In this document: piece after piece, positions 1-53,504 of the stretch
How the letters are laid out: every line of letters begins with the position of its first letter
Numbering within the stretch: position 1 is the stretch's first letter
NCBI GenBank assembly: GCA_017466345.1
Contig: JAFTUI010000021.1
Coordinates: 1 to 53,504, forward strand
Source: Tidjanibacter sp.
GTDB taxonomy: Bacteria; Bacteroidota; Bacteroidia; Bacteroidales; Rikenellaceae
DNA length: 53,504 nucleotides
Direction: 5' to 3'
Notes under the pieces: generated by a model
Told to the model about the DNA's origin: nothing
The model's input: only the letters and a program-made list of their open reading frames with translations
Databases searched by the model: none
Position numbers and translations under genes: made by a program

Positions 1-69
1 ACAGTCGGTGACGGAGATATAGACCGCGAGTGCGTGAAGGTGTCTCAAATCTTGCAAGGCAAGAGTTGA
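1..69 (+). CDS. murC: UDP-N-acetylmuramate--L-alanine ligase, C-terminal end (partial)
   Basis: Only the last 22 codons are inside the window, in frame 1, ending TGA at 67-69. The peptide begins TVGDGDIDRECVKV; a G-x-GDID stretch near the C-terminus is typical of MurC, and murC directly precedes ftsQ-ftsA-ftsZ in many Bacteroidota division clusters. The call therefore rests on a short motif plus gene order. The tail (QILQGKS) runs into the AGTTGAA tandem repeats that begin around base 62. It could be another Mur ligase. Confidence 0.5.
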   Translation, partial: TVGDGDIDRECVKVSQILQGKS

Positions 70-313
70 AAGTTGAAAGTTGAAAATTGACAATTGACAA
101 TTGAAAATTGAAAATTTTCTTATAAGCCCTATATGCCCTATGAGCCTTAGGACTATTGACGTTAGACGTTAGACGTTAGACAATACAAACTTTAAGAGTG
201 CATATCGCTGAGGGATTTTTGTGCCAATAGAGCAAGCAAGTCCGCAGTTTGCTGGGCGCAAATGAGGAACTTGCGAGGCGAAGAGTGGTGCAAAAAGCAC
301 CAGCGAGATGCAG
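60..313 (+). repeat. Composite intergenic repeat, copy A (tandem arrays plus hairpin)
   Basis: Bases 62-117 are AGTTGAA/AATTGAC/AATTGAA 7-mers. Bases 120-155 are TATAAGCCC/TATATGCCC 9-mers ending in TTAGGACTATT. Bases 157-181 are GACGTTAG 8-mers. The palindrome follows. Its outer stem is 198-210 with 301-313 (11 of 13 paired), its middle stem is ATTTTTGTGCC near 214-224 with GGTGCAAAAA at 287-296, and its inner stem is GCAAG 236-240 with CTTGC 270-274 around the conserved centre 241-269. It separates murC from ftsQ inside the division cluster. Confidence 0.85.
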
Positions 314-336
314 TCGAAAAACGGATAGAGGATAGG

Positions 337-1206
337 ATGAATAAGACCTGGAAAATAGTAGGTACGACCATATTCTGGTGCGTGGTGGTGGCATACTTTG
401 TATGCGCCTTGCTGCTGAGGGCTCGCAACGAACGTGAGCGCAGGGTGGAGAGCATAGAGATTGTGGTGAGGGATGCCGACCAAAGGGGTTTCATAACTCC
501 CGAAAAGGTACTGTCGCTGCTTGCCGAGGAGGGTATAGCCCCTGTGGGCAAGAGTGTGGATAGTGTGGATCTTGCTGCCATAAACCGCACCATCGAGGCT
601 TACTGTTTCACTTCGCGCTCGCTCGCCTACATCGACTACGAGGGCACACTGACCATAGAGTTGAGCCAAAGGGCTCCCCTGCTGAGGGTTATCACTGACG
701 AGGGCTACGATTTCTACCTCACAGCAGGCGGCTATGTATTGCCCGTAGAGCCCAGCGTTTCGCTCAATCTGCCGATAGTGACAGGCTCGCTCGAAGTGCC
801 CTTTGGAAAGAGTTTCGAGGGCAATCTGAGGGAGTGGTTCTCGGAGGGCGAAAAAAAATATAGAGAAAATTATAATTTTCTCTCCAAACTCATTAATTTT
901 GTAATTTACCTCGAAACCCCCGAATGGGAGGGCGGACGATGTGTGCAGATAAACCTTGTGAGCCCGAAGAAAAAGGGCAGCAAGGCAGACTCTTTTGTGG
1001 AGCCACACATCGAACTTGTACCTCTCACTGGCGACTATTTAGTCGAGTTTGGCAAATTGGACGAGGTGGAGGAGAAGATGTACCGCTGGCGCAGATTTGT
1101 AGAGGCGAAGGTGGTGGATATGAAGGGCGGCACCCTGAGCGTGGAGTATGACGGTCAGGCTGTGTGGAAGCCTACCAAAGAGAAGAAGAAAACAAAGAAA
1201 AAATAA
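337..1206 (+). CDS. ftsQ: Cell division protein FtsQ/DivIB
   Basis: This 289-residue bitopic inner-membrane protein is predicted to link early and late divisome proteins. An N-terminal membrane helix spans about residues 7-28 (IVGTTIFWCVVVAYFVCALL). A periplasmic POTRA-like domain follows from about residue 35 (VESIEIVVRDADQRGFITPEKV) and then the beta domain. The C-terminus is lysine-rich (ends KKKTKKK). I chose the ATG at 337, directly before the membrane helix. An in-frame ATG at 262 would add 25 residues encoded by the repeat palindrome and is unlikely. Position between murC and ftsA supports the call, since FtsQ sequences are poorly conserved. Confidence 0.85.
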   Translation: MNKTWKIVGTTIFWCVVVAYFVCALLLRARNERERRVESIEIVVRDADQRGFITPEKVLSLLAEEGIAPVGKSVDSVDLAAINRTIEAYCFTSRSLAYIDYEGTLTIELSQRAPLLRVITDEGYDFYLTAGGYVLPVEPSVSLNLPIVTGSLEVPFGKSFEGNLREWFSEGEKKYRENYNFLSKLINFVIYLETPEWEGGRCVQINLVSPKKKGSKADSFVEPHIELVPLTGDYLVEFGKLDEVEEKMYRWRRFVEAKVVDMKGGTLSVEYDGQAVWKPTKEKKKTKKK

Positions 1207-1229
1207 AAAATAGCGCAGAAAGTAAGGTT

Positions 1230-2642
1230 ATGGAGCAGCACTTGATTTCAGTGGATTTGGGCGGCAGCAAGGTGGTTGTCGCAATGGGCAGACTCTCCCT
1301 CAGTGGCGAGATTATCGTTGTGGATGCAGTGAGCAAACCTATGGAGGGTTTCACTCGTGGCGAGGTTACCAACATCGAGCACGTTACCTCGGCAATTCGC
1401 GAGGCTATCACAGAACTCGAAGCCCGTCAGGGCGTGAAGGTCGACAACGTGTGGGTTGGTGTTTCGGGCAGGCATATCGTCTGCGCCGACAACTCAGGCT
1501 TTGTCTATGTTGGCGGCTCTGATGGCGAGATTACCGATAGGGATGTGGAGAAACTGCACGAGAATATGAACAATGTGCAGGCTCCCGATGGTAAGGTTAT
1601 CCTCTCGCGCATTCCCCAGAACTACAAGGTCGATGCCAACGAAACCATCGGTTCGCCCGTAGGTAGGTTTGGTCGCCGACTCGAAACCACGTTCAGTTTT
1701 GTGCTGGGCGGCAAGGTCGCTTTGGAGCGCATCGGCAAAGCTTTCCAGAGGGCTGGCGTTGCAGGCACTCACTATATTGCAGGCGCCATTGCAAGTGCTG
1801 AGGTTGTGGCAAGCGAGGAGGAGAAGGAGTCGGGCGTAATAGTCATCGACCTCGGCGCAGGCTCTACCGACCTGTGTGTCATCCAGAACAAGGTTGTGAG
1901 GTATGTTGCCTCCATCCCCGTAGGCTCGGCGGCTATCAACAACGACATCCGCTCGACAGCCATCCCCGCAGGTATGATTGAGAAACTCAAAACCAAGTGC
2001 GGCTACGCCATTGCAAGTGCCATACCTGCCGACAAACTCAACTCCTCAATACGCATCAACTCACGCTCGCCCCACCAGAAGAATAAGGAGATTACCTACC
2101 GCGACCTTACGACCATCATCAACGCAAGGATGCTCGACATCGTAGACCTTGTGAATAGCGAAATTCGTTCTTCGGGCTACCACAACCGCCTGCCGAGTGG
2201 CATCATCCTTACGGGTGGTGGCTCGCGCCTTGCGGGTGTGGATGTGCTCTTCAAGGAGCATACGGGCTATGATGTAAGGCTCGGTGGTGCCGAGAGCGAC
2301 ATCTCGGCAGAGAGTATGGAGGGTACTTCGGCTCCCGAACTCGCCACAGCCATAGGTCTTCTCTCAATAGGTATTGCCGAGAGCGGCATCGCTCCTACCG
2401 AATACACCCGCAACGAGGTTGCAACCCCCGAGGCAGAGGAGGAGCAGGGCGAGAAGGTTGTTGATAGTGTAGTACAACAGCCCGAAGTTACCAAACCCAC
2501 CAAAGAGGAGAAGAGGGGCTCGAAGAGAGAGAAAGCCCCCAAGAGGCCCGATGGTGGCGAAGGCAAAAAGGGTGGTCGCTGGCTTAGATGGCTCAACGAT
2601 GTTGTCTTTGGTGGCGATGTTGTTGATGACGAGATGCAGTAG
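1230..2642 (+). CDS. ftsA: Cell division protein FtsA
   Basis: This actin-like ATPase anchors the Z-ring to the cytoplasmic membrane. The 470 residues show the actin-fold nucleotide-binding motifs: phosphate-1 (ISVDLGGSKVVVAMG) at the start, phosphate-2 (VIVIDLGAGSTDLCVI) mid-protein and the adenosine motif (GIILTGGGSRLAGVD) later. A charged Lys/Arg-rich linker leads to a C-terminal amphipathic stretch (GGRWLRWLNDVVFGG), the expected membrane-targeting helix. The ATG at 1230 fits the family start and lies 23 bases after the ftsQ stop; a start at 1164 would overlap ftsQ. It is probably co-transcribed with ftsQ and ftsZ. Confidence 0.95.
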   Translation: MEQHLISVDLGGSKVVVAMGRLSLSGEIIVVDAVSKPMEGFTRGEVTNIEHVTSAIREAITELEARQGVKVDNVWVGVSGRHIVCADNSGFVYVGGSDGEITDRDVEKLHENMNNVQAPDGKVILSRIPQNYKVDANETIGSPVGRFGRRLETTFSFVLGGKVALERIGKAFQRAGVAGTHYIAGAIASAEVVASEEEKESGVIVIDLGAGSTDLCVIQNKVVRYVASIPVGSAAINNDIRSTAIPAGMIEKLKTKCGYAIASAIPADKLNSSIRINSRSPHQKNKEITYRDLTTIINARMLDIVDLVNSEIRSSGYHNRLPSGIILTGGGSRLAGVDVLFKEHTGYDVRLGGAESDISAESMEGTSAPELATAIGLLSIGIAESGIAPTEYTRNEVATPEAEEEQGEKVVDSVVQQPEVTKPTKEEKRGSKREKAPKRPDGGEGKKGGRWLRWLNDVVFGGDVVDDEMQ

Positions 2643-2704
2643 TATCAGCAGCTATCAAGCAAGTATTTTTAGTGGAGAAACAAGAAGAGAGTAATCGAAA
2701 CGAT

Positions 2705-3970
2705 ATGGATAGTAACTTTTTAGACTCTATTATGGCGCCCACCAAGAGTCACACCGACATTTTGGTTATGGGTGTTGGTGGCGCAGGTGGCAATGCAGTA
2801 AATCATATGTACGACCTGGGTATAAAGGACGTTACGTTTATGATTTGCAACACCGACCGCCAAGCATTGCAGAGTAGCCCCATAGAGAACAAAATCCAAC
2901 TCGGTAGCGGCAGAGGTGCAGGCAACAACCCCGACAAGGGTAAGGCTCTTGCCTTGGAATCGCTCAACGACATAATGAACGAGTTGGAGAACAGCAAGGC
3001 GAAGATGATCTTTATCACTGCCGGTCTGGGCGGTGGTACGGGTACGGGCGCAGCACCCATCATCGCCAAAGCCGCCAAGACAAAGGGACTGCTTACGGTG
3101 GCTATCGTCACACTCCCCTTCCGAGGCGAGGGTCCCACTCGTATGGGGCAGGCCCTGAAAGGTATGGAGGAGTTGAGAAACAACACCGACTCGATGGTTG
3201 TTATCCACAACGACAACATCTCAAAGATATATGGTTCGCTGCCCGTTATGGAGGCTTTCCATAAGGCTGACGATGTGTTGGCAACAGCTGCCAAAGGTAT
3301 TGCCGAGATGATTACCCGCACGGACTTCATCAACGTGGACTTGGAGGATGTGAAGACCACAATGACGGGTAGCGGTCTGGCGGTGATGGGCTCGGCACGC
3401 ACCAGCGGCGAGAACAAGATTGAGAGTGCAGTAGATATGGCTCTCTCCTCGCCCCTGCTGAACCAGCAGGACATTAGGGGTGCCAAGAAGATACTCTTCA
3501 ACCTCTCCTATGCGGGCGACTCCACACTCACTATGGATGAGGCTGTGAAGGTACAAGATCTCATACAGTCGAAGGCGAGCCTTGCTGTGGGTAGAATTGA
3601 GGCAAACATCATCTGGGGCGCAGGACCATCTGACGACCTCTTGGATGGCGAGATTGAGCTGACGGTGGTGGCTACGGGCTTTGAGCAGATGGGACGCAAG
3701 GAGCCACCCGCAATGCCCGAAGAGGAGAGGCGTCCATTGGCTGCGGCGGCTCACACCGAAGAGGAGGAAGAGAGCTCAGTTAAGTGGAACATCGAAGACA
3801 AGTATAAGGATATTGACAGTATGCTGATGCAACCTGCCTACTTCCGCAGGGGATTGCAACTCATTGGTAGCACCAAGACCGCTAAGGCTCAGATTGGCGA
3901 GATGATTGCCGACCCAACTGCGGCTGAGCCAAAGGAGGCAGAACAGAACGAACAACCCTCACTCTTTTAG
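2705..3970 (+). CDS. ftsZ: Cell division protein FtsZ
   Basis: This tubulin-like GTPase forms the cytokinetic ring. The tubulin signature GGGTGTGAAP is present, preceded by the Rossmann start TDILVMGVGGAGGNAVNHMY and the GNNPDKG loop. After the GTPase and C-terminal domains comes a variable linker. A PAYFRRG stretch near the end resembles the conserved tail peptide that binds FtsA, and the protein ends QPSLF. The ATG at 2705 gives 421 residues; an in-frame GTG at 2672 would add 11, and sequence alone does not decide. It lies 62 bases downstream of ftsA and 9 bases before gldE. Confidence 0.95.
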   Translation: MDSNFLDSIMAPTKSHTDILVMGVGGAGGNAVNHMYDLGIKDVTFMICNTDRQALQSSPIENKIQLGSGRGAGNNPDKGKALALESLNDIMNELENSKAKMIFITAGLGGGTGTGAAPIIAKAAKTKGLLTVAIVTLPFRGEGPTRMGQALKGMEELRNNTDSMVVIHNDNISKIYGSLPVMEAFHKADDVLATAAKGIAEMITRTDFINVDLEDVKTTMTGSGLAVMGSARTSGENKIESAVDMALSSPLLNQQDIRGAKKILFNLSYAGDSTLTMDEAVKVQDLIQSKASLAVGRIEANIIWGAGPSDDLLDGEIELTVVATGFEQMGRKEPPAMPEEERRPLAAAAHTEEEEESSVKWNIEDKYKDIDSMLMQPAYFRRGLQLIGSTKTAKAQIGEMIADPTAAEPKEAEQNEQPSLF

Positions 3971-3979
3971 CAACGAACG

Positions 3980-5278
3980 ATGGAGATTAACCACACACTT
4001 GCAATAATGACCTTCTACCCTTTTGATTGGGGTCTGCTGTGGAGAATAGTCCTCATTGTGGCTCTGCTCGGCTGCTCGGCACTCACTTCGGGCTCCGAGA
4101 CAGCTCTCTTTTCGCTCTCGCCTTCGCAGTTGGATAGGATACGCAAGCACCATACTCCCGTCAATAGGGCTATTATGAAGTTGCTGAGCAATCAGGATAG
4201 GTTACTCGCTACCATACTCATTGTGAACAATTTGGTAAACATCCTTATAATCTCGCTCTGCAACAACCTCATAGACCGCCTTGTGGAGTTCCACTCCACA
4301 GGCTGGGAGTTTACCATCAAGACAGTTGTGGTAACATTTGTGTTGTTGCTCTTTGGCGAGATTATACCTAAGGTCTATGCGAGTTACAACCCGAGTGGCT
4401 TTTCGCGCCTTGTGGCTCTGCCCCTTGGCTTTCTCACTCGCTTCTTGCACCCCCTCTCTTTTGTGCTCGTGAAGTACTCCGATGCCATTCAGAATAGGGG
4501 TATCATCCAGCCCGAAAACATCTCTATGGAGGAGTTGGAGAACGCTTTGGAGATTACCGAAAACCCAAGCGAAACGGAGAAAGAGATGCTCAGTGGCATT
4601 GTGCAGTTTGCCTCTACGGAGGTGGAGGAGATTATGCACCCCCGTATGGAGATTGTAGCCATAGACGAGGAGGAGAACTTTGATGAGGTGCGCAAGGTAA
4701 TTATCGAGAGCGGTTTCTCGCGTATCCCCGTCTATAAGGGCAGCATTGACCATATCGTTGGTATGCTCTACGTCAAAGATATGCTGCGCCACGTTGGCAG
4801 GGATAGCAGTTTTGAGTGGAACAAACTCCTGCGCCCCGCATTCTACACCCCCGAACACAAGAAAATCAACGAGCTCTTGGAGGAGTTCCAAACCCAGAAG
4901 GTGCATATTGCCATCGTTGTCGATGAGTATGGCTCCACACTCGGCTTGGTATCGTTGGAGGACATCTTGGAGGAGATTGTGGGCGAGATCTCGGACGAGA
5001 GTGACGCCCCAGAGGAGAAACCTTATAAGCAGATTGCCGAGGATACCTACCTCTTTGAGGCAAAGGCAAACATTGCCATATTGGAGGAGGTCTTGGAGTT
5101 GGAAGAGGGCACCTTTGATGACTGCCGAGGCGAGGCAGAGACCATCGCGGGTATGCTGCTCGAAGCCAAGAAAGAGTTTCTCAAAAAGGGCGACAAATTC
5201 TCTTTCCACTCAGTGGAGTTTGTGGTTACAAAGGCTACGGGGCACCACGCCGAAGAGATAAAGATCAGAAAATCGTAA
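3980..5278 (+). CDS. gldE: CNNM/CorC (HlyC) family membrane protein, GldE-like
   Basis: The 432 residues have three parts. An N-terminal CNNM/DUF21 region has about three to four membrane segments and the family motif SGSETALFSLSPSQLDRI. Two CBS domains follow from about residue 205 (MHPRMEIVAI; IPVYKGSIDHIVGMLYVKDM). The C-terminal CorC/HlyC domain starts near residue 345. Members are implicated in divalent cation transport. In Bacteroidota the orthologue is called GldE from gliding-motility work, though it also occurs in non-gliding species. No other gld gene is seen, so gliding is not implied. It follows ftsZ by 9 bases and precedes the phosphopantetheinyl transferase. Confidence 0.85.
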   Translation: MEINHTLAIMTFYPFDWGLLWRIVLIVALLGCSALTSGSETALFSLSPSQLDRIRKHHTPVNRAIMKLLSNQDRLLATILIVNNLVNILIISLCNNLIDRLVEFHSTGWEFTIKTVVVTFVLLLFGEIIPKVYASYNPSGFSRLVALPLGFLTRFLHPLSFVLVKYSDAIQNRGIIQPENISMEELENALEITENPSETEKEMLSGIVQFASTEVEEIMHPRMEIVAIDEEENFDEVRKVIIESGFSRIPVYKGSIDHIVGMLYVKDMLRHVGRDSSFEWNKLLRPAFYTPEHKKINELLEEFQTQKVHIAIVVDEYGSTLGLVSLEDILEEIVGEISDESDAPEEKPYKQIAEDTYLFEAKANIAILEEVLELEEGTFDDCRGEAETIAGMLLEAKKEFLKKGDKFSFHSVEFVVTKATGHHAEEIKIRKS

Positions 5279-5298
5279 TACCCAACTCCCTACTCTCT

Positions 5299-5907
5299 AT
5301 GGAGCAGATAAGCGACCAAGCAACCATCTATATAGAGCGTGTAAACCCTCAGTTAGAGGAGTCGCCACTGCTGAGTGATGGCGACAGGGATTTTCTTGCA
5401 ACCCTCACAGCCCCCTCTCGCAGAGCACAGTGGGCAACAGCCCGCACAATGTTGCGCCACGCACTGGGTGCTGAGGCAGAGCTCAGATACGCCTCTTCGG
5501 GTGCGCTGATACTCTCTAAACCCATAGGCAAAGTGCGCTTTGTGAGCATCTCGCATACCACCGAGCAGGTGGCAGTGATGCTCAGCAGAGGTCGTTGCGG
5601 GGTGGATATTGAGGCTGTCGGCAGGAACTTCTCGAAGGTTGCCTCGCGCTACATCACACCCGATGAGCGTGAGCAGCTGGCGGAGCAGGTGGGCGAACAT
5701 TTCGAGGCTTTGGTGTGGAGTGCGAAGGAGGCACTATATAAATATGGAGGTCAGGCAGGCTTGGACTTTCTGCAAGATATGATTGTGACCGACATAGACA
5801 CCTCCTCTCAGACACTCACAGCCGAACTCTACGGTCTTCCCACGCCACCCGTACACTACAAATTCGTGAGCAATCACATATTGTGCTATGTTTCGTCAGA
5901 CAACTAA
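5299..5907 (+). CDS. 4'-phosphopantetheinyl transferase, Sfp type
   Basis: The enzyme transfers the phosphopantetheine arm of coenzyme A to a serine of acyl or peptidyl carrier proteins. The 202 residues contain both superfamily signatures: GVDIE at 101-105 and WSAKEALYK at 140-148, which supply the Mg-binding acidic residues and the conserved lysine. SISHT at 83-87 is the CoA-binding SxSH motif. The start follows the gldE-like stop by 20 bases, so the two are probably co-transcribed. Whether it serves primary fatty-acid ACP or a secondary pathway cannot be told; no AcpS is in the window. Confidence 0.9.
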   Translation: MEQISDQATIYIERVNPQLEESPLLSDGDRDFLATLTAPSRRAQWATARTMLRHALGAEAELRYASSGALILSKPIGKVRFVSISHTTEQVAVMLSRGRCGVDIEAVGRNFSKVASRYITPDEREQLAEQVGEHFEALVWSAKEALYKYGGQAGLDFLQDMIVTDIDTSSQTLTAELYGLPTPPVHYKFVSNHILCYVSSDN

Positions 5908-5925
5908 TACTCCTTAATTTAATAT

Positions 5926-6588
5926 ATGAATGTGCGTATCAATGAGGCTTGGAAAGAGCTCCTACAACCCGAATTTGACAAACCCTATTTTGAGGAACTT
6001 GTGAGATTTGTGCGCTCGGAGTATGCGAGCCACACGGTCTACCCTGCCGGTGGCAACATTTTCCGTGCTTTGGACAAATGCTCGCCCGATGATGTGAAGG
6101 TTGTGATTATCGGTCAGGACCCCTACCACGGCGAAGGACAGGCTAATGGTCTGTGCTTTTCGGTCAATGATGGGGTGCAATTTCCGCCCTCGTTGCGCAA
6201 CATCTTCAAGGAGATAAATGCTGACCTCGGCACACCTATACCCACCAGCGGCAACTTGGATAGATGGGCAGAGCAGGGCGTGCTGTTGCTCAACGCCACC
6301 CTCACCGTGAGGGCTCACTCTGCAGCCTCGCACGCAGGTCACGGTTGGGAGCAGTTTACGGACGCTGTTGTGGCAACACTCTCGGAGCTCAAAAGCGGTG
6401 TTGTGTATATGCTGTGGGGTAACTACGCACAGAAGAAGGGCGCCATTGTAGATGGCTCACGCAACCTTGTGCTGCGGGCTGCCCACCCTTCGCCCCTGTC
6501 GGCACATAACGGCTTCTTCGGCTGCCGCCACTTCTCGCAAGCCAACAACTACCTCCTCTCGATGGGCAAAGCACCGATTAAGTGGTAG
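5926..6588 (+). CDS. ung: Uracil-DNA glycosylase, family 1
   Basis: It removes uracil from DNA as the first step of base-excision repair. The 220 residues hold the catalytic motif GQDPYHG at 63-69 (Asp65) and the DNA-intercalation/His motif HPSPLSA at 187-193, matching the family length and layout. It starts 18 bases after the transferase stop. The stop at 6586-6588 is followed almost at once by AATTGAG tandem repeats. Confidence 0.97.
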   Translation: MNVRINEAWKELLQPEFDKPYFEELVRFVRSEYASHTVYPAGGNIFRALDKCSPDDVKVVIIGQDPYHGEGQANGLCFSVNDGVQFPPSLRNIFKEINADLGTPIPTSGNLDRWAEQGVLLLNATLTVRAHSAASHAGHGWEQFTDAVVATLSELKSGVVYMLWGNYAQKKGAIVDGSRNLVLRAAHPSPLSAHNGFFGCRHFSQANNYLLSMGKAPIKW

Positions 6589-6996
6589 GGAGGAGTTGAG
6601 AATTGAGAATTGAGAATTGATAATTGAGAATTGAGAATTGAAGCAAATGCGAGTAAGCGAGGGCAGAGGCTGCTTGCAGACTATGCCGAGCGGGAGCATT
6701 TTAGAGCAGCCGAAGGCTGGTCAATTGAAAATTGAAAATTAAGTTTTCTCCCATTACTCACATATCTCCCATATCTCCCATAACTCCCATAATAAGGCTT
6801 ATAAGTCCTATATGCCCTATAAGCCTTAGGACTATTGACGTTAGACCCTATACTCTGCGAGTGGGTTTTGTGGAGGGATTTTTGTGCCAAAAGAAGGAGC
6901 GACACCGGAGTTTGCTTGACGCAAATGAGGATGTCGCTCTCTGAATTTTGGTGCAAAAAGCGCCCACAAGGCACACTCGCCAGCGAGATTCGCTCG
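6589..6996 (+). repeat. Composite intergenic repeat, copy B, with one 85-bp repeat
   Basis: No gene is seen in this 408-base convergent gap. Bases 6594-6640 are AATTGAG 7-mers. Bases 6644-6722 hold a copy of the 85-bp repeat (motif GAGCAGCCGAAGGCTGG). Bases 6748-6793 are ATCTCCCAT-type 9-mers, then CCTATATGC 9-mers and one GACGTTAG unit. The palindrome has an outer stem 6857-6875 with 6962-6981, a middle stem near 6877-6887 with 6950-6959, and an inner stem GAGCGACA with TGTCGCTC around the centre at 6905-6931. Its right side runs into the stop codon of the AI-2E-type gene. Confidence 0.85.
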
Positions 6997-8094
6997 TTAA
7001 ACGTTAGACGTCAGCTTCCGTACCACCTTAAAATTATAGAAAAACTCCTTGGCAAGCACCCTGAGGACAGTGTAGGCGGGGATGGCAACGAGCATACCGC
7101 CCACGCCCGAGCAAGAGCCAGCAACAAGCGTCACGAGAAATATCTCCAAGGGGTGTGCATTGAGTTGGTGCGAGAAGACCTTGGGCGAGACGAAGTAGTT
7201 GTCTATCGCCTGAGCCGCCAAAATCGTAGCGGCAATAACCACCACAACATACGCAATGGTCATACCCGAAGTGGTAACAAACGTCAGTCCCGAGAGGGCA
7301 CTCAGTATGAAGCCAATCCAAGGACCAACATAGGGGATGATATTGAAGACACCCTCCACAACGCCCACAAAGATAGCGTCTTGGAACTCGAAGCCGAAGC
7401 AGACGAGAATGAGAGTCACAATGGTGCTCATAATGGTAATCTGGATGAGCACACCCAGGAAGTAGCGCGAGAGGTGCGAGGTGATGGACTCCACGGCACG
7501 TTTTACGTTATCCTCATATTTGGTCGGAGCCACAGCGAGCAGTATCCTCAGGAACAGCCCCTCCTCCTTCATAAACCAAAAGGCGATAAAGGAGATACTA
7601 ACCGCAGCGACCACAAAATTGCCCGCAACAGAGAAGATGGACGACACAAGCGAGGTTAGGCTACCACGCTCGGCAAAGTCTTTAATATAGCCCACCAACA
7701 TCTCGGTCAGCGAACTCTCGGAGATATTGAGTTTGAAGTACTTTTCGAGGAAGAGTCCGAGTTCGGTCATTGGCTCGCGCAGGGGTGCGAGGATGGATTG
7801 ATAGTCGAGGTGCGCCAGGTCGCTCAGTTTGCCCGATATGAGGGGGATGAAGAGCACAAAGAAGAGCAGTATCACCGCCCACACAGCCAGCACACCCACA
7901 AGAGCCGCCAGCCAGCGAGGAACGCTCCTACCCAACACCTTTACGCTCGCAATTTTGCCCACCAAAGGCTGGCACATAATAGCCAGCACGCCCGCAATGA
8001 AGACATAGAAGACAATGTCGCCAAAGAACCAAAAGACAGCCACCGTAGCCGTCAGAGCCACCGCGCCCAAGAGATATTTGTGAAAATTGTTCAT
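6997..8094 (-). CDS. AI-2E family transporter (PerM/YdiK-like membrane protein)
   Basis: The 365-residue polytopic inner-membrane protein has about seven to eight hydrophobic segments, including VALTATVAVFWFFGDIVFYVFIAGVLAIM near the start and the family-typical region around GVVEGVFNIIPYVGPWIGFILSAL. The family was named for autoinducer-2 export in E. coli (TqsA); other members are linked to Na+/H+ exchange, so the substrate is unknown. The last codons (LTSNV) are written by a GACGTTAG-type repeat unit, so the C-terminus appears to have been altered by the intergenic repeat. It is the last gene of the rsfS-ftsH-cdsA-psd run. Confidence 0.88.
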   Translation of the reverse strand: MNNFHKYLLGAVALTATVAVFWFFGDIVFYVFIAGVLAIMCQPLVGKIASVKVLGRSVPRWLAALVGVLAVWAVILLFFVLFIPLISGKLSDLAHLDYQSILAPLREPMTELGLFLEKYFKLNISESSLTEMLVGYIKDFAERGSLTSLVSSIFSVAGNFVVAAVSISFIAFWFMKEEGLFLRILLAVAPTKYEDNVKRAVESITSHLSRYFLGVLIQITIMSTIVTLILVCFGFEFQDAIFVGVVEGVFNIIPYVGPWIGFILSALSGLTFVTTSGMTIAYVVVVIAATILAAQAIDNYFVSPKVFSHQLNAHPLEIFLVTLVAGSCSGVGGMLVAIPAYTVLRVLAKEFFYNFKVVRKLTSNV

Positions 8095-8126
8095 CCGTAA
8101 GTCGTTGTATTGTTTCTTCTTTATGC

Positions 8127-8798
8127 TTATTTGAGTCGTGCCAAGCGGGTTTGTGAGCCGACAACCTTATCGCCCACTTTCACAAAGAGTTCCGTTCCCA
8201 AAGGCAGGAAAACATCCACCCTCGAACCAAACTTTATGCAGCCCGACTTGGTGTTCTGCTCCACCCTATCGCCCACTTCGGGGTAGCAGACAATCCTACG
8301 AGCAATCCAGCCCGAAATCTGTCGCCACACAACCACTGCGCCACCCTGGGTGCGCACAGCAACCGTTGTGTGTTCGTTGAGCGAGGAGCTCTTGGGGTGC
8401 CACGCCAGCAGGAAGTCACCCTCGAAGTGGTCCTTATAGACAACCTCGCCCCCTATGGGGTGCCAATTGACGTGCACATTGTAGAAGGTCATATAGACCG
8501 AGAGTTGCAAGCATCTCTCACACTCCATACCTTTGGGAGCATCGACCTCCTCAACAACCACAACCTTACCATCGGCAGGCGCGAAGACCACACCCTCCTC
8601 CTGCACCAGCGGGCGCACAGGGTCACGGAAGAAACGGATGACAAAGATGATGCGCCAAAGCAAAAAGGCGTCAACGAGTGCCAGCACCCACCACGCCCAA
8701 TCATAGACCAAAGCCGTAGCGGTAACTACGGCAATGATGATAGCAAATATGAAGGTATTAATCCTAATACCCTCCTTTCCTTCGGGGTTTATTCTCAT
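8127..8798 (-). CDS. psd: Phosphatidylserine decarboxylase family proenzyme
   Basis: It decarboxylates phosphatidylserine to phosphatidylethanolamine at the membrane. The 223 residues include N-terminal hydrophobic helices (FIFAIIIAVVTATALVYDWAWWVLALVDAFLLW) and, near the end, KFGSRVD. The Gly-Ser bond in that motif is where short-form members self-cleave to make the pyruvoyl cofactor. The conserved histidine region VNWHPIGG is present. It overlaps the cdsA stop by 4 bases (ATGA), so translation is probably coupled and both act in phospholipid synthesis. Confidence 0.92.
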   Translation of the reverse strand: MRINPEGKEGIRINTFIFAIIIAVVTATALVYDWAWWVLALVDAFLLWRIIFVIRFFRDPVRPLVQEEGVVFAPADGKVVVVEEVDAPKGMECERCLQLSVYMTFYNVHVNWHPIGGEVVYKDHFEGDFLLAWHPKSSSLNEHTTVAVRTQGGAVVVWRQISGWIARRIVCYPEVGDRVEQNTKSGCIKFGSRVDVFLPLGTELFVKVGDKVVGSQTRLARLK

Positions 8799-9607
8799 AA
8801 GCCAAAAATTATCATATAAACATACGCAAAGGGCATAGCCACAAGCAGCGCATCGAACCTATCCAGGATGCCTCCGTGACCAGGGATAAGGTTGCCCGAG
8901 TCCTTCACGTCATACTCTCTTTTTATCATCGACTCCACCAAGTCGCCTGCCACGCCTGCCAGAGCAACCACCAAGCCCAGACCACCCCAAGCGTAGATGT
9001 TACCCTCCATCATATAGCCCGCAGCCATAGCGAAGCCCACGGCGAAAATCAAGCCGCCAAAGAAGCCCTCCCACGACTTTTTGGGCGAGATTGTGGGGCA
9101 CATCTTATGTTTGCCGATAGAGCAGCCTACAAGGTAGGCGAAGATGTCATTAACCCACACCATAAATATAATAGCCAGCACCCTTGCAGGCTCCCACTCG
9201 CCCTCCACGAAGCCCACGAGCATCATCATAGCCATAGGCACAGCCGTATAGAGCAGTCCGAAGAGCGTGATGGCGATATTTTCCAAAGGTCGCTGTTTGC
9301 CCCTTGCGAGTTCTGCCACAAAGAGCAACGGCACAAAGAACAAAATTGTGAGCAACACCACAGGCGATGGCTCCAAGACGCACTCTGCCACCAAAGGCAC
9401 ACCAAGACACATCGCCAAAGTGCCCATAGGCTGCACCTCACCACGCGAGGCTGCCATACGGAAGAGTTCGTCTTGTCCGAGCACCACAACCACTGCCGCC
9501 ACCACAGCCAAAGCCCAAGGCGACCACAATGCCGCACCCACAACAATAACTCCTAAGGCGGCACCTGCCACAGTTCTCAGTCCGAGATTTTTACCTTTTA
9601 AGCTCAT
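8795..9607 (-). CDS. cdsA: Phosphatidate cytidylyltransferase
   Basis: It makes CDP-diacylglycerol from phosphatidic acid and CTP, supplying PE and other phospholipids. The 270-residue multi-spanning membrane protein carries the family signature near its C-terminus: SMIKREYDVKDSGNLIPGHG followed by GILDRFD. I chose the ATG at 9607 (MSLKGKNLGL), because the open frame upstream to 9706 is encoded by repeat sequence. It lies downstream of ftsH across a repeat and overlaps psd. Confidence 0.94.
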   Translation of the reverse strand: MSLKGKNLGLRTVAGAALGVIVVGAALWSPWALAVVAAVVVVLGQDELFRMAASRGEVQPMGTLAMCLGVPLVAECVLEPSPVVLLTILFFVPLLFVAELARGKQRPLENIAITLFGLLYTAVPMAMMMLVGFVEGEWEPARVLAIIFMVWVNDIFAYLVGCSIGKHKMCPTISPKKSWEGFFGGLIFAVGFAMAAGYMMEGNIYAWGGLGLVVALAGVAGDLVESMIKREYDVKDSGNLIPGHGGILDRFDALLVAMPFAYVYMIIFGL

Positions 9608-9832
9608 AATTTTCAAGTTGAGAGTTGAAAGTTGAAAGTTATTTGCGTTCCCGCATACCGTTTTCTCTACATCCCGTAAGTGGGAATTTTGTATCACCAC
9701 TTCCAACCTGCGGGTGATTTATGTGAGGCGAGTTCAAGGCTTGGTTTTGATTTTGCGCCGCAGTTTACTCTGCGTAAATGAGGAAGCAAAATCAAAAGCG
9801 TAACGCAGAAATCGCCCACAGAAATCAGCCGC
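9608..9832 (+). repeat. Composite intergenic repeat, copy C (variant palindrome)
   Basis: A short run of AGTTGAAAGTTGAA units lies at 9614-9640. The palindrome has an outer stem 9710-9727 with 9815-9832 (pattern GCGGGTGATTT with AAATCAGCCGC, imperfect) that ends one base before the ftsH stop codon. A 12-bp inner stem (TTTTGATTTTGC with GCAAAATCAAAA, about 9745-9756 with 9786-9797) surrounds the conserved centre CCGCAGTTTAC, CTCTGC, GTAAATGAGGA. The usual GTGCC/GGTGC middle stem is not recognisable here. Confidence 0.8.
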
Positions 9833-11779
9833 CTATTTCTTTTTTGCACCAAAGATACGCTCCACATCCTCTGCAAAGACCACCTCGCGCTCCAAAAGCA
9901 GTTCGGCAAGTTCGGTAAGTCCCGCTTTGTTCTCCGCAAGGATGTCGGTAGCCATCTTAAACGCCTTATCAATCAGTCCCTTGGCTTCTTTATCAATCAG
10001 TTCCGAAGTCTGTTCGCTATAAGGTTTCGCAAACGAGTAGTCGCTCTGACCCGTAGAGTCGTAGTAGGAGCGGTTGCCCACCTTGTCGCTCATACCATAG
10101 TAGCTGACCATTGCGTAGGACATCTTCGTGGCCCTCTCTAAGTCGTTGAGTGCACCTGTTGAGATCTCGCCAAAGGTGAGTTGCTCCGAAGCCCTACCCG
10201 CCAAGAGCGCTGCCATTTCGTGCATCATCTGCTCGGTGGTGGTAAGTTGTCGCTCCTCGGGCAGATACCAAGCCGCACCGAGAGCCCTACCACGAGGTAT
10301 GATTGTAACCTTCACAAGTGGGTTAGCGTGCTCCAAGAGCCAGCTAACGGTTGCGTGACCCGCCTCGTGGAAGGCAATTTTGCGCTTCTCGGCGGGGGTG
10401 ATGATTTTGCTCTTCTTCTCCAAACCGCCAATAATCCTATCCACAGCCGCAAGGAAGTCCTCCTTGTCGATAGCCTTCTTGTCGCCACGAGCAGCGATGA
10501 GTGCCGCCTCGTTACATACGTTGGCAATGTCGGCACCCGAAAAACCGGGCGTCTGCTTTGCCAAGAACTCCACATTCACATCATCGGCAAGTTTGAGTTT
10601 TCGCATATGCACACCGAAGATAGCCTCACGCTCTTTGAGTTCTGGCAAACCTACATCAATCTGCCTATCGAACCTACCTGCACGAAGCAGAGCCTTATCC
10701 AAGATGTCTACACGGTTGGTAGCTGCCAGCACAATAACGCCCGAATTGGTACCAAAGCCGTCCATCTCAGTAAGGAGTTGGTTGAGAGTATTCTCCCTCT
10801 CGTCATTACCCGAGAAACCTGCGTTCTTACCCCTTGCACGACCTATGGCGTCAATCTCATCAATGAAGACAATACAGGGGGCTTTCTCCTTAGCCTGAGC
10901 AAACAAGTCCCTCACGCGCGAAGCACCCACGCCCACAAACATCTCCACAAAGTCGCTACCGCTAATGGAGAAAAAGGGCACGTTAGCCTCGCCTGCCACA
11001 GCCTTAGCCAACAGCGTTTTACCCGTTCCCGGAGGACCTACAAGCAGTGCGCCCTTAGGAATTTTACCACCGAGTTCGCGGTATTTTTCGGGTTTGCGGA
11101 GGAAATCGACAATCTCCATAATCTCGACCTTTGCCTCCTCCAAACCTGCAACATCCTTGAAGGTTATCTTGTTGGCGTTGTCCTTGTCGTAGATCTGCGC
11201 ACGCGACTTACCCACGTTCATCACACCATTCTGCCCTGCCGCACCGCGCCCCATCGAGCGGAACATCATAAACATCAGCACCACAAAGAAAATCATAGGC
11301 AGCCAGCCCGCAAGTTCGCGCCAGAAGTTGGTAGCATACTCCCACGCAGGCACGGGCACCTCCACTCCGTAACGCTCGGCAATTTTTTCCAAGTCGGTAC
11401 GGAAAATCTCGGGATTACCAATGTTGTAGGTAAATTGGTATTTGGTGTCGGGCAGCGACTTGTAGGTCGGCATCTTGCGATACTCCTCCACTGCCTCTGT
11501 TTTGAGGTAGATGCGTGCAGTCTTGTCGTTTACAACCTCTATTTTCTGCACATCGCCCTCCACAATCATATTCTGCAAAGCGTTCCACTCAATCTTGCGA
11601 GGAGTGCCACTGCCATCAAAGAGGGGCATCAGGAAGAGTGCCGCAAGCATCAGCACCCAAAAGCCATAGAAGAACGAAAGAGGTCCGCGCCTACGCCTTG
11701 GGGGCATAGGATTGCGAGGTGGCATATTGTTTTTGGGGTTGGGATTACCACCACCCATATTGTTTGTATTGTTATCCAT
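9833..11779 (-). CDS. ftsH: ATP-dependent zinc metalloprotease FtsH
   Basis: This membrane-anchored AAA+ protease does quality control of membrane and regulatory proteins. The 648 residues run: Asn/Pro-rich N-terminus, first membrane helix ([22 protein letters not shown]), periplasmic domain, second helix ([15 protein letters not shown]), AAA domain with Walker A GPPGTGKT and Walker [13 protein letters not shown], then the zinc site HEAGH and the protease domain. All key residues are present. It follows rsfS across a 334-base gap holding repeat copy D, so read-through from rsfS would cross that palindrome. Confidence 0.97.
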
Positions 11780-11849
11780 CTAATCTATTTGTGTTTTGTT
11801 GTTTTACTTAATCAGTAACGTAAATTGTTGGGGTTTAGTACCCACGCAT

Positions 11850-12113
11850 TGAAAATGGAAAATTGAAAATTATTAAAGTCCTTAATCTCCTATATGCCCT
11901 ATATGCCTTATAAGCCCTATATGCCCTATGAGCCTTAGGACTCTTGACGTTAGACGTTAGACGTTAGACAAAAAAACGCAGATAACGGAGGGATTTTTGT
12001 ACCAAACAAACGAGCAAGTCCGCAGTTTGCTTGGCGCAAATGAGGAACTTGCGATATGCAGTTTGGTGCAAAAAGCACCCACAAGGCACACTCGCCCACA
12101 GAAATCAGCCGCA
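11850..12113 (+). repeat. Composite intergenic repeat, copy D (chimeric right flank)
   Basis: A short AAAATTGAAAATT stretch is followed by CCTATATGC/CCTATAAGC 9-mers at about 11890-11934 and GACGTTAG 8-mers at 11946-11968. The palindrome has middle stem GGATTTTTGTACC (11991-12003) with GGTGCAAAAA (12065-12074) and inner stem GCAAGT (12014-12019) with ACTTGC (12047-12052). No left partner is seen for the right arm. The right flank joins a copy of B's right arm (CCCACAAGGCACACTCGCC) to a copy of C's (CCCACAGAAATCAGCCGC), ending at the rsfS stop. Confidence 0.8.
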
Positions 12114-12467
12114 CTACTCTTCTGACTCGTAACGCGTAGCAGGCGCATCAGCCCACAACTGCTCCAAACGATAGTAATCTCTCAGGGGAGTGAGGAAGAT
12201 GTGAACCATAACATCCACATAGTCCACCGCAATCCACGCCGCGTTGGTCTTACCCTCCACACGGCGAGGTTTCTCGCCAAGTTTCTCCTCCAAAGCCTCC
12301 ACAATGCCATCTGCAATGGCATCTACCTGGGTGGTGGAGTCGGCATTGCACACCACAAAGGCATCACAAATCGTACCTTCCAATGCGCTCAAATCGAGCG
12401 ACACGATATTGTGCCCCTTTTTGTCCTGAATAGCCTCAACTATATTGTCAATAAGTTTCTGTGTCAT
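12114..12467 (-). CDS. rsfS: Ribosomal silencing factor RsfS
   Basis: This 117-residue protein of the Iojap/RsfS family binds ribosomal protein uL14 and blocks subunit joining when nutrients are scarce. Family features are visible: LDLSALEGTICDAFVVCNADSTTQV, then the conserved AAWIAVDYVDVMVHIF block. The order rsfS-ftsH-cdsA is common in Bacteroidales. It starts 63 bases downstream of the oxyR stop. Its stop codon abuts repeat copy D. Confidence 0.93.
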   Translation of the reverse strand: MTQKLIDNIVEAIQDKKGHNIVSLDLSALEGTICDAFVVCNADSTTQVDAIADGIVEALEEKLGEKPRRVEGKTNAAWIAVDYVDVMVHIFLTPLRDYYRLEQLWADAPATRYESEE

Positions 12468-12530
12468 ATTTTTTTGTTCCTTTACTATTTATTTCTAACA
12501 GAACTACAAATGTAGTACTTTCGCTCCGAA

Positions 12531-13442
12531 TTACACACCTTTGGGCGTGCTTTTTTTCTTATAACACTCCACTATTACCTCTCGAAGCGCTGCAACGATA
12601 GTCTCTTTGGCGTATGTTCGGCGCACGCCCATCACCACTTTGCGCGAGGCGGCACCTCTGGCGAGGGTTTTAACTCTCGACTTGTGGCTATCGGGGATAT
12701 ATGGCAGAGCCATCTCTGGGATGATGGTCAGCATAGCTGTCGTGTCCACAATCCTCATAATGGTTTCGAGCGAGCCACTCTGGAATGTGTAGGGCAACTC
12801 GCTAAGGCGGTTTGTTCCGCAGAGTTCGATTATCTGGTCACGCAAACAGTGCCCTTCGGAGAGCAAAATGAGGTCTTTGCCATAAATATCCTCTATGCGC
12901 AAGTTGGTGCGTGCCGACAGGGGGTTTTCGGGCGAGACGTAGGCGTAGAAACGGTCATCAAAGAGCTCCTGCTCGGTGATGCGGTCGGGGCAAGTGCCAC
13001 CAGCCAGCAGCGCAGCATCCAACTCATCGCTATCCATTGCGCGGATAATCTCGGGCGTTATCATCTCCCTAATCTCCAACTCCACACCCGGGTAACGCTC
13101 GCCAAAGGTATGTACAAAACGAGGCAACAGATAGGGTGCAATGGTCGGAATGACACCGAGCCTCAATTTACCTGCCACACTACCTTTGAGCTCTGCCACA
13201 CACTCCTTCACGTTGTTGTACGCCAGCAGTGCCTCTTTGGCTTTCTCAATCACGAGAGCCCCCACCTGCGTGGGTACAACGGGTTTTTTGGAGCGGTCGA
13301 GGAGTATCTCGCCGAGTTCGTCTTCGAGGTTTTTGATTTGCATACTGAGCGAAGGCTGCGTCACAAAGCATATCTCGCTCGCCTTCGAGAAACTCCCGCA
13401 GTTGGCTACTGCAAGGAGATATTCAAGCTGGATTATAGTCAT
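12531..13442 (-). CDS. oxyR: Hydrogen peroxide-sensing LysR-type regulator OxyR
   Basis: The 303-residue transcriptional activator has an N-terminal winged helix-turn-helix (LEYLLAVANCGSFSKASEIC) and a LysR substrate domain. The redox pair sits in GHCLRDQIIELCG at Cys199 and Cys208, the same spacing and even the same numbering as E. coli OxyR, so it should sense peroxide by disulfide formation. No catalase or ahpCF gene is in the window. Upstream lies the large repeat block E; I found no clear TAnnTTTG element. Confidence 0.95.
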   Translation of the reverse strand: MTIIQLEYLLAVANCGSFSKASEICFVTQPSLSMQIKNLEDELGEILLDRSKKPVVPTQVGALVIEKAKEALLAYNNVKECVAELKGSVAGKLRLGVIPTIAPYLLPRFVHTFGERYPGVELEIREMITPEIIRAMDSDELDAALLAGGTCPDRITEQELFDDRFYAYVSPENPLSARTNLRIEDIYGKDLILLSEGHCLRDQIIELCGTNRLSELPYTFQSGSLETIMRIVDTTAMLTIIPEMALPYIPDSHKSRVKTLARGAASRKVVMGVRRTYAKETIVAALREVIVECYKKKSTPKGV

Positions 13443-13474
13443 ATCTTATAATTTTTTGCAAAATTATAAATAAA

Positions 13475-13940
13475 AATTGAAAGTTGAAAATTGAGGGTTG
13501 ATAATAAGGGCATTAAGGTCGTTAAAGACGTTAAGGGCATTAAGGTCGTTAAAGACGTTAAGGGCATTAAGGTCGTTAAAGACGTTAAGGGCATTAAGGT
13601 CGTTAAAGTCCTTAAACTCCTTAAACTCCTATATGCCTTATAAGCCCTATAAGCCCTATAAGCCCTATAAGCCTTAGACAAAAACAGACCTCTCCCCCGC
13701 TTCGCGGACCCTCCCCTAACTTAGGGGAGGGAATTCCCAAAACAGCAAAAAAACGCATAGAACGAGATAGATGCAAGGCATACGAGAAAGCGGCTCCGCA
13801 GTTTGCCTTCCAAAGCGGTAAAAACACATATAAGCGAGCGTATTTTAGGCGCACAAGAAAACGACCTCCGAGCATAGTTACCTATGTAAGGAGGTCGTTT
13901 ATCGCAGTGCAACGCCAAAGACGCCGCTTATATGCGTTTT

Positions 13941-13942
<2 letters not shown>
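13475..13942 (+). repeat. Composite intergenic repeat, copy E, with a 27-bp higher-order tandem array
   Basis: The 498-base gap between oxyR and groEL holds only repeats. AATTGAA-type 7-mers are followed at about 13504-13611 by four copies of a 27-bp unit built from three 9-mers (TTAAGGGCA, TTAAGGTCG, TTAAAGACG). CCTATAAGC 9-mers run to 13677. A 47-base module with the hairpin CTCCCCTAACTTAGGGGAG lies at 13684-13731 and a half-palindrome at 13753-13818. The full palindrome has outer stem 13822-13838 with 13922-13940 and inner stem AAACGACCTCC (13858-13868) with GGAGGTCGTTT (13890-13900). Its centre is the alternative GAGCATAG/CTATGT type. Confidence 0.85.
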
Positions 13943-15578
<1,636 letters not shown>

Positions 15579-15593
15579 TTATCCTTTTCTTTT

Positions 15594-15648
15594 GCGACTT
15601 TTTATAAAAAGTCGCCCAAAAATTTTTAGTGTAGACTTTACTCTACAC
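15594..15648 (-). promoter_or_regulatory. Leader block between groES and groEL, shared with secA
   Basis: A perfect hairpin at 15594-15615 (GCGACTTTTT with AAAAAGTCGC) is followed by CCAAAAATTTTTA and a second hairpin, GTGTAGA 15629-15635 with TCTACAC 15642-15648. The first 46 bases are identical to 53185-53230 upstream of secA. It ends about 30 bases before the groEL start, so on the transcript it could modulate groEL translation or trim the bicistronic mRNA. It may instead be a repeat remnant. Confidence 0.6.
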
Positions 15649-15667
15649 AAATCACCCTCTTTTGCAA

Positions 15668-15940
15668 TTATTCCATAATTGCCAGGATGTCTGACTGTTT
15701 CATAATGATATAGTAAACACCCTCGTCTTCGACCTCGGTGCCGGCATACTTGCCATACATTACCACATCACCTACCTGTACCTCCATTTTAACCTCTGCG
15801 GTGCCGGGACCTGCTGCCATAACCGTACCTACAAGTGGTTTCTCTTTTGCTGTGTCGGGGATAAACAGACCGCCTGTGGTCTTCTCCTCTGCGGGATGGG
15901 GCAGAACAAGCACCCTATCCGAAAGTGGTTTAATAGCCAT
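15668..15940 (-). CDS. groES: 10 kDa co-chaperonin GroES
   Basis: This 90-residue lid subunit of the chaperonin is recognised from the N-terminal [15 protein letters not shown], the mobile loop region [18 protein letters not shown] (the GGLF part contacts GroEL) and the end [15 protein letters not shown]. It heads a groES-groEL operon, with the S41 protease gene 127 bases upstream on the same strand. No CIRCE operator or consensus -7 element was recognised in that 127-base gap. Confidence 0.97.
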
Positions 15941-16067
15941 AGTTTTTCGTGTTTTTATTATTGTTTTTTAGTTTCAGCGTAGTTTATTGTGCGCCATTTG
16001 CCCCATCTTTGAGCAACCTTTGTGCCAGACACCACCGACTGCCAAAATGTCAGCCGCCCACTGTCGG

Positions 16068-17681
16068 CTACTGCTCCGAGAGGATTTCCAGAGCCTTCTG
16101 GATACTCTCATCTATCGGCTCAATCTGCGAGAAGTAGCCCACATCCTGCAACTCCGTATTGCGGGCAATGTAGGCGCGTAGCATCGAGCGTAGCAACTTC
16201 TCCGACTTGCGTATCTGCTTCCACTCGGGCTTCACACCCTTGCGCTCGGCATACGCCACAAAGTCCTCCAAGAGCCTCCTATCGCCATCGAGAAAATCAT
16301 TGAGTTCCTCTACGCTCTTTATGGCGTTAATCTCGCTACGGTGGCGGTCGGCATACTCCAACGTATAGCGATAGAGCACATTGAGTCCCGTTGCGGCATA
16401 GTAGTATGGAGTCATATCGAGCGTATCGATAGGCACAAAGATATCGGGCATAATGCCACCGCCGCCATAGACTACCTTACCCTTAGGGGTCACAAATCTC
16501 AGCGAGTCGGCAAAACGTATGCTGTCTGCCGAGAACATCTCGCCCTTCTCGTAGCGGTGGATGATGTCCAAGAGGTAGTCCTCCTCGCCCTTGTCGTAGG
16601 GCTTTTGGATACAACGCCCTGTGGGGGTGTAGTACCTCGCAACAGTCATCCTCACTGCCGAGCCATCGGCAAGAGGTATCTGACTCTGCACCAAGCCCTT
16701 GCCATAGGAGCGGCGACCTACAATAGTACCTCGGTCGTTGTCCTGCAAGGCACCCGCAAGGATTTCGCTCGAAGAGGCACTATAATCGTCTATCAGCACA
16801 ACTAACGGAATGTCGGTCAGTGTTCCGCCACCCGTACTATACTCCTTCTGCTGGTTGCCAGCCCTATCTTCGGTATAGACAATGAGTTTGCCCTCAGGCA
16901 AGAACTCGTTGGTCATACGGATTGCTTGGTCGAGGTAGCCGCCCGAGTTGCTACGGAGGTCGAAGATTAGTTTTGTCATCCCCTCCTCTTTGAGTTTTGC
17001 TACGGCTTCGAGAAATTCGCGGTGGGTGGTACGGGCAAAACTTGTGAGCCTTATGTAGCCCACCTCGGGGCGCAACATAAAGGCTGCGTCTATGCTGTGT
17101 AGGGGTATTTTATCCCTCACAATCTCCACCTCAACGGTGCCCTCTACGTTATCCCTCACGATGCCCACCTTCACTTTGGTGCCACGCTTACCTCTGAGGC
17201 GTTCTATGACTTTGTCTTGCTCAATTTTGCGCCCTGCAATGGTATCGCCATCTACGGTCACAATCCTGTCGCCCGGCAGCACGCCCGCCTTATAACTCGG
17301 ACCGCCTGCCACCGTATTGAGCACCACAACCGTATCGGTAGCCATATTAAAGACTACGCCAATGCCATCGAACTCCCCCTCCAAAGGCTCATTCACGGCC
17401 TGCAACTCCTCCAAGGGGATATAGACCGAGTGGGGATCGAGCCCCACGAAGAGTTCGTGCATCAGTCGTTCCACAATGGTGTCCGTATCTACGGGATCGA
17501 GGTAGTGTCGCCCAACGAGCGAGAGCGTATAGTCCAACTTGCTCGCCGCAGGAGTGTGGAGAGATTGCTGTGCGGAGGGTTTGGGACGAGCCGAAAAGAT
17601 GGTATAGCCCATCCACACTCCCAGAGCAATAAGAGCGGCTGCCACTGCGGGCAACCAAAGAGTGAGTTTATCGCGTTTCAT
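16068..17681 (-). CDS. S41 family C-terminal processing peptidase
   Basis: This periplasmic serine protease of the CtpA/Prc type has 537 residues. One N-terminal signal anchor (LTLWLPAVAAALIALGVWMGYTIFS) is followed by a PDZ domain (GGPSYKAGVLPGDRIVTVDGDTI) and the catalytic core. The core includes LRSNSGGYLDQAIRMTNEFL, the serine motif DDYSASSSEILAGAL and the lysine motif GRRSYGKGLVQSQ, so the Ser-Lys dyad is intact. It starts 6 bases after the DUF3078-like barrel stop, so the two form a transcription unit. Confidence 0.93.
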   Translation of the reverse strand: MKRDKLTLWLPAVAAALIALGVWMGYTIFSARPKPSAQQSLHTPAASKLDYTLSLVGRHYLDPVDTDTIVERLMHELFVGLDPHSVYIPLEELQAVNEPLEGEFDGIGVVFNMATDTVVVLNTVAGGPSYKAGVLPGDRIVTVDGDTIAGRKIEQDKVIERLRGKRGTKVKVGIVRDNVEGTVEVEIVRDKIPLHSIDAAFMLRPEVGYIRLTSFARTTHREFLEAVAKLKEEGMTKLIFDLRSNSGGYLDQAIRMTNEFLPEGKLIVYTEDRAGNQQKEYSTGGGTLTDIPLVVLIDDYSASSSEILAGALQDNDRGTIVGRRSYGKGLVQSQIPLADGSAVRMTVARYYTPTGRCIQKPYDKGEEDYLLDIIHRYEKGEMFSADSIRFADSLRFVTPKGKVVYGGGGIMPDIFVPIDTLDMTPYYYAATGLNVLYRYTLEYADRHRSEINAIKSVEELNDFLDGDRRLLEDFVAYAERKGVKPEWKQIRKSEKLLRSMLRAYIARNTELQDVGYFSQIEPIDESIQKALEILSEQ

Positions 17682-17687
17682 CTATGA

Positions 17688-18677
17688 CTATTTGTTTCGG
17701 AATTTGTAGGTCAAGCCCAGCGTTGCCGAGTATTGGTATTGCGCCCGAGGGCTTGCCGATTCGAGGTAGTAAATCACTCCATAGAGTTTTATGGAGAGGT
17801 ACTTCGAGAGGCTCAGGTCGAACCAATTATCCCACCTTACGGTTGGTGGCGAAGTGAGGTTCGTAAAGGCATAGAGCGTTGAGCGGTAGCGAGCCCTCTC
17901 GCCCCAAAATTTTTTGTCAAACGAGGCATTTATGGAGGGACCTATCGAACTAAACACCCTCTTGCCCGCAGGCACACCGTTGAGTCCCTGCTCGTAGAGC
18001 CTATCGTCCAACATCGTTATCATATTGCCCGATATGGGCGAGAGCGTCAGTTTGTAGGGCGCACCGCTTGGCGCATAGGTAAAACCGACCGACACGTCCA
18101 AATAACCGGGCGAGAGCACTGCCGAGATGAGCGTTTGGTCGGTGCGCGAGGCAAAACCATCGCCAAATTGGGTGCGGAAGCCGAGCGTTGCCGAGTAGGA
18201 CCACCCACCCTCGTGCATATCCCACGACATAACCTCCGAGATTTTCAGCTCATCGACATTCTTGAAGGGAGTTTTGTCGATGTAGTTCATACCATAGCGG
18301 GCGTTGATTGTCAAATCGTGTGCAAACTTATTGCGTTTGTAGCGGTGGTGCACAAAGAGCGTTGCAAGTCCAGAGAAGGTATTGTCGCCACCGGCTGTCC
18401 AATTCTCAAATTGGAGTGCCGAGGTCTGAAACGAACCCTCAATCTCGAAGAGGTTGCGCTCCCTACGCTGTCGGTTGCGCTCTGCCACCCACGCTGCGTG
18501 GTCGTAATAGTCGTTGGAGAGGGTATCGACCTTGTTGCGTGTGATACCACCCAAAGCGGGGACTCCTGCGTCCTCTCTTTGGGGCTGTGCCCTGCGTATG
18601 GTGTACTGCGCCATAGCACTCTCGCTGGCAACCATTGCCAACAAAAACAACACCACATATTTCGCTCCGCGCAACAT
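17688..18677 (-). CDS. Outer-membrane beta-barrel protein, DUF3078-like
   Basis: The 329 residues begin with a signal peptide of about 23 residues (MLRGAKYVVLFLLAMVASES then AMA, cleavage before QYTI). The mature part has alternating hydrophobic strands typical of a small outer-membrane barrel and ends in Phe-Arg-Asn-Lys. The stretch FENWTAGGDNTFSGLATLF followed by NARYGMNYID resembles the Bacteroidota DUF3078 family. No function is established. It is co-transcribed with the S41 protease, and the -7 element at 18719-18726 fits as its promoter. Confidence 0.7.
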   Translation of the reverse strand: MLRGAKYVVLFLLAMVASESAMAQYTIRRAQPQREDAGVPALGGITRNKVDTLSNDYYDHAAWVAERNRQRRERNLFEIEGSFQTSALQFENWTAGGDNTFSGLATLFVHHRYKRNKFAHDLTINARYGMNYIDKTPFKNVDELKISEVMSWDMHEGGWSYSATLGFRTQFGDGFASRTDQTLISAVLSPGYLDVSVGFTYAPSGAPYKLTLSPISGNMITMLDDRLYEQGLNGVPAGKRVFSSIGPSINASFDKKFWGERARYRSTLYAFTNLTSPPTVRWDNWFDLSLSKYLSIKLYGVIYYLESASPRAQYQYSATLGLTYKFRNK

Positions 18678-18718
18678 TATAGCCTATACCTATAATTACA
18701 TAAGAATTATTAATCGTA

Positions 18719-18755
18719 CAAAGATAACGATTTTAGTCGGATATTTGTATATTTG
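18719..18755. promoter_or_regulatory. Divergent promoter pair for the DUF3078-like gene and nfo
   Basis: On the minus strand TATCTTTG (18726-18719) lies 42 bases before the barrel gene start. On the plus strand TATATTTG (18748-18755) lies 35 bases before the nfo start. Both match the Bacteroidota -7 consensus TAnnTTTG. Neither has a clean TTTG at the -33 position. Confidence 0.6.
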
Positions 18756-18790
18756 TAATAGAATTCAAAGAGTTAAAAACGAACAACAAT

Positions 18791-19636
18791 ATGAAATACT
18801 TTGGAGCACACGTTTCAGCATCGGGTGGCGTACAGAACGCACCTCGCAATGCACACGACATAGGAGCGGGCGCATTCGCTCTCTTCACGAAGAACCAACG
18901 CCAATGGTTTGCGCCACCACTCTCGGCAAAGGATATTGAGGCTTTTAGGGCGGAGTGCGAGCGTCTTGGCTATGCACCCCACCAGATACTGCCCCACGAT
19001 TCGTACCTCATAAACCTCGGACACCCCGACACCGAGGGACTCGAAAAGTCGCGTGCATCGTTCATTGAGGAGATGCAGCGATGCGAACTCCTCGGGCTCG
19101 ATAGGCTCAACTTCCACCCTGGCAGCCACCTTGGACGTATAGGCTTAGAAGAGAGCCTTGCGAGGGTTGCCGAGAGTATCAACATCGCCTTGGACAAGAC
19201 CAAAGGGGTGACGGCGGTGATTGAGAACACCGCAGGTCAGGGCACCAACCTCGGACACCGCTTCGAGGAGATAGCCTACATCATAGACCGCGTGGAGGAC
19301 AAGTCGAGAGTCGGCTTTTGCATCGATACTTGCCACGCCTTTGCTGCGGGCTACGACCTCTCATCGGCAGAGGCTTGCGAAAAGACGTTTAGTGAGATAG
19401 ACCGCATTGTTCCTCTCGACCGTTATTTGAAGGGTATGCACCTCAACGATGCTATGCGCCCCCTCGGTAGCCGCATCGACCGCCACGAACGATTGGGCAA
19501 GGGCGAAATTGGCTGGGAGTGCTTCGGCTATATAGCCCGCGATCCGCGCTTCGACAATATGCCCCTCGTACTCGAAACCATAGACGAGAGCCTCTGGAAA
19601 GAGGAGATAGCGGAACTCTACCGACTAAATAGCTGA
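18791..19636 (+). CDS. nfo: Endonuclease IV (AP endonuclease)
   Basis: This zinc-dependent enzyme cleaves DNA 5' of abasic sites, downstream of glycosylases such as the Ung in this window. The 281-residue TIM-barrel protein shows the family signatures: [58 protein letters not shown], and [20 protein letters not shown] with the metal-binding His and Asp residues. It is monocistronic, with repeats starting at the stop codon. Confidence 0.97.
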
Positions 19637-19982
19637 GAATTGAGAATTGAGAATTGAGAGTTGAGAGTTGATTTTTGTAAGGACATTAAGGGCGTTAAGG
19701 ACTTTAAGGTCTTTAAACTCCCATAAGCCCTATAAGCCCTATAAGCCTTATAATCCTTAGGACTATTGACATCACCCCCCTTAAAGAACAAATAACGAGA
19801 TGGATGCAAGGCAGGGGCGTAACACCCCTTTTGTGCTGGTGGTTCTATGCAAGTAAAAATCGCCAAGAGTGGAGATATTTTTGTGCCAAAAGAAGGAGCG
19901 GGCTCCGAAGTTTACTTAATCGTAAATGAGGAGTCCGCTCTCTGAATTTTGGTGCAAAAATAGCCCTCTATTGGCGATTTTT
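19637..19982 (+). repeat. Composite intergenic repeat, copy F (outer stem reaches into mscL)
   Basis: This is a convergent gap with no gene. AATTGAG 7-mers lie at 19637-19670, TTAAGGACA-type 9-mers at 19680-19716, then CCTATAAGC 9-mers ending TTAGGACTATTGAC. A sub-hairpin AGGGGCGTAACACCCC sits near 19813-19828. The palindrome has outer stem 19856-19872 with 19965-19982, middle stem ATTTTTGTGCC (19877-19887) with GGTGCAAAAAT (19951-19961), and inner stem GAGCGGGCTCC (19896-19906) with GGAGTCCGCTC (19930-19940), with one G-U. The right outer arm covers the last mscL codons and stop. Confidence 0.85.
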
Positions 19983-20405
19983 TAAGAGGTCGCGGATCTC
20001 GGTGAGGAGAACCTCCTCTTTGGTAGGCTCTGGTTCGGGCTCGGGAGCAGGTGCAGGTGCGGGAGCAGCGGCAGCCTCCTCAGCCTCTTTCTTCTTGGTG
20101 AGTTCCGAAAGGCGGTTGATGCCTTTAATGAGGAAGAAGATGGAGAGTGCTACGATGAGGAAATCGAATACCTGCTGCAAAAATGCACCATATTTCCACA
20201 TCACAGGCTCTACCTCAGTACCAAGGTTGAGTGCAAGGTCGGTAAAATTAACTTTACCGATGAGCATACCCAGAGGGGGCATAATGACGTCATTAACAAG
20301 CGAGGTAACGATTTTACCAAATGCGCCACCGATGATAACACCGACTGCCATATCTACGACATTACCTTTGAGCGCAAATTTCTTAAATTCGGACAAAAAC
20401 GACAT
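19968..20405 (-). CDS. mscL: Large-conductance mechanosensitive channel MscL
   Basis: This pentameric inner-membrane channel releases solutes on osmotic downshock. The 145 residues start [33 protein letters not shown], the amphipathic helix and pore-lining first membrane helix. The second helix follows ([18 protein letters not shown]), then a Pro/Ala/Glu linker ([17 protein letters not shown]) and a C-terminal helix. The final codons (KNRQ and stop) form half of the outer stem of palindrome F. Confidence 0.96.
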
Positions 20406-20450
20406 AGTTCTGTAAGTTTAATGAGTTAGTGTAAAAAAACTTTGTTAGCG

Positions 20451-20499
20451 CAAATATACGAATATATTTTGCAAAATGTCAATAAAAGTTCTAACTTTA
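20451..20499. promoter_or_regulatory. Divergent promoters for mscL and the aminotransferase gene
   Basis: On the minus strand TATATTTG (20458-20451) lies 45 bases upstream of mscL. On the plus strand TTTG (20468-20471), 20 bases, then TAACTTTA (20492-20499) gives a near-consensus promoter for the aminotransferase gene that starts at 20558. Confidence 0.55.
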
Positions 20500-20557
20500 C
20501 ACTCGCACACACAAAGTGTGCAGACAAAAGAAGAGTAACACTAACACATTTGGTGCA

Positions 20558-21766
20558 ATGTTGAAAATTTCGGCAAAGAGCCACACGCTCCCCATCTCGC
20601 CCATCCGCAGGCTTGTGCCGCTGGCAGAGGCTGCCGCAGCAAGGGGTACTCACATCTACAAACTCAACATCGGACAGCCCGACATCCTCTCGCCCGAGGA
20701 GGCTGTAAGAGCGGTGCAGGGTATCAGCGACCAGATATATCCCTACTCCCACTCGGCAGGATTGTTGTCATATCGCAAAAAACTCGTGGAGTACTACGCC
20801 AAGAACGGCATAGACCTCTCGATAGACGATATTATTGTGACGCTCGGAGGTACGGAGGCGGCACAGATGGCTATGCTCATTTGCGCCAACCCCGGCGAGG
20901 AGATTTTGGTCCCTGAGCCGTTCTATGCCAACTACAACACCTTCGCTGCGAGTTACGACACCATACTTGTGCCCGTGCCGAGCAGTATAGAGAACGACTT
21001 TGCGCTCCCCTCACGCGAGGAGTTCCTAAAACGCATCACCCCTCGCACACGCGCCATACTTATATGTAACCCCAACAACCCTACGGGACACCTCTACACT
21101 CGCGAAGAGATGGAGATGCTTGCCGATATGGCTGCACACTACAACCTCTATCTGATAAGTGATGAGGTCTATCGTGAGTTCTGCTACGATGGCACCAAGC
21201 AGGTGTCGGCACTCTCGCTGAAAGGCATTGACGACAATGTGGTGGTTATTGACTCCGTATCGAAACGATATAGTATGTGTGGTGTGAGGCTCGGCAACAT
21301 CGTCAGCCGCAATAAGGAGGTTATGGCTGCCGCACTGAAACTCGCACAGGCACGCCTATCGCCACCCTACTTGGCACAGATTGCCGCCTCGGCAGCGATG
21401 GATGCCCCACAGAAGTACTACGATGATGTAGTGGCAGAGTACACCGCAAGGCGCGACTGCTTGGTTGAGGAACTCAATAAGATACCTGGTGTCTACTCGC
21501 CCAAGCCTCAGGGTGCATTCTACACTATGGCTCGCTTCCCCGTAGATGACTGCCATAAGTTCGCCTGCTGGCTGCTGACGGACTTTTCGTATAAGGGTGC
21601 TACGGTGCAACTCGCCCCTGCGAGCGGATTCTACGCCACCAAGGGCAAGGGCACACAGGAGGCACGCATCGCCTACGTTCTGTGCAAGGAGGACTTGCTT
21701 GCAGCGTGCGAGATTCTGCGCGAGGCACTGAAAGTCTACCCGGGAAGGATTGAGCAATCAGAGTAA
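20558..21766 (+). CDS. PLP-dependent class I/II aminotransferase
   Basis: The 402 residues have the fold-type I layout: SHTLPISPIRRL near the start, NIGQPDI substrate loop, the NPNNPTG motif, SDEVYREFCYDG with the PLP-contacting Asp and Tyr, and the Schiff-base lysine in DSVSKRYSMCGVRLG. The family includes aspartate, alanine and aromatic aminotransferases, and the sequence does not let me pick the substrate. I start at the ATG at 20558 (MLKISAKS). An upstream in-frame start at 20516 lies too near the promoter. The phosphatase gene follows after 27 bases. Confidence 0.88.
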   Translation: MLKISAKSHTLPISPIRRLVPLAEAAAARGTHIYKLNIGQPDILSPEEAVRAVQGISDQIYPYSHSAGLLSYRKKLVEYYAKNGIDLSIDDIIVTLGGTEAAQMAMLICANPGEEILVPEPFYANYNTFAASYDTILVPVPSSIENDFALPSREEFLKRITPRTRAILICNPNNPTGHLYTREEMEMLADMAAHYNLYLISDEVYREFCYDGTKQVSALSLKGIDDNVVVIDSVSKRYSMCGVRLGNIVSRNKEVMAAALKLAQARLSPPYLAQIAASAAMDAPQKYYDDVVAEYTARRDCLVEELNKIPGVYSPKPQGAFYTMARFPVDDCHKFACWLLTDFSYKGATVQLAPASGFYATKGKGTQEARIAYVLCKEDLLAACEILREALKVYPGRIEQSE

Positions 21767-21793
21767 CACTCTCCTTTCGCAAACCAAATAGAG

Positions 21794-22267
21794 ATGAAAA
21801 AGATACTTTTTGTCTGCCTCGGCAATATATGCCGCTCCTCGGCGGCGGATGAGATAATGCGCCAGCAGGTGCTCTCGGCAGGACTTGGCGCTGAGTTCGA
21901 GATTGACTCGGCAGGCACCTATGGCGGTCACGCAGGCGATCTGCCCGACCCCCGAATGAGGGCTGCGGGCAAGAGGCGAGGCTACAATTTCACACACCGT
22001 AGTCGCAAGGTGCGCTCGGAGGATTTTGAACGCTTCGACCTGCTGCTGGCTATGGACGACTCGGTCTATGAGTCACTCAGCCGCCTTGCGCCAACCGTAG
22101 ATTCGCTCCAAAAGTTGGAACGTATGGCGGACTACATACCCCGCCACTTCGGCTATGACTACGTTCCCGACCCCTACTACGAGGGAGCCGAAGGCTTTGA
22201 ACTCGTTCTGGATATGCTCGAAGAGGGATGCAGGGAACTGCTTGAAGAGTTGAGAATTGAGAATTGA
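21794..22267 (+). CDS. Low-molecular-weight protein-tyrosine phosphatase
   Basis: The 157 residues carry the catalytic P-loop CLGNICRS (Cys8, Arg14) and the general-acid Asp126 in VPDPYYEG, so the enzyme should be active. The residue after CxxxxxRS is Ser rather than the common Pro. Such phosphatases often reset tyrosine kinases in capsule synthesis; a Wzc-like kinase lies about 8 kb away, but a link is only inferred. The last residues (LRIEN) are encoded by AATTGAG repeats, so the stop codon is repeat-derived. It probably shares a transcript with the aminotransferase. Confidence 0.92.
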   Translation: MKKILFVCLGNICRSSAADEIMRQQVLSAGLGAEFEIDSAGTYGGHAGDLPDPRMRAAGKRRGYNFTHRSRKVRSEDFERFDLLLAMDDSVYESLSRLAPTVDSLQKLERMADYIPRHFGYDYVPDPYYEGAEGFELVLDMLEEGCRELLEELRIEN

Positions 22268-22635
22268 GAAAATCGCGAGTAAGCGAGAGTTGAGTTTTTC
22301 TTGTAAAGACATTAAGGTCCTTAAACTCCTATAAGCCCTATAAGCCCTATAAGCCTTATATGTCCTATATGCCCTATATGCCTTATATGCCTTAGGACTA
22401 TTGACGTTAGACGTTAGACGTTAGACAAAAACGATTTTTGCGGAGGAAATTTTGTGCCAAACAAGAAGGCGGGGGCGTAACGCCCCTTTTGTGCTGGGAT
22501 TCCTTCCGACCGAAAAATGCATATAGGTTAGCGTATTTTAGACGCACAAGAAAATCCCCTCCGCAGTTTACACGAGGTAAATGAGGAGGGGATTTATCGC
22601 AGTGCAACGCCAAAGACGCCGCCTATTTGGAATTT
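22268..22635 (+). repeat. Composite intergenic repeat, copy G (type-2 palindrome nested in a type-1 left half)
   Basis: No gene is seen in this convergent gap. 9-mers (TTAAGGTCC, CCTATAAGC, CCTATATGC) run to 22390 and GACGTTAG 8-mers to 22426. The left arm AAAAACGATTTTTGCGG (22428-22444) and ATTTTGTGCC are followed by the sub-hairpin GGGGCGTAACGCCCC instead of the usual centre. A second palindrome then starts at about 22513, with inner stem AAATCCCCTCC (22552-22562) and GGAGGGGATTT (22585-22595) around CCGCAGTTTAC, ACGA, GGTAAATGAGGA. It ends at the gap stop codon. Confidence 0.8.
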
Positions 22636-23655
<1,020 letters not shown>

Positions 23656-23698
23656 TTAATTAAAGTGTTGTTATATTGTTGTTAATCATTTCACACCA

Positions 23699-23729
23699 CA
23701 AAAGTATAAACTTCCTCTCATTTACCAAA
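23699..23729 (-). promoter_or_regulatory. gap promoter
   Basis: Reading the minus strand, TTTG (23729-23726), 19 bases, then TACTTTTG (23706-23699) match the Bacteroidota sigma-factor consensus TTTG-N19-TAnnTTTG. The -7 element is 52 bases before the gap start codon. Confidence 0.75.
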
Positions 23730-23782
23730 AGAATTATTAAATTTTTTTAGTAAATCGCCCAAAAGTAACGTAAACTTAACGT

Positions 23783-23880
23783 GAGAATTGAGGCAAATGC
23801 GATTAAGCGAGGGCAGAGGCTGCTTGCAGACTATGCCGAGCGAGAGCATTTTAGAGCAGCCGAAGGCTGGTCAATTGAGA
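23783..23880 (+). repeat. 85-bp intergenic repeat, forward copy
   Basis: The block starts GAGGCAAATGCGATTAAGCG and ends GAGCAGCCGAAGGCTGG, flanked by AATTGAG units. The same block occurs at 6644-6722 (+), 24384-24465 (-) and twice at 53319-53487 (-). Internal dyads AGGCTGCT/AGCAGCC and AGCC/GGCT suggest a folded structure. Confidence 0.85.
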
Positions 23881-23884
23881 GTTG

Positions 23885-23919
23885 ATAATTATGGTGCGCT
23901 TTTGGCGCACCATAATTAT
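23885..23919. terminator. Hairpin downstream of the DUF4834 gene
   Basis: A perfect 15-bp inverted repeat, ATAATTATGGTGCGC (23885-23899) with GCGCACCATAATTAT (23905-23919), has a 5-base loop. It sits 8 bases beyond the DUF4834 stop on the minus strand. The plus side is followed by CCTTTTT. It is likely a terminator, and shares the GGTGC core of the larger palindromes. Confidence 0.6.
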
Positions 23920-23926
23920 ACCTTTT

Positions 23927-24277
23927 TCAATTTTCTTTGAAGTCAACATACTCGCCCACGTCATCGCTCACGCGTTTTTTGGGCTGTGCGGTGGTTTTTA
24001 CCCTCACCTTGCCCTCTTCGGGATTGCGGGGGCGCGAGGTGTTCTGGTAGCCGCCAAAGTTCCAAGTGTAGCCCCTGAACTCCTCGCCACGCTCGGATGC
24101 TTCGCGTTGTGCGCGGCGCACCCTATGGCGGAAGATGAGCGAGCCAATAAGAGCCACCATAATCAGGAAGCCCACAATGCCAAAGATAAAACTAAAAATA
24201 TCGCCGAGCGAGATGGCGCCCGTCAGCAACAAAAAGAGTACGATAATCCATACCCAAGTCCAAGTTTCGCTTCTCAT
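23927..24277 (-). CDS. DUF4834 family membrane protein
   Basis: The 116 residues have two hydrophobic segments (TWVWIIVLFLLLTGAI and IFSFIFGIVGFLIMVALIGSLIF), then a basic patch (RHRVRRAQREA) and a soluble tail. The tail ends with the family-typical VRVKTTAQPKKRVSDDVGEY, then VDFKEN. DUF4834 proteins are small Bacteroidota membrane proteins of unknown function. It is flanked by repeats on both sides, and I found no promoter element in the short upstream gap. Confidence 0.75.
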   Translation of the reverse strand: MRSETWTWVWIIVLFLLLTGAISLGDIFSFIFGIVGFLIMVALIGSLIFRHRVRRAQREASERGEEFRGYTWNFGGYQNTSRPRNPEEGKVRVKTTAQPKKRVSDDVGEYVDFKEN

Positions 24278-24495
24278 ATTTATTTGGTTTTTGTCTAACG
24301 TCTAACGTCAATAGTCCTAAGGTTAATGAGAGAAATGGGAGATATGGGAGAAATGGGATTGTTTTACTCTCAATTCTCAATTGACCAGCCTTCGGCTGCT
24401 CTAAAATGCTCCCGCTCGGCATAGTCTGCAAGCAGCCTCTGCTCTCGCTTAATCGCATTTGCCTCAATTCTCAACTCTCAATTCTCAATTCTCAA
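24278..24495 (-). repeat. Reverse-oriented repeat block (GACGTTAG, GGGAGATAT, AATTGAG arrays and 85-bp repeat)
   Basis: Read on the minus strand the order is AATTGAG units, the 85-bp repeat (24465-24384), AATTGAG units, ATCTCCCAT-type 9-mers, then TTAGGACTATTGACGTTAG and one more 8-mer ending at the DUF4834 start. This is the same module order as elsewhere but in reverse polarity, and it lacks the large palindrome. Confidence 0.8.
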
Positions 24496-26673
24496 TTACT
24501 TATTCACTCTGTATGCTCGTTTTACACCATCGAGCCTTTGGATGGCGTAGGTAACCATATCGGCAACGCTCGAAGAAGGCACCTCTACGTTTATGGTGCC
24601 GCCCAGCTGGTTATCCCTCATTGGCGCAAGTGCTATCGAGCGGATGCTGATACCGAGCGCACCTACGGTTTCGGTTATCTGGTTGAGCAATCCGCCCCTA
24701 TCATCCGCCACAACCCTTATGGAAGCTATGAAGCGACCTTTACTCTGCTCGCCCTTCCAGCGTGCGGCAATGATGCGATAGGGGTATTGCTCGTGGAGCC
24801 TTCGTGCATTGGGGCAGTCGGTGCGGTGTATTGTCACACCCTTAGTGATGGTCGTAAAGCCAAAGACCTCATCGCCAAAGATGGGGTTGCAGCAACGTGC
24901 CGTATGCCACTCCAAGCCGTGAACCTCATCGCCCAACACCAACTCCTCGGAGGAACGACTCTCCTCTTTGGGCTGCGAGATAGGCTTGATGGTTGTGGGT
25001 GCTTGTGGGGCTTCCTCGCCAGACAAATGGCGCGAGATAATCTCCTTAACCTCAACCATATCGACCTTCTCGTCCACAATGCGTCCGTAGAACTCCATAC
25101 CTGTGCGCACCTTGTAGTGCTTGCACAGCACAGCCACAGCATCGTCTATGGAGATGGTGAGTTTCCAATTTTTGAGTTTGCGCTCCAACTCCTCACGTCC
25201 CAAACGTGCAAGTTTGCTCTCCTCCTCCCTGAGGTATGCCTTAATGCGGCTGCGGGCTTTGCTCGTAACGACCACACTGAGCCAATCCGACTTGGGCTTT
25301 TGGTTCTTGGAGGTGAGGATTGTCACGATGTCGCCATTTTTCAGTGGCTCCTTGATAGATACATTCCTATCGCCAATTTTTGCGCCCACACACCCTGCAC
25401 CCACCGAGGTGTGAATGTCGAAGGCGAAGTCCAAGACAGTTGCACCCTCAGGCAACTTGCGGATGTCGCCTTTGGGCGTGAAGACAAAGACCTCGCGATT
25501 GGTTGCGTAGGCGTCCAAGCGGTTGCAGAGTCCCGACTTGTCGTCACTCTCCTCCATAATCTCACGCAATCGTGCAAGCCACTCCTCGTGCGATATGGAG
25601 CCGCCACCCACGCCCTTGTAGCGCCAATGGGCAGCAATACCCCTCTCGGCAACCTCGTCCATACGCTCGGTGCGAATCTGTATCTCCACCCACTCGCCAA
25701 ACGCCGACACTGTGGCGTGGAGCGACTCGTAGCCGTTGCTCTTGGGGATGGATATCCAGTCCCTCATTCGGTTGGGATTTGGGGTATAGAAGTCGGTAAC
25801 TATCGAATAGACGTTCCAACAGAGCATCTTTTCTTGCTCTCTCTCGCACTCTATAATTATACGGATGGCGAAGATGTCAAAGACCTCCTCGAAGGGCACC
25901 TTCTGTTTCTGCATCTTGCGCCAGATGGAGTAGACACTCTTAGTGCGGCTTTTCAGATGGTAGCGTATGCCGCTCTCCTTCATCTTTTTCTCGATGGGAG
26001 CCAGCGTGTCAGCAATCAGAGCCTCCCTACGCTCGGCACTCTCGGCAAGTTTCTGCTTTATCTCGGCATACGCCTTCGGCTCGATGTGTGCGAAGGAGAT
26101 CTCTTCGAGTTCGCTCTTGATGTTGTAGAGTCCGAGTTTGTGGGCAATCTGCGCATAGAGGTTCATACTCTCCCACGACTTGCGCATCTGCTTGTCGGCG
26201 GGGAAGATGTCGATGTTACGCATAACCTCCAAGCGGTCTGCCAATTTGAGCAGTATAACCCTCGGGTCTGCCGAATAGGAGATTATAAGGTCACGGAAAT
26301 CGTCTATTTGGTCCTTGTCGGTCTTGGTGCGGATGCTCGAAATGTCGTTCATACCGAGTATGATACCCACAGGAGCCTCTCCAAAGAGAGTGTTTATCTC
26401 TGCCAGCGACACCAACTCCATACGGGCGGCATCGTGCAGCAGGGCAGCCACCACAGAGTTCCTGCCCAAGCCTATCTCGCACGCCACAATACGCGCAGTG
26501 GCTATGGAGTGTTCGACCAACGGTGCGCCATTGTAGCGCACCCTACCTTCGAGTGCCTCCGTAGCCATACCGAGCGCACGCTCAATAAGACCTACGCTGT
26601 GCTCGCTAAACTGCGAAGCACAAACTTCCAAAAAATCGCAACAACTATTCAATTCCCAATTCTCAATTCTCAA
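24496..26673 (-). CDS. rel: RelA/SpoT family (p)ppGpp synthetase
   Basis: This stringent-response enzyme has the full long-RSH layout in about 725 residues: HD domain, synthetase domain (YSIWRKMQ, FDIFAIRI, IPKSNGYESLHATV, EIQIRTERMDEVAERGIAAH), TGS domain (EVFVFTPKGDIRKLPEGATV) and a C-terminal ACT domain. The HD motif is LLHDAARMEL, without the ED pair that follows HD in active hydrolases, so it may be a synthetase-biased RelA-like member. The start is uncertain. The frame opens at a TTG at 26673 inside AATTGAG repeats only 7 bases after the M13 stop; the first ATG (26568) would cut into the first HD helix. Confidence 0.88.
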   Translation of the reverse strand: MRIENWELNSCCDFLEVCASQFSEHSVGLIERALGMATEALEGRVRYNGAPLVEHSIATARIVACEIGLGRNSVVAALLHDAARMELVSLAEINTLFGEAPVGIILGMNDISSIRTKTDKDQIDDFRDLIISYSADPRVILLKLADRLEVMRNIDIFPADKQMRKSWESMNLYAQIAHKLGLYNIKSELEEISFAHIEPKAYAEIKQKLAESAERREALIADTLAPIEKKMKESGIRYHLKSRTKSVYSIWRKMQKQKVPFEEVFDIFAIRIIIECEREQEKMLCWNVYSIVTDFYTPNPNRMRDWISIPKSNGYESLHATVSAFGEWVEIQIRTERMDEVAERGIAAHWRYKGVGGGSISHEEWLARLREIMEESDDKSGLCNRLDAYATNREVFVFTPKGDIRKLPEGATVLDFAFDIHTSVGAGCVGAKIGDRNVSIKEPLKNGDIVTILTSKNQKPKSDWLSVVVTSKARSRIKAYLREEESKLARLGREELERKLKNWKLTISIDDAVAVLCKHYKVRTGMEFYGRIVDEKVDMVEVKEIISRHLSGEEAPQAPTTIKPISQPKEESRSSEELVLGDEVHGLEWHTARCCNPIFGDEVFGFTTITKGVTIHRTDCPNARRLHEQYPYRIIAARWKGEQSKGRFIASIRVVADDRGGLLNQITETVGALGISIRSIALAPMRDNQLGGTINVEVPSSSVADMVTYAIQRLDGVKRAYRVNK

Positions 26674-26680
26674 TTTTCAA

Positions 26681-28696
26681 TTACCAAATAATAACTCTCT
26701 CTTCGAGCGAGCGGTACATTGCGCCATCGGTGATGCCGAATGCCTCGTACCAATCGTCTATGTTGGGCAGGGTACCGTTTACTCTCCACTTGCCGAGCGA
26801 GTGGGGGTCGGTCTTGGTGAGGCGGATAATCTCCTGCTCGCGGATGTTCTGTGCCCACAGAGTGGCGTAGGCGATGTAGAAACGCTGCTCGGCAGTGAAG
26901 CCGTCAATAGGCTCGGGTTTCTGCTCGCCCCACGAATCCCTCAGTGCGGTCATTGCTACCCTCAGACCTCCCTGGTCGGCAATGTTCTCGCCCAGAGTGA
27001 ACTGACCATTGGCGTGCAGCCCCTCTTTGTTTACCTCAATGGCATCGAACTGAGCCACAAGAACTTGTGCCCTCTTATCGAAAGCCTCGGCATCCTCCTT
27101 AGTCCACCAATCGTTCAGGTTTCCGTTCTTGTCGTATTGGCGTCCCTGGTCATCGAAACCGTGTGTCATCTCGTGACCAATAACCACGCCAATTGCGCCA
27201 TAATTCACAGCATCATCCGCATCGGGATTGAAGAATGGAGGTTGCAGAATTGCTGCGGGGAAGCAAATCTCGTTGGTCGTGGGGTTGTAGTATGCGTTCA
27301 CAGTCTGTGGACTCATAAGCCACTTAGCCTTATCTACGGGTTTGCCGAGATCGGCAAAGTTGTCGGCAGTATGCCAAGCACTCAGCGAGCGGATGTTTTC
27401 GAGATAACTCTTCGAGGGGTCTATGCTGAGTGTTTCGTAACTCTCCCAAGTGTCGGGATAGCCAATTTTCACTGTAAAGGAGGCGAGCTTTTCGTGTGCC
27501 TTCACCTTTGTTTCATCGCTCATCCAATCCAAAGCCTCGATGTGTTTGCCAAGAGCCGTTTGGAGGTTGGCGACCATCGAGAGCATTCGCTCCTTGTACT
27601 CTGCGGGGAAGAATTTTTCGACATATTTCTTACCCACTGCCTCCGAGAGGTTTCCGTCTGCTACCGAGAGGGCGCGTTTCCAACGAGGACGCTGCTGCTC
27701 GCTGCCCGAGAGTGTGCGACCATAGTACTCAAAGGCGGTGGCGGTAAAGTCGTCCGAGAGATAGGAAGCCGCACTGCGCACCTCGTGGAAGAGCAAATAA
27801 TCTTTAATCGTCCTTAGATCCTCTTTGCCGATGATTTGGTTGGCCCTTTTGAGTGCAGGACGCTGGCTCACAACAAGTTCTTCGGGCATCTCGAAGCCCA
27901 CAGCCTCGGCATAGGCATCCCAATCAATGTTCCTAAATTCGCGGCGAAGAGCCTTCGAGGAGAGTTTGTTGTAGTTCTTCTGGGGGTTACGCCTCTCCAC
28001 ATTCGTAAAGTGAGCCTCGGCAAGCGAGCGCTCAATCTTCTCTACGGAGGCGGCTATCCTCTGGCACTCCTCTGCCGAGTAGCCAGCAAGTGCCATAGCA
28101 TTCTTAATATATGTGGTGTATGCCTCGCGGATGGGGGCAGCACTCTCGTCAAAGTAGTAATCACGGTTGCCAATACCTATGCCAGACTGACCGATGTAGA
28201 GTACATTGGTGGAGGTGTTCTTCTCGTCAGCACCCACACCACTCGCAAAAAACACATTTGCACTCGTGCGATGGATGGAGCCGATGAGTGCGCTCAACTC
28301 GCCACGCTCTTCGAGGGCCTCAATCCTTGCCAATGCCCCCTTCAAGGGCTCGGCACCCTCGGCATTGAGCCTTACGCTATCCAAGCCTAAGCGGTATAGG
28401 TCGCCAAGTTTCTGCTCCACGGAGCCTTGCTCGGCAGTACTCTTTTCAATCTCATCGAAGAGCTCTTTTACCCTCAGTTCGTTGCTCTGGCGGAGCATAT
28501 CGAAAGCACCGAAGCGCGAATACTCGGCAGTCAGCGGATTGTTACGCTGCCAGCCCGCCGTGAAGTGCTCATAGAAATCCTCGTTCAGAGCGTAACTCTC
28601 ATCGAAGTTTTCGGGGTTGAGTGCAGGAGTTTTCTTTTCGCCACAGCATCCTGCAAGAGCCGCAGCTGTAAAGAGAATAATCATTGTTTGTTTCAT
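26681..28696 (-). CDS. M13 family (neprilysin-like) metallopeptidase lipoprotein
   Basis: The 671-residue secreted zinc peptidase begins MKQTMIILFTAAALAGCCGE, a signal peptide with lipobox LAGC, so it should be lipid-anchored in the envelope. The zinc site is VIGHEMTHGFDDQG with the downstream glutamate in GENIADQGGLRVA, and the conserved NAYYNPTTNEICFPAAILQPP is intact. It ends RVIIW. I chose the ATG at 28696, since the open frame to 28744 precedes the signal peptide and overlaps the promoter. Rel follows within 8 bases, perhaps on the same transcript. Confidence 0.93.
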   Translation of the reverse strand: MKQTMIILFTAAALAGCCGEKKTPALNPENFDESYALNEDFYEHFTAGWQRNNPLTAEYSRFGAFDMLRQSNELRVKELFDEIEKSTAEQGSVEQKLGDLYRLGLDSVRLNAEGAEPLKGALARIEALEERGELSALIGSIHRTSANVFFASGVGADEKNTSTNVLYIGQSGIGIGNRDYYFDESAAPIREAYTTYIKNAMALAGYSAEECQRIAASVEKIERSLAEAHFTNVERRNPQKNYNKLSSKALRREFRNIDWDAYAEAVGFEMPEELVVSQRPALKRANQIIGKEDLRTIKDYLLFHEVRSAASYLSDDFTATAFEYYGRTLSGSEQQRPRWKRALSVADGNLSEAVGKKYVEKFFPAEYKERMLSMVANLQTALGKHIEALDWMSDETKVKAHEKLASFTVKIGYPDTWESYETLSIDPSKSYLENIRSLSAWHTADNFADLGKPVDKAKWLMSPQTVNAYYNPTTNEICFPAAILQPPFFNPDADDAVNYGAIGVVIGHEMTHGFDDQGRQYDKNGNLNDWWTKEDAEAFDKRAQVLVAQFDAIEVNKEGLHANGQFTLGENIADQGGLRVAMTALRDSWGEQKPEPIDGFTAEQRFYIAYATLWAQNIREQEIIRLTKTDPHSLGKWRVNGTLPNIDDWYEAFGITDGAMYRSLEERVIIW

Positions 28697-28746
28697 ATTT
28701 CTATAATTTTGAACGTATTTTTCGGCAAAAAAGTCTTTAAGCATTG

Positions 28747-28773
28747 CAAAGATAAACTTTTTTTGTATATTTG
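28747..28773. promoter_or_regulatory. Divergent promoters for the M13 peptidase and the barrel gene
   Basis: TATCTTTG on the minus strand (28754-28747) and TATATTTG on the plus strand (28766-28773) sit back to back with 11 bases between. They serve the M13 gene (start 28696) and the outer-membrane barrel (start 28816). The -33 TTTG elements are not clear. Confidence 0.6.
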
Positions 28774-28815
28774 TATTAAGTGCAATGTTTCTAACCCCAA
28801 ATAAATTGATGAGCT

Positions 28816-29415
28816 ATGAAACGATTTTTTACTATTTTGATGATTGCAGCGCTGACGCTCGGAGCATCGCAGCCACTTATGGCACAAGAGCGTGGCGAAT
28901 GGAGTATCAAAGGAGGTATTGGTTGGTACTCCATACCCGATTTGGTAGGAGCACTGATGGTAGGACTCGGCTCCATTGACACTACCGAAGGAACTACCTC
29001 TGACTCATTTGTCCCACTTCTCAATCCCAACGTGGAGGTTCACTATGGAATTAACGATTGGCTCTCGCTGGGCGGCTCACTGACGGTCGGCTATGCAAGT
29101 GCCAAATCGACATTCGATGATACGGGCGTACTCAACAGAAGCATAAGAGCCATCTACCCCACCCTCTGTTTTAGCATCCAAACGCGCTACTTTTCCTCGG
29201 GCAAATTTTCGATGTATGGCTCGTGGGGAGCAGGTGCAATGATGCTCATCGGCAACCAAGTAACAGAGGACTCCACCAACAATCAATTTGGCATCGCCCC
29301 TATGGGTAATGTCTATCCGCTGTGCTTCTCCTATGGCGGTGATATTGGAGGATTTTTAGAGGCTGGTTGGGGCGCAAAAGGTCTTGTAAACATTGGTATC
29401 TATCGCAACTTCTAA
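28816..29415 (+). CDS. Small outer-membrane beta-barrel protein
   Basis: The 199 residues begin with a signal peptide (MKRFFTILMIAALTLGASQP then LMA, cleavage before QERG). The mature protein has short alternating strands (VEVHYGINDWLSLGGSLTVGYA; KFSMYGSWGAGAMMLIG) and a C-terminal aromatic residue (YRNF), typical of an 8-stranded outer-membrane barrel such as the OmpA-like/porin-like families of Bacteroidota. Function is unknown. The TSCPD gene starts 6 bases downstream, so they are likely co-transcribed. Confidence 0.65.
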   Translation: MKRFFTILMIAALTLGASQPLMAQERGEWSIKGGIGWYSIPDLVGALMVGLGSIDTTEGTTSDSFVPLLNPNVEVHYGINDWLSLGGSLTVGYASAKSTFDDTGVLNRSIRAIYPTLCFSIQTRYFSSGKFSMYGSWGAGAMMLIGNQVTEDSTNNQFGIAPMGNVYPLCFSYGGDIGGFLEAGWGAKGLVNIGIYRNF

Positions 29416-29421
29416 ATACAT

Positions 29422-29679
29422 ATGAGTAAGACCGTTACCTATTACCCTCAGGGCGTATGCTCGCGCCAATTCGACATCGTTTTGAGCGATGAGGGAGTAA
29501 TCGAAAGTGTGACCATAATTGGTGGTTGTGCGGGCAACACACAAGGCCTTGCTGTGCTCGCCAAAGGACGCCGCTTGGATGAGGTCGCAAAACTCCTCAG
29601 GGGCATTGACTGCAAGGGCAAAGGAACATCCTGCCCCGACCAATTGGCAAGGGCATTGGAAGAAATAATTGAGAATTGA
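29422..29679 (+). CDS. TSCPD domain protein (TIGR03905-like)
   Basis: The 85-residue protein carries the diagnostic GTSCPDQLARAL motif, with two further cysteines in VCSRQF and GGCAGNTQGL, matching the stand-alone TSCPD family. The same domain occurs at the C-terminus of B12-dependent ribonucleotide reductases. The role of the free-standing form is not established. The end (EEIIEN) is encoded by an AATTGAG unit. It is followed by the promoter of the export operon. Confidence 0.85.
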   Translation: MSKTVTYYPQGVCSRQFDIVLSDEGVIESVTIIGGCAGNTQGLAVLAKGRRLDEVAKLLRGIDCKGKGTSCPDQLARALEEIIEN

Positions 29680-29695
29680 TAAAAAAACACTTTTT

Positions 29696-29728
29696 TTTGT
29701 CAATTCTCAATTTTAATAGGTATATTTG
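29696..29728 (+). promoter_or_regulatory. Promoter of the Wza-Wzc operon
   Basis: TTTG (29696-29699), 21 bases, then TATATTTG (29721-29728) match TTTG-N19-21-TAnnTTTG. The start codon of the export lipoprotein is 43 bases further on. The spacer consists of AATTCTCAATTTT, so a repeat unit forms part of the promoter. Confidence 0.75.
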
Positions 29729-29771
29729 TCCGCTTATTATGCTTATTAACTAAATAATCAGATAGTAGACT

Positions 29772-30590
29772 ATGTTCAAAAAGCTCATTTTGTGCGCCTT
29801 TGCAGCAGTTATCTTTGCATCGTGCGGCAGTCACACAGACCTCGCCTATTTCCAAGAGATAGTCGAGAGTGGTGCTCTCGAAAGCACTTCGGGACAACTA
29901 AACACTATCCAACCTGGCGATGTGCTAACCATCTCGGTGTCATCCTCTACACCCGAACTTGCCATCCCCTACAACCTCTTCTCGTCACGCTCGCAGATTG
30001 CCAGCAGTGTGTCGGCAGCCAACTCTTCGAGCAAGGTCATCTCGAATGTGTCGTATGAGGGATATACGGTTGATAGCGAAGGCAACATTCAATTCCCCGT
30101 TTTGGGCGAAATACACGTTGCAGGTCTTACCCGTGCCGAGATTGCCGACAAAATCAAAGGTATGCTCGGAGATGTTATGCCCAACCCCGTTGTTACCGTA
30201 ACGCTCATCAACTTCTACGTTACAGTAATTGGCGAGGTGTCGCGCCCCGGCACTTACAACTTCCCCGGCGACAGGCTTACACTCTTGGAGGCTCTCGGTT
30301 TTGCTGGCGACCTTAGTGTCTATGGCAACCGCGAGAGGGTTATGGTCATCCGCGAGGAGAATGGCGGAAGGCACGTTGAGATTATGAACCTCAAATCGAA
30401 AAACATCTTCAATTCGCCCTACTTCTATTTGAAGCAGAACGATGTAGTCTATGTGGAGGCAGTGGGCGCAAAGGCTAAGTCTGTATCGACCTTTACAACC
30501 TACTTCCCCGTCATCACTTCGCTTGCATCGCTCGGAACTTCGATTGCAATGATGATTTACTATGTAACATACGCTTCGCGTCTTAGATAA
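29772..30590 (+). CDS. Polysaccharide export lipoprotein, Wza-like
   Basis: The 272 residues begin MFKKLILCAFAAVIFASCGS, a lipoprotein signal with lipobox FASC. The polysaccharide export domain follows (IQPGDVLTISVSSSTPELA; VDSEGNIQFPVLGEIHVAG), then an SLBB-type domain (YVTVIGEVSRPGTYNFPGDR). A C-terminal hydrophobic segment (YFPVITSLASLGTSIAMMIYYV) would span the outer membrane. It pairs with the Wzc-like gene 8 bases downstream to form a trans-envelope exporter. Confidence 0.9.
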   Translation: MFKKLILCAFAAVIFASCGSHTDLAYFQEIVESGALESTSGQLNTIQPGDVLTISVSSSTPELAIPYNLFSSRSQIASSVSAANSSSKVISNVSYEGYTVDSEGNIQFPVLGEIHVAGLTRAEIADKIKGMLGDVMPNPVVTVTLINFYVTVIGEVSRPGTYNFPGDRLTLLEALGFAGDLSVYGNRERVMVIREENGGRHVEIMNLKSKNIFNSPYFYLKQNDVVYVEAVGAKAKSVSTFTTYFPVITSLASLGTSIAMMIYYVTYASRLR

Positions 30591-30598
30591 TCGTGACT

Positions 30599-33064
30599 AT
30601 GGAAACAAACAAATATAATCAGCAAAACAACAACCTCGCACAGCAGAATAGCGAGGACGATGGCTTGGACCTCTCTTTGAGTAGTATTTGGAAATTCTTT
30701 ACGGGCAACTGGTTTTGGTTCCTCATTTCGGTTGTAATATGCTTGGGAGCAGGTATGCTCTACTGCAAGGTATCGCCCAAAATCTACTCCTCATCGGCTC
30801 TCATCTACGTTGATGAGAATGCTTCGCGTAGTGTGAAGTCGGACGTTACCACTATGACAAACTTCCGTATGATGCGACAGACCTCGGTGGTAGACAATGA
30901 GGCTGCCATCCTCCGCTCGCTAACACTTATGGAGAAGGTTGTTGACAACCTCAACTTGAACGTTGTCTATAAGAAACCCGCCAAACTCCGCAAAGTGGAG
31001 GTCTATGCCCCCACAATGCCCGCACACGTTGTCGTTGACTCGTTGGTAAGAGGTTGCTTGGTTGAGATGAACCTTGCAGAAGAGAGCGTTAGTGGTGTGG
31101 TTAAGTACACCCTGCCAGAGGGCGAGAAGAGAGAACTGAAATTCACTTCGGAGTACAACAAACCCATCTATGGCGAGATGGGTATCTTCCGCATTGTGAA
31201 GAATAAGACCTACGCCAAAGAGTATGCCGAAGCTATCGATAAAAACAATAAATTTGAGGTTAGTGTTACGAGTGTAAGGAACGCAGCTCGTGCCCTCGCT
31301 TCAATCCTTAATGTAGCACCTTCGAGCAAGACCACGAGTCTTATTTCGGTAGGTGTTAAGAGTGCTGTACCTCAGAAGTCGGCTGACATCGTAAACGAAC
31401 TCATCTACGTCTACAACGAAGATGCTAAGGAGGGCGAGAGGGCTGTTGCTCGTGCCACTATGCAGTTTGTTGACGAGCGTTTGGCAATTGTTGGTGGCGA
31501 CTTGGATATGGTGGATAGCGATGTGGCAAACTACCGCAAAAATGCCAAAAGTATCAACCCGGAGTCGGAGGCAAGCATCTATGTACAGACCGCTTCGCGC
31601 TTGGAGAACGATGCTGTGGAGATTGAGACCCAAATCAGCATTCTTGGCGATGTGCTCGCATCTGTGAAGGCTGTGAATGGTCAGGTGGAGTTGGTACCTA
31701 ACCTGGGTGTTTCGGACTCCTCGCTCAACACTATGATTGGTGAGTACAATGATGTTGTACTGCAATTTAAGATGATGGGTGGCGATGCCAACCTCAGCAA
31801 CCCTTCGGTTAGTGCGACCAGAGATAGGGCTCTCTCGCTGCAAACACTGCTTCCTGCATCAATCAAAAACTTGCAGAGCTCTTTGGAGGTGCGCTTGCGC
31901 TCGGTAAACAAGCAGATTGCCGAGAACGAGGACAAGGTAAGCAACCTCCCCGCAGTGGAGAAAGGCGCCCAGTCCATCTTGCGTAACCAGCAGATTAAGG
32001 TTAAGATCTATGAGTACCTGCTCAACAAACGCGAGGAGACCAGCCTGAAATTGGCAACCACAGCTCCCGTTTCGCGAGTTATTGATCCCGCAATTCCTGC
32101 CACAACCCCCATCTCGCCTCGCACGATGATGATTATGCTCTTGGCTCTGATTATGGGCTTTGTAATTCCTGTGGTGGTTATCTTCGTAGCTGAGGCTTTG
32201 CGCACCAAGGTTTACTCCGTTGAGGAGGTAGAGACAGCCATTGGCAACCTTGTTCCTATTGTGGGTGCTATCCCCTCTAAGGATGCCCGCCATACCAGCG
32301 ACATTATGGTAACACCCAACAGTCGCGACTCGATTGCCGAGGCGTTCCGTATGGTGCGTACCAACATCGACTTTATGATGCCTAAGGGCGGTAAGGTTAT
32401 TATGACAACCTCTACGGTTCCTTCGGAGGGTAAGACCACTATGGCCTTGAACATTGCGCTGTCGTTTGTCATCACAGGCAAGAAGGTAGTCATCGTTGAT
32501 ATGGATATGCGTAAGGGCTCTATGGAGCAGCGCTTGGGTGCTAAACACCAGAGTAAAGGTATTGTATCGTACCTTATGGGCACCGAGACCAACATCGACA
32601 ACCTGATTGTTAAGAATTGTGTGCACGGTGTGGATGCTCTCTTCGTGGGTACCATTCCTCCCAACCCTGCCGAGCTTATTATGCGCCCTGAGACTGACGC
32701 TTTGTTCGAGGAGTTGAAGAAAGTATACGACTATATCATTGTCGATACAGCACCTATCGCGCTCGTTACCGACACTCAGGTCATCAACCGTTTGGCAGAC
32801 ATCACGCTCTACTGTATGCGTATGGGCCACACCGAGAAGGTGAGCCTTGATACCGTCAAAGCCATCTCGCAACGTAAGTCGCTCAACAACCTTGGCGTAC
32901 TTATTTCGCAGGTTGGCGTAGGCAAACTCTACTATGGTGGCGAGAAGAAGAGCACCAACTTTGGTTATGGCTACGGTTATGGCTATGGCTATGGCTCACG
33001 CGACACCAAGAAAGAGACCGTATTCCACAGGATTCTCAATTTGCTAAAAAAGAGGAAAAAATAA
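30599..33064 (+). CDS. Wzc-like chain-length regulator / BY-kinase
   Basis: The 821-residue inner-membrane protein co-polymerises capsule or exopolysaccharide and autophosphorylates on tyrosine. A Wzz domain is bounded by two membrane helices (WFWFLISVVICLGAGMLY; MMIMLLALIMGFVIPVVVIFV) around a long coiled periplasmic part. A cytoplasmic kinase follows with Walker A PSEGKTT, A' VVIVDMDMRKGS and Walker B YIIVDTAPI. The tail is a tyrosine cluster of five YG repeats (FGYGYGYGYGYGSRD). I use the ATG at 30599; an in-frame GTG lies at 30593. No glycosyltransferases follow, so this is a two-gene export unit. Confidence 0.93.
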   Translation: METNKYNQQNNNLAQQNSEDDGLDLSLSSIWKFFTGNWFWFLISVVICLGAGMLYCKVSPKIYSSSALIYVDENASRSVKSDVTTMTNFRMMRQTSVVDNEAAILRSLTLMEKVVDNLNLNVVYKKPAKLRKVEVYAPTMPAHVVVDSLVRGCLVEMNLAEESVSGVVKYTLPEGEKRELKFTSEYNKPIYGEMGIFRIVKNKTYAKEYAEAIDKNNKFEVSVTSVRNAARALASILNVAPSSKTTSLISVGVKSAVPQKSADIVNELIYVYNEDAKEGERAVARATMQFVDERLAIVGGDLDMVDSDVANYRKNAKSINPESEASIYVQTASRLENDAVEIETQISILGDVLASVKAVNGQVELVPNLGVSDSSLNTMIGEYNDVVLQFKMMGGDANLSNPSVSATRDRALSLQTLLPASIKNLQSSLEVRLRSVNKQIAENEDKVSNLPAVEKGAQSILRNQQIKVKIYEYLLNKREETSLKLATTAPVSRVIDPAIPATTPISPRTMMIMLLALIMGFVIPVVVIFVAEALRTKVYSVEEVETAIGNLVPIVGAIPSKDARHTSDIMVTPNSRDSIAEAFRMVRTNIDFMMPKGGKVIMTTSTVPSEGKTTMALNIALSFVITGKKVVIVDMDMRKGSMEQRLGAKHQSKGIVSYLMGTETNIDNLIVKNCVHGVDALFVGTIPPNPAELIMRPETDALFEELKKVYDYIIVDTAPIALVTDTQVINRLADITLYCMRMGHTEKVSLDTVKAISQRKSLNNLGVLISQVGVGKLYYGGEKKSTNFGYGYGYGYGYGSRDTKKETVFHRILNLLKKRKK

Positions 33065-33105
33065 AAAAAGTTAAGCAAATTGTATCTTTAATAAAAAACT
33101 TTTTA

Positions 33106-33113
33106 TACCTTTG
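33106..33113 (+). promoter_or_regulatory. -7 element upstream of the histone-like gene
   Basis: TACCTTTG matches TAnnTTTG and lies 52 bases before the start codon. At -33 only CTTTA is present, so the match is partial. Confidence 0.5.
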
Positions 33114-33164
33114 CGTAAAGGGTTAGAATTAAGACCATTATAAACTTAAATAAAACTTACAATT

Positions 33165-33338
33165 ATGCAACAGTTAGTAGAGAAAATCAACGCTCAGATT
33201 GAGCTTTTCCAGGCAAACGCTAAACTCCAAGTTGAGAAAGGTAACAAAGCTGCCGGCACCCGTGCTCGTAAAGCTGCTTTGGAGCTCTCGAAACTTATGA
33301 AAGACTTCCGTAAAGCATCGGTTGAGGCTGCTAAATAA
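33165..33338 (+). CDS. Histone H1-like nucleoid protein
   Basis: This 57-residue protein (begins MQQLVEKINAQIELFQANAK, ends RKASVEAAK) is rich in Lys, Ala and Arg and should be largely helical. The block KGNKAAGTRARKAALELSKL followed by MKDFRKA matches the short Bacteroidota histone H1/Hc1-like family, thought to bind DNA. It has its own -7 element and a strong terminator, and is probably well expressed. Confidence 0.82.
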   Translation: MQQLVEKINAQIELFQANAKLQVEKGNKAAGTRARKAALELSKLMKDFRKASVEAAK

Positions 33339-33358
33339 GCCAACCTCAATAGACAAAA

Positions 33359-33399
33359 GAGTGGAAAACCTATCCGATGGGTTTTCCACTCTTTTTTTG
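33359..33399 (+). terminator. Rho-independent terminator of the histone-like gene
   Basis: A 13-bp stem, AGAGTGGAAAACC with GGTTTTCCACTCT (one extra G at the loop), has a loop of about 8 bases and is followed by TTTTTTT. It begins 20 bases after the stop codon. Confidence 0.9.
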
Positions 33400-33432
33400 T
33401 ACTCCTCCCTGCGACCTCCTCTCTACCTCCTC

Positions 33433-33903
33433 TCAGCCTCTCTTTTTGCTCCGTAGAGGCAGTAGTAGGGCATCGAATGAGTAACGCCCTCCGCCACTGA
33501 TGAGCAGTGTTACATATATGCCAGCATAGACCACCTTCAACTCCCCTTCGGCAAAACTCTGATGCGGAAAGAAGAACAGTGCCGCCCCAAGCATCATCAC
33601 AGCCATCACAGCCGAGGTTAGACGTGTTAGGAAACCAACGGTTATCATCACACCGGCTACCACCTCCACAATCCCCACAAGACTCACAACCTCGGCAGCG
33701 CTCAACCCCAATATAGAGGGATACTCCCCCTCCAACCAGGGATATTGCTGCGACTTGGTTATTGCCTGGGTGAAGAGAATTGCCCCTATGAATAGACGCA
33801 AGAAGAGGGTTGCTTTGTCGGCTGAGCCAAACGCCAATGGCGTACTCTCAGGTGACTTTGCAGATTTATGATTATCCCCTTGGTGGTGTGTTTTGTTTTC
33901 CAT
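33433..33903 (-). CDS. DoxX family membrane protein
   Basis: The 156 residues contain a polar N-terminus (HHQGDNHKSAKSPEST) and four hydrophobic helices. The DoxX pattern is visible: LFLRLFIGAILFTQAITK, LVGIVEVVAGVMITVGFLTR, AVMAVMMLGAALFFF and VVYAGIYVTLLISGGGRYSFD. The family is loosely linked to quinone redox chemistry; the substrate here is unknown. It converges with the histone-like gene, whose terminator lies 34 bases away. Confidence 0.85.
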   Translation of the reverse strand: MENKTHHQGDNHKSAKSPESTPLAFGSADKATLFLRLFIGAILFTQAITKSQQYPWLEGEYPSILGLSAAEVVSLVGIVEVVAGVMITVGFLTRLTSAVMAVMMLGAALFFFPHQSFAEGELKVVYAGIYVTLLISGGGRYSFDALLLPLRSKKRG

Positions 33904-33949
33904 AAAGCGTTTTTGGCAACAAAATACAAACCCCGTGCCTGAGAAAAGG

Positions 33950-34423
33950 GGAGTTGAGAGTTTATTGTAAGGACATTAAAGACATTAAGGACATTAAGGA
34001 CATTAAACTCCTATAAGCCCTATAAGCCCTATAAGCCCTATAAGCCTTATAAGCCTTAGGACTATTGACGTTAGACGTTAGACGTTAGACAAAAACAACA
34101 GACCTCTCCCGCCTTCGGCACCCTCCCCTAACTTAGGGGAGGGTTACCAAGCAGTAAAAGTGCATATAAGCGAGTGCATTTTAGGCGGAGGCGTAACGCC
34201 TCTTTTGTGCAGGGATTTCTACCGACACAAAAAACGATTTTCGCGGAGGGATTTTTGTGCCAAACAAGACGTAAAAGTCACCAACAAGATGCGCTTTGGA
34301 AAAACGATTTTCGCGGAGGAAATTTTGTGCCAAACAAGAAGGCGAGTCCGCAGTTTGCTTAACGCAAATGAGGAACTCGCCTATCGCTGTGCGGTGCAAA
34401 ATTTACCCGCGAAAATCGTTTTT
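33950..34423 (+). repeat. Composite intergenic repeat, copy I (best-preserved palindrome)
   Basis: A 518-base gap with no gene. TTAAGGACA 9-mers lie at 33970-34008, CCTATAAGC 9-mers at about 34010-34057 and GACGTTAG 8-mers at 34066-34090. The CTCCCCTAACTTAGGGGAG module is at 34098-34143, then a type-2 left half with sub-hairpin GGAGGCGTAACGCCTC. A second, incomplete left arm is at 34229-34252. The full palindrome has a perfect 17-bp outer stem (34300-34316 with 34407-34423), middle stem AAATTTTGTGCC (34320-34331) with GGTGCAAAATTT (34393-34404), and inner stem GGCGAGT (34341-34347) with ACTCGCC (34375-34381). Confidence 0.9.
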
Positions 34424-34736
34424 AGAGGTTTTTCTCGATTTTGGCACGAAGATCCCCCTCCGAGCAAGCACCTACCTGCTTGTCTACAAGCTCGCCATTC
34501 TTAACGAATACGATGGTGGGGATGTTGCGAACCGAGAATTTCACGGGAACATCGTTTGCCTCGTCTACGTTGCATTTGCCAATGTTGGCTTTGCCCTCGA
34601 ACTCCTCGGCGAGTTTCTCTACGATGGGACCAATCATACGGCAAGGACCGCACCACTCTGCCCAAAAATCAATAACCAAAAGTTTGCTGTCGGCTGCCAA
34701 CTCAGCGTAGTTGGCGTCATTAATTACAAGTGCCAT
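34422..34736 (-). CDS. trxA: Thioredoxin
   Basis: The 104-residue cytoplasmic disulfide reductase has the active site WCGPC (Cys29, Cys32), the cis-proline segment RNIPTIVFVKNG and standard thioredoxin length. It lies 51 bases downstream of dnaE on the same strand. Its stop codon overlaps the last bases of palindrome I, so the transcript ends in that structure. Confidence 0.97.
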   Translation of the reverse strand: MALVINDANYAELAADSKLLVIDFWAEWCGPCRMIGPIVEKLAEEFEGKANIGKCNVDEANDVPVKFSVRNIPTIVFVKNGELVDKQVGACSEGDLRAKIEKNL

Positions 34737-34787
34737 AGTTGTTTGTGTGTTTTAATAATAGATTAGTGTATAAAATTTTGTGTCTTT

Positions 34788-37700
34788 TTAGCTTATCAAC
34801 TTGAACGCTATGGCGTTGTCGCCAAAGAAGTCGAGCAACTCCTGCGTAACGCCCACTTTGAGTTTCTTGGGGTAGAACTGCACCGCCACGCCACTCTTCG
34901 AGTCGCACACCCTGAGTGTCAGTTTGGTCTTACCCTTAGACTTCTTGAAGCGTGTGGTAAGTTCCTCTCTCAACTCTGCCGTTAGGTCCTCAACGAAGAT
35001 GTTGATGTTCATCTCTTTGATAACCTCATCGCCCAAATCTTGCAATTGCGTAATTTGGTTAATCTTTGCCTCCAACTCCTCCTGATTGTAGGGTTTGGGG
35101 CGCACCGAGCCCTTAATCATAAGATAGTAGCCCTTGAAGAGGAATGGACGGAACTGCTCGTAGTCTTTGCCAAAGAGAGCAAATTCGTGTTCGCCCGAAT
35201 AATCCTCCAACTTGAACTTACCAAAGGGGCGACCCGTAGAGGTCATAAGATTTTGCACATCGGTTACCATACCACCTGCGACAAAATCCCTCTGCCCAAC
35301 GTCTGCAATGTTGGAAAACTTCGTGAGGGGCGTGTTGCAAACATAGCGTATAATTACCGAGTACTCGTCCAGAGGGTGGGAAGAGAGGTACATACCTGTC
35401 ATCTCCTTCTCGCGGTTGAGTGTTTCGAGCCTGCTCCACTCGGGCAGAGGTGGCAGTAGCGGTTTTTGGAGCGCCACATCCACCATACCTCCAAAGAGGC
35501 TCTGCTGTGCGTTGTTCTGGTCCTGCTGGAACTTCTGACCATAGCGCACAACCTGCTCCAAGAAGGTCACATCCGACTCCTTCTGTACCACGAAGAGTTT
35601 GCTGCGGTGGAAGCCCAAAATGGAGTCGAAGGCACCAGCAAGAGCCATATTCTCAATGGCTTTTTTATTTACCGTAGTGAGGTCTACCCTCTCTACGAAG
35701 TCGTATATATCCTTGAAGTCGCCACCGCGCTCACGCTCGGCAACAAGTTCTTTCACTGCTCCCTCGCCGACACCCTTGATGCCTGCCATACCGAAGCGAA
35801 TGTTACCCTCCTTGTCTGCCGAAAAGGTGTGAACACTCTTGTTGACATCGGGACCGAGCACCTTGATTTTCATCTTGCGTGCCTCGTCCATAAAGTTCGT
35901 CAGCTTGTCCATACTTGCCAAGTTACGACTCAGCAGTGCCGCCATAAACTCCGCAGGATAGTGGGCTTTCAGGTAGGCAGTCTGGTAGGCAACGTAGGCG
36001 TAGCAAGTGGCGTGCGACTTGTTGAAGGCGTAGGATGCAAAAGCCTCCCACTCGCTCCAAATTTTTTCGAGCGTGGGGACATCGTGCCCCTTCGCTGCCG
36101 CACCATCGATGAACTTGGGTTTCATCTTATCCAGCACCTCGCGTTGCTTCTTACCCATCGCCTTGCGGAGTGTATCTGCCTCGCCACCCGTGAAGCCTGC
36201 CAAGAGCTGCGAAAGCAACATCACCTGCTCCTGATAGACCGTAATACCATAGGTGTCGTAGAGGTACTTCTCCATCTCTGGGAAGTCGTAGGTAATCTGC
36301 TCTTTACCCTGCTTGCGGGCGATGAAGTTGGGGATCTTCTCCATAGGACCTGGACGATAGAGAGCATTCATCGCAATGAGGTCCTCCAAACGGGTGGGTT
36401 TGAGAGCCCTAAGGTGCTTTTTCATACCGGGCGACTCAAATTGGAACACACCTGTGGTGTCGCCGTGCGAGAAGAGCGCGTAGGTCTTCTTGTCGTCCAG
36501 CGGTATGGCATCTATATCAATAACCTTGCCCGTTGTGCGCTTTACGTTTTCCAGAGCGTCCTTGATGATGGAGAGGGTTTTCAGTCCCAAGAAGTCCATC
36601 TTGATAAGTCCCACGCTCTCCACAAACTTACCCTCAAACTGCACCACGTTAAGGTCTGCATCCTTTGCAGTAGCGATGGGTGCAAACTTTTCCAGATCGT
36701 CCTTGCCGATAATCACGCCACAGGCGTGGACACCCGTCTGACGCACCGAGCCCTCCAACTTCTCGGCATAGCGCAGAGTGTTCTGTATGAGGGGATTGTC
36801 GCTATTCTTCTCCGCCGCAAAGTCGCTCTGCGTCTCGTAGAGCCACTCGAAGGGAGTCTGTTTCTTACCGTTCTCAATCTTGTCGGGAATGAGTTTCGTA
36901 AGCCTATCGCTCTCGGGCAGGGGCAACTTCTGCACCCTCGCAACATCCTTGATAGCCATCTTGGGAGCCATCGTTCCGAAGGTAACAATCTGAGCCACAC
37001 GCTTCCTGCCATACTTCTCAATCACATAATTGAGCACATCTGCCCTGCCGTCCTCATCGAAGTCTACGTCCACATCGGGGAGCGATATACGGTCTGGATT
37101 GAGAAAACGCTCAAATAGCAGGTCGTACTTTATGGGGTCGATATTTGTGATTTTCAGACAGTATGCCACCACCGAGCCCGCTGCCGAGCCACGACCGGGG
37201 CCTACCGACACGCCCAACTCGCGAGCAGCGCGGATGTAGTCCCACACAATGAGGAAGTAGCCGGGGAAGCCCATATTCTCAATTACGGACAACTCGTAGG
37301 CGATACGCTTCTCCAACTCCTCGCCCAGCGTCTTGCCATACCTCACTCGTGCACCCTCATAGACAAGGTATGTGAGGTATTGGAACTGCTTGGCAACCGT
37401 TAGGCGCTCTCCCACTTCGGGGTGCTCCTCGGCATATTTATAGATGCTGTCCGCAGCGGCAATAGCCTCCTTCTCGGCCTCATCTTTGGTCTTTTTGAGG
37501 ATGCTCTCTTTGAGTTTTGCCTCGTCAATCGCGAGCGACTCGGGCACCTCAAAGTTGGGCATCAAGGGGTCGTGATTGAGGTTGTATTTCTCCACCTTCT
37601 CGGCAATCTCCACCGTTGTAGCAAGAGCCTCTGGGTAGTCAGCAAAGAGCTGCGCCATCTCCTCGGGACTCTTGAAGTACTCCTCGCCCGTATAGCGCAT

Positions 37701-38429
37701 ACGGGTTGGGTCATCAAGATCCTTGCCCGTATTGAGGCAGATGAGGTGGTCGTGCGCCATAGCATCGTCCGCATCGGTAAAGTGTACATCGTTGGTGCAG
37801 ATATACTTCACACCGTGCTTCTTAGCCAACTCCACAAGCAGAGGATTAACCCTATCCTGCGCCTCTATGACATCGTGAGGACGTGTGGGATCCTTGGGGT
37901 TGTGACGCTGCAACTCCAAGTAGTAGTCCTCGCCAAAGACACCCTTATACCACTCTATTATCCTCTCCGCCTCGGCTGTGTTACCCGCCAAGAGAGCCTT
38001 GGGCACCTCGCCCGCAATACAAGCCGAGCAGCAGATGATACCCTCGTGCAACTCCTCCAAAATTTTGTGGTCAATACGGGGCTTGCCGTAGTAGGAGCCC
38101 TCGGTAAAACCTATGGAGATGAGCTTAATGAGATTGTGATAACCCGTAGCATTCTTCGCAAGGAGTATAAGGTGGAACCTACGCTCGGTCTCCTTGCTCT
38201 TCTGGTGACGATCGGCAACGATGTAAGCCTCGCAACCTATGATGGGTTTAATGCCCGCTTTGATTGCCGCATCGTAGAACTCTTTGGCTCCGTACATATT
38301 GCCGTGGTCGGTAATAGCCACCGCCTCCATACCATACTCTTTGGTGCGTGCAACAATCGAGGGGATAGATGCCGCGCCATCGAGGATGGAGTATTGCGTA
38401 TGTACGTGAAGATGAACAAATTGAGCCAT
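34788..38429 (-). CDS. dnaE: DNA polymerase III alpha subunit
   Basis: The replicative polymerase has 1213 residues. The N-terminal PHP domain (FVHLHVHTQYSILDGAASI) is followed by the polymerase core with SVGPGRGSAAGS and the catalytic aspartates in PDVDVDFDEDGR. Finger motifs (YRPGPMEKIPNFIARKQG) come next, then a helix-hairpin-helix region (MAGIKGVGEGAV) and the OB fold near the end. Length and order fit DnaE1. The TATCTTTG at 38464-38457 supplies a promoter, and trxA follows. Confidence 0.97.
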   Translation of the reverse strand: MAQFVHLHVHTQYSILDGAASIPSIVARTKEYGMEAVAITDHGNMYGAKEFYDAAIKAGIKPIIGCEAYIVADRHQKSKETERRFHLILLAKNATGYHNLIKLISIGFTEGSYYGKPRIDHKILEELHEGIICCSACIAGEVPKALLAGNTAEAERIIEWYKGVFGEDYYLELQRHNPKDPTRPHDVIEAQDRVNPLLVELAKKHGVKYICTNDVHFTDADDAMAHDHLICLNTGKDLDDPTRMRYTGEEYFKSPEEMAQLFADYPEALATTVEIAEKVEKYNLNHDPLMPNFEVPESLAIDEAKLKESILKKTKDEAEKEAIAAADSIYKYAEEHPEVGERLTVAKQFQYLTYLVYEGARVRYGKTLGEELEKRIAYELSVIENMGFPGYFLIVWDYIRAARELGVSVGPGRGSAAGSVVAYCLKITNIDPIKYDLLFERFLNPDRISLPDVDVDFDEDGRADVLNYVIEKYGRKRVAQIVTFGTMAPKMAIKDVARVQKLPLPESDRLTKLIPDKIENGKKQTPFEWLYETQSDFAAEKNSDNPLIQNTLRYAEKLEGSVRQTGVHACGVIIGKDDLEKFAPIATAKDADLNVVQFEGKFVESVGLIKMDFLGLKTLSIIKDALENVKRTTGKVIDIDAIPLDDKKTYALFSHGDTTGVFQFESPGMKKHLRALKPTRLEDLIAMNALYRPGPMEKIPNFIARKQGKEQITYDFPEMEKYLYDTYGITVYQEQVMLLSQLLAGFTGGEADTLRKAMGKKQREVLDKMKPKFIDGAAAKGHDVPTLEKIWSEWEAFASYAFNKSHATCYAYVAYQTAYLKAHYPAEFMAALLSRNLASMDKLTNFMDEARKMKIKVLGPDVNKSVHTFSADKEGNIRFGMAGIKGVGEGAVKELVAERERGGDFKDIYDFVERVDLTTVNKKAIENMALAGAFDSILGFHRSKLFVVQKESDVTFLEQVVRYGQKFQQDQNNAQQSLFGGMVDVALQKPLLPPLPEWSRLETLNREKEMTGMYLSSHPLDEYSVIIRYVCNTPLTKFSNIADVGQRDFVAGGMVTDVQNLMTSTGRPFGKFKLEDYSGEHEFALFGKDYEQFRPFLFKGYYLMIKGSVRPKPYNQEELEAKINQITQLQDLGDEVIKEMNINIFVEDLTAELREELTTRFKKSKGKTKLTLRVCDSKSGVAVQFYPKKLKVGVTQELLDFFGDNAIAFKLIS

Positions 38430-38456
38430 ACCAAAGCATTTTAGGTCATATTATAT

Positions 38457-38464
38457 GCAAAGAT
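38457..38464 (-). promoter_or_regulatory. dnaE -7 element
   Basis: TATCTTTG on the minus strand lies 27 bases before the dnaE start codon. The -33 position falls in AATTGAG repeats and lacks TTTG. Confidence 0.55.
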
Positions 38465-38469
38465 ACAAT

Positions 38470-38945
38470 AAAAATTGAGAATTGAAAATTGAGAATTGAA
38501 AATTGAGAATTGAAAGTTAATGATTTTTTTCATCAACTCTCCTGAAAGTTGCCCACGAGATAGCCGAGGGGAGAGGTTATATCGTGGAGGAAATTTTGTG
38601 CCAAAAGAAGGAGCGACACCGCAGTTTGCTTGACGCAAATGAGGAAGCCGACTATCTCGCAGTGCGGTGCAAAAGTTATCCACGAGATAGCCGAGTAGAG
38701 AGGTTATATCGTGGAGGAAATTTTGTGCCAAAAGAAGGAGCGACACCGCAGTTTACTTTGGCGTAAATGAGGAGGCCGACTATCTCGCAGTGCGGTGCAA
38801 AAGTTATCCACGAGATAGCCGAGTAGAGAGGTTATATCGTGGAGAAAATTTTGTGCCAAAAGAAGGAGCGACACCGCAGTTTGCTTGACGCAAATGAGGA
38901 TGTCGCTCTCTGAATTTTGGTGCAAAAGTTACCCACGAGATAACC
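38470..38945 (+). repeat. Repeat copy J: three tandem palindrome units (period 125-128)
   Basis: The 499-base gap between dnaE and aroE holds AATTGAG 7-mers (38472-38516) and then a tandem array. The marker CCACGAGA recurs at 38553, 38680, 38808 and 38933, giving three units of 127, 128 and 125 bases. Each unit has GGTTATATCGTGGAG, ATTTTGTGCC, the centre CCGCAGTTTGC or CCGCAGTTTAC with GTAAATGAGGA or GCAAATGAGGA, then GGTGCAAAAG. Only the third keeps a paired inner stem (GAGCGACA with TGTCGCTC); in the first two the right half is replaced by GCCGACTATCTCGC. The last arm runs into aroE. Confidence 0.9.
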
Positions 38946-39675
38946 TCGACCATATTCTGTACGAAGCTTCTGCCTGTAATACAAACATCCGCTGCCCATT
39001 GCAAATGCGGGTGCCCTGCTTTTGTCCCCGGCGGAGAAACTCGCTCGTTGCGGGGTTGTAGATAAGGTCGAAGAGCAGGTGGTCGGGGGTTAGATGTTCG
39101 TATGGTAGCGGTGGACACTCCCCTACTGCGGGGGCCATACCGAGAGGTGTGGCGTTGATTATGAGCCTATGGGCGGCGATGATTGTGGGGGTCAGCTCCT
39201 CGTATGAGAGGTCGCCCCTATCGCTATGCGATACCACCAGAAAATCAATATCTCTGTCTGCGAGAACACGTTGCACAGCCTTCGATGCGCCACCCGTGCC
39301 GAGCACCAGAGCTTTCACTTCCTCGCCACCGAGCACCTCGCCAAGAGCCATCGCAAAGCCTTCGTAGTCGGTGTTGTAGCCCACAAGCGAGCCATCTTCC
39401 TCCACCTTCACACAATTTACTGCTCCGATGCGTTGTGCCTCGCTGGAGAGTCGTGCAAGATGGGGCAAGATTTGCTCTTTGTAGGGGTGTGTGACATTGA
39501 AACCCCTGAGGTTGGGGTTTTGGGCAATCAGTGTGGGCAGATGCTCTATGCTCTCCAACTCCATTTTGCGGTATTCGCGCATATCGAGTTCGCCTGCCGA
39601 GGCGAATTTACGGGTAAAGTAGTCCGCCGATAGCGAGTGAGCCAAGGGCTTGCCTATGATACCATAGAGTTCCAT
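38929..39675 (-). CDS. aroE: Shikimate 5-dehydrogenase
   Basis: It reduces 3-dehydroshikimate with NADPH in aromatic amino-acid synthesis. The 248 residues show the substrate motif IGKPLAHSLSADYF, the catalytic lysine/aspartate regions NVTHPYKEQIL and GAVNCVK plus GYNTDYEGF, and the NADP loop VLGTGGASKAV. The final residues RLSRG and the stop codon are written by the outer arm of palindrome J, so the native C-terminus may have been replaced. It starts 15 bases after the VTT gene stop. Confidence 0.95.
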   Translation of the reverse strand: MELYGIIGKPLAHSLSADYFTRKFASAGELDMREYRKMELESIEHLPTLIAQNPNLRGFNVTHPYKEQILPHLARLSSEAQRIGAVNCVKVEEDGSLVGYNTDYEGFAMALGEVLGGEEVKALVLGTGGASKAVQRVLADRDIDFLVVSHSDRGDLSYEELTPTIIAAHRLIINATPLGMAPAVGECPPLPYEHLTPDHLLFDLIYNPATSEFLRRGQKQGTRICNGQRMFVLQAEASYRIWSRLSRG

Positions 39676-39690
39676 CTGCCGAGGGGTGTC

Positions 39691-40323
39691 TTAGAGTGCG
39701 CCACCGAGTAGCAGGAAGCCCCCCACGAGCAACACCGTAAAGGCTATGGCGCAGAGGTTGAAGTACTTGTCGATGAACTGTTTGATGGGTGCGCCAAACT
39801 TCCAGATGAGCGATGCCACGAGGAAGAACCTCAGACCGCGCGAGATGAGGCTTGCCAGCACAAAGATGCCGAAGTCGCCCACGCCGAGACATACACCTGC
39901 CGAGATGGTTATGAGTTTATAGGGCAGAGGCGTGAAGCCAGCTGTAAAGACGAGCCAGAAGTTCCATTTTGCGTAGAGGTCGGCGACATTGTTGAACGCC
40001 TCCTCGGAGAAGATTGTGGGTATGAACCAACTATCCACCAAATCCCACGCAAAGGCACCCAAGCCAAAGCCAATCATTGCACCAAAGACCGAACCTGCGG
40101 TGCAGAGGAGTGCGTATTTGAACGATTTTTTGGGCATACCGATGCAGAGTGCCATAAGCAACACATCGGGAGGTACGGGGAAGAAGATACTCTCGCACAT
40201 CGCGAAGATGAAGAGTGCCAAACCACCCCAGGGGCTCTCGGCCCACGAAAGCATCCAATTATATAGTCGGCGCACGATGCCGGGTTTTTTCTCTTGTTTC
40301 TCGGTTGTTTGTACTTCGCTCAT
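39691..40323 (-). CDS. VTT domain (DedA/YqaA-like) membrane protein
   Basis: The 210-residue inner-membrane protein has a basic N-terminus and about five hydrophobic segments. The VTT/SNARE-associated signature is visible: FFPVPPDVLLMALCIGMPKK, GSVFGAMIGFGLGAFAWDL and WLVFTAGFTPLPYKLITISAG, the last with the G-x-x-P-x-P pattern. Related proteins move lipids across the membrane; the substrate here is unknown. It heads an operon with aroE from the promoter at 40353-40383. Confidence 0.87.
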   Translation of the reverse strand: MSEVQTTEKQEKKPGIVRRLYNWMLSWAESPWGGLALFIFAMCESIFFPVPPDVLLMALCIGMPKKSFKYALLCTAGSVFGAMIGFGLGAFAWDLVDSWFIPTIFSEEAFNNVADLYAKWNFWLVFTAGFTPLPYKLITISAGVCLGVGDFGIFVLASLISRGLRFFLVASLIWKFGAPIKQFIDKYFNLCAIAFTVLLVGGFLLLGGAL

Positions 40324-40352
40324 AATCTATTAGTTTTCTTCTTTCAACGGCA

Positions 40353-40383
40353 CAAAGATACTTTTCATTATACTCTTTTCAAA
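40353..40383 (-). promoter_or_regulatory. Promoter of the VTT-aroE operon
   Basis: On the minus strand TTTG (40383-40380), 19 bases, then TATCTTTG (40360-40353) match the Bacteroidota consensus exactly. The start codon is 29 bases downstream. Confidence 0.8.
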
Positions 40384-40387
40384 AAAA

Positions 40388-40422
40388 AGCCCACAAAAAA
40401 GGCAGTCCATTTCTGAACTGCC
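40388..40422 (-). terminator. Terminator of tRNA-Leu
   Basis: On the minus strand the stem GGCAGT (40422-40417) with ACTGCC (40406-40401) is followed by TTTTTTG. It begins 3 bases after the tRNA 3' end. Confidence 0.85.
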
Positions 40423-40425
40423 TCG

Positions 40426-40507
40426 TGCCCAGGACAGGAATCGAACCTGCACGCCTTGCGGCACACGCACCTGAAACGTGCGCGTCTACCTATTCCGCCA
40501 CCTGGGC
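40426..40507 (-). tRNA. tRNA-Leu (anticodon CAG)
   Basis: The 82-base sequence folds into a class II cloverleaf. The acceptor stem is GCCCAGG with CCTGGGC, and the D arm is GCG/CGC with AATAGGTAGA. The anticodon stem is CACGT with GCGTG and the loop is TTCAGGT (anticodon CAG). A long variable arm TGCCGCAAGGCG and T arm GCAGG/CCTGT with TTCGATT complete it. The discriminator is A and CCA is not encoded. The long variable arm and A73 fit leucine. Confidence 0.95.
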
Positions 40508-40539
40508 ATCCGCGCCGACCATTTGGTCGTAAGAGCGTA

Positions 40540-40547
40540 CAAAGATA
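40540..40547 (-). promoter_or_regulatory. tRNA-Leu -7 element
   Basis: TATCTTTG on the minus strand lies 32 bases before the mature 5' end. The -33 region is AATTGAG repeat sequence without TTTG. Confidence 0.55.
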
Positions 40548-40860
40548 GTGATAAAATTGAGAATTGAAAATTGAGAATTGAAAATTTTATAAAAAAACTA
40601 ACATTACACCCGCCTTTAAGGGCGTGAGAGGTCTGTAAAAGAGCGGTAGATGCCAACCGCCCACCTTCGGTGGTCGTGGCAAGACGGAGTTTTGCAACTC
40701 CTATTTTCCCTATCACCCCTGTTATCCCTGTTACCCCTGTTACCCCTGCAAGAAAAACAGGGAAAAGCCCAAAAACCTCGCGGGTATTAAAAAAGATACC
40801 CAAGAACAATGGGGATGCCATAATTTTCAATTTTAACTTTCAATTTTCAACTTTAATAGG
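40548..40860. repeat. Short-repeat region between tRNA-Leu and the thioredoxin-fold gene
   Basis: No gene is seen. The region has AATTGAA 7-mers (about 40557-40585), a small hairpin ACCACCGAAGGTGG (reverse strand of 40661-40675), CCTGTTACC-type 9-mers (about 40717-40750) and AATTTTAAC/AATTTTCAAC units just before the promoter at 40861. The large palindrome is absent. Confidence 0.65.
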
Positions 40861-40868
40861 TATCTTTG
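40861..40868 (+). promoter_or_regulatory. -7 element 5 bases before a start codon
   Basis: TATCTTTG is followed by TGGAG and the ATG at 40874. With transcription normally beginning several bases after this element, the mRNA would be leaderless or nearly so. Confidence 0.6.
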
Positions 40869-40873
40869 TGGAG

Positions 40874-41338
40874 ATGAAGAGATTGTTCTGCATACTTGTG
40901 GCAGTGTTTGTCGCTGTGCTCTCGCTCTCGGCTCAGAGGGCAGAGGTGGGTTCCTATGCGCCCTACATTGGTGGCGTAGAGTGGATTAGCGACCGTTTGG
41001 AGGATAGCGATAGGGCTTTGATGGTGGAGTTTTTCCACTCCTCCAACCAGGATTGTCGCGACCATATCGACCACCTCAACGCCTTAGCGTGCGACTACCG
41101 CTACGATATGGACGTGTTGATGCTCACGCGCGAGCCCGCCGAGCAGGTGGCAGGGATGTTGCTGCACGAGTACCAATACTTCTATGTCGCCATTGACGAG
41201 AGCGGCAAGGTCTTCCGCGCTTTCGATGTGAAGCACGTTCCCTATGCTGTCGTCATCAACCCCAAAGGCGTCATAGTATGGGCAGGCAACCCTCTTACGC
41301 TCAACAACTTGATCATTAAGAAATTACTTCACAAATGA
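40874..41338 (+). CDS. Exported thioredoxin-fold protein lacking the CxxC pair
   Basis: The 154 residues begin with a signal peptide (MKRLFCILVAVFVAVLSLSA, cleavage before QRAEVG). The mature part reads like the N-terminal thioredoxin-like segments seen in Bacteroidota redoxins: VEFFHSSNQDCRDHIDHLNA at the usual active-site position, then VKHVPYAVVINPKGVIVWAG with the cis-proline. Only one cysteine lies at the active-site position, so classical dithiol chemistry is not expected. Its stop overlaps the meaB start by 4 bases (ATGA), so translation is coupled. The longer upstream frame is repeat sequence. Confidence 0.7.
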   Translation: MKRLFCILVAVFVAVLSLSAQRAEVGSYAPYIGGVEWISDRLEDSDRALMVEFFHSSNQDCRDHIDHLNALACDYRYDMDVLMLTREPAEQVAGMLLHEYQYFYVAIDESGKVFRAFDVKHVPYAVVINPKGVIVWAGNPLTLNNLIIKKLLHK

Positions 41339-42444
41339 GTTCCAACCACATAGACCACTTTGAGTATCATCATCGCGAGGAGCACAGCGATAGTGCGCTG
41401 AGCGTTACCGATGGCGTAGATAGCCAGCCCATAGTTAATCCCTATTTCAAGCGTGCGAGGAGGCGTGCGCTCTCCACCGAGGAGTATGTTAAAGGCATCT
41501 TGGAGGGCAACATTACCGTCCTCTCGCAAGCCATAACCCTCATAGAGAGCAACAACCGCGACCACTACGCACAGGCGCAGGAGATCATCGAGAGGTGCCT
41601 ACCCTACTCCGGCAAGTCGATGCGCATTGGTATTACGGGTGTGCCGGGTGCGGGCAAATCTACCTTCATTGAGGCTGTGGGCGGTATGGTAACCGAGCTC
41701 GGACACAAACTTGCAGTCCTTGCCATAGACCCCTCATCGGAGCGCACCGGTGGTTCCATCTTGGGCGACAAAACCCGTATGGAGACCATCTGCAACAACC
41801 CCAAAGTCTTCGTCCGCCCTTCGCCGAGTGCAGGCTCACTCGGTGGCGTGGCTCGCAAAACACGAGAGTCCATAGTGCTGTGTGAGGCTGCGGGCTTCGA
41901 TGTGGTATTCATCGAGACTGTGGGTGTTGGTCAGAGCGAAACCGCCGTACACTCTATGGTGGACATCTTTATGCTCTTGCAGATTTCGGGCGCAGGCGAT
42001 GAGTTGCAGGGCATCAAGAGGGGTATTATGGAGATGGCAGACGTGGTAGCCATTACCAAGGCAGATGGCGACAATCGCCACCGCGCAGAGTTGGCAAGGG
42101 CGCAGATTTTCAACGCTCTGAAACTCTTCCCTCCCACCGAGAGCGAATGGGCACCTCAGGTGCTGACCTGTTCGAGCCTTACGGGCAAGGGCATTGGCGA
42201 TGTGTGGAACACTGTGGAGGACTTCATACGCCACACCAAGCAGAACGGCTTTTTCTGCTCCAACCGCAACCGTCAGGGCAAGTATTGGATGTACGAGAGT
42301 ATCAACGAGAGCCTCAAAGCGGGCTTCTATGGCAACCCCACGATTGCCGAGCGACTGGCGTGCTACGAAGAGGCAGTGCTCTCGGACAAGATAAGTTCGT
42401 TTATCGCCGCCAAAGAGCTCCTCGACCTCTACAAAAAGGAGTAA
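41335..42444 (+). CDS. meaB: Methylmalonyl-CoA mutase-associated GTPase MeaB
   Basis: This G3E-family P-loop GTPase protects and reloads B12-dependent methylmalonyl-CoA mutase. The 369 residues contain GVPGAGKST at 102-110, LAIDPSSERTGGSILGDKTR, the family segment RPSPSAGSLGGVARKTRE and the G3 motif ETVGVGQSE; TKAD supplies base recognition. The mutase genes are not in the window; propionate metabolism through this mutase is common in Bacteroidales. It is coupled to the upstream thioredoxin-fold gene and ends before a strong terminator. Confidence 0.95.
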   Translation: MSSNHIDHFEYHHREEHSDSALSVTDGVDSQPIVNPYFKRARRRALSTEEYVKGILEGNITVLSQAITLIESNNRDHYAQAQEIIERCLPYSGKSMRIGITGVPGAGKSTFIEAVGGMVTELGHKLAVLAIDPSSERTGGSILGDKTRMETICNNPKVFVRPSPSAGSLGGVARKTRESIVLCEAAGFDVVFIETVGVGQSETAVHSMVDIFMLLQISGAGDELQGIKRGIMEMADVVAITKADGDNRHRAELARAQIFNALKLFPPTESEWAPQVLTCSSLTGKGIGDVWNTVEDFIRHTKQNGFFCSNRNRQGKYWMYESINESLKAGFYGNPTIAERLACYEEAVLSDKISSFIAAKELLDLYKKE

Positions 42445-42494
42445 TTTGTGACGGGCGCAAGGAGTGCCCTATTGCAAGACTCCCACCTAATGGC

Positions 42495-42545
42495 ACCCTT
42501 TTTGTGTTTATCAGCCTATGGATTAACACAAAAAGGGTTTTCGTT
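42495..42545 (+). terminator. Terminator after meaB
   Basis: An almost perfect inverted repeat, ACCCTTTTTGTGTTTA (42495-42510) with TTAACACAAAAAGGGT (42523-42538), is followed by TTCGTTTTATT. The nitroreductase ATG at 42551 is 13 bases further on, so that gene needs its own promoter or read-through. Confidence 0.75.
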
Positions 42546-42550
42546 TTATT

Positions 42551-43159
42551 ATGGACAAGAGTTTTATGCAGGCGATGGAGCATCGCCGCACCTATTATCA
42601 TATAGGGGATGAGTGTAGTGTTGAGCAGGGGCAGATTATTGATATGCTCGACAGGGTGCTGCTCTCTGTGCCTTCGGCTTTCAATGGGCAGAGCACACGT
42701 CTTGTACTCCTAATGGGCAGCCACCACCAAATGCTATGGGAGATTGTCAAACACACCCTCTCGGAGATAGTCCCCGAGGAGGCTATGGTGCGCACACGCG
42801 AAAAGATTGACAAGAGTTTTTTGGCAGGTTGTGGCACCATACTATTTTTTGAGGATAGGGCTGTGGTGGAGAGGCAGAAGAGAGAGAATCCCAAGTATGC
42901 CGAGTCGTTCGAGATGTACTCAGCCCAGACCTCTGCAATGCACCAATTTGCCATCTGGACACTCTTGGAGGATATGGGCTTCGGAGCCTCGCTGCAACAC
43001 TACAATCCACTGATTGATAGCCGCGTAGCGGAGCAGTGGAGCCTCAATGCCGAGTGGCGACTTATGGCACAAATGCCCTTCGGCACACCCCTCTCCTCTC
43101 CGCCCGAAAAGGAGCAACTTTTACCCTTGCACCACCGCAGACTTGTCTTTACCAACTAA
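42551..43159 (+). CDS. Nitroreductase family protein
   Basis: The 202-residue FMN-dependent oxidoreductase-like protein has the family N-terminus (FMQAMEHRRTYYHI, matching the R-R/S FMN phosphate motif), SVPSAFNGQSTRLVLL for FMN contact and, near the end, WTLLEDMGFGASLQHYNPL. It resembles the subgroup annotated as nitroreductase or oxidoreductase of the yeast Hbn1/Frm2 type. The natural substrate is unknown. The stop codon TAA is shared with the terminal inverted repeat of the 43158-43422 element. Confidence 0.88.
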   Translation: MDKSFMQAMEHRRTYYHIGDECSVEQGQIIDMLDRVLLSVPSAFNGQSTRLVLLMGSHHQMLWEIVKHTLSEIVPEEAMVRTREKIDKSFLAGCGTILFFEDRAVVERQKRENPKYAESFEMYSAQTSAMHQFAIWTLLEDMGFGASLQHYNPLIDSRVAEQWSLNAEWRLMAQMPFGTPLSSPPEKEQLLPLHHRRLVFTN

Positions 43160-43422
43160 TTAACGTGAGTTTCGCGAAAATGGCGCATTGCTAACTCGCT
43201 ATCAATAAGAGGCTTGTGATTGAGCCATTTCCGCAAACCTCACGTTAGGGCTTGCGGAGCAAGCCCCTTAGCCCACTGCGTGGGCTGCTTAATGTTTACA
43301 TTCCTCCCTAAATCCCTCCTTTGACAAAGGAGGGACTTGGTCAAAGAGCCTTTCAAGGCTCTTTGAGAAAGCGGAAGTTTCGGAATTTCAACAAGTTGAA
43401 ATTCACGAAACTCACGTTAATT
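43158..43422. mobile_element. MITE-like island with perfect 17-bp terminal inverted repeats
   Basis: Ends AATTAACGTGAGTTTCG (43158-43174) and CGAAACTCACGTTAATT (43406-43422) are perfect inverted repeats. The 265 bases between consist almost only of further hairpins: TAACGTGAG...GCCATTTCCGC...CTCACGTTA (43161-43247), GGGCTTGCGGAGCAAGCCC, AGCCCACTGCGTGGGCT, CCCTCCTTTGACAAAGGAGG and CAAAGAGCCTTTCAAGGCTC. There is no coding frame. It looks like a non-autonomous element inserted between two convergent genes. No clear target duplication was seen. Confidence 0.65.
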
Positions 43423-43444
43423 ATTGCAGGTTATATCTGAGGGC

Positions 43445-44041
43445 TCAGAAGAGCGAGAGTTGGTCCTTGTCGTGGATGAAGGTTAGGCGATGGTGGGGCG
43501 AGAGTCCATATTCGGCGATAGCCACACGATGCGCCTTTGTGGGATAGCCCGCATTTTTCGCCCATCCATACATTGGGAACTCCTCGCCAATGCGCTCCAT
43601 ATACTCGTCACGGAAGGTCTTGGCGAGTACCGATGCCGCAGCGATGTTGGCAAAACGAGCATCGCCTTTGACCTCGCAGCGATAGGGGATGTCGAGCCTC
43701 GGACGGAAGCGGTTGCCGTCAATCAAGAGGTGGTCGGGGCGCACCGAGAGCCTTTCGACAGCCCTCTGCATAGCCTCGAAGGAGGCATTGAGGATGTTCA
43801 TCTGGTCTATCTCCTTGGCACTAACCTCTGCCACAGCCCACGCCACAGCATTGTCGATGATGTGTTGTCGCACCTCGAAACGCTCACGGGCAGTCATCTG
43901 CTTGGAGTCGTTCAACAACGGGTGGTAGTAGTCGGGAGGCAGTATTACCGCCGCCGCAAAGACAGGACCGGCAAGACACCCCCTGCCCGCCTCGTCACAC
44001 CCTGCCTCGATGCACTCTTTCTTATAGGATATTTCGAGCAT
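43445..44041 (-). CDS. rnhB: Ribonuclease HII
   Basis: It removes ribonucleotides from RNA-DNA hybrids. The 198 residues contain the type 2 signature [13 protein letters not shown] (catalytic Asp16, Glu17), the LNDSK motif and the [13 protein letters not shown] block. The -7 element TATTTTTG at 44056-44049 ends 7 bases before the ATG, so this mRNA may be leaderless. It is divergent from the membrane-protein gene at 44106. Confidence 0.95.
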
Positions 44042-44048
44042 AGTGGCA

Positions 44049-44098
44049 CAAAAATAGCAATTTTTAGCCTATTTTCACACCACAAATCGTTATATTTG
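44049..44098. promoter_or_regulatory. Divergent promoters, both close to start codons
   Basis: TATTTTTG on the minus strand (44056-44049) is 7 bases before the rnhB ATG (44041). TATATTTG on the plus strand (44091-44098) is 7 bases before the ATG at 44106. The symmetric placement suggests that both transcripts start at or very near their start codons. Confidence 0.6.
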
Positions 44099-44105
44099 TG
44101 GCGAA

Positions 44106-45110
44106 ATGCAACGACAACAGACCGACATACTCAAACAACCTATCCCCACACTGCTCTTTACCTTTGTGGCGCTATTGGCTGCCGAGACACTCCGAGCCAT
44201 CCGAGTGCCCTACGAAGCCGAGAGCCTTGCAGGCGTACTCTCGCCACTCGGCGAGTGGATAGACTCCTCGCTTGGGTATGTAGGGGGTATCATTACAGCC
44301 ATCCTTTCGGTAGTTGTCGCCTCGGTAATCATCACACGCATCATCTCGCGCTACTCGCTCTCGGTTGTGAAGTCCTTAGTACCGATGGTGTTGTTTGTGG
44401 TGGGCGTGTGCGGTGTGGTCTTCTCCATTGGTTCGCCATCCATACTGCTGGCAGTGCTGATGATTGTCCACGCCACCGACCTGATGATTATGAGTTTCAA
44501 GCGCACCGAGCGATTTAGCGAAGTAATGAGGGCTTCGTTCTGGACGGGATTGGCTGCCCTTGTGGTGCCCGATATGGTCTATCTGCTACTGCTGCTCCCC
44601 CTCCAATGGCTCATTTGGCAACGCTCCCCCCGCGAGATGGTGGCAGGAGTTATTATGGCACTACTCCCTCTGCTGCCCGCCTCGTTCTGCTATTGGGTAG
44701 GCGGCAAAGAGCCCTTGTGGCTCGTGGGCGAGTGGTGCAACTCTCTCTCGGTGCCCCACACCCCCGACCTTGTAGGACTCTACCATAGTGTGGGAGGCTT
44801 GGGCTCGGCAATGCTCTTCGGGGCGTTGTTGCTACTCACCCTGCTGAGCATTGTGGTCTTCGTGGTAGGCTTTACCTCTATGCGCCTTAGGGCTCGCAAA
44901 GGGCATATCTACTTCACAACGCTCTATCTTGTCGGACTCGTTATGTTGCTCTATGGCTTGCGCCCCCAGGTAGCACTATCAGTTATGGGCTTTGCCTCCG
45001 TACCCCTCATCCACACCTTCTTTGTAAGGCGCAAAGGGGTGGCAAGTGCTATTATATATATGGTATTGGTCGCCCTCTCGCTCATAAGCACGCTAATACC
45101 GCTACTATAA
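44106..45110 (+). CDS. Polytopic membrane protein of unknown function
   Basis: The 334-residue protein is almost entirely hydrophobic, with roughly eight to ten membrane segments, for example YVGGIITAILSVVVASVIIT, SLVPMVLFVVGVCGVVFSI and VVPDMVYLLLLLPLQWLIW. The segment LPLQWLIWQRSPREMVAG then MALLPLLPASFCYW resembles uncharacterised Bacteroidota membrane proteins (DUF6427-like, a tentative comparison). No enzymatic motif is seen. It stands alone, divergent from rnhB, with an AraC regulator gene 117 bases downstream. Confidence 0.6.
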   Translation: MQRQQTDILKQPIPTLLFTFVALLAAETLRAIRVPYEAESLAGVLSPLGEWIDSSLGYVGGIITAILSVVVASVIITRIISRYSLSVVKSLVPMVLFVVGVCGVVFSIGSPSILLAVLMIVHATDLMIMSFKRTERFSEVMRASFWTGLAALVVPDMVYLLLLLPLQWLIWQRSPREMVAGVIMALLPLLPASFCYWVGGKEPLWLVGEWCNSLSVPHTPDLVGLYHSVGGLGSAMLFGALLLLTLLSIVVFVVGFTSMRLRARKGHIYFTTLYLVGLVMLLYGLRPQVALSVMGFASVPLIHTFFVRRKGVASAIIYMVLVALSLISTLIPLL

Positions 45111-45216
45111 CCCCCATTCAAGTATTTTCTTTCAACCAAGTCGCTCGAAAACGTAGTGTTGGCACAACGTTGAAAGTTATCCCCCCGAAATCTCTTCTTG
45201 GCAGGTTGTGGTCAGG

Positions 45217-45224
45217 TAACTTTG
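45217..45224 (+). promoter_or_regulatory. -7 element immediately before the AraC-type gene
   Basis: TAACTTTG ends 3 bases before the ATG at 45228. If used, the transcript must be leaderless or start inside the coding region. The only other in-frame start (GTG/ATG region at 45198) lies upstream of this element. Confidence 0.45.
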
Positions 45225-45227
45225 CGT

Positions 45228-46073
45228 ATGGCAAAACAACAAACTACACCCACACCCTACGCCCACTCCATAGAGCGACTATCGCACTGCTCCATAGCGG
45301 GCATACACCACATCGAACTACACAGCCACACGATAGGCTACATCCTGCACGGCACACTTTGCATCCATAGCAACCCTCCGCAGTGCATCCCACAAGGCGA
45401 GCTCTATCTGCTTAGGGCTGGTTGTCACTATGTGGAGTATCTATCGCACGACAACCACCCCTACGAGGAGATTGTGGTAAGGCTCTCCAACGAAAGCCTC
45501 AGCAGTGTGTTATACACATTGGTACTATCGTTCGACATCAGCACCCGTCACAACAACGCACCCACAGCAATCTCTCCCCATCAGCCCTCAACACGTCCCA
45601 TTGCGCTCCTCTTCAAAGGCATCGCAAGCTACCTCTCGCAACACACCTTCGAGGAGTGCAAGGCTATGGAGTATTTGAAAATCCAAGAGCTTATCTACCT
45701 GCTACTTAGTCAGCAACCCACCTCGCCCGTAGCCCTCGGCATATGTCAAATAGCCACCCCCAAGCGGAGATGTCTCGACACCATAGCCCACTCCAACAAC
45801 CGCCAAAAGCAAACCACAGCACAACTCGCCGAGCAGTGCGGGATGGGACTATCAACCTTCAAGGTGGTCTTTAAAAGGGAGTTCGGTTGCTCACCCCACA
45901 GTTGGTTCCTATCTCAGCGGCTGGATGCCATCTGCACACTCCTAAGGTGCACCAATGAGCCCATCAAAAACATCGCCCAAGAGTGTGGTTTCTCCTCTTC
46001 GTCACATATGATAAGAGTCTTCCGCGCAGCCTATGGTGTGACCCCAACCCAATTCCGCAACAGCCACCGATAA
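45228..46073 (+). CDS. AraC family transcriptional regulator
   Basis: The 281 residues have an N-terminal effector region (HSIERLSHCSIAGIHHIELH, cupin-like) and a C-terminal double helix-turn-helix (TTAQLAEQCGMGLSTFKVVF; NIAQECGFSSSSHMIRVFRA, then YGVTPTQFR), the AraC/XylS signature. The ligand and targets are unknown. I start at 45228 rather than 45198. The gene is rich in CAC/ACC codons and uses TTA/CTA leucines more than its neighbours, a hint of transfer that I could not quantify. Confidence 0.85.
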   Translation: MAKQQTTPTPYAHSIERLSHCSIAGIHHIELHSHTIGYILHGTLCIHSNPPQCIPQGELYLLRAGCHYVEYLSHDNHPYEEIVVRLSNESLSSVLYTLVLSFDISTRHNNAPTAISPHQPSTRPIALLFKGIASYLSQHTFEECKAMEYLKIQELIYLLLSQQPTSPVALGICQIATPKRRCLDTIAHSNNRQKQTTAQLAEQCGMGLSTFKVVFKREFGCSPHSWFLSQRLDAICTLLRCTNEPIKNIAQECGFSSSSHMIRVFRAAYGVTPTQFRNSHR

Positions 46074-46230
46074 ATCACTCCATTTGCGGAATTTTAACAA
46101 ACAAGGCTGTTTATTATTAAAATAATTTAATAACAAACCTATATTTCAAAAGATTATTTAATAACATTTAACTAATTTGGGGTACAAAACTGCGATTTAT
46201 TAAAAATTAATGAGATTTAATGACCAAAAT

Positions 46231-46261
46231 TTTGTTTTTGTAATTAATTGGTTTACCTTTG
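46231..46261 (+). promoter_or_regulatory. Near-perfect promoter of a short transcript
   Basis: TTTG (46231-46234), 19 bases, then TACCTTTG (46254-46261) match the Bacteroidota consensus. It sits in an AT-rich stretch after the AraC gene (46074-46230, where I see nothing else) and leads into the candidate small RNA. Confidence 0.8.
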
Positions 46262-46266
46262 CAGCG

Positions 46267-46357
46267 ATGTTTTACGGGACATTCTTCCCGTACCTCATTA
46301 ACCTAACTAACCTAACCTGATGGAGGGGGTAGACGTGAGTCTTCCCCCTTCTTTTTT
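46267..46357 (+). ncRNA. Candidate small RNA or leader-peptide transcript
   Basis: The expected start is about 46266-46268. The RNA would contain a 7-bp hairpin TACGGGA (46272-46278) with TCCCGTA (46285-46291) and an unpaired stretch with CCTAACTAACCTAACC (46303-46318). A terminator stem with a GTGA tetraloop follows, then T7. An ATG at 46267 opens 17 codons (MFYGTFFPYLINLTNLT) and would be leaderless. The length is about 90 bases. No homologous RNA family is known to me. It is followed directly by palindrome M and no gene, so it is not an obvious attenuator. Confidence 0.55.
46320..46357 (+). terminator. Strong terminator of the short transcript
   Basis: GGAGGGGGTAGAC and GTCTTCCCCCTTC pair over 13 positions (one U-U mismatch, one G-U) around the tetraloop GTGA, followed by TTTTTTT. 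Confidence 0.85.
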
Positions 46358-46480
46358 TAGTGTATCTTGTTGGTAATTTTTGCACCAAAGTGCGAATGTC
46401 GTCTTCGTCACATAGCAGACTATGCTCCTTGACTCCATCTTCTTTGGCACAAAAATTCCTCAACAATCTACACTAAAAAA
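46353..46480 (-). repeat. Palindrome M (reverse orientation, alternative centre)
   Basis: The outer stem is TTTTTTAGTGTATCTTGTTG (46353-46372) with CAACAATCTACACTAAAAAA (46461-46480). The middle stem is AATTTTTGCACC (46375-46386) with GGCACAAAAATT (46446-46457). The centre has CATAG/CTATG (46411-46415 with 46420-46424) instead of the TTTGC/GCAAA type. On the minus strand it has the same order as the other palindromes, so it is inverted relative to the rest. Its arm begins in the T-run of the preceding terminator. Confidence 0.8.
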
Positions 46481-46485
46481 CCTAC

Positions 46486-46798
46486 TCATAAAGACCTTAA
46501 TCTCCTATAAGCCTTATAAGCCCTATAAGCCCTATAAGCCTTAGGACTATTGACGTTAGACGTTAGACGTTAGACGTTAGACAAAAAACTATTTTCGCAG
46601 AGCGATTTATAGGCGGAGGCGTAACGCCTCTTCTGTGAGGGTGGTGCTCTCGCAACTATCCGAAGCGGTAAATAATCTATATTGCAGAGGGATTTTTGTG
46701 CCAAACGAGAGAGCGAGTCCGCAGTTTGCTCTTCGCAAATGAGGAACTCGCTCTTCGAAGCGCGGTGCAAAAAGCACCTGCAAGATAGATTATTTTTA
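46486..46798 (+). repeat. Composite intergenic repeat, copy K
   Basis: CCTATAAGC 9-mers lie at about 46503-46541 and GACGTTAG 8-mers at 46553-46582. Then comes a sub-hairpin GGAGGCGTAACGCCTC. The palindrome has outer stem AATAATCTATATTGCAG (46671-46687) with CTGCAAGATAGATTATT (46778-46794), middle stem GATTTTTGTGCC with GGTGCAAAAAGC, and inner stem GAGCGAGT (46711-46718) with ACTCGCTC (46746-46753). It ends at the gdhA stop codon. Confidence 0.88.
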
Positions 46799-48139
46799 GA
46801 TGACGCCCTGCTCCAACATAGCCTGAGCCACCTTCATAAAGCCTGCAATGTTAGCACCCTTAACGTAGTCAACGGTACCGTCAGCCTTTTGGCCGAAGCG
46901 TACGCACTGCTCGTGGATGCTCTGCATAATGAAGTGGAGTTTATCGTCAACCTCCTGTGCCGACCAGCTGAGGTGAGCAGCGTTCTGAGTCATCTCCAAG
47001 CCCGAGGTAGCAACACCACCTGCGTTCACAGCCTTACCGGGAGCGAAGAGGATACCAGCGTTCTGGAAGGTAGCGATAGCCTCGGGGGTGCAACCCATAT
47101 TCGAAACCTCGCAGCAGCACCAAGTACCGTTTGCCAAGAGTTCTTTTGCATCGTCACCGTTGAGCTCGTTCTGGAATGCGCAAGGAAGAGCGATGTCGCA
47201 CTTCACGCTCCAAGCCTTCTTGCCGGGGGTAAACTTAGCAGCCTCGGGGAATTTGGTTGCCATATCCTCAACTTTGTTGCGGTTCGAAGCACGCATAACG
47301 AGCATATAGTCAATCATCTCTTTGGTGATACCTGCGGGAATCTCGCAAACACCATCGGGACCCGAGATAGCGATAACCTTACCGCCAAGTTCAGTTGCCT
47401 TAGTAGCAGCACCCCAAGCTACGTTACCGAAGCCCGAGAGAGCGATAGTCTTACCTTTGATATCTTTGCCTGCTTTGGCGAGAACGTGCTCTGTGAAGTA
47501 GAGAGCACCGAAACCGGTAGCCTCGGGACGGAGAATCGAGCCACCCCAGTTCTGACCTTTACCGGTCAGTACGCCTACGTTGTACTCGCGAGCGAGTTTG
47601 GTGTACATACCGAAGAGGTAGCCAATCTCACGACCGCCAACACCTACGTCACCTGCGGGAACGTCAGTGTCGCCGCCGATGTTGTGCCAGAGTTCGAGCA
47701 TAAACGCCTGGCAGAAGCGCATAATCTCAGCGTCCGATTTGCCTACGGGGTCGAAGTCCGAGCCACCTTTACCGCCACCCATAGGAAGGGTAGTGAGGGC
47801 GTTTTTGAAAGTCTGCTCAAAGCCGAGGAATTTCAGCATCGAGGGGTTAACGGCTTTGTGGAAACGAAGACCGCCTTTGTAGGGACCGATGGCTGCATTG
47901 AACTGTACGCGGTAGCCGAGGTTGGTCTGTACCTCACCCTTGTCGTCAACCCAAGTCACGCGGAAGGTGAAGATACGGTCGGGCTCAACCATACGCTCAA
48001 CGATTTTTGCTTTCTCAAATTCGGGGTGCTGGTTGTAAACCTCCTCGATAGATTCGAGAACCTCTTTAACTGCCTGCAAATACTCGCTTTCGCCGGGGTG
48101 TTTACGCTCCAACTCAGCCATCAAATTCTGAACATTCAT
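46796..48139 (-). CDS. gdhA: Glutamate dehydrogenase (NADP-type, hexameric)
   Basis: It interconverts 2-oxoglutarate plus ammonia and glutamate. The 447 residues have the catalytic motif PMGGGKGGSDFDPVGKSD with the active lysine, the substrate segment YKGGLRFH, the Rossmann loop ALSGFGNVAWGA and the C-terminal KGANIAGFMKVAQAML. This matches the small hexameric family usually NADP-dependent; cofactor preference was not tested. The promoter TATTTTTG at 48225-48218 is divergent from that of gcvT. Confidence 0.95.
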   Translation of the reverse strand: MNVQNLMAELERKHPGESEYLQAVKEVLESIEEVYNQHPEFEKAKIVERMVEPDRIFTFRVTWVDDKGEVQTNLGYRVQFNAAIGPYKGGLRFHKAVNPSMLKFLGFEQTFKNALTTLPMGGGKGGSDFDPVGKSDAEIMRFCQAFMLELWHNIGGDTDVPAGDVGVGGREIGYLFGMYTKLAREYNVGVLTGKGQNWGGSILRPEATGFGALYFTEHVLAKAGKDIKGKTIALSGFGNVAWGAATKATELGGKVIAISGPDGVCEIPAGITKEMIDYMLVMRASNRNKVEDMATKFPEAAKFTPGKKAWSVKCDIALPCAFQNELNGDDAKELLANGTWCCCEVSNMGCTPEAIATFQNAGILFAPGKAVNAGGVATSGLEMTQNAAHLSWSAQEVDDKLHFIMQSIHEQCVRFGQKADGTVDYVKGANIAGFMKVAQAMLEQGVI

Positions 48140-48217
48140 AACTGAAAATAGGTTTTAAGTTTGTAATTGTGTTATTAGGTTTTGAAAACTTTCTCTCTAT
48201 CGTGCCAATTGCACCCC

Positions 48218-48296
48218 CAAAAATAGTTATTTTTCTTCTAATTAGTCATCTTTCTGCGAAAAAAGGTCGTTATTTTTTCACAAATCACTATCTTTG
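48218..48296. promoter_or_regulatory. Divergent gdhA and gcvT promoters
   Basis: On the minus strand TATTTTTG (48225-48218) lies 78 bases before gdhA. On the plus strand TATCTTTG (48289-48296) lies 71 bases before gcvT. No glycine-riboswitch-like structure was recognised in the gcvT leader. Confidence 0.55.
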
Positions 48297-48367
48297 GAGT
48301 GGAAAACCGATTAGCTCGAAACTAAAACCAAAAACAAATAACAACACTTAAAACTTTTTTCAATACG

Positions 48368-49471
48368 ATGGAAAACCTCAAAATCACTCCATTTACCAAG
48401 TACCACATTGCCGCAGGTGCCAAGATGGCTCCCTTTGCAGGCTTCAATATGCCTATTGAATTTACGGGTATCAATGCCGAGCACCTTTGGGTTCGCGAGG
48501 CTGTGGGCGTTTTCGATGTCAGCCATATGGGCGAGTTGTGGGTTAAGGGTCCCAAGGCAACCGCACTTTTGCAGCGCATCACCACCAACAACGTAGCAGC
48601 ACTCACTGACGGCAAGGTGCAGTACACCTGCTTCCCCAACGGCAAGGGCGGTATTGTGGATGACTTCCTGCTGTATCGTTTCAGCGAGGAGTGCTACCTG
48701 CTGGCTATCAACGCTGCCAATATCGACAAGGACTGGGCTTTTGTTTGCGAGCAGGGTAAGGCTTTCGGTATGGAGGCAGGCAAGGAACTCTTCAACGCCT
48801 CGGACGAGACCGCACAACTTGCCATTCAGGGTCCTTTGGCTATGAAACTCGTGCAGAAGATGTGCGATGAGCCTGTGGAGGATATGGTTTACTACACCTT
48901 CAAAACCCTCAAAGTGGGTGGTTGCGATGCAATACTCTCTACTACGGGCTACACCGGCTCGGGTGGCTGCGAGGTCTATATCAACACCAAGGATGCCGAC
49001 CAACTTTGGGCAGAGTTGTGGAAGGCGGGCGAGGAGTTCGGATTGAAGAATATCGGTCTGGGCGCACGCGATACCCTCCGCTTGGAGAAAGGCTTCTGCC
49101 TCTATGGTCACGAGATTAACGATGAGATTTCGCCTATCGAGGCAGGTCTTGGCTGGATTACCAAGTTTGTCGATGGCAAAGACTTCCTCGACCGCGAATA
49201 TATGGAGAGCCTCAAAGCGGGCGGTCTGAAACGCAAACTCGTGGGCCTGAAACTCATCGACCGCGGTGTGCCCCGTGCAGGCTACCAGATTGGCGATGCG
49301 GAAGGCAACCCCATCGGCGAGATGGTTTCGGGCACTATGTCACCCTGCTTGAAGGTCGGCATCGGTACGGGCTATGTGCCTAAGGAGTATGCTGTTGTGG
49401 GCAACATCCTCACGGTTATTGTCCGCGATAGGGCTTTGAAGGCCGAGGTTGTAAAACTCCCCTTCTTGTAG
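48368..49471 (+). CDS. gcvT: Glycine cleavage system aminomethyltransferase (T protein)
   Basis: It transfers the one-carbon unit from the aminomethyl-lipoyl H protein to tetrahydrofolate. The 367 residues contain GAKMAPFAGFNMPIEF, EAVGVFDVSHMGELWV, the folate-contacting GGIVDDFLLYR and TGYTGSGGCEVY, and GLGARDTLRLEKGFCLYG with the catalytic aspartate. gcvH and gcvP are not adjacent. A perfect terminator follows. Confidence 0.96.
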   Translation: MENLKITPFTKYHIAAGAKMAPFAGFNMPIEFTGINAEHLWVREAVGVFDVSHMGELWVKGPKATALLQRITTNNVAALTDGKVQYTCFPNGKGGIVDDFLLYRFSEECYLLAINAANIDKDWAFVCEQGKAFGMEAGKELFNASDETAQLAIQGPLAMKLVQKMCDEPVEDMVYYTFKTLKVGGCDAILSTTGYTGSGGCEVYINTKDADQLWAELWKAGEEFGLKNIGLGARDTLRLEKGFCLYGHEINDEISPIEAGLGWITKFVDGKDFLDREYMESLKAGGLKRKLVGLKLIDRGVPRAGYQIGDAEGNPIGEMVSGTMSPCLKVGIGTGYVPKEYAVVGNILTVIVRDRALKAEVVKLPFL

Positions 49472-49513
49472 GAAAAGAACATAAGCGGCACCCTTGCCGC
49501 CAGATAGCAATTA

Positions 49514-49556
49514 ACGACCCCTGCTCATAGATGACTATGAGCAGGGGTCGTTTTAT
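49514..49556 (+). terminator. gcvT terminator
   Basis: A perfect 16-bp stem, ACGACCCCTGCTCATA (49514-49529) with TATGAGCAGGGGTCGT (49536-49551), has a 6-base loop and is followed by TTTTATT. Confidence 0.92.
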
Positions 49557-49569
49557 TGTGCGCCTATAA

Positions 49570-49870
49570 TCCCCAAGGGTTATGGGGGTTATGGGAGTTA
49601 TGGGAGTAATGGGAGTAATGGGAGTAATGGGAGTAATGGGAGTAATGGGAAAACCACTGCGGTAAAAACGCAAATAAGCGAGCGTATTTTAGGCGGCGTC
49701 AGAATGACGCTTTTGTGCTGGTGGTTCTCACCAAAGCAAAGTGATGAAAAACGATTTTCGCGGAGGAAATTTTGTACCAAACAAGAAGGCGAGTCCGCAG
49801 TTTGCTTAGCGCAAATGAGGAACTCGCCTATCGCAGTGCGGTGCAAAATTTACCCGCTAAAATCGTTTTT
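49570..49870 (+). repeat. Composite intergenic repeat, copy L (twin of copy I)
   Basis: GGGAGTAAT/GGGAGTTAT 9-mers run from about 49585 to 49650. Next comes a type-2 left half (AAACGCAAATAAGCGAGCGT) with sub-hairpin GCGTCAGAATGACGC. The palindrome's outer stem is 49747-49763 with 49854-49870 (16 of 17 paired), with the same middle and inner stems as copy I. The unit of about 124 bases differs from copy I at only four positions by my reading, yet ends at the secA stop codon instead of trxA's. Confidence 0.9.
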
Positions 49871-52800
49871 ACGCGCCGTGGCAGTGCTTGTACTTCTTGC
49901 CTGACCCGCAAGGACAAGGATCATTGGGGCGCACCTTCTTCTCAACGTGTACGGGCATAGGCTTGCTCTTCTCGCCCTGACCGGCCTGAGCAGCGGCAGC
50001 CATACGCGAAGCCTGCAACTTGTTGACATCAACCTTCTGCTGTGCCTGCTGACGGCGCGAGAGGCGGCTCTCTGCCTGCTCCTTAGTGGGGATAAAGCCC
50101 TTCATAAGTATGGAGATAACCTCGGCATTTACCTTGTCTATCATCGCCTCGAAGAGGTTGTACGACTCGCCTTTGTATATAAGGAGGGGATCTTTCTGCT
50201 CGTAGGTGGCATTCTGAACGCTCTGTTTCAGATCGTCCATCTCCCTGAGGTGCTCTCGCCAATTGTCGTCAATGGTTGTGAGCATTGCGAGTTTGGTAAA
50301 CATCTTATAGATCTCTGCACCCTCGGTTTCCACGCATTTTTTGAGGTTTACGAGCACATTATAGACGAGGGTGCCATTGGTTACGGGCACATACATATTC
50401 TCGGCTTGTGCATTGCTCTCAACCACATTCTTAATGACGGGCATAGCGGTCTGAGCCACCATCTGAGCCCTACGGGCGTAGGCGGCGCGAATATCCTCAG
50501 TAATGAGGTCGGCGAACTCGGTCGTGGAGGCTTTCTGATAGGTCGCCTCATCAAACGAGGGCTGGATAGCCACCTGACGTATGAGTTCCAGCGACATCTC
50601 CTCGTAGGGTGCACCCTTGATGTTTGCCGCAAAGGTGTCGGCAAAGGAGAGAATCATATTATTAAGGTCAATATCCACACCCTCGCCATAGAGTGCGTGG
50701 CGGCGCATAGTGTAGATGGCTGTACGCTGTTTGTTCATCACATCATCGTACTCCAAGAGTCGCTTACGGATACCGAAGTTGTTCTCCTCAACCTTCTTCT
50801 GCGCCCTCTCGATAGCCTTAGTCATCATACCTGCCTGGATAACCTCGCCCTCTTCAAGTCCCATCTTATCCATCATTGCAGCGATGCGGTCGCTACCGAA
50901 CAGACGCATCAGGTCGTCCTCCAACGACACAAAGAACTGCGAAGAACCGGGATCGCCCTGACGTCCCGAACGACCTCTGAGCTGACGGTCCACACGGCGG
51001 CTCTCGTGACGCTCGGTACCGATGATAGCAAGACCACCGGCTGCCTTAACCTCTTGCGAGAGTTTAATATCCGTACCACGACCTGCCATATTGGTTGCGA
51101 TGGTAACCTGTCCTGCCCTACCTGCCTCGGCAACAACCTGAGCCTCCTGGGCGTGCTGCTTGGCATTGAGGACATTGTGGGGGATGTGGCGAATCTTCAA
51201 GATGCGGCTCAACAGCTCCGACACCTCCACCGAGGTAGTACCCACCAATACGGGGCGTCCCTCGCCAACAAGCCTTACAATCTCCTCCACAACGGCATTA
51301 TATTTCTCCCTCTTAGTCTTATATACGAGGTCTTCCATATCTTGACGTGCTATGGGGCGGTTGGTGGGGATAACCACAACATCGAGTTTATAGATGCTCC
51401 AAAACTCGCTTGCCTCCGTCTCGGCGGTACCGGTCATACCGGCGAGTTTGTGGTACATACGGAAGTAGTTCTGCAAGGTGATGGTCGCAAAGGTCTGCGT
51501 TGCGGCCTCTACCTTAACTCTCTCCTTAGCCTCGATAGCCTGGTGCAGACCGTCCGAATAGCGGCGACCCTCCATAATACGTCCCGTCTGCTCGTCCACA
51601 ATCTTCACTTTGCCGTCCATCAGCACATACTCCACATCCTTCTCGAACATACTGTATGCTTTCAGGAGCTGATTTACGGTATGTACCCTCTCGCTCTTGG
51701 TGGCGTAGTCGGCAAGTATCTCGTCTTTCTTGGCGGCTTTTTCCTCGGGTGTCATATCGCTCTTTTCGAGCGCGGCAACCTCCGAGCCGATGTCGGGCAG
51801 CACGAAGAACTTATCATCGCCCACCGAGCGAGCCAACATCTCGTGTCCCTTGTCGGTAAGTTCTATGGAGTTGAGTTTCTCATCAATAACAAAGAAGAGT
51901 TCATCGGTAATCTCTGGCATACGCTCGTTCTTGTTTGCCATATAGATTGCCTCGGTCTTCTGCAACAGCACCTTCATACCCTGCTCCGAGAGGAACTTGA
52001 TGAGGTTTTTGTTCTTGGGCAAGCCCTTATGTGAGCGTAGCAACAAGATACCACCCTCCTCGGTCTTACCCTCGGCAATGAGTTTGCGAGCCCTAACAAG
52101 GCAGTCGGCAGCAAAGTTGCGTTGCATAGTGTAGAGTCGCTCCACAATATCGCGATACTCATCGAAGAGTTGGTCATCGCCCTTAGGTACAGGACCCGAA
52201 ATAATCAAAGGGGTACGGGCATCGTCAATGAGCACCGAGTCCACCTCATCGACAATGGCAAAGTGGTGTTTCTTCTGCACCAACTCCTTAGCCTGAATAG
52301 ACATATTATCCCTCAGGTAGTCGAAGCCGAACTCGTTATTCGTACCGAAAGTGATGTTAGCCTCGTATGCCCTCCTACGCTCTGCCGAGTTGGGGCGGTA
52401 GTTGTCGATACACTCCACCGACAAGCCGTGGAATTGGTACATAGGACCCATCCACTCGCAGTCACGTTTTGCCAGGTAGTCATTCACGGTCACAACGTGC
52501 ACGCCCTTGCCGGCAAGCGCATTGAGGAATACGGGCAATGTAGCCACAAGGGTTTTACCCTCACCCGTAGCCATCTCGGCAATTTTACCCTTATGGAGCA
52601 CCACGCCACCGAAGAGCTGAACATCGTAGTGGACCATATCCCACTTAATGTCGTTGCCGCCTGCCTGCCAAGTGGTCTGCCATACAGCCTTATCGCCCTC
52701 GATGCTCACAAAGTCCCTCACCGAAGCCAAGTCCCTATCGAACTGCGAGGCGGTAACCTCCACAGTCTCATTCTCGGCAAACCTGCGGGCAGTAGACTTC

Positions 52801-53147
52801 ATAATGGCAAAAGCCTCGGGCAAAATCTCATCGAGTCTCTGCTCAATCTTCTCGTCAATCTTCTCGGTGAGCTGCTCTATCTCCTTCGAGATGGCACTCT
52901 TCTTATCGATGGGAATATCGCCCTCAATCTCCACTTTGAGCGTTGCGATACGCTCCTCCTCGGGGCGTATAAACTCTGCTATACCCTCCCTCAGAGCCGC
53001 CGAGCGTCCCCTTAGTTCGTCATTCGACAGAGCATCTATCGTGGGATAGAGCGCGAGTATCTTATCCACATAAGGCTGGATCTCCTTCTTGTCCTTATCA
53101 CTCTTCGTTCCAAAAAAGAGCTTCAAAACCGACTGTACTACATTCAT
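49869..53147 (-). CDS. secA: Protein translocase ATPase SecA
   Basis: The motor of the Sec preprotein pathway has 1092 residues, with the usual Bacteroidota-size insertions. Motifs include Walker [15 protein letters not shown], the DEAD-like [28 protein letters not shown], and [20 protein letters not shown]. The C-terminal SEC-C zinc finger ([19 protein letters not shown]) binds SecB or ribosomes. It is convergent with gcvT, and its stop codon lies inside the outer arm of palindrome L. The leader carries a 46-base block also present before groEL. Confidence 0.98.
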
Positions 53148-53184
53148 CTTTTCTTCTATATTTTTTTGTTTTTGTTTTTTCTTT

Positions 53185-53238
53185 GCGACTTTTTATAAAA
53201 AGTCGCCCAAAAATTTTTAGTGTAGACTTTGCTCTACC
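53185..53238 (-). promoter_or_regulatory. secA leader block shared with groEL
   Basis: A perfect GCGACTTTTT/AAAAAGTCGC hairpin (53185-53206) and a second, weaker dyad GTGTAGA (53220-53226) with TCTACC (53233-53238). Bases 53185-53230 are identical to 15594-15639. The hairpin ends 37 bases upstream of the secA start codon. Confidence 0.6.
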
Positions 53239-53240
53239 CT

Positions 53241-53504
53241 AAATGGGAGTTATGAGAGATATGGGAGATATGGGATTTTTCCCAATTCTCAATTCTCAAT
53301 TCTCAATTCTCAATTGACCAGCCTTCGGCTGCTCTAAAATGCTCCCGCTCGGCATAGTCTGCGAGCAGCCTCTGCCCTCGCTTACTCGCATTTGCCTCAA
53401 TTGACCAGCCTTCGGCTGCTCTAAAATGCTCCCGCTCGGCATAGTCTGCAAGCAGCCTCTGCCCTCGCTTACTCGCATTTGCCTCAATTCTCAATTCTCA
53501 ATTC
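53241..53504 (-). repeat. Reverse-oriented repeats with two tandem 85-bp copies
   Basis: No gene is seen upstream of secA to the window end. ATGGGAGAT-type 9-mers lie at 53243-53276 and AATTCTC units at 53283-53315. Then come two direct copies of the 85-bp repeat at about 53319-53398 and 53405-53487, spaced 86 bases, each starting CCAGCCTTCGGCTGCTC on the plus strand. The window ends in more AATTCTC units. Confidence 0.85.

Follow-up and report, generated by a model that had tools for sequence, protein, structure and literature searches.

Palindromic, probably mobile elements behind gene ends in a Tidjanibacter genome, with an apical hairpin related to an Escherichia coli repeat

The element behind the thioredoxin gene and its copies in the window

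The window (the whole 53,504-nt stretch of DNA that was analysed) carries at 34300..34423 a nested palindrome that abuts the stop codon of a thioredoxin gene. Its parts, from the outside inwards, and the adjoining gene are as follows.

34300..34423, better-folding strand +: full element, the main finding (model match 34304–34419, 70.9 bits, E = 2e-13)
34304..34419, no strand assigned: outer stem ACGATTTTCGCG / CGCGAAAATCGT, with an A-run on its left side and a T-run on its right, resembling a terminator on either strand
34322..34402, + strand: middle stem ATTTTGTGCC (34322–34331) / GGTGCAAAAT (34393–34402), with two G·T pairs on +
34341..34381, + strand: inner arms GGCGAGT (34341–34347) / ACTCGCC (34375–34381)
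34348..34374, + strand: apical core CCGCAGTTTGC-TTAAC-GCAAATGAGGA, with a G·T closing pair, a GCA/GA internal loop and a bulged A
34422..34736, − strand: thioredoxin gene, with a TAA stop codon that runs into the outer arm

A partial element (outer arm plus the left arm of the middle stem) immediately precedes this full copy at 34234–34299, and half elements beginning at the apex are found elsewhere, behind groEL in G000 and behind secA in G312. Short tandem runs of CTATAAGCC and GACGTTAGAC units occupy window positions 34000–34100 and also the left flanks of several other copies.

Elements of this family measure about 110–150 bp. On the core strand their plan leads from an outer stem, which differs from copy to copy along with its own complement, through a conserved loop (CAAGGC/AACGC, replaced in one subfamily by a paired GTGCC/GGTGC) and variable inner arms to the apex, with the consensus CC-[GCA]-G-TTTAC-loop-GTAAA-T-[GA]-GG and a bulged A. 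The pair that closes the apex is G·T in 48 of 50 sequences and A·T in the other two.

A first-pass annotation had listed eleven loci in the window as carrying one and the same three-tier fold around a fixed centre. All eleven hold the element, and a covariance model resolves them into 13 copies, since 38553–38945 is a tandem array of three; the core lies on the + strand in all 13. The model was built from 42 of 62 listed sequences, leaving out near-duplicates and copies with fewer than six of ten pairs. In ten of the 13 copies the stop codon of a minus-strand gene lies −17 to +22 nt from the model end. The remaining copies are:

198..313, + strand: element copy, with no called end of a minus-strand gene adjacent
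6861..6976, + strand: element copy, 3′ of an AI-2E-type transporter gene (6997–8094, −)
9714..9828, + strand: element copy of the CAAGGC/AACGC form, 3′ of an ftsH-like gene (9833–11779, −)
11976..12091, + strand: element copy, 3′ of rsfS (12114–12467, −)
13824..13937, + strand: divergent copy with a different apex, GAGCATAG...CTATGTAA, 3′ of groEL (13941–15563, −); weakest model match, E = 0.005
19859..19977, + strand: element copy, 3′ of mscL (19968–20405, −)
22517..22632, + strand: element copy, 3′ of a GAPDH gene (22636–23646, −)
38575..38692, + strand: tandem copy 1 of 3, inner arms unpaired (chimera)
38702..38820, + strand: tandem copy 2 of 3, inner arms unpaired (chimera)
38830..38945, + strand: tandem copy 3 of 3, where an aroE-like gene (38929–39675, −) has its 3′ end
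46675..46790, + strand: element copy, 3′ of a glutamate dehydrogenase-family gene (46796–48139, −)
49751..49866, + strand: element copy, 3′ of secA (49869–53147, −)

The products of the genes beside ten window copies are thioredoxin, GroEL, SecA, FtsH, RsfS, MscL, GAPDH, a glutamate dehydrogenase-family protein, an AroE-like protein and a transporter. The supposedly fixed centre varies: the copy at 13822–13940 has another apical stem, and those at 6905 and 19904 read CCGGAG and CCGAAG, respectively. The middle stem ATTTTGTGCC/GGTGCAAAAT is a trait of one subfamily that is missing at 9710, 13822 and 22513; in the wider family CAAGGC/AACGC stands in its place. That the changing inner arms each come with their own complement is correct in general, the exceptions being two members of the threefold 38553 array, in which the left half of one subfamily is joined to the right half of another. 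At gathering score, Rfam matches the window only at a tRNA gene (40426–40507, minus strand).

Covariation and the strand that folds

A set of 50 sequences drawn from several phyla gives a covariation score of 0.524, compared with 0.156 (s.d. 0.013) after shuffling, with none of 500 shuffles as high, and with 0.09–0.14 for slid partners. Pairing cells make up 90% of this set versus 69.6% in the shuffles. The same 50 sequences show no excess over shuffles either in pairs of which both partners have changed (11 of 16, shuffled mean 10.0) or in further pair types (36 versus 34.9), and the outermost four pairs form in just 29–35 of them. In a gapless test of 85 sequences the four innermost positions are Watson–Crick in 84–89%, versus 34–56% after shuffling. 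The arms of copies in related genomes do pair, so that the refuting tests named in the first-pass annotation leave its fold standing; among the 58 copies from this genome, inspection by eye identified truly different arms in two copies of the window array (L014) and in one copy each at the loci L024 and L042.

Non-Watson–Crick cells on the core strand are G·T rather than A·C by 38 to 12, as counted on the 108 of 147 unique arm pairs above the pairing cut, with the 39 below it left out. With the apical G·T pair set aside, the 50-sequence set gives 21 to 14, a weaker strand asymmetry. By RNA energies the + strand is the more stable in ten of the 11 window copies tested, in line with the strand-specific wobble noted from the sequence. 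Because G·T outnumbers A·C on the core strand, the preserved fold is most likely that of this strand, the antisense one with respect to the neighbouring gene. Taken together, the compensatory arms, the conserved internal-loop bases and the wobbles favouring one strand argue that a single-stranded fold is under selection, and to this extent the original proposal of a selected folded RNA or single-stranded DNA stands. What it overlooked is that the element is probably mobile; the fold therefore need not belong to an RNA gene.

Distribution, mobility and placement at gene ends

The exact core occurs 39 times in this genome and the reversed pattern not once. The covariance model finds at least 139 copies (E ≤ 0.001), with 150 of the 572 candidates scored. 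Eleven of 19 genomes of the genus carry 14–139 copies, while none were found in the other eight, six of which are 98–99% complete; the element is therefore no fixed RNA gene. In a GroEL tree that includes ten of the 11 genus carriers, the carriers fall into two separate groups. A scan across genomes gave at least 116 loci, mostly in Bacteroidota and some in Proteobacteria, and 31 genomes picked for having a match carry from at least one to at least 119 copies each (E ≤ 0.001). Among 296 genomes of the phylum a match was present in 30, of which 27 belong to one family outside the class (f18), possibly Chlorobiaceae-like. In G355, a member of the Bacteroidaceae, 46 copies were found, 20 of which were fetched and are near-identical in the core region. 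Three loci (L054, L076 and L059) hold two same-strand copies about 125–1300 bp apart, with slightly different apices in L054 and L059.

The clearest signs of movement come from f18. Here, 57 distinct copies were examined and the 36 without both ends recognised were left out; 17 of the 21 copies with both terminal repeats (GGGCACCTCT...AGAGGTGCCC) have an exact 4-bp target duplication, compared with 2.7 expected by re-pairing the flanks. At the 3′ end of murI an element, which starts with GGGCACCTCTATTTATT and finishes in its complement, lies behind the stop codon in two of 30 f18 genomes and the site is empty in 28, including G169, which is 96% identical in protein (30 of 61 matches compared). 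Such repeats together with duplications came to light in f18 alone, not in the genus of the window, and the G355 copies have possible terminal repeats but no target duplication by eye. In the genus itself, presence at the groEL and secA ends varies among species. Among 20 of 30 groEL matches inspected by eye, G000 alone has an element immediately after the stop codon; in the carriers G309, G313, G308, G312, G300, G305 and G304 the gene is followed by a plain hairpin with a T-run (by eye). At the secA end an element is present in seven of the ten genus carriers for which a secA match was obtained, the subtypes differing (by eye; 21 of 29 matches). Between G308 and G313, which are about 95% identical, movement is slow: nine of the 11 aligned pairs of elements are conserved in place, whereas the secA copy and one other have given way to an element of a different subtype following that gene. 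Given the target duplications in f18 and the occupied and empty sites, we consider that this is probably a palindromic, MITE-like, non-autonomous mobile element.

In G308 and G313 the left flanks of several elements (L286, L284, L287, L297 and L295) contain plain terminator hairpins that resemble one another in sequence (GGTGTGTCTAA...TTAGACACACC) and are perhaps a second gene-end repeat family.

Most copies in this gut bacterium sit right behind stop codons, nearly all in one orientation, and many resemble the transcription stop signal of the gene. In three contigs of this genome the gene on the 3′ side runs towards the copy in 37 of 41 cases, and that on the 5′ side runs one way in 22, the other way in 18 and was not called in one. 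Among 208 copies fetched, 56 had no usable ORF; in 86 of the other 152 the stop codon lies 44–51 nt from the core. The 58 copies from this genome have T4 on the right in 24 cases, A4 on the left in 30 and both in 21, with A4 on the right in eight and T4 on the left in three as controls. A terminator function of the outer stem may be inferred from such runs, but not a general one, since both are present in only 21 of the 58. The left arm is complementary to the coding end of its own host gene in 44 of 118 copies (those of the 152 that passed a distance and redundancy filter), compared with 21% for the ends of other genes.

As for orientation, 121 of the 139 copies match the majority of their contig, single-copy contigs counting trivially. 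On the three contigs, gene (transcription-unit) ends with a copy number 27 of 87 on the favoured strand and two of 61 on the other (p = 1.3e-5), the favoured side being taken from the elements themselves and two tandem window copies and one partial copy on contig C25 being left out. A weak third-position GC skew, together with the side on which most genes lie, hints that the favoured genes belong to the leading strand.

Relatives in Proteobacteria and competing explanations

An f18 copy matches an E. coli record over 59 bp at 88% identity (E = 2e-11), and in a plasmid collection it matches 17 records, several of them chromosome-sized, from Escherichia, Klebsiella, Salmonella, Yersinia, Aeromonas and Comamonas. 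A model built without the five proteobacterial loci finds four of them, one only at E = 0.003. The repeat is present in 5375 of 5426 E. coli genomes, at a median of five places, with six in MG1655, one of them at the 3′ end of glrK. Sequence comparison thus indicates that the apex is homologous from Bacteroidota to E. coli. The statement that no described family matches is not supported: from its copy number (six in MG1655) and its size (about 150 bp) the E. coli repeat is probably RSA/BEE95, the annotation that we examined having no repeat feature. The name occurs in the title of a 1996 publication by Bachellier and Hofnung, cited in PMC3751351. The E. coli repeat shares the homologous apex (CCGGAGCGTAC-N-GTACGTGAGGA), the same internal loops and the nested palindrome of about 150 bp, and differs in its few copies per genome, its other outer arms and in not always lying 3′ of an approaching gene. 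The distance from stop codon to core is 63 nt for glrK and 46 nt for a Comamonas gene; among eleven proteobacterial copies listed, it is 43–55 nt in five and another value in three, and three have none. Moreover, one E. coli copy lies between divergent genes, another follows glnA on the other side, and at the Klebsiella aerogenes copy the gene on that side points away, all of which break the placement rule.

Other palindromic repeats show partial likeness. ERIC (IRU, RU-1) is likewise a palindromic MITE, of 127 bp and with orientation-dependent effects on mRNA (PMC2229807, PMC10969869). YPAL (RU-2) is described as a palindromic mobile element that targets sites near dyad symmetry with duplications of 3–26 bp, unlike the 4 bp of the f18 elements, and the published RU-2 sequence has no comparable apex by eye (PMC2229807, PMC2759123). 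GTAG and CGTC REPs are 20–40 bp long with terminal tags, the CGTC type being found predominantly downstream of genes in Proteobacteria, Chlorobi and Bacteroidetes and the GTAG type being tied to RAYTs, which many carriers of the present element lack (PMC3733652). A literature search by element sequence gave nothing relevant by title. ERIC primers did not match at the copies in the five proteobacterial loci, their sole matches lying elsewhere with six mismatches.

The explanation that we consider the most probable, although well short of certain, is that these are small non-autonomous palindromic mobile elements, MITE-like, with an apex that folds better on one strand. An enzyme (a candidate transposase or host factor) would read the single-stranded apex and move the hairpin element; insertion beside a stop codon would be tolerated because the outer A-run, stem and T-run give the host gene a terminator and a 3′-end hairpin. 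The outer arms might be kept complementary via exchange between copies or hairpin copying, as the match of the left arm to the coding end of the host gene suggests, and copies oriented oppositely with respect to replication would be lost or would never arise. A bolder version, which we put forward only tentatively and hold to be rather unlikely as it stands, makes the conserved apex the recognition site of a hitherto undescribed single-strand-specific factor common to Bacteroidota, f18 and Proteobacteria, which would move or maintain gene-end hairpins in a replication-strand-dependent manner, their outer arms being renewed by flank copying. If such a factor does read the single strand, this would be a distinct class of structural mobile element and not a set of unrelated MITEs.

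A search for the enzyme bears on whether these could be REP/RAYT-type elements mobilised by a Y1 HUH transposase, with which a strand-specific, intergenic single-strand hairpin with unpaired bases would agree. PF01797 was found in none of the 11 genus carriers; among 29 other carrier genomes a Y1 gene is present in 18 and was not found in 11, including G355 with its many near-identical copies. No element copy (E ≤ 0.1) lies near any of 30 Y1 loci, out of 48 matches. These results rule out RAYT transposases recognisable by this profile as a general mobiliser, and we give this origin hardly any credence. Reverse transcriptase was likewise rejected as the mobiliser, since among the 11 genus carriers PF00078 was found in just three. 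At 136 loci no family of genes is over-represented next to copies, the largest cluster being ABC ATPases at 14 loci; no autonomous partner was found among these families, and neither Y1 transposases nor reverse transcriptases track the carriers. Only marginally better is the case for attC-like sites recombined by an integrase acting on single-stranded DNA. The attC sites of cassettes resemble the element in strand, stop-codon position and strand bias: here, too, the better-folding strand is antisense to the gene, directly behind its stop codon and biased along the contig. Yet the host genes in the window are housekeeping genes, and no attC-type core boxes were recognised by eye.

More weight, although still a minor share, goes to explanations in which the host makes or uses the hairpin. 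Terminators or mRNA-stabilising hairpins made by the host at 3′ ends, kept by selection and spread by recombination without transposition, would account for the position right behind stop codons and for the A-run and T-run of many copies. G000 has no plain terminator where its copy stands behind groEL, and the exchange at secA took place between copies with common outer arms. Such hairpins, however, need no apex with unpaired bases conserved across phyla, and the terminal repeats with target duplications in f18, the lack of detected copies in eight of the 19 genus genomes and the E. coli copy between divergent genes all weigh against them, so that we regard this reading as improbable, if the most serious rival. 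A structured RNA, whether a regulatory or processing element read from the + strand or part of a 3′ UTR, appears less probable again. It would fit the covariation, the one-strand G·T bias and the conserved internal loops, but the better-folding strand is antisense to the abutting gene in most copies, and with the 5′-side gene pointing either way this strand need not be transcribed. Furthermore, the distribution is patchy, and at gathering scores no Rfam family was found at the elements of the window, of 18 related loci or of six proteobacterial loci.

On the favoured reading as mobile elements, the element appears, by sequence, to belong to an old family of small hairpin-shaped mobile elements. 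Bacterial MITE families are usually limited to one genus or family; the apical hairpin is recognisable from Bacteroidota, via a second class of the phylum, to nearly all E. coli genomes. A little-studied E. coli repeat would thereby gain a wide family, and K-12 would make testable both the mobile hairpin as a portable gene-end signal and the question of which protein reads it. It should be noted for annotators that the contigs of G355 begin or end at or inside copies; the element therefore breaks assemblies. Left of most G355 copies with a long enough left flank (L309–L328) there is a second palindrome, GAGGCTGACTAAAAAG...CAGCCTC, the outermost arm of which varies with the flanking sequence.
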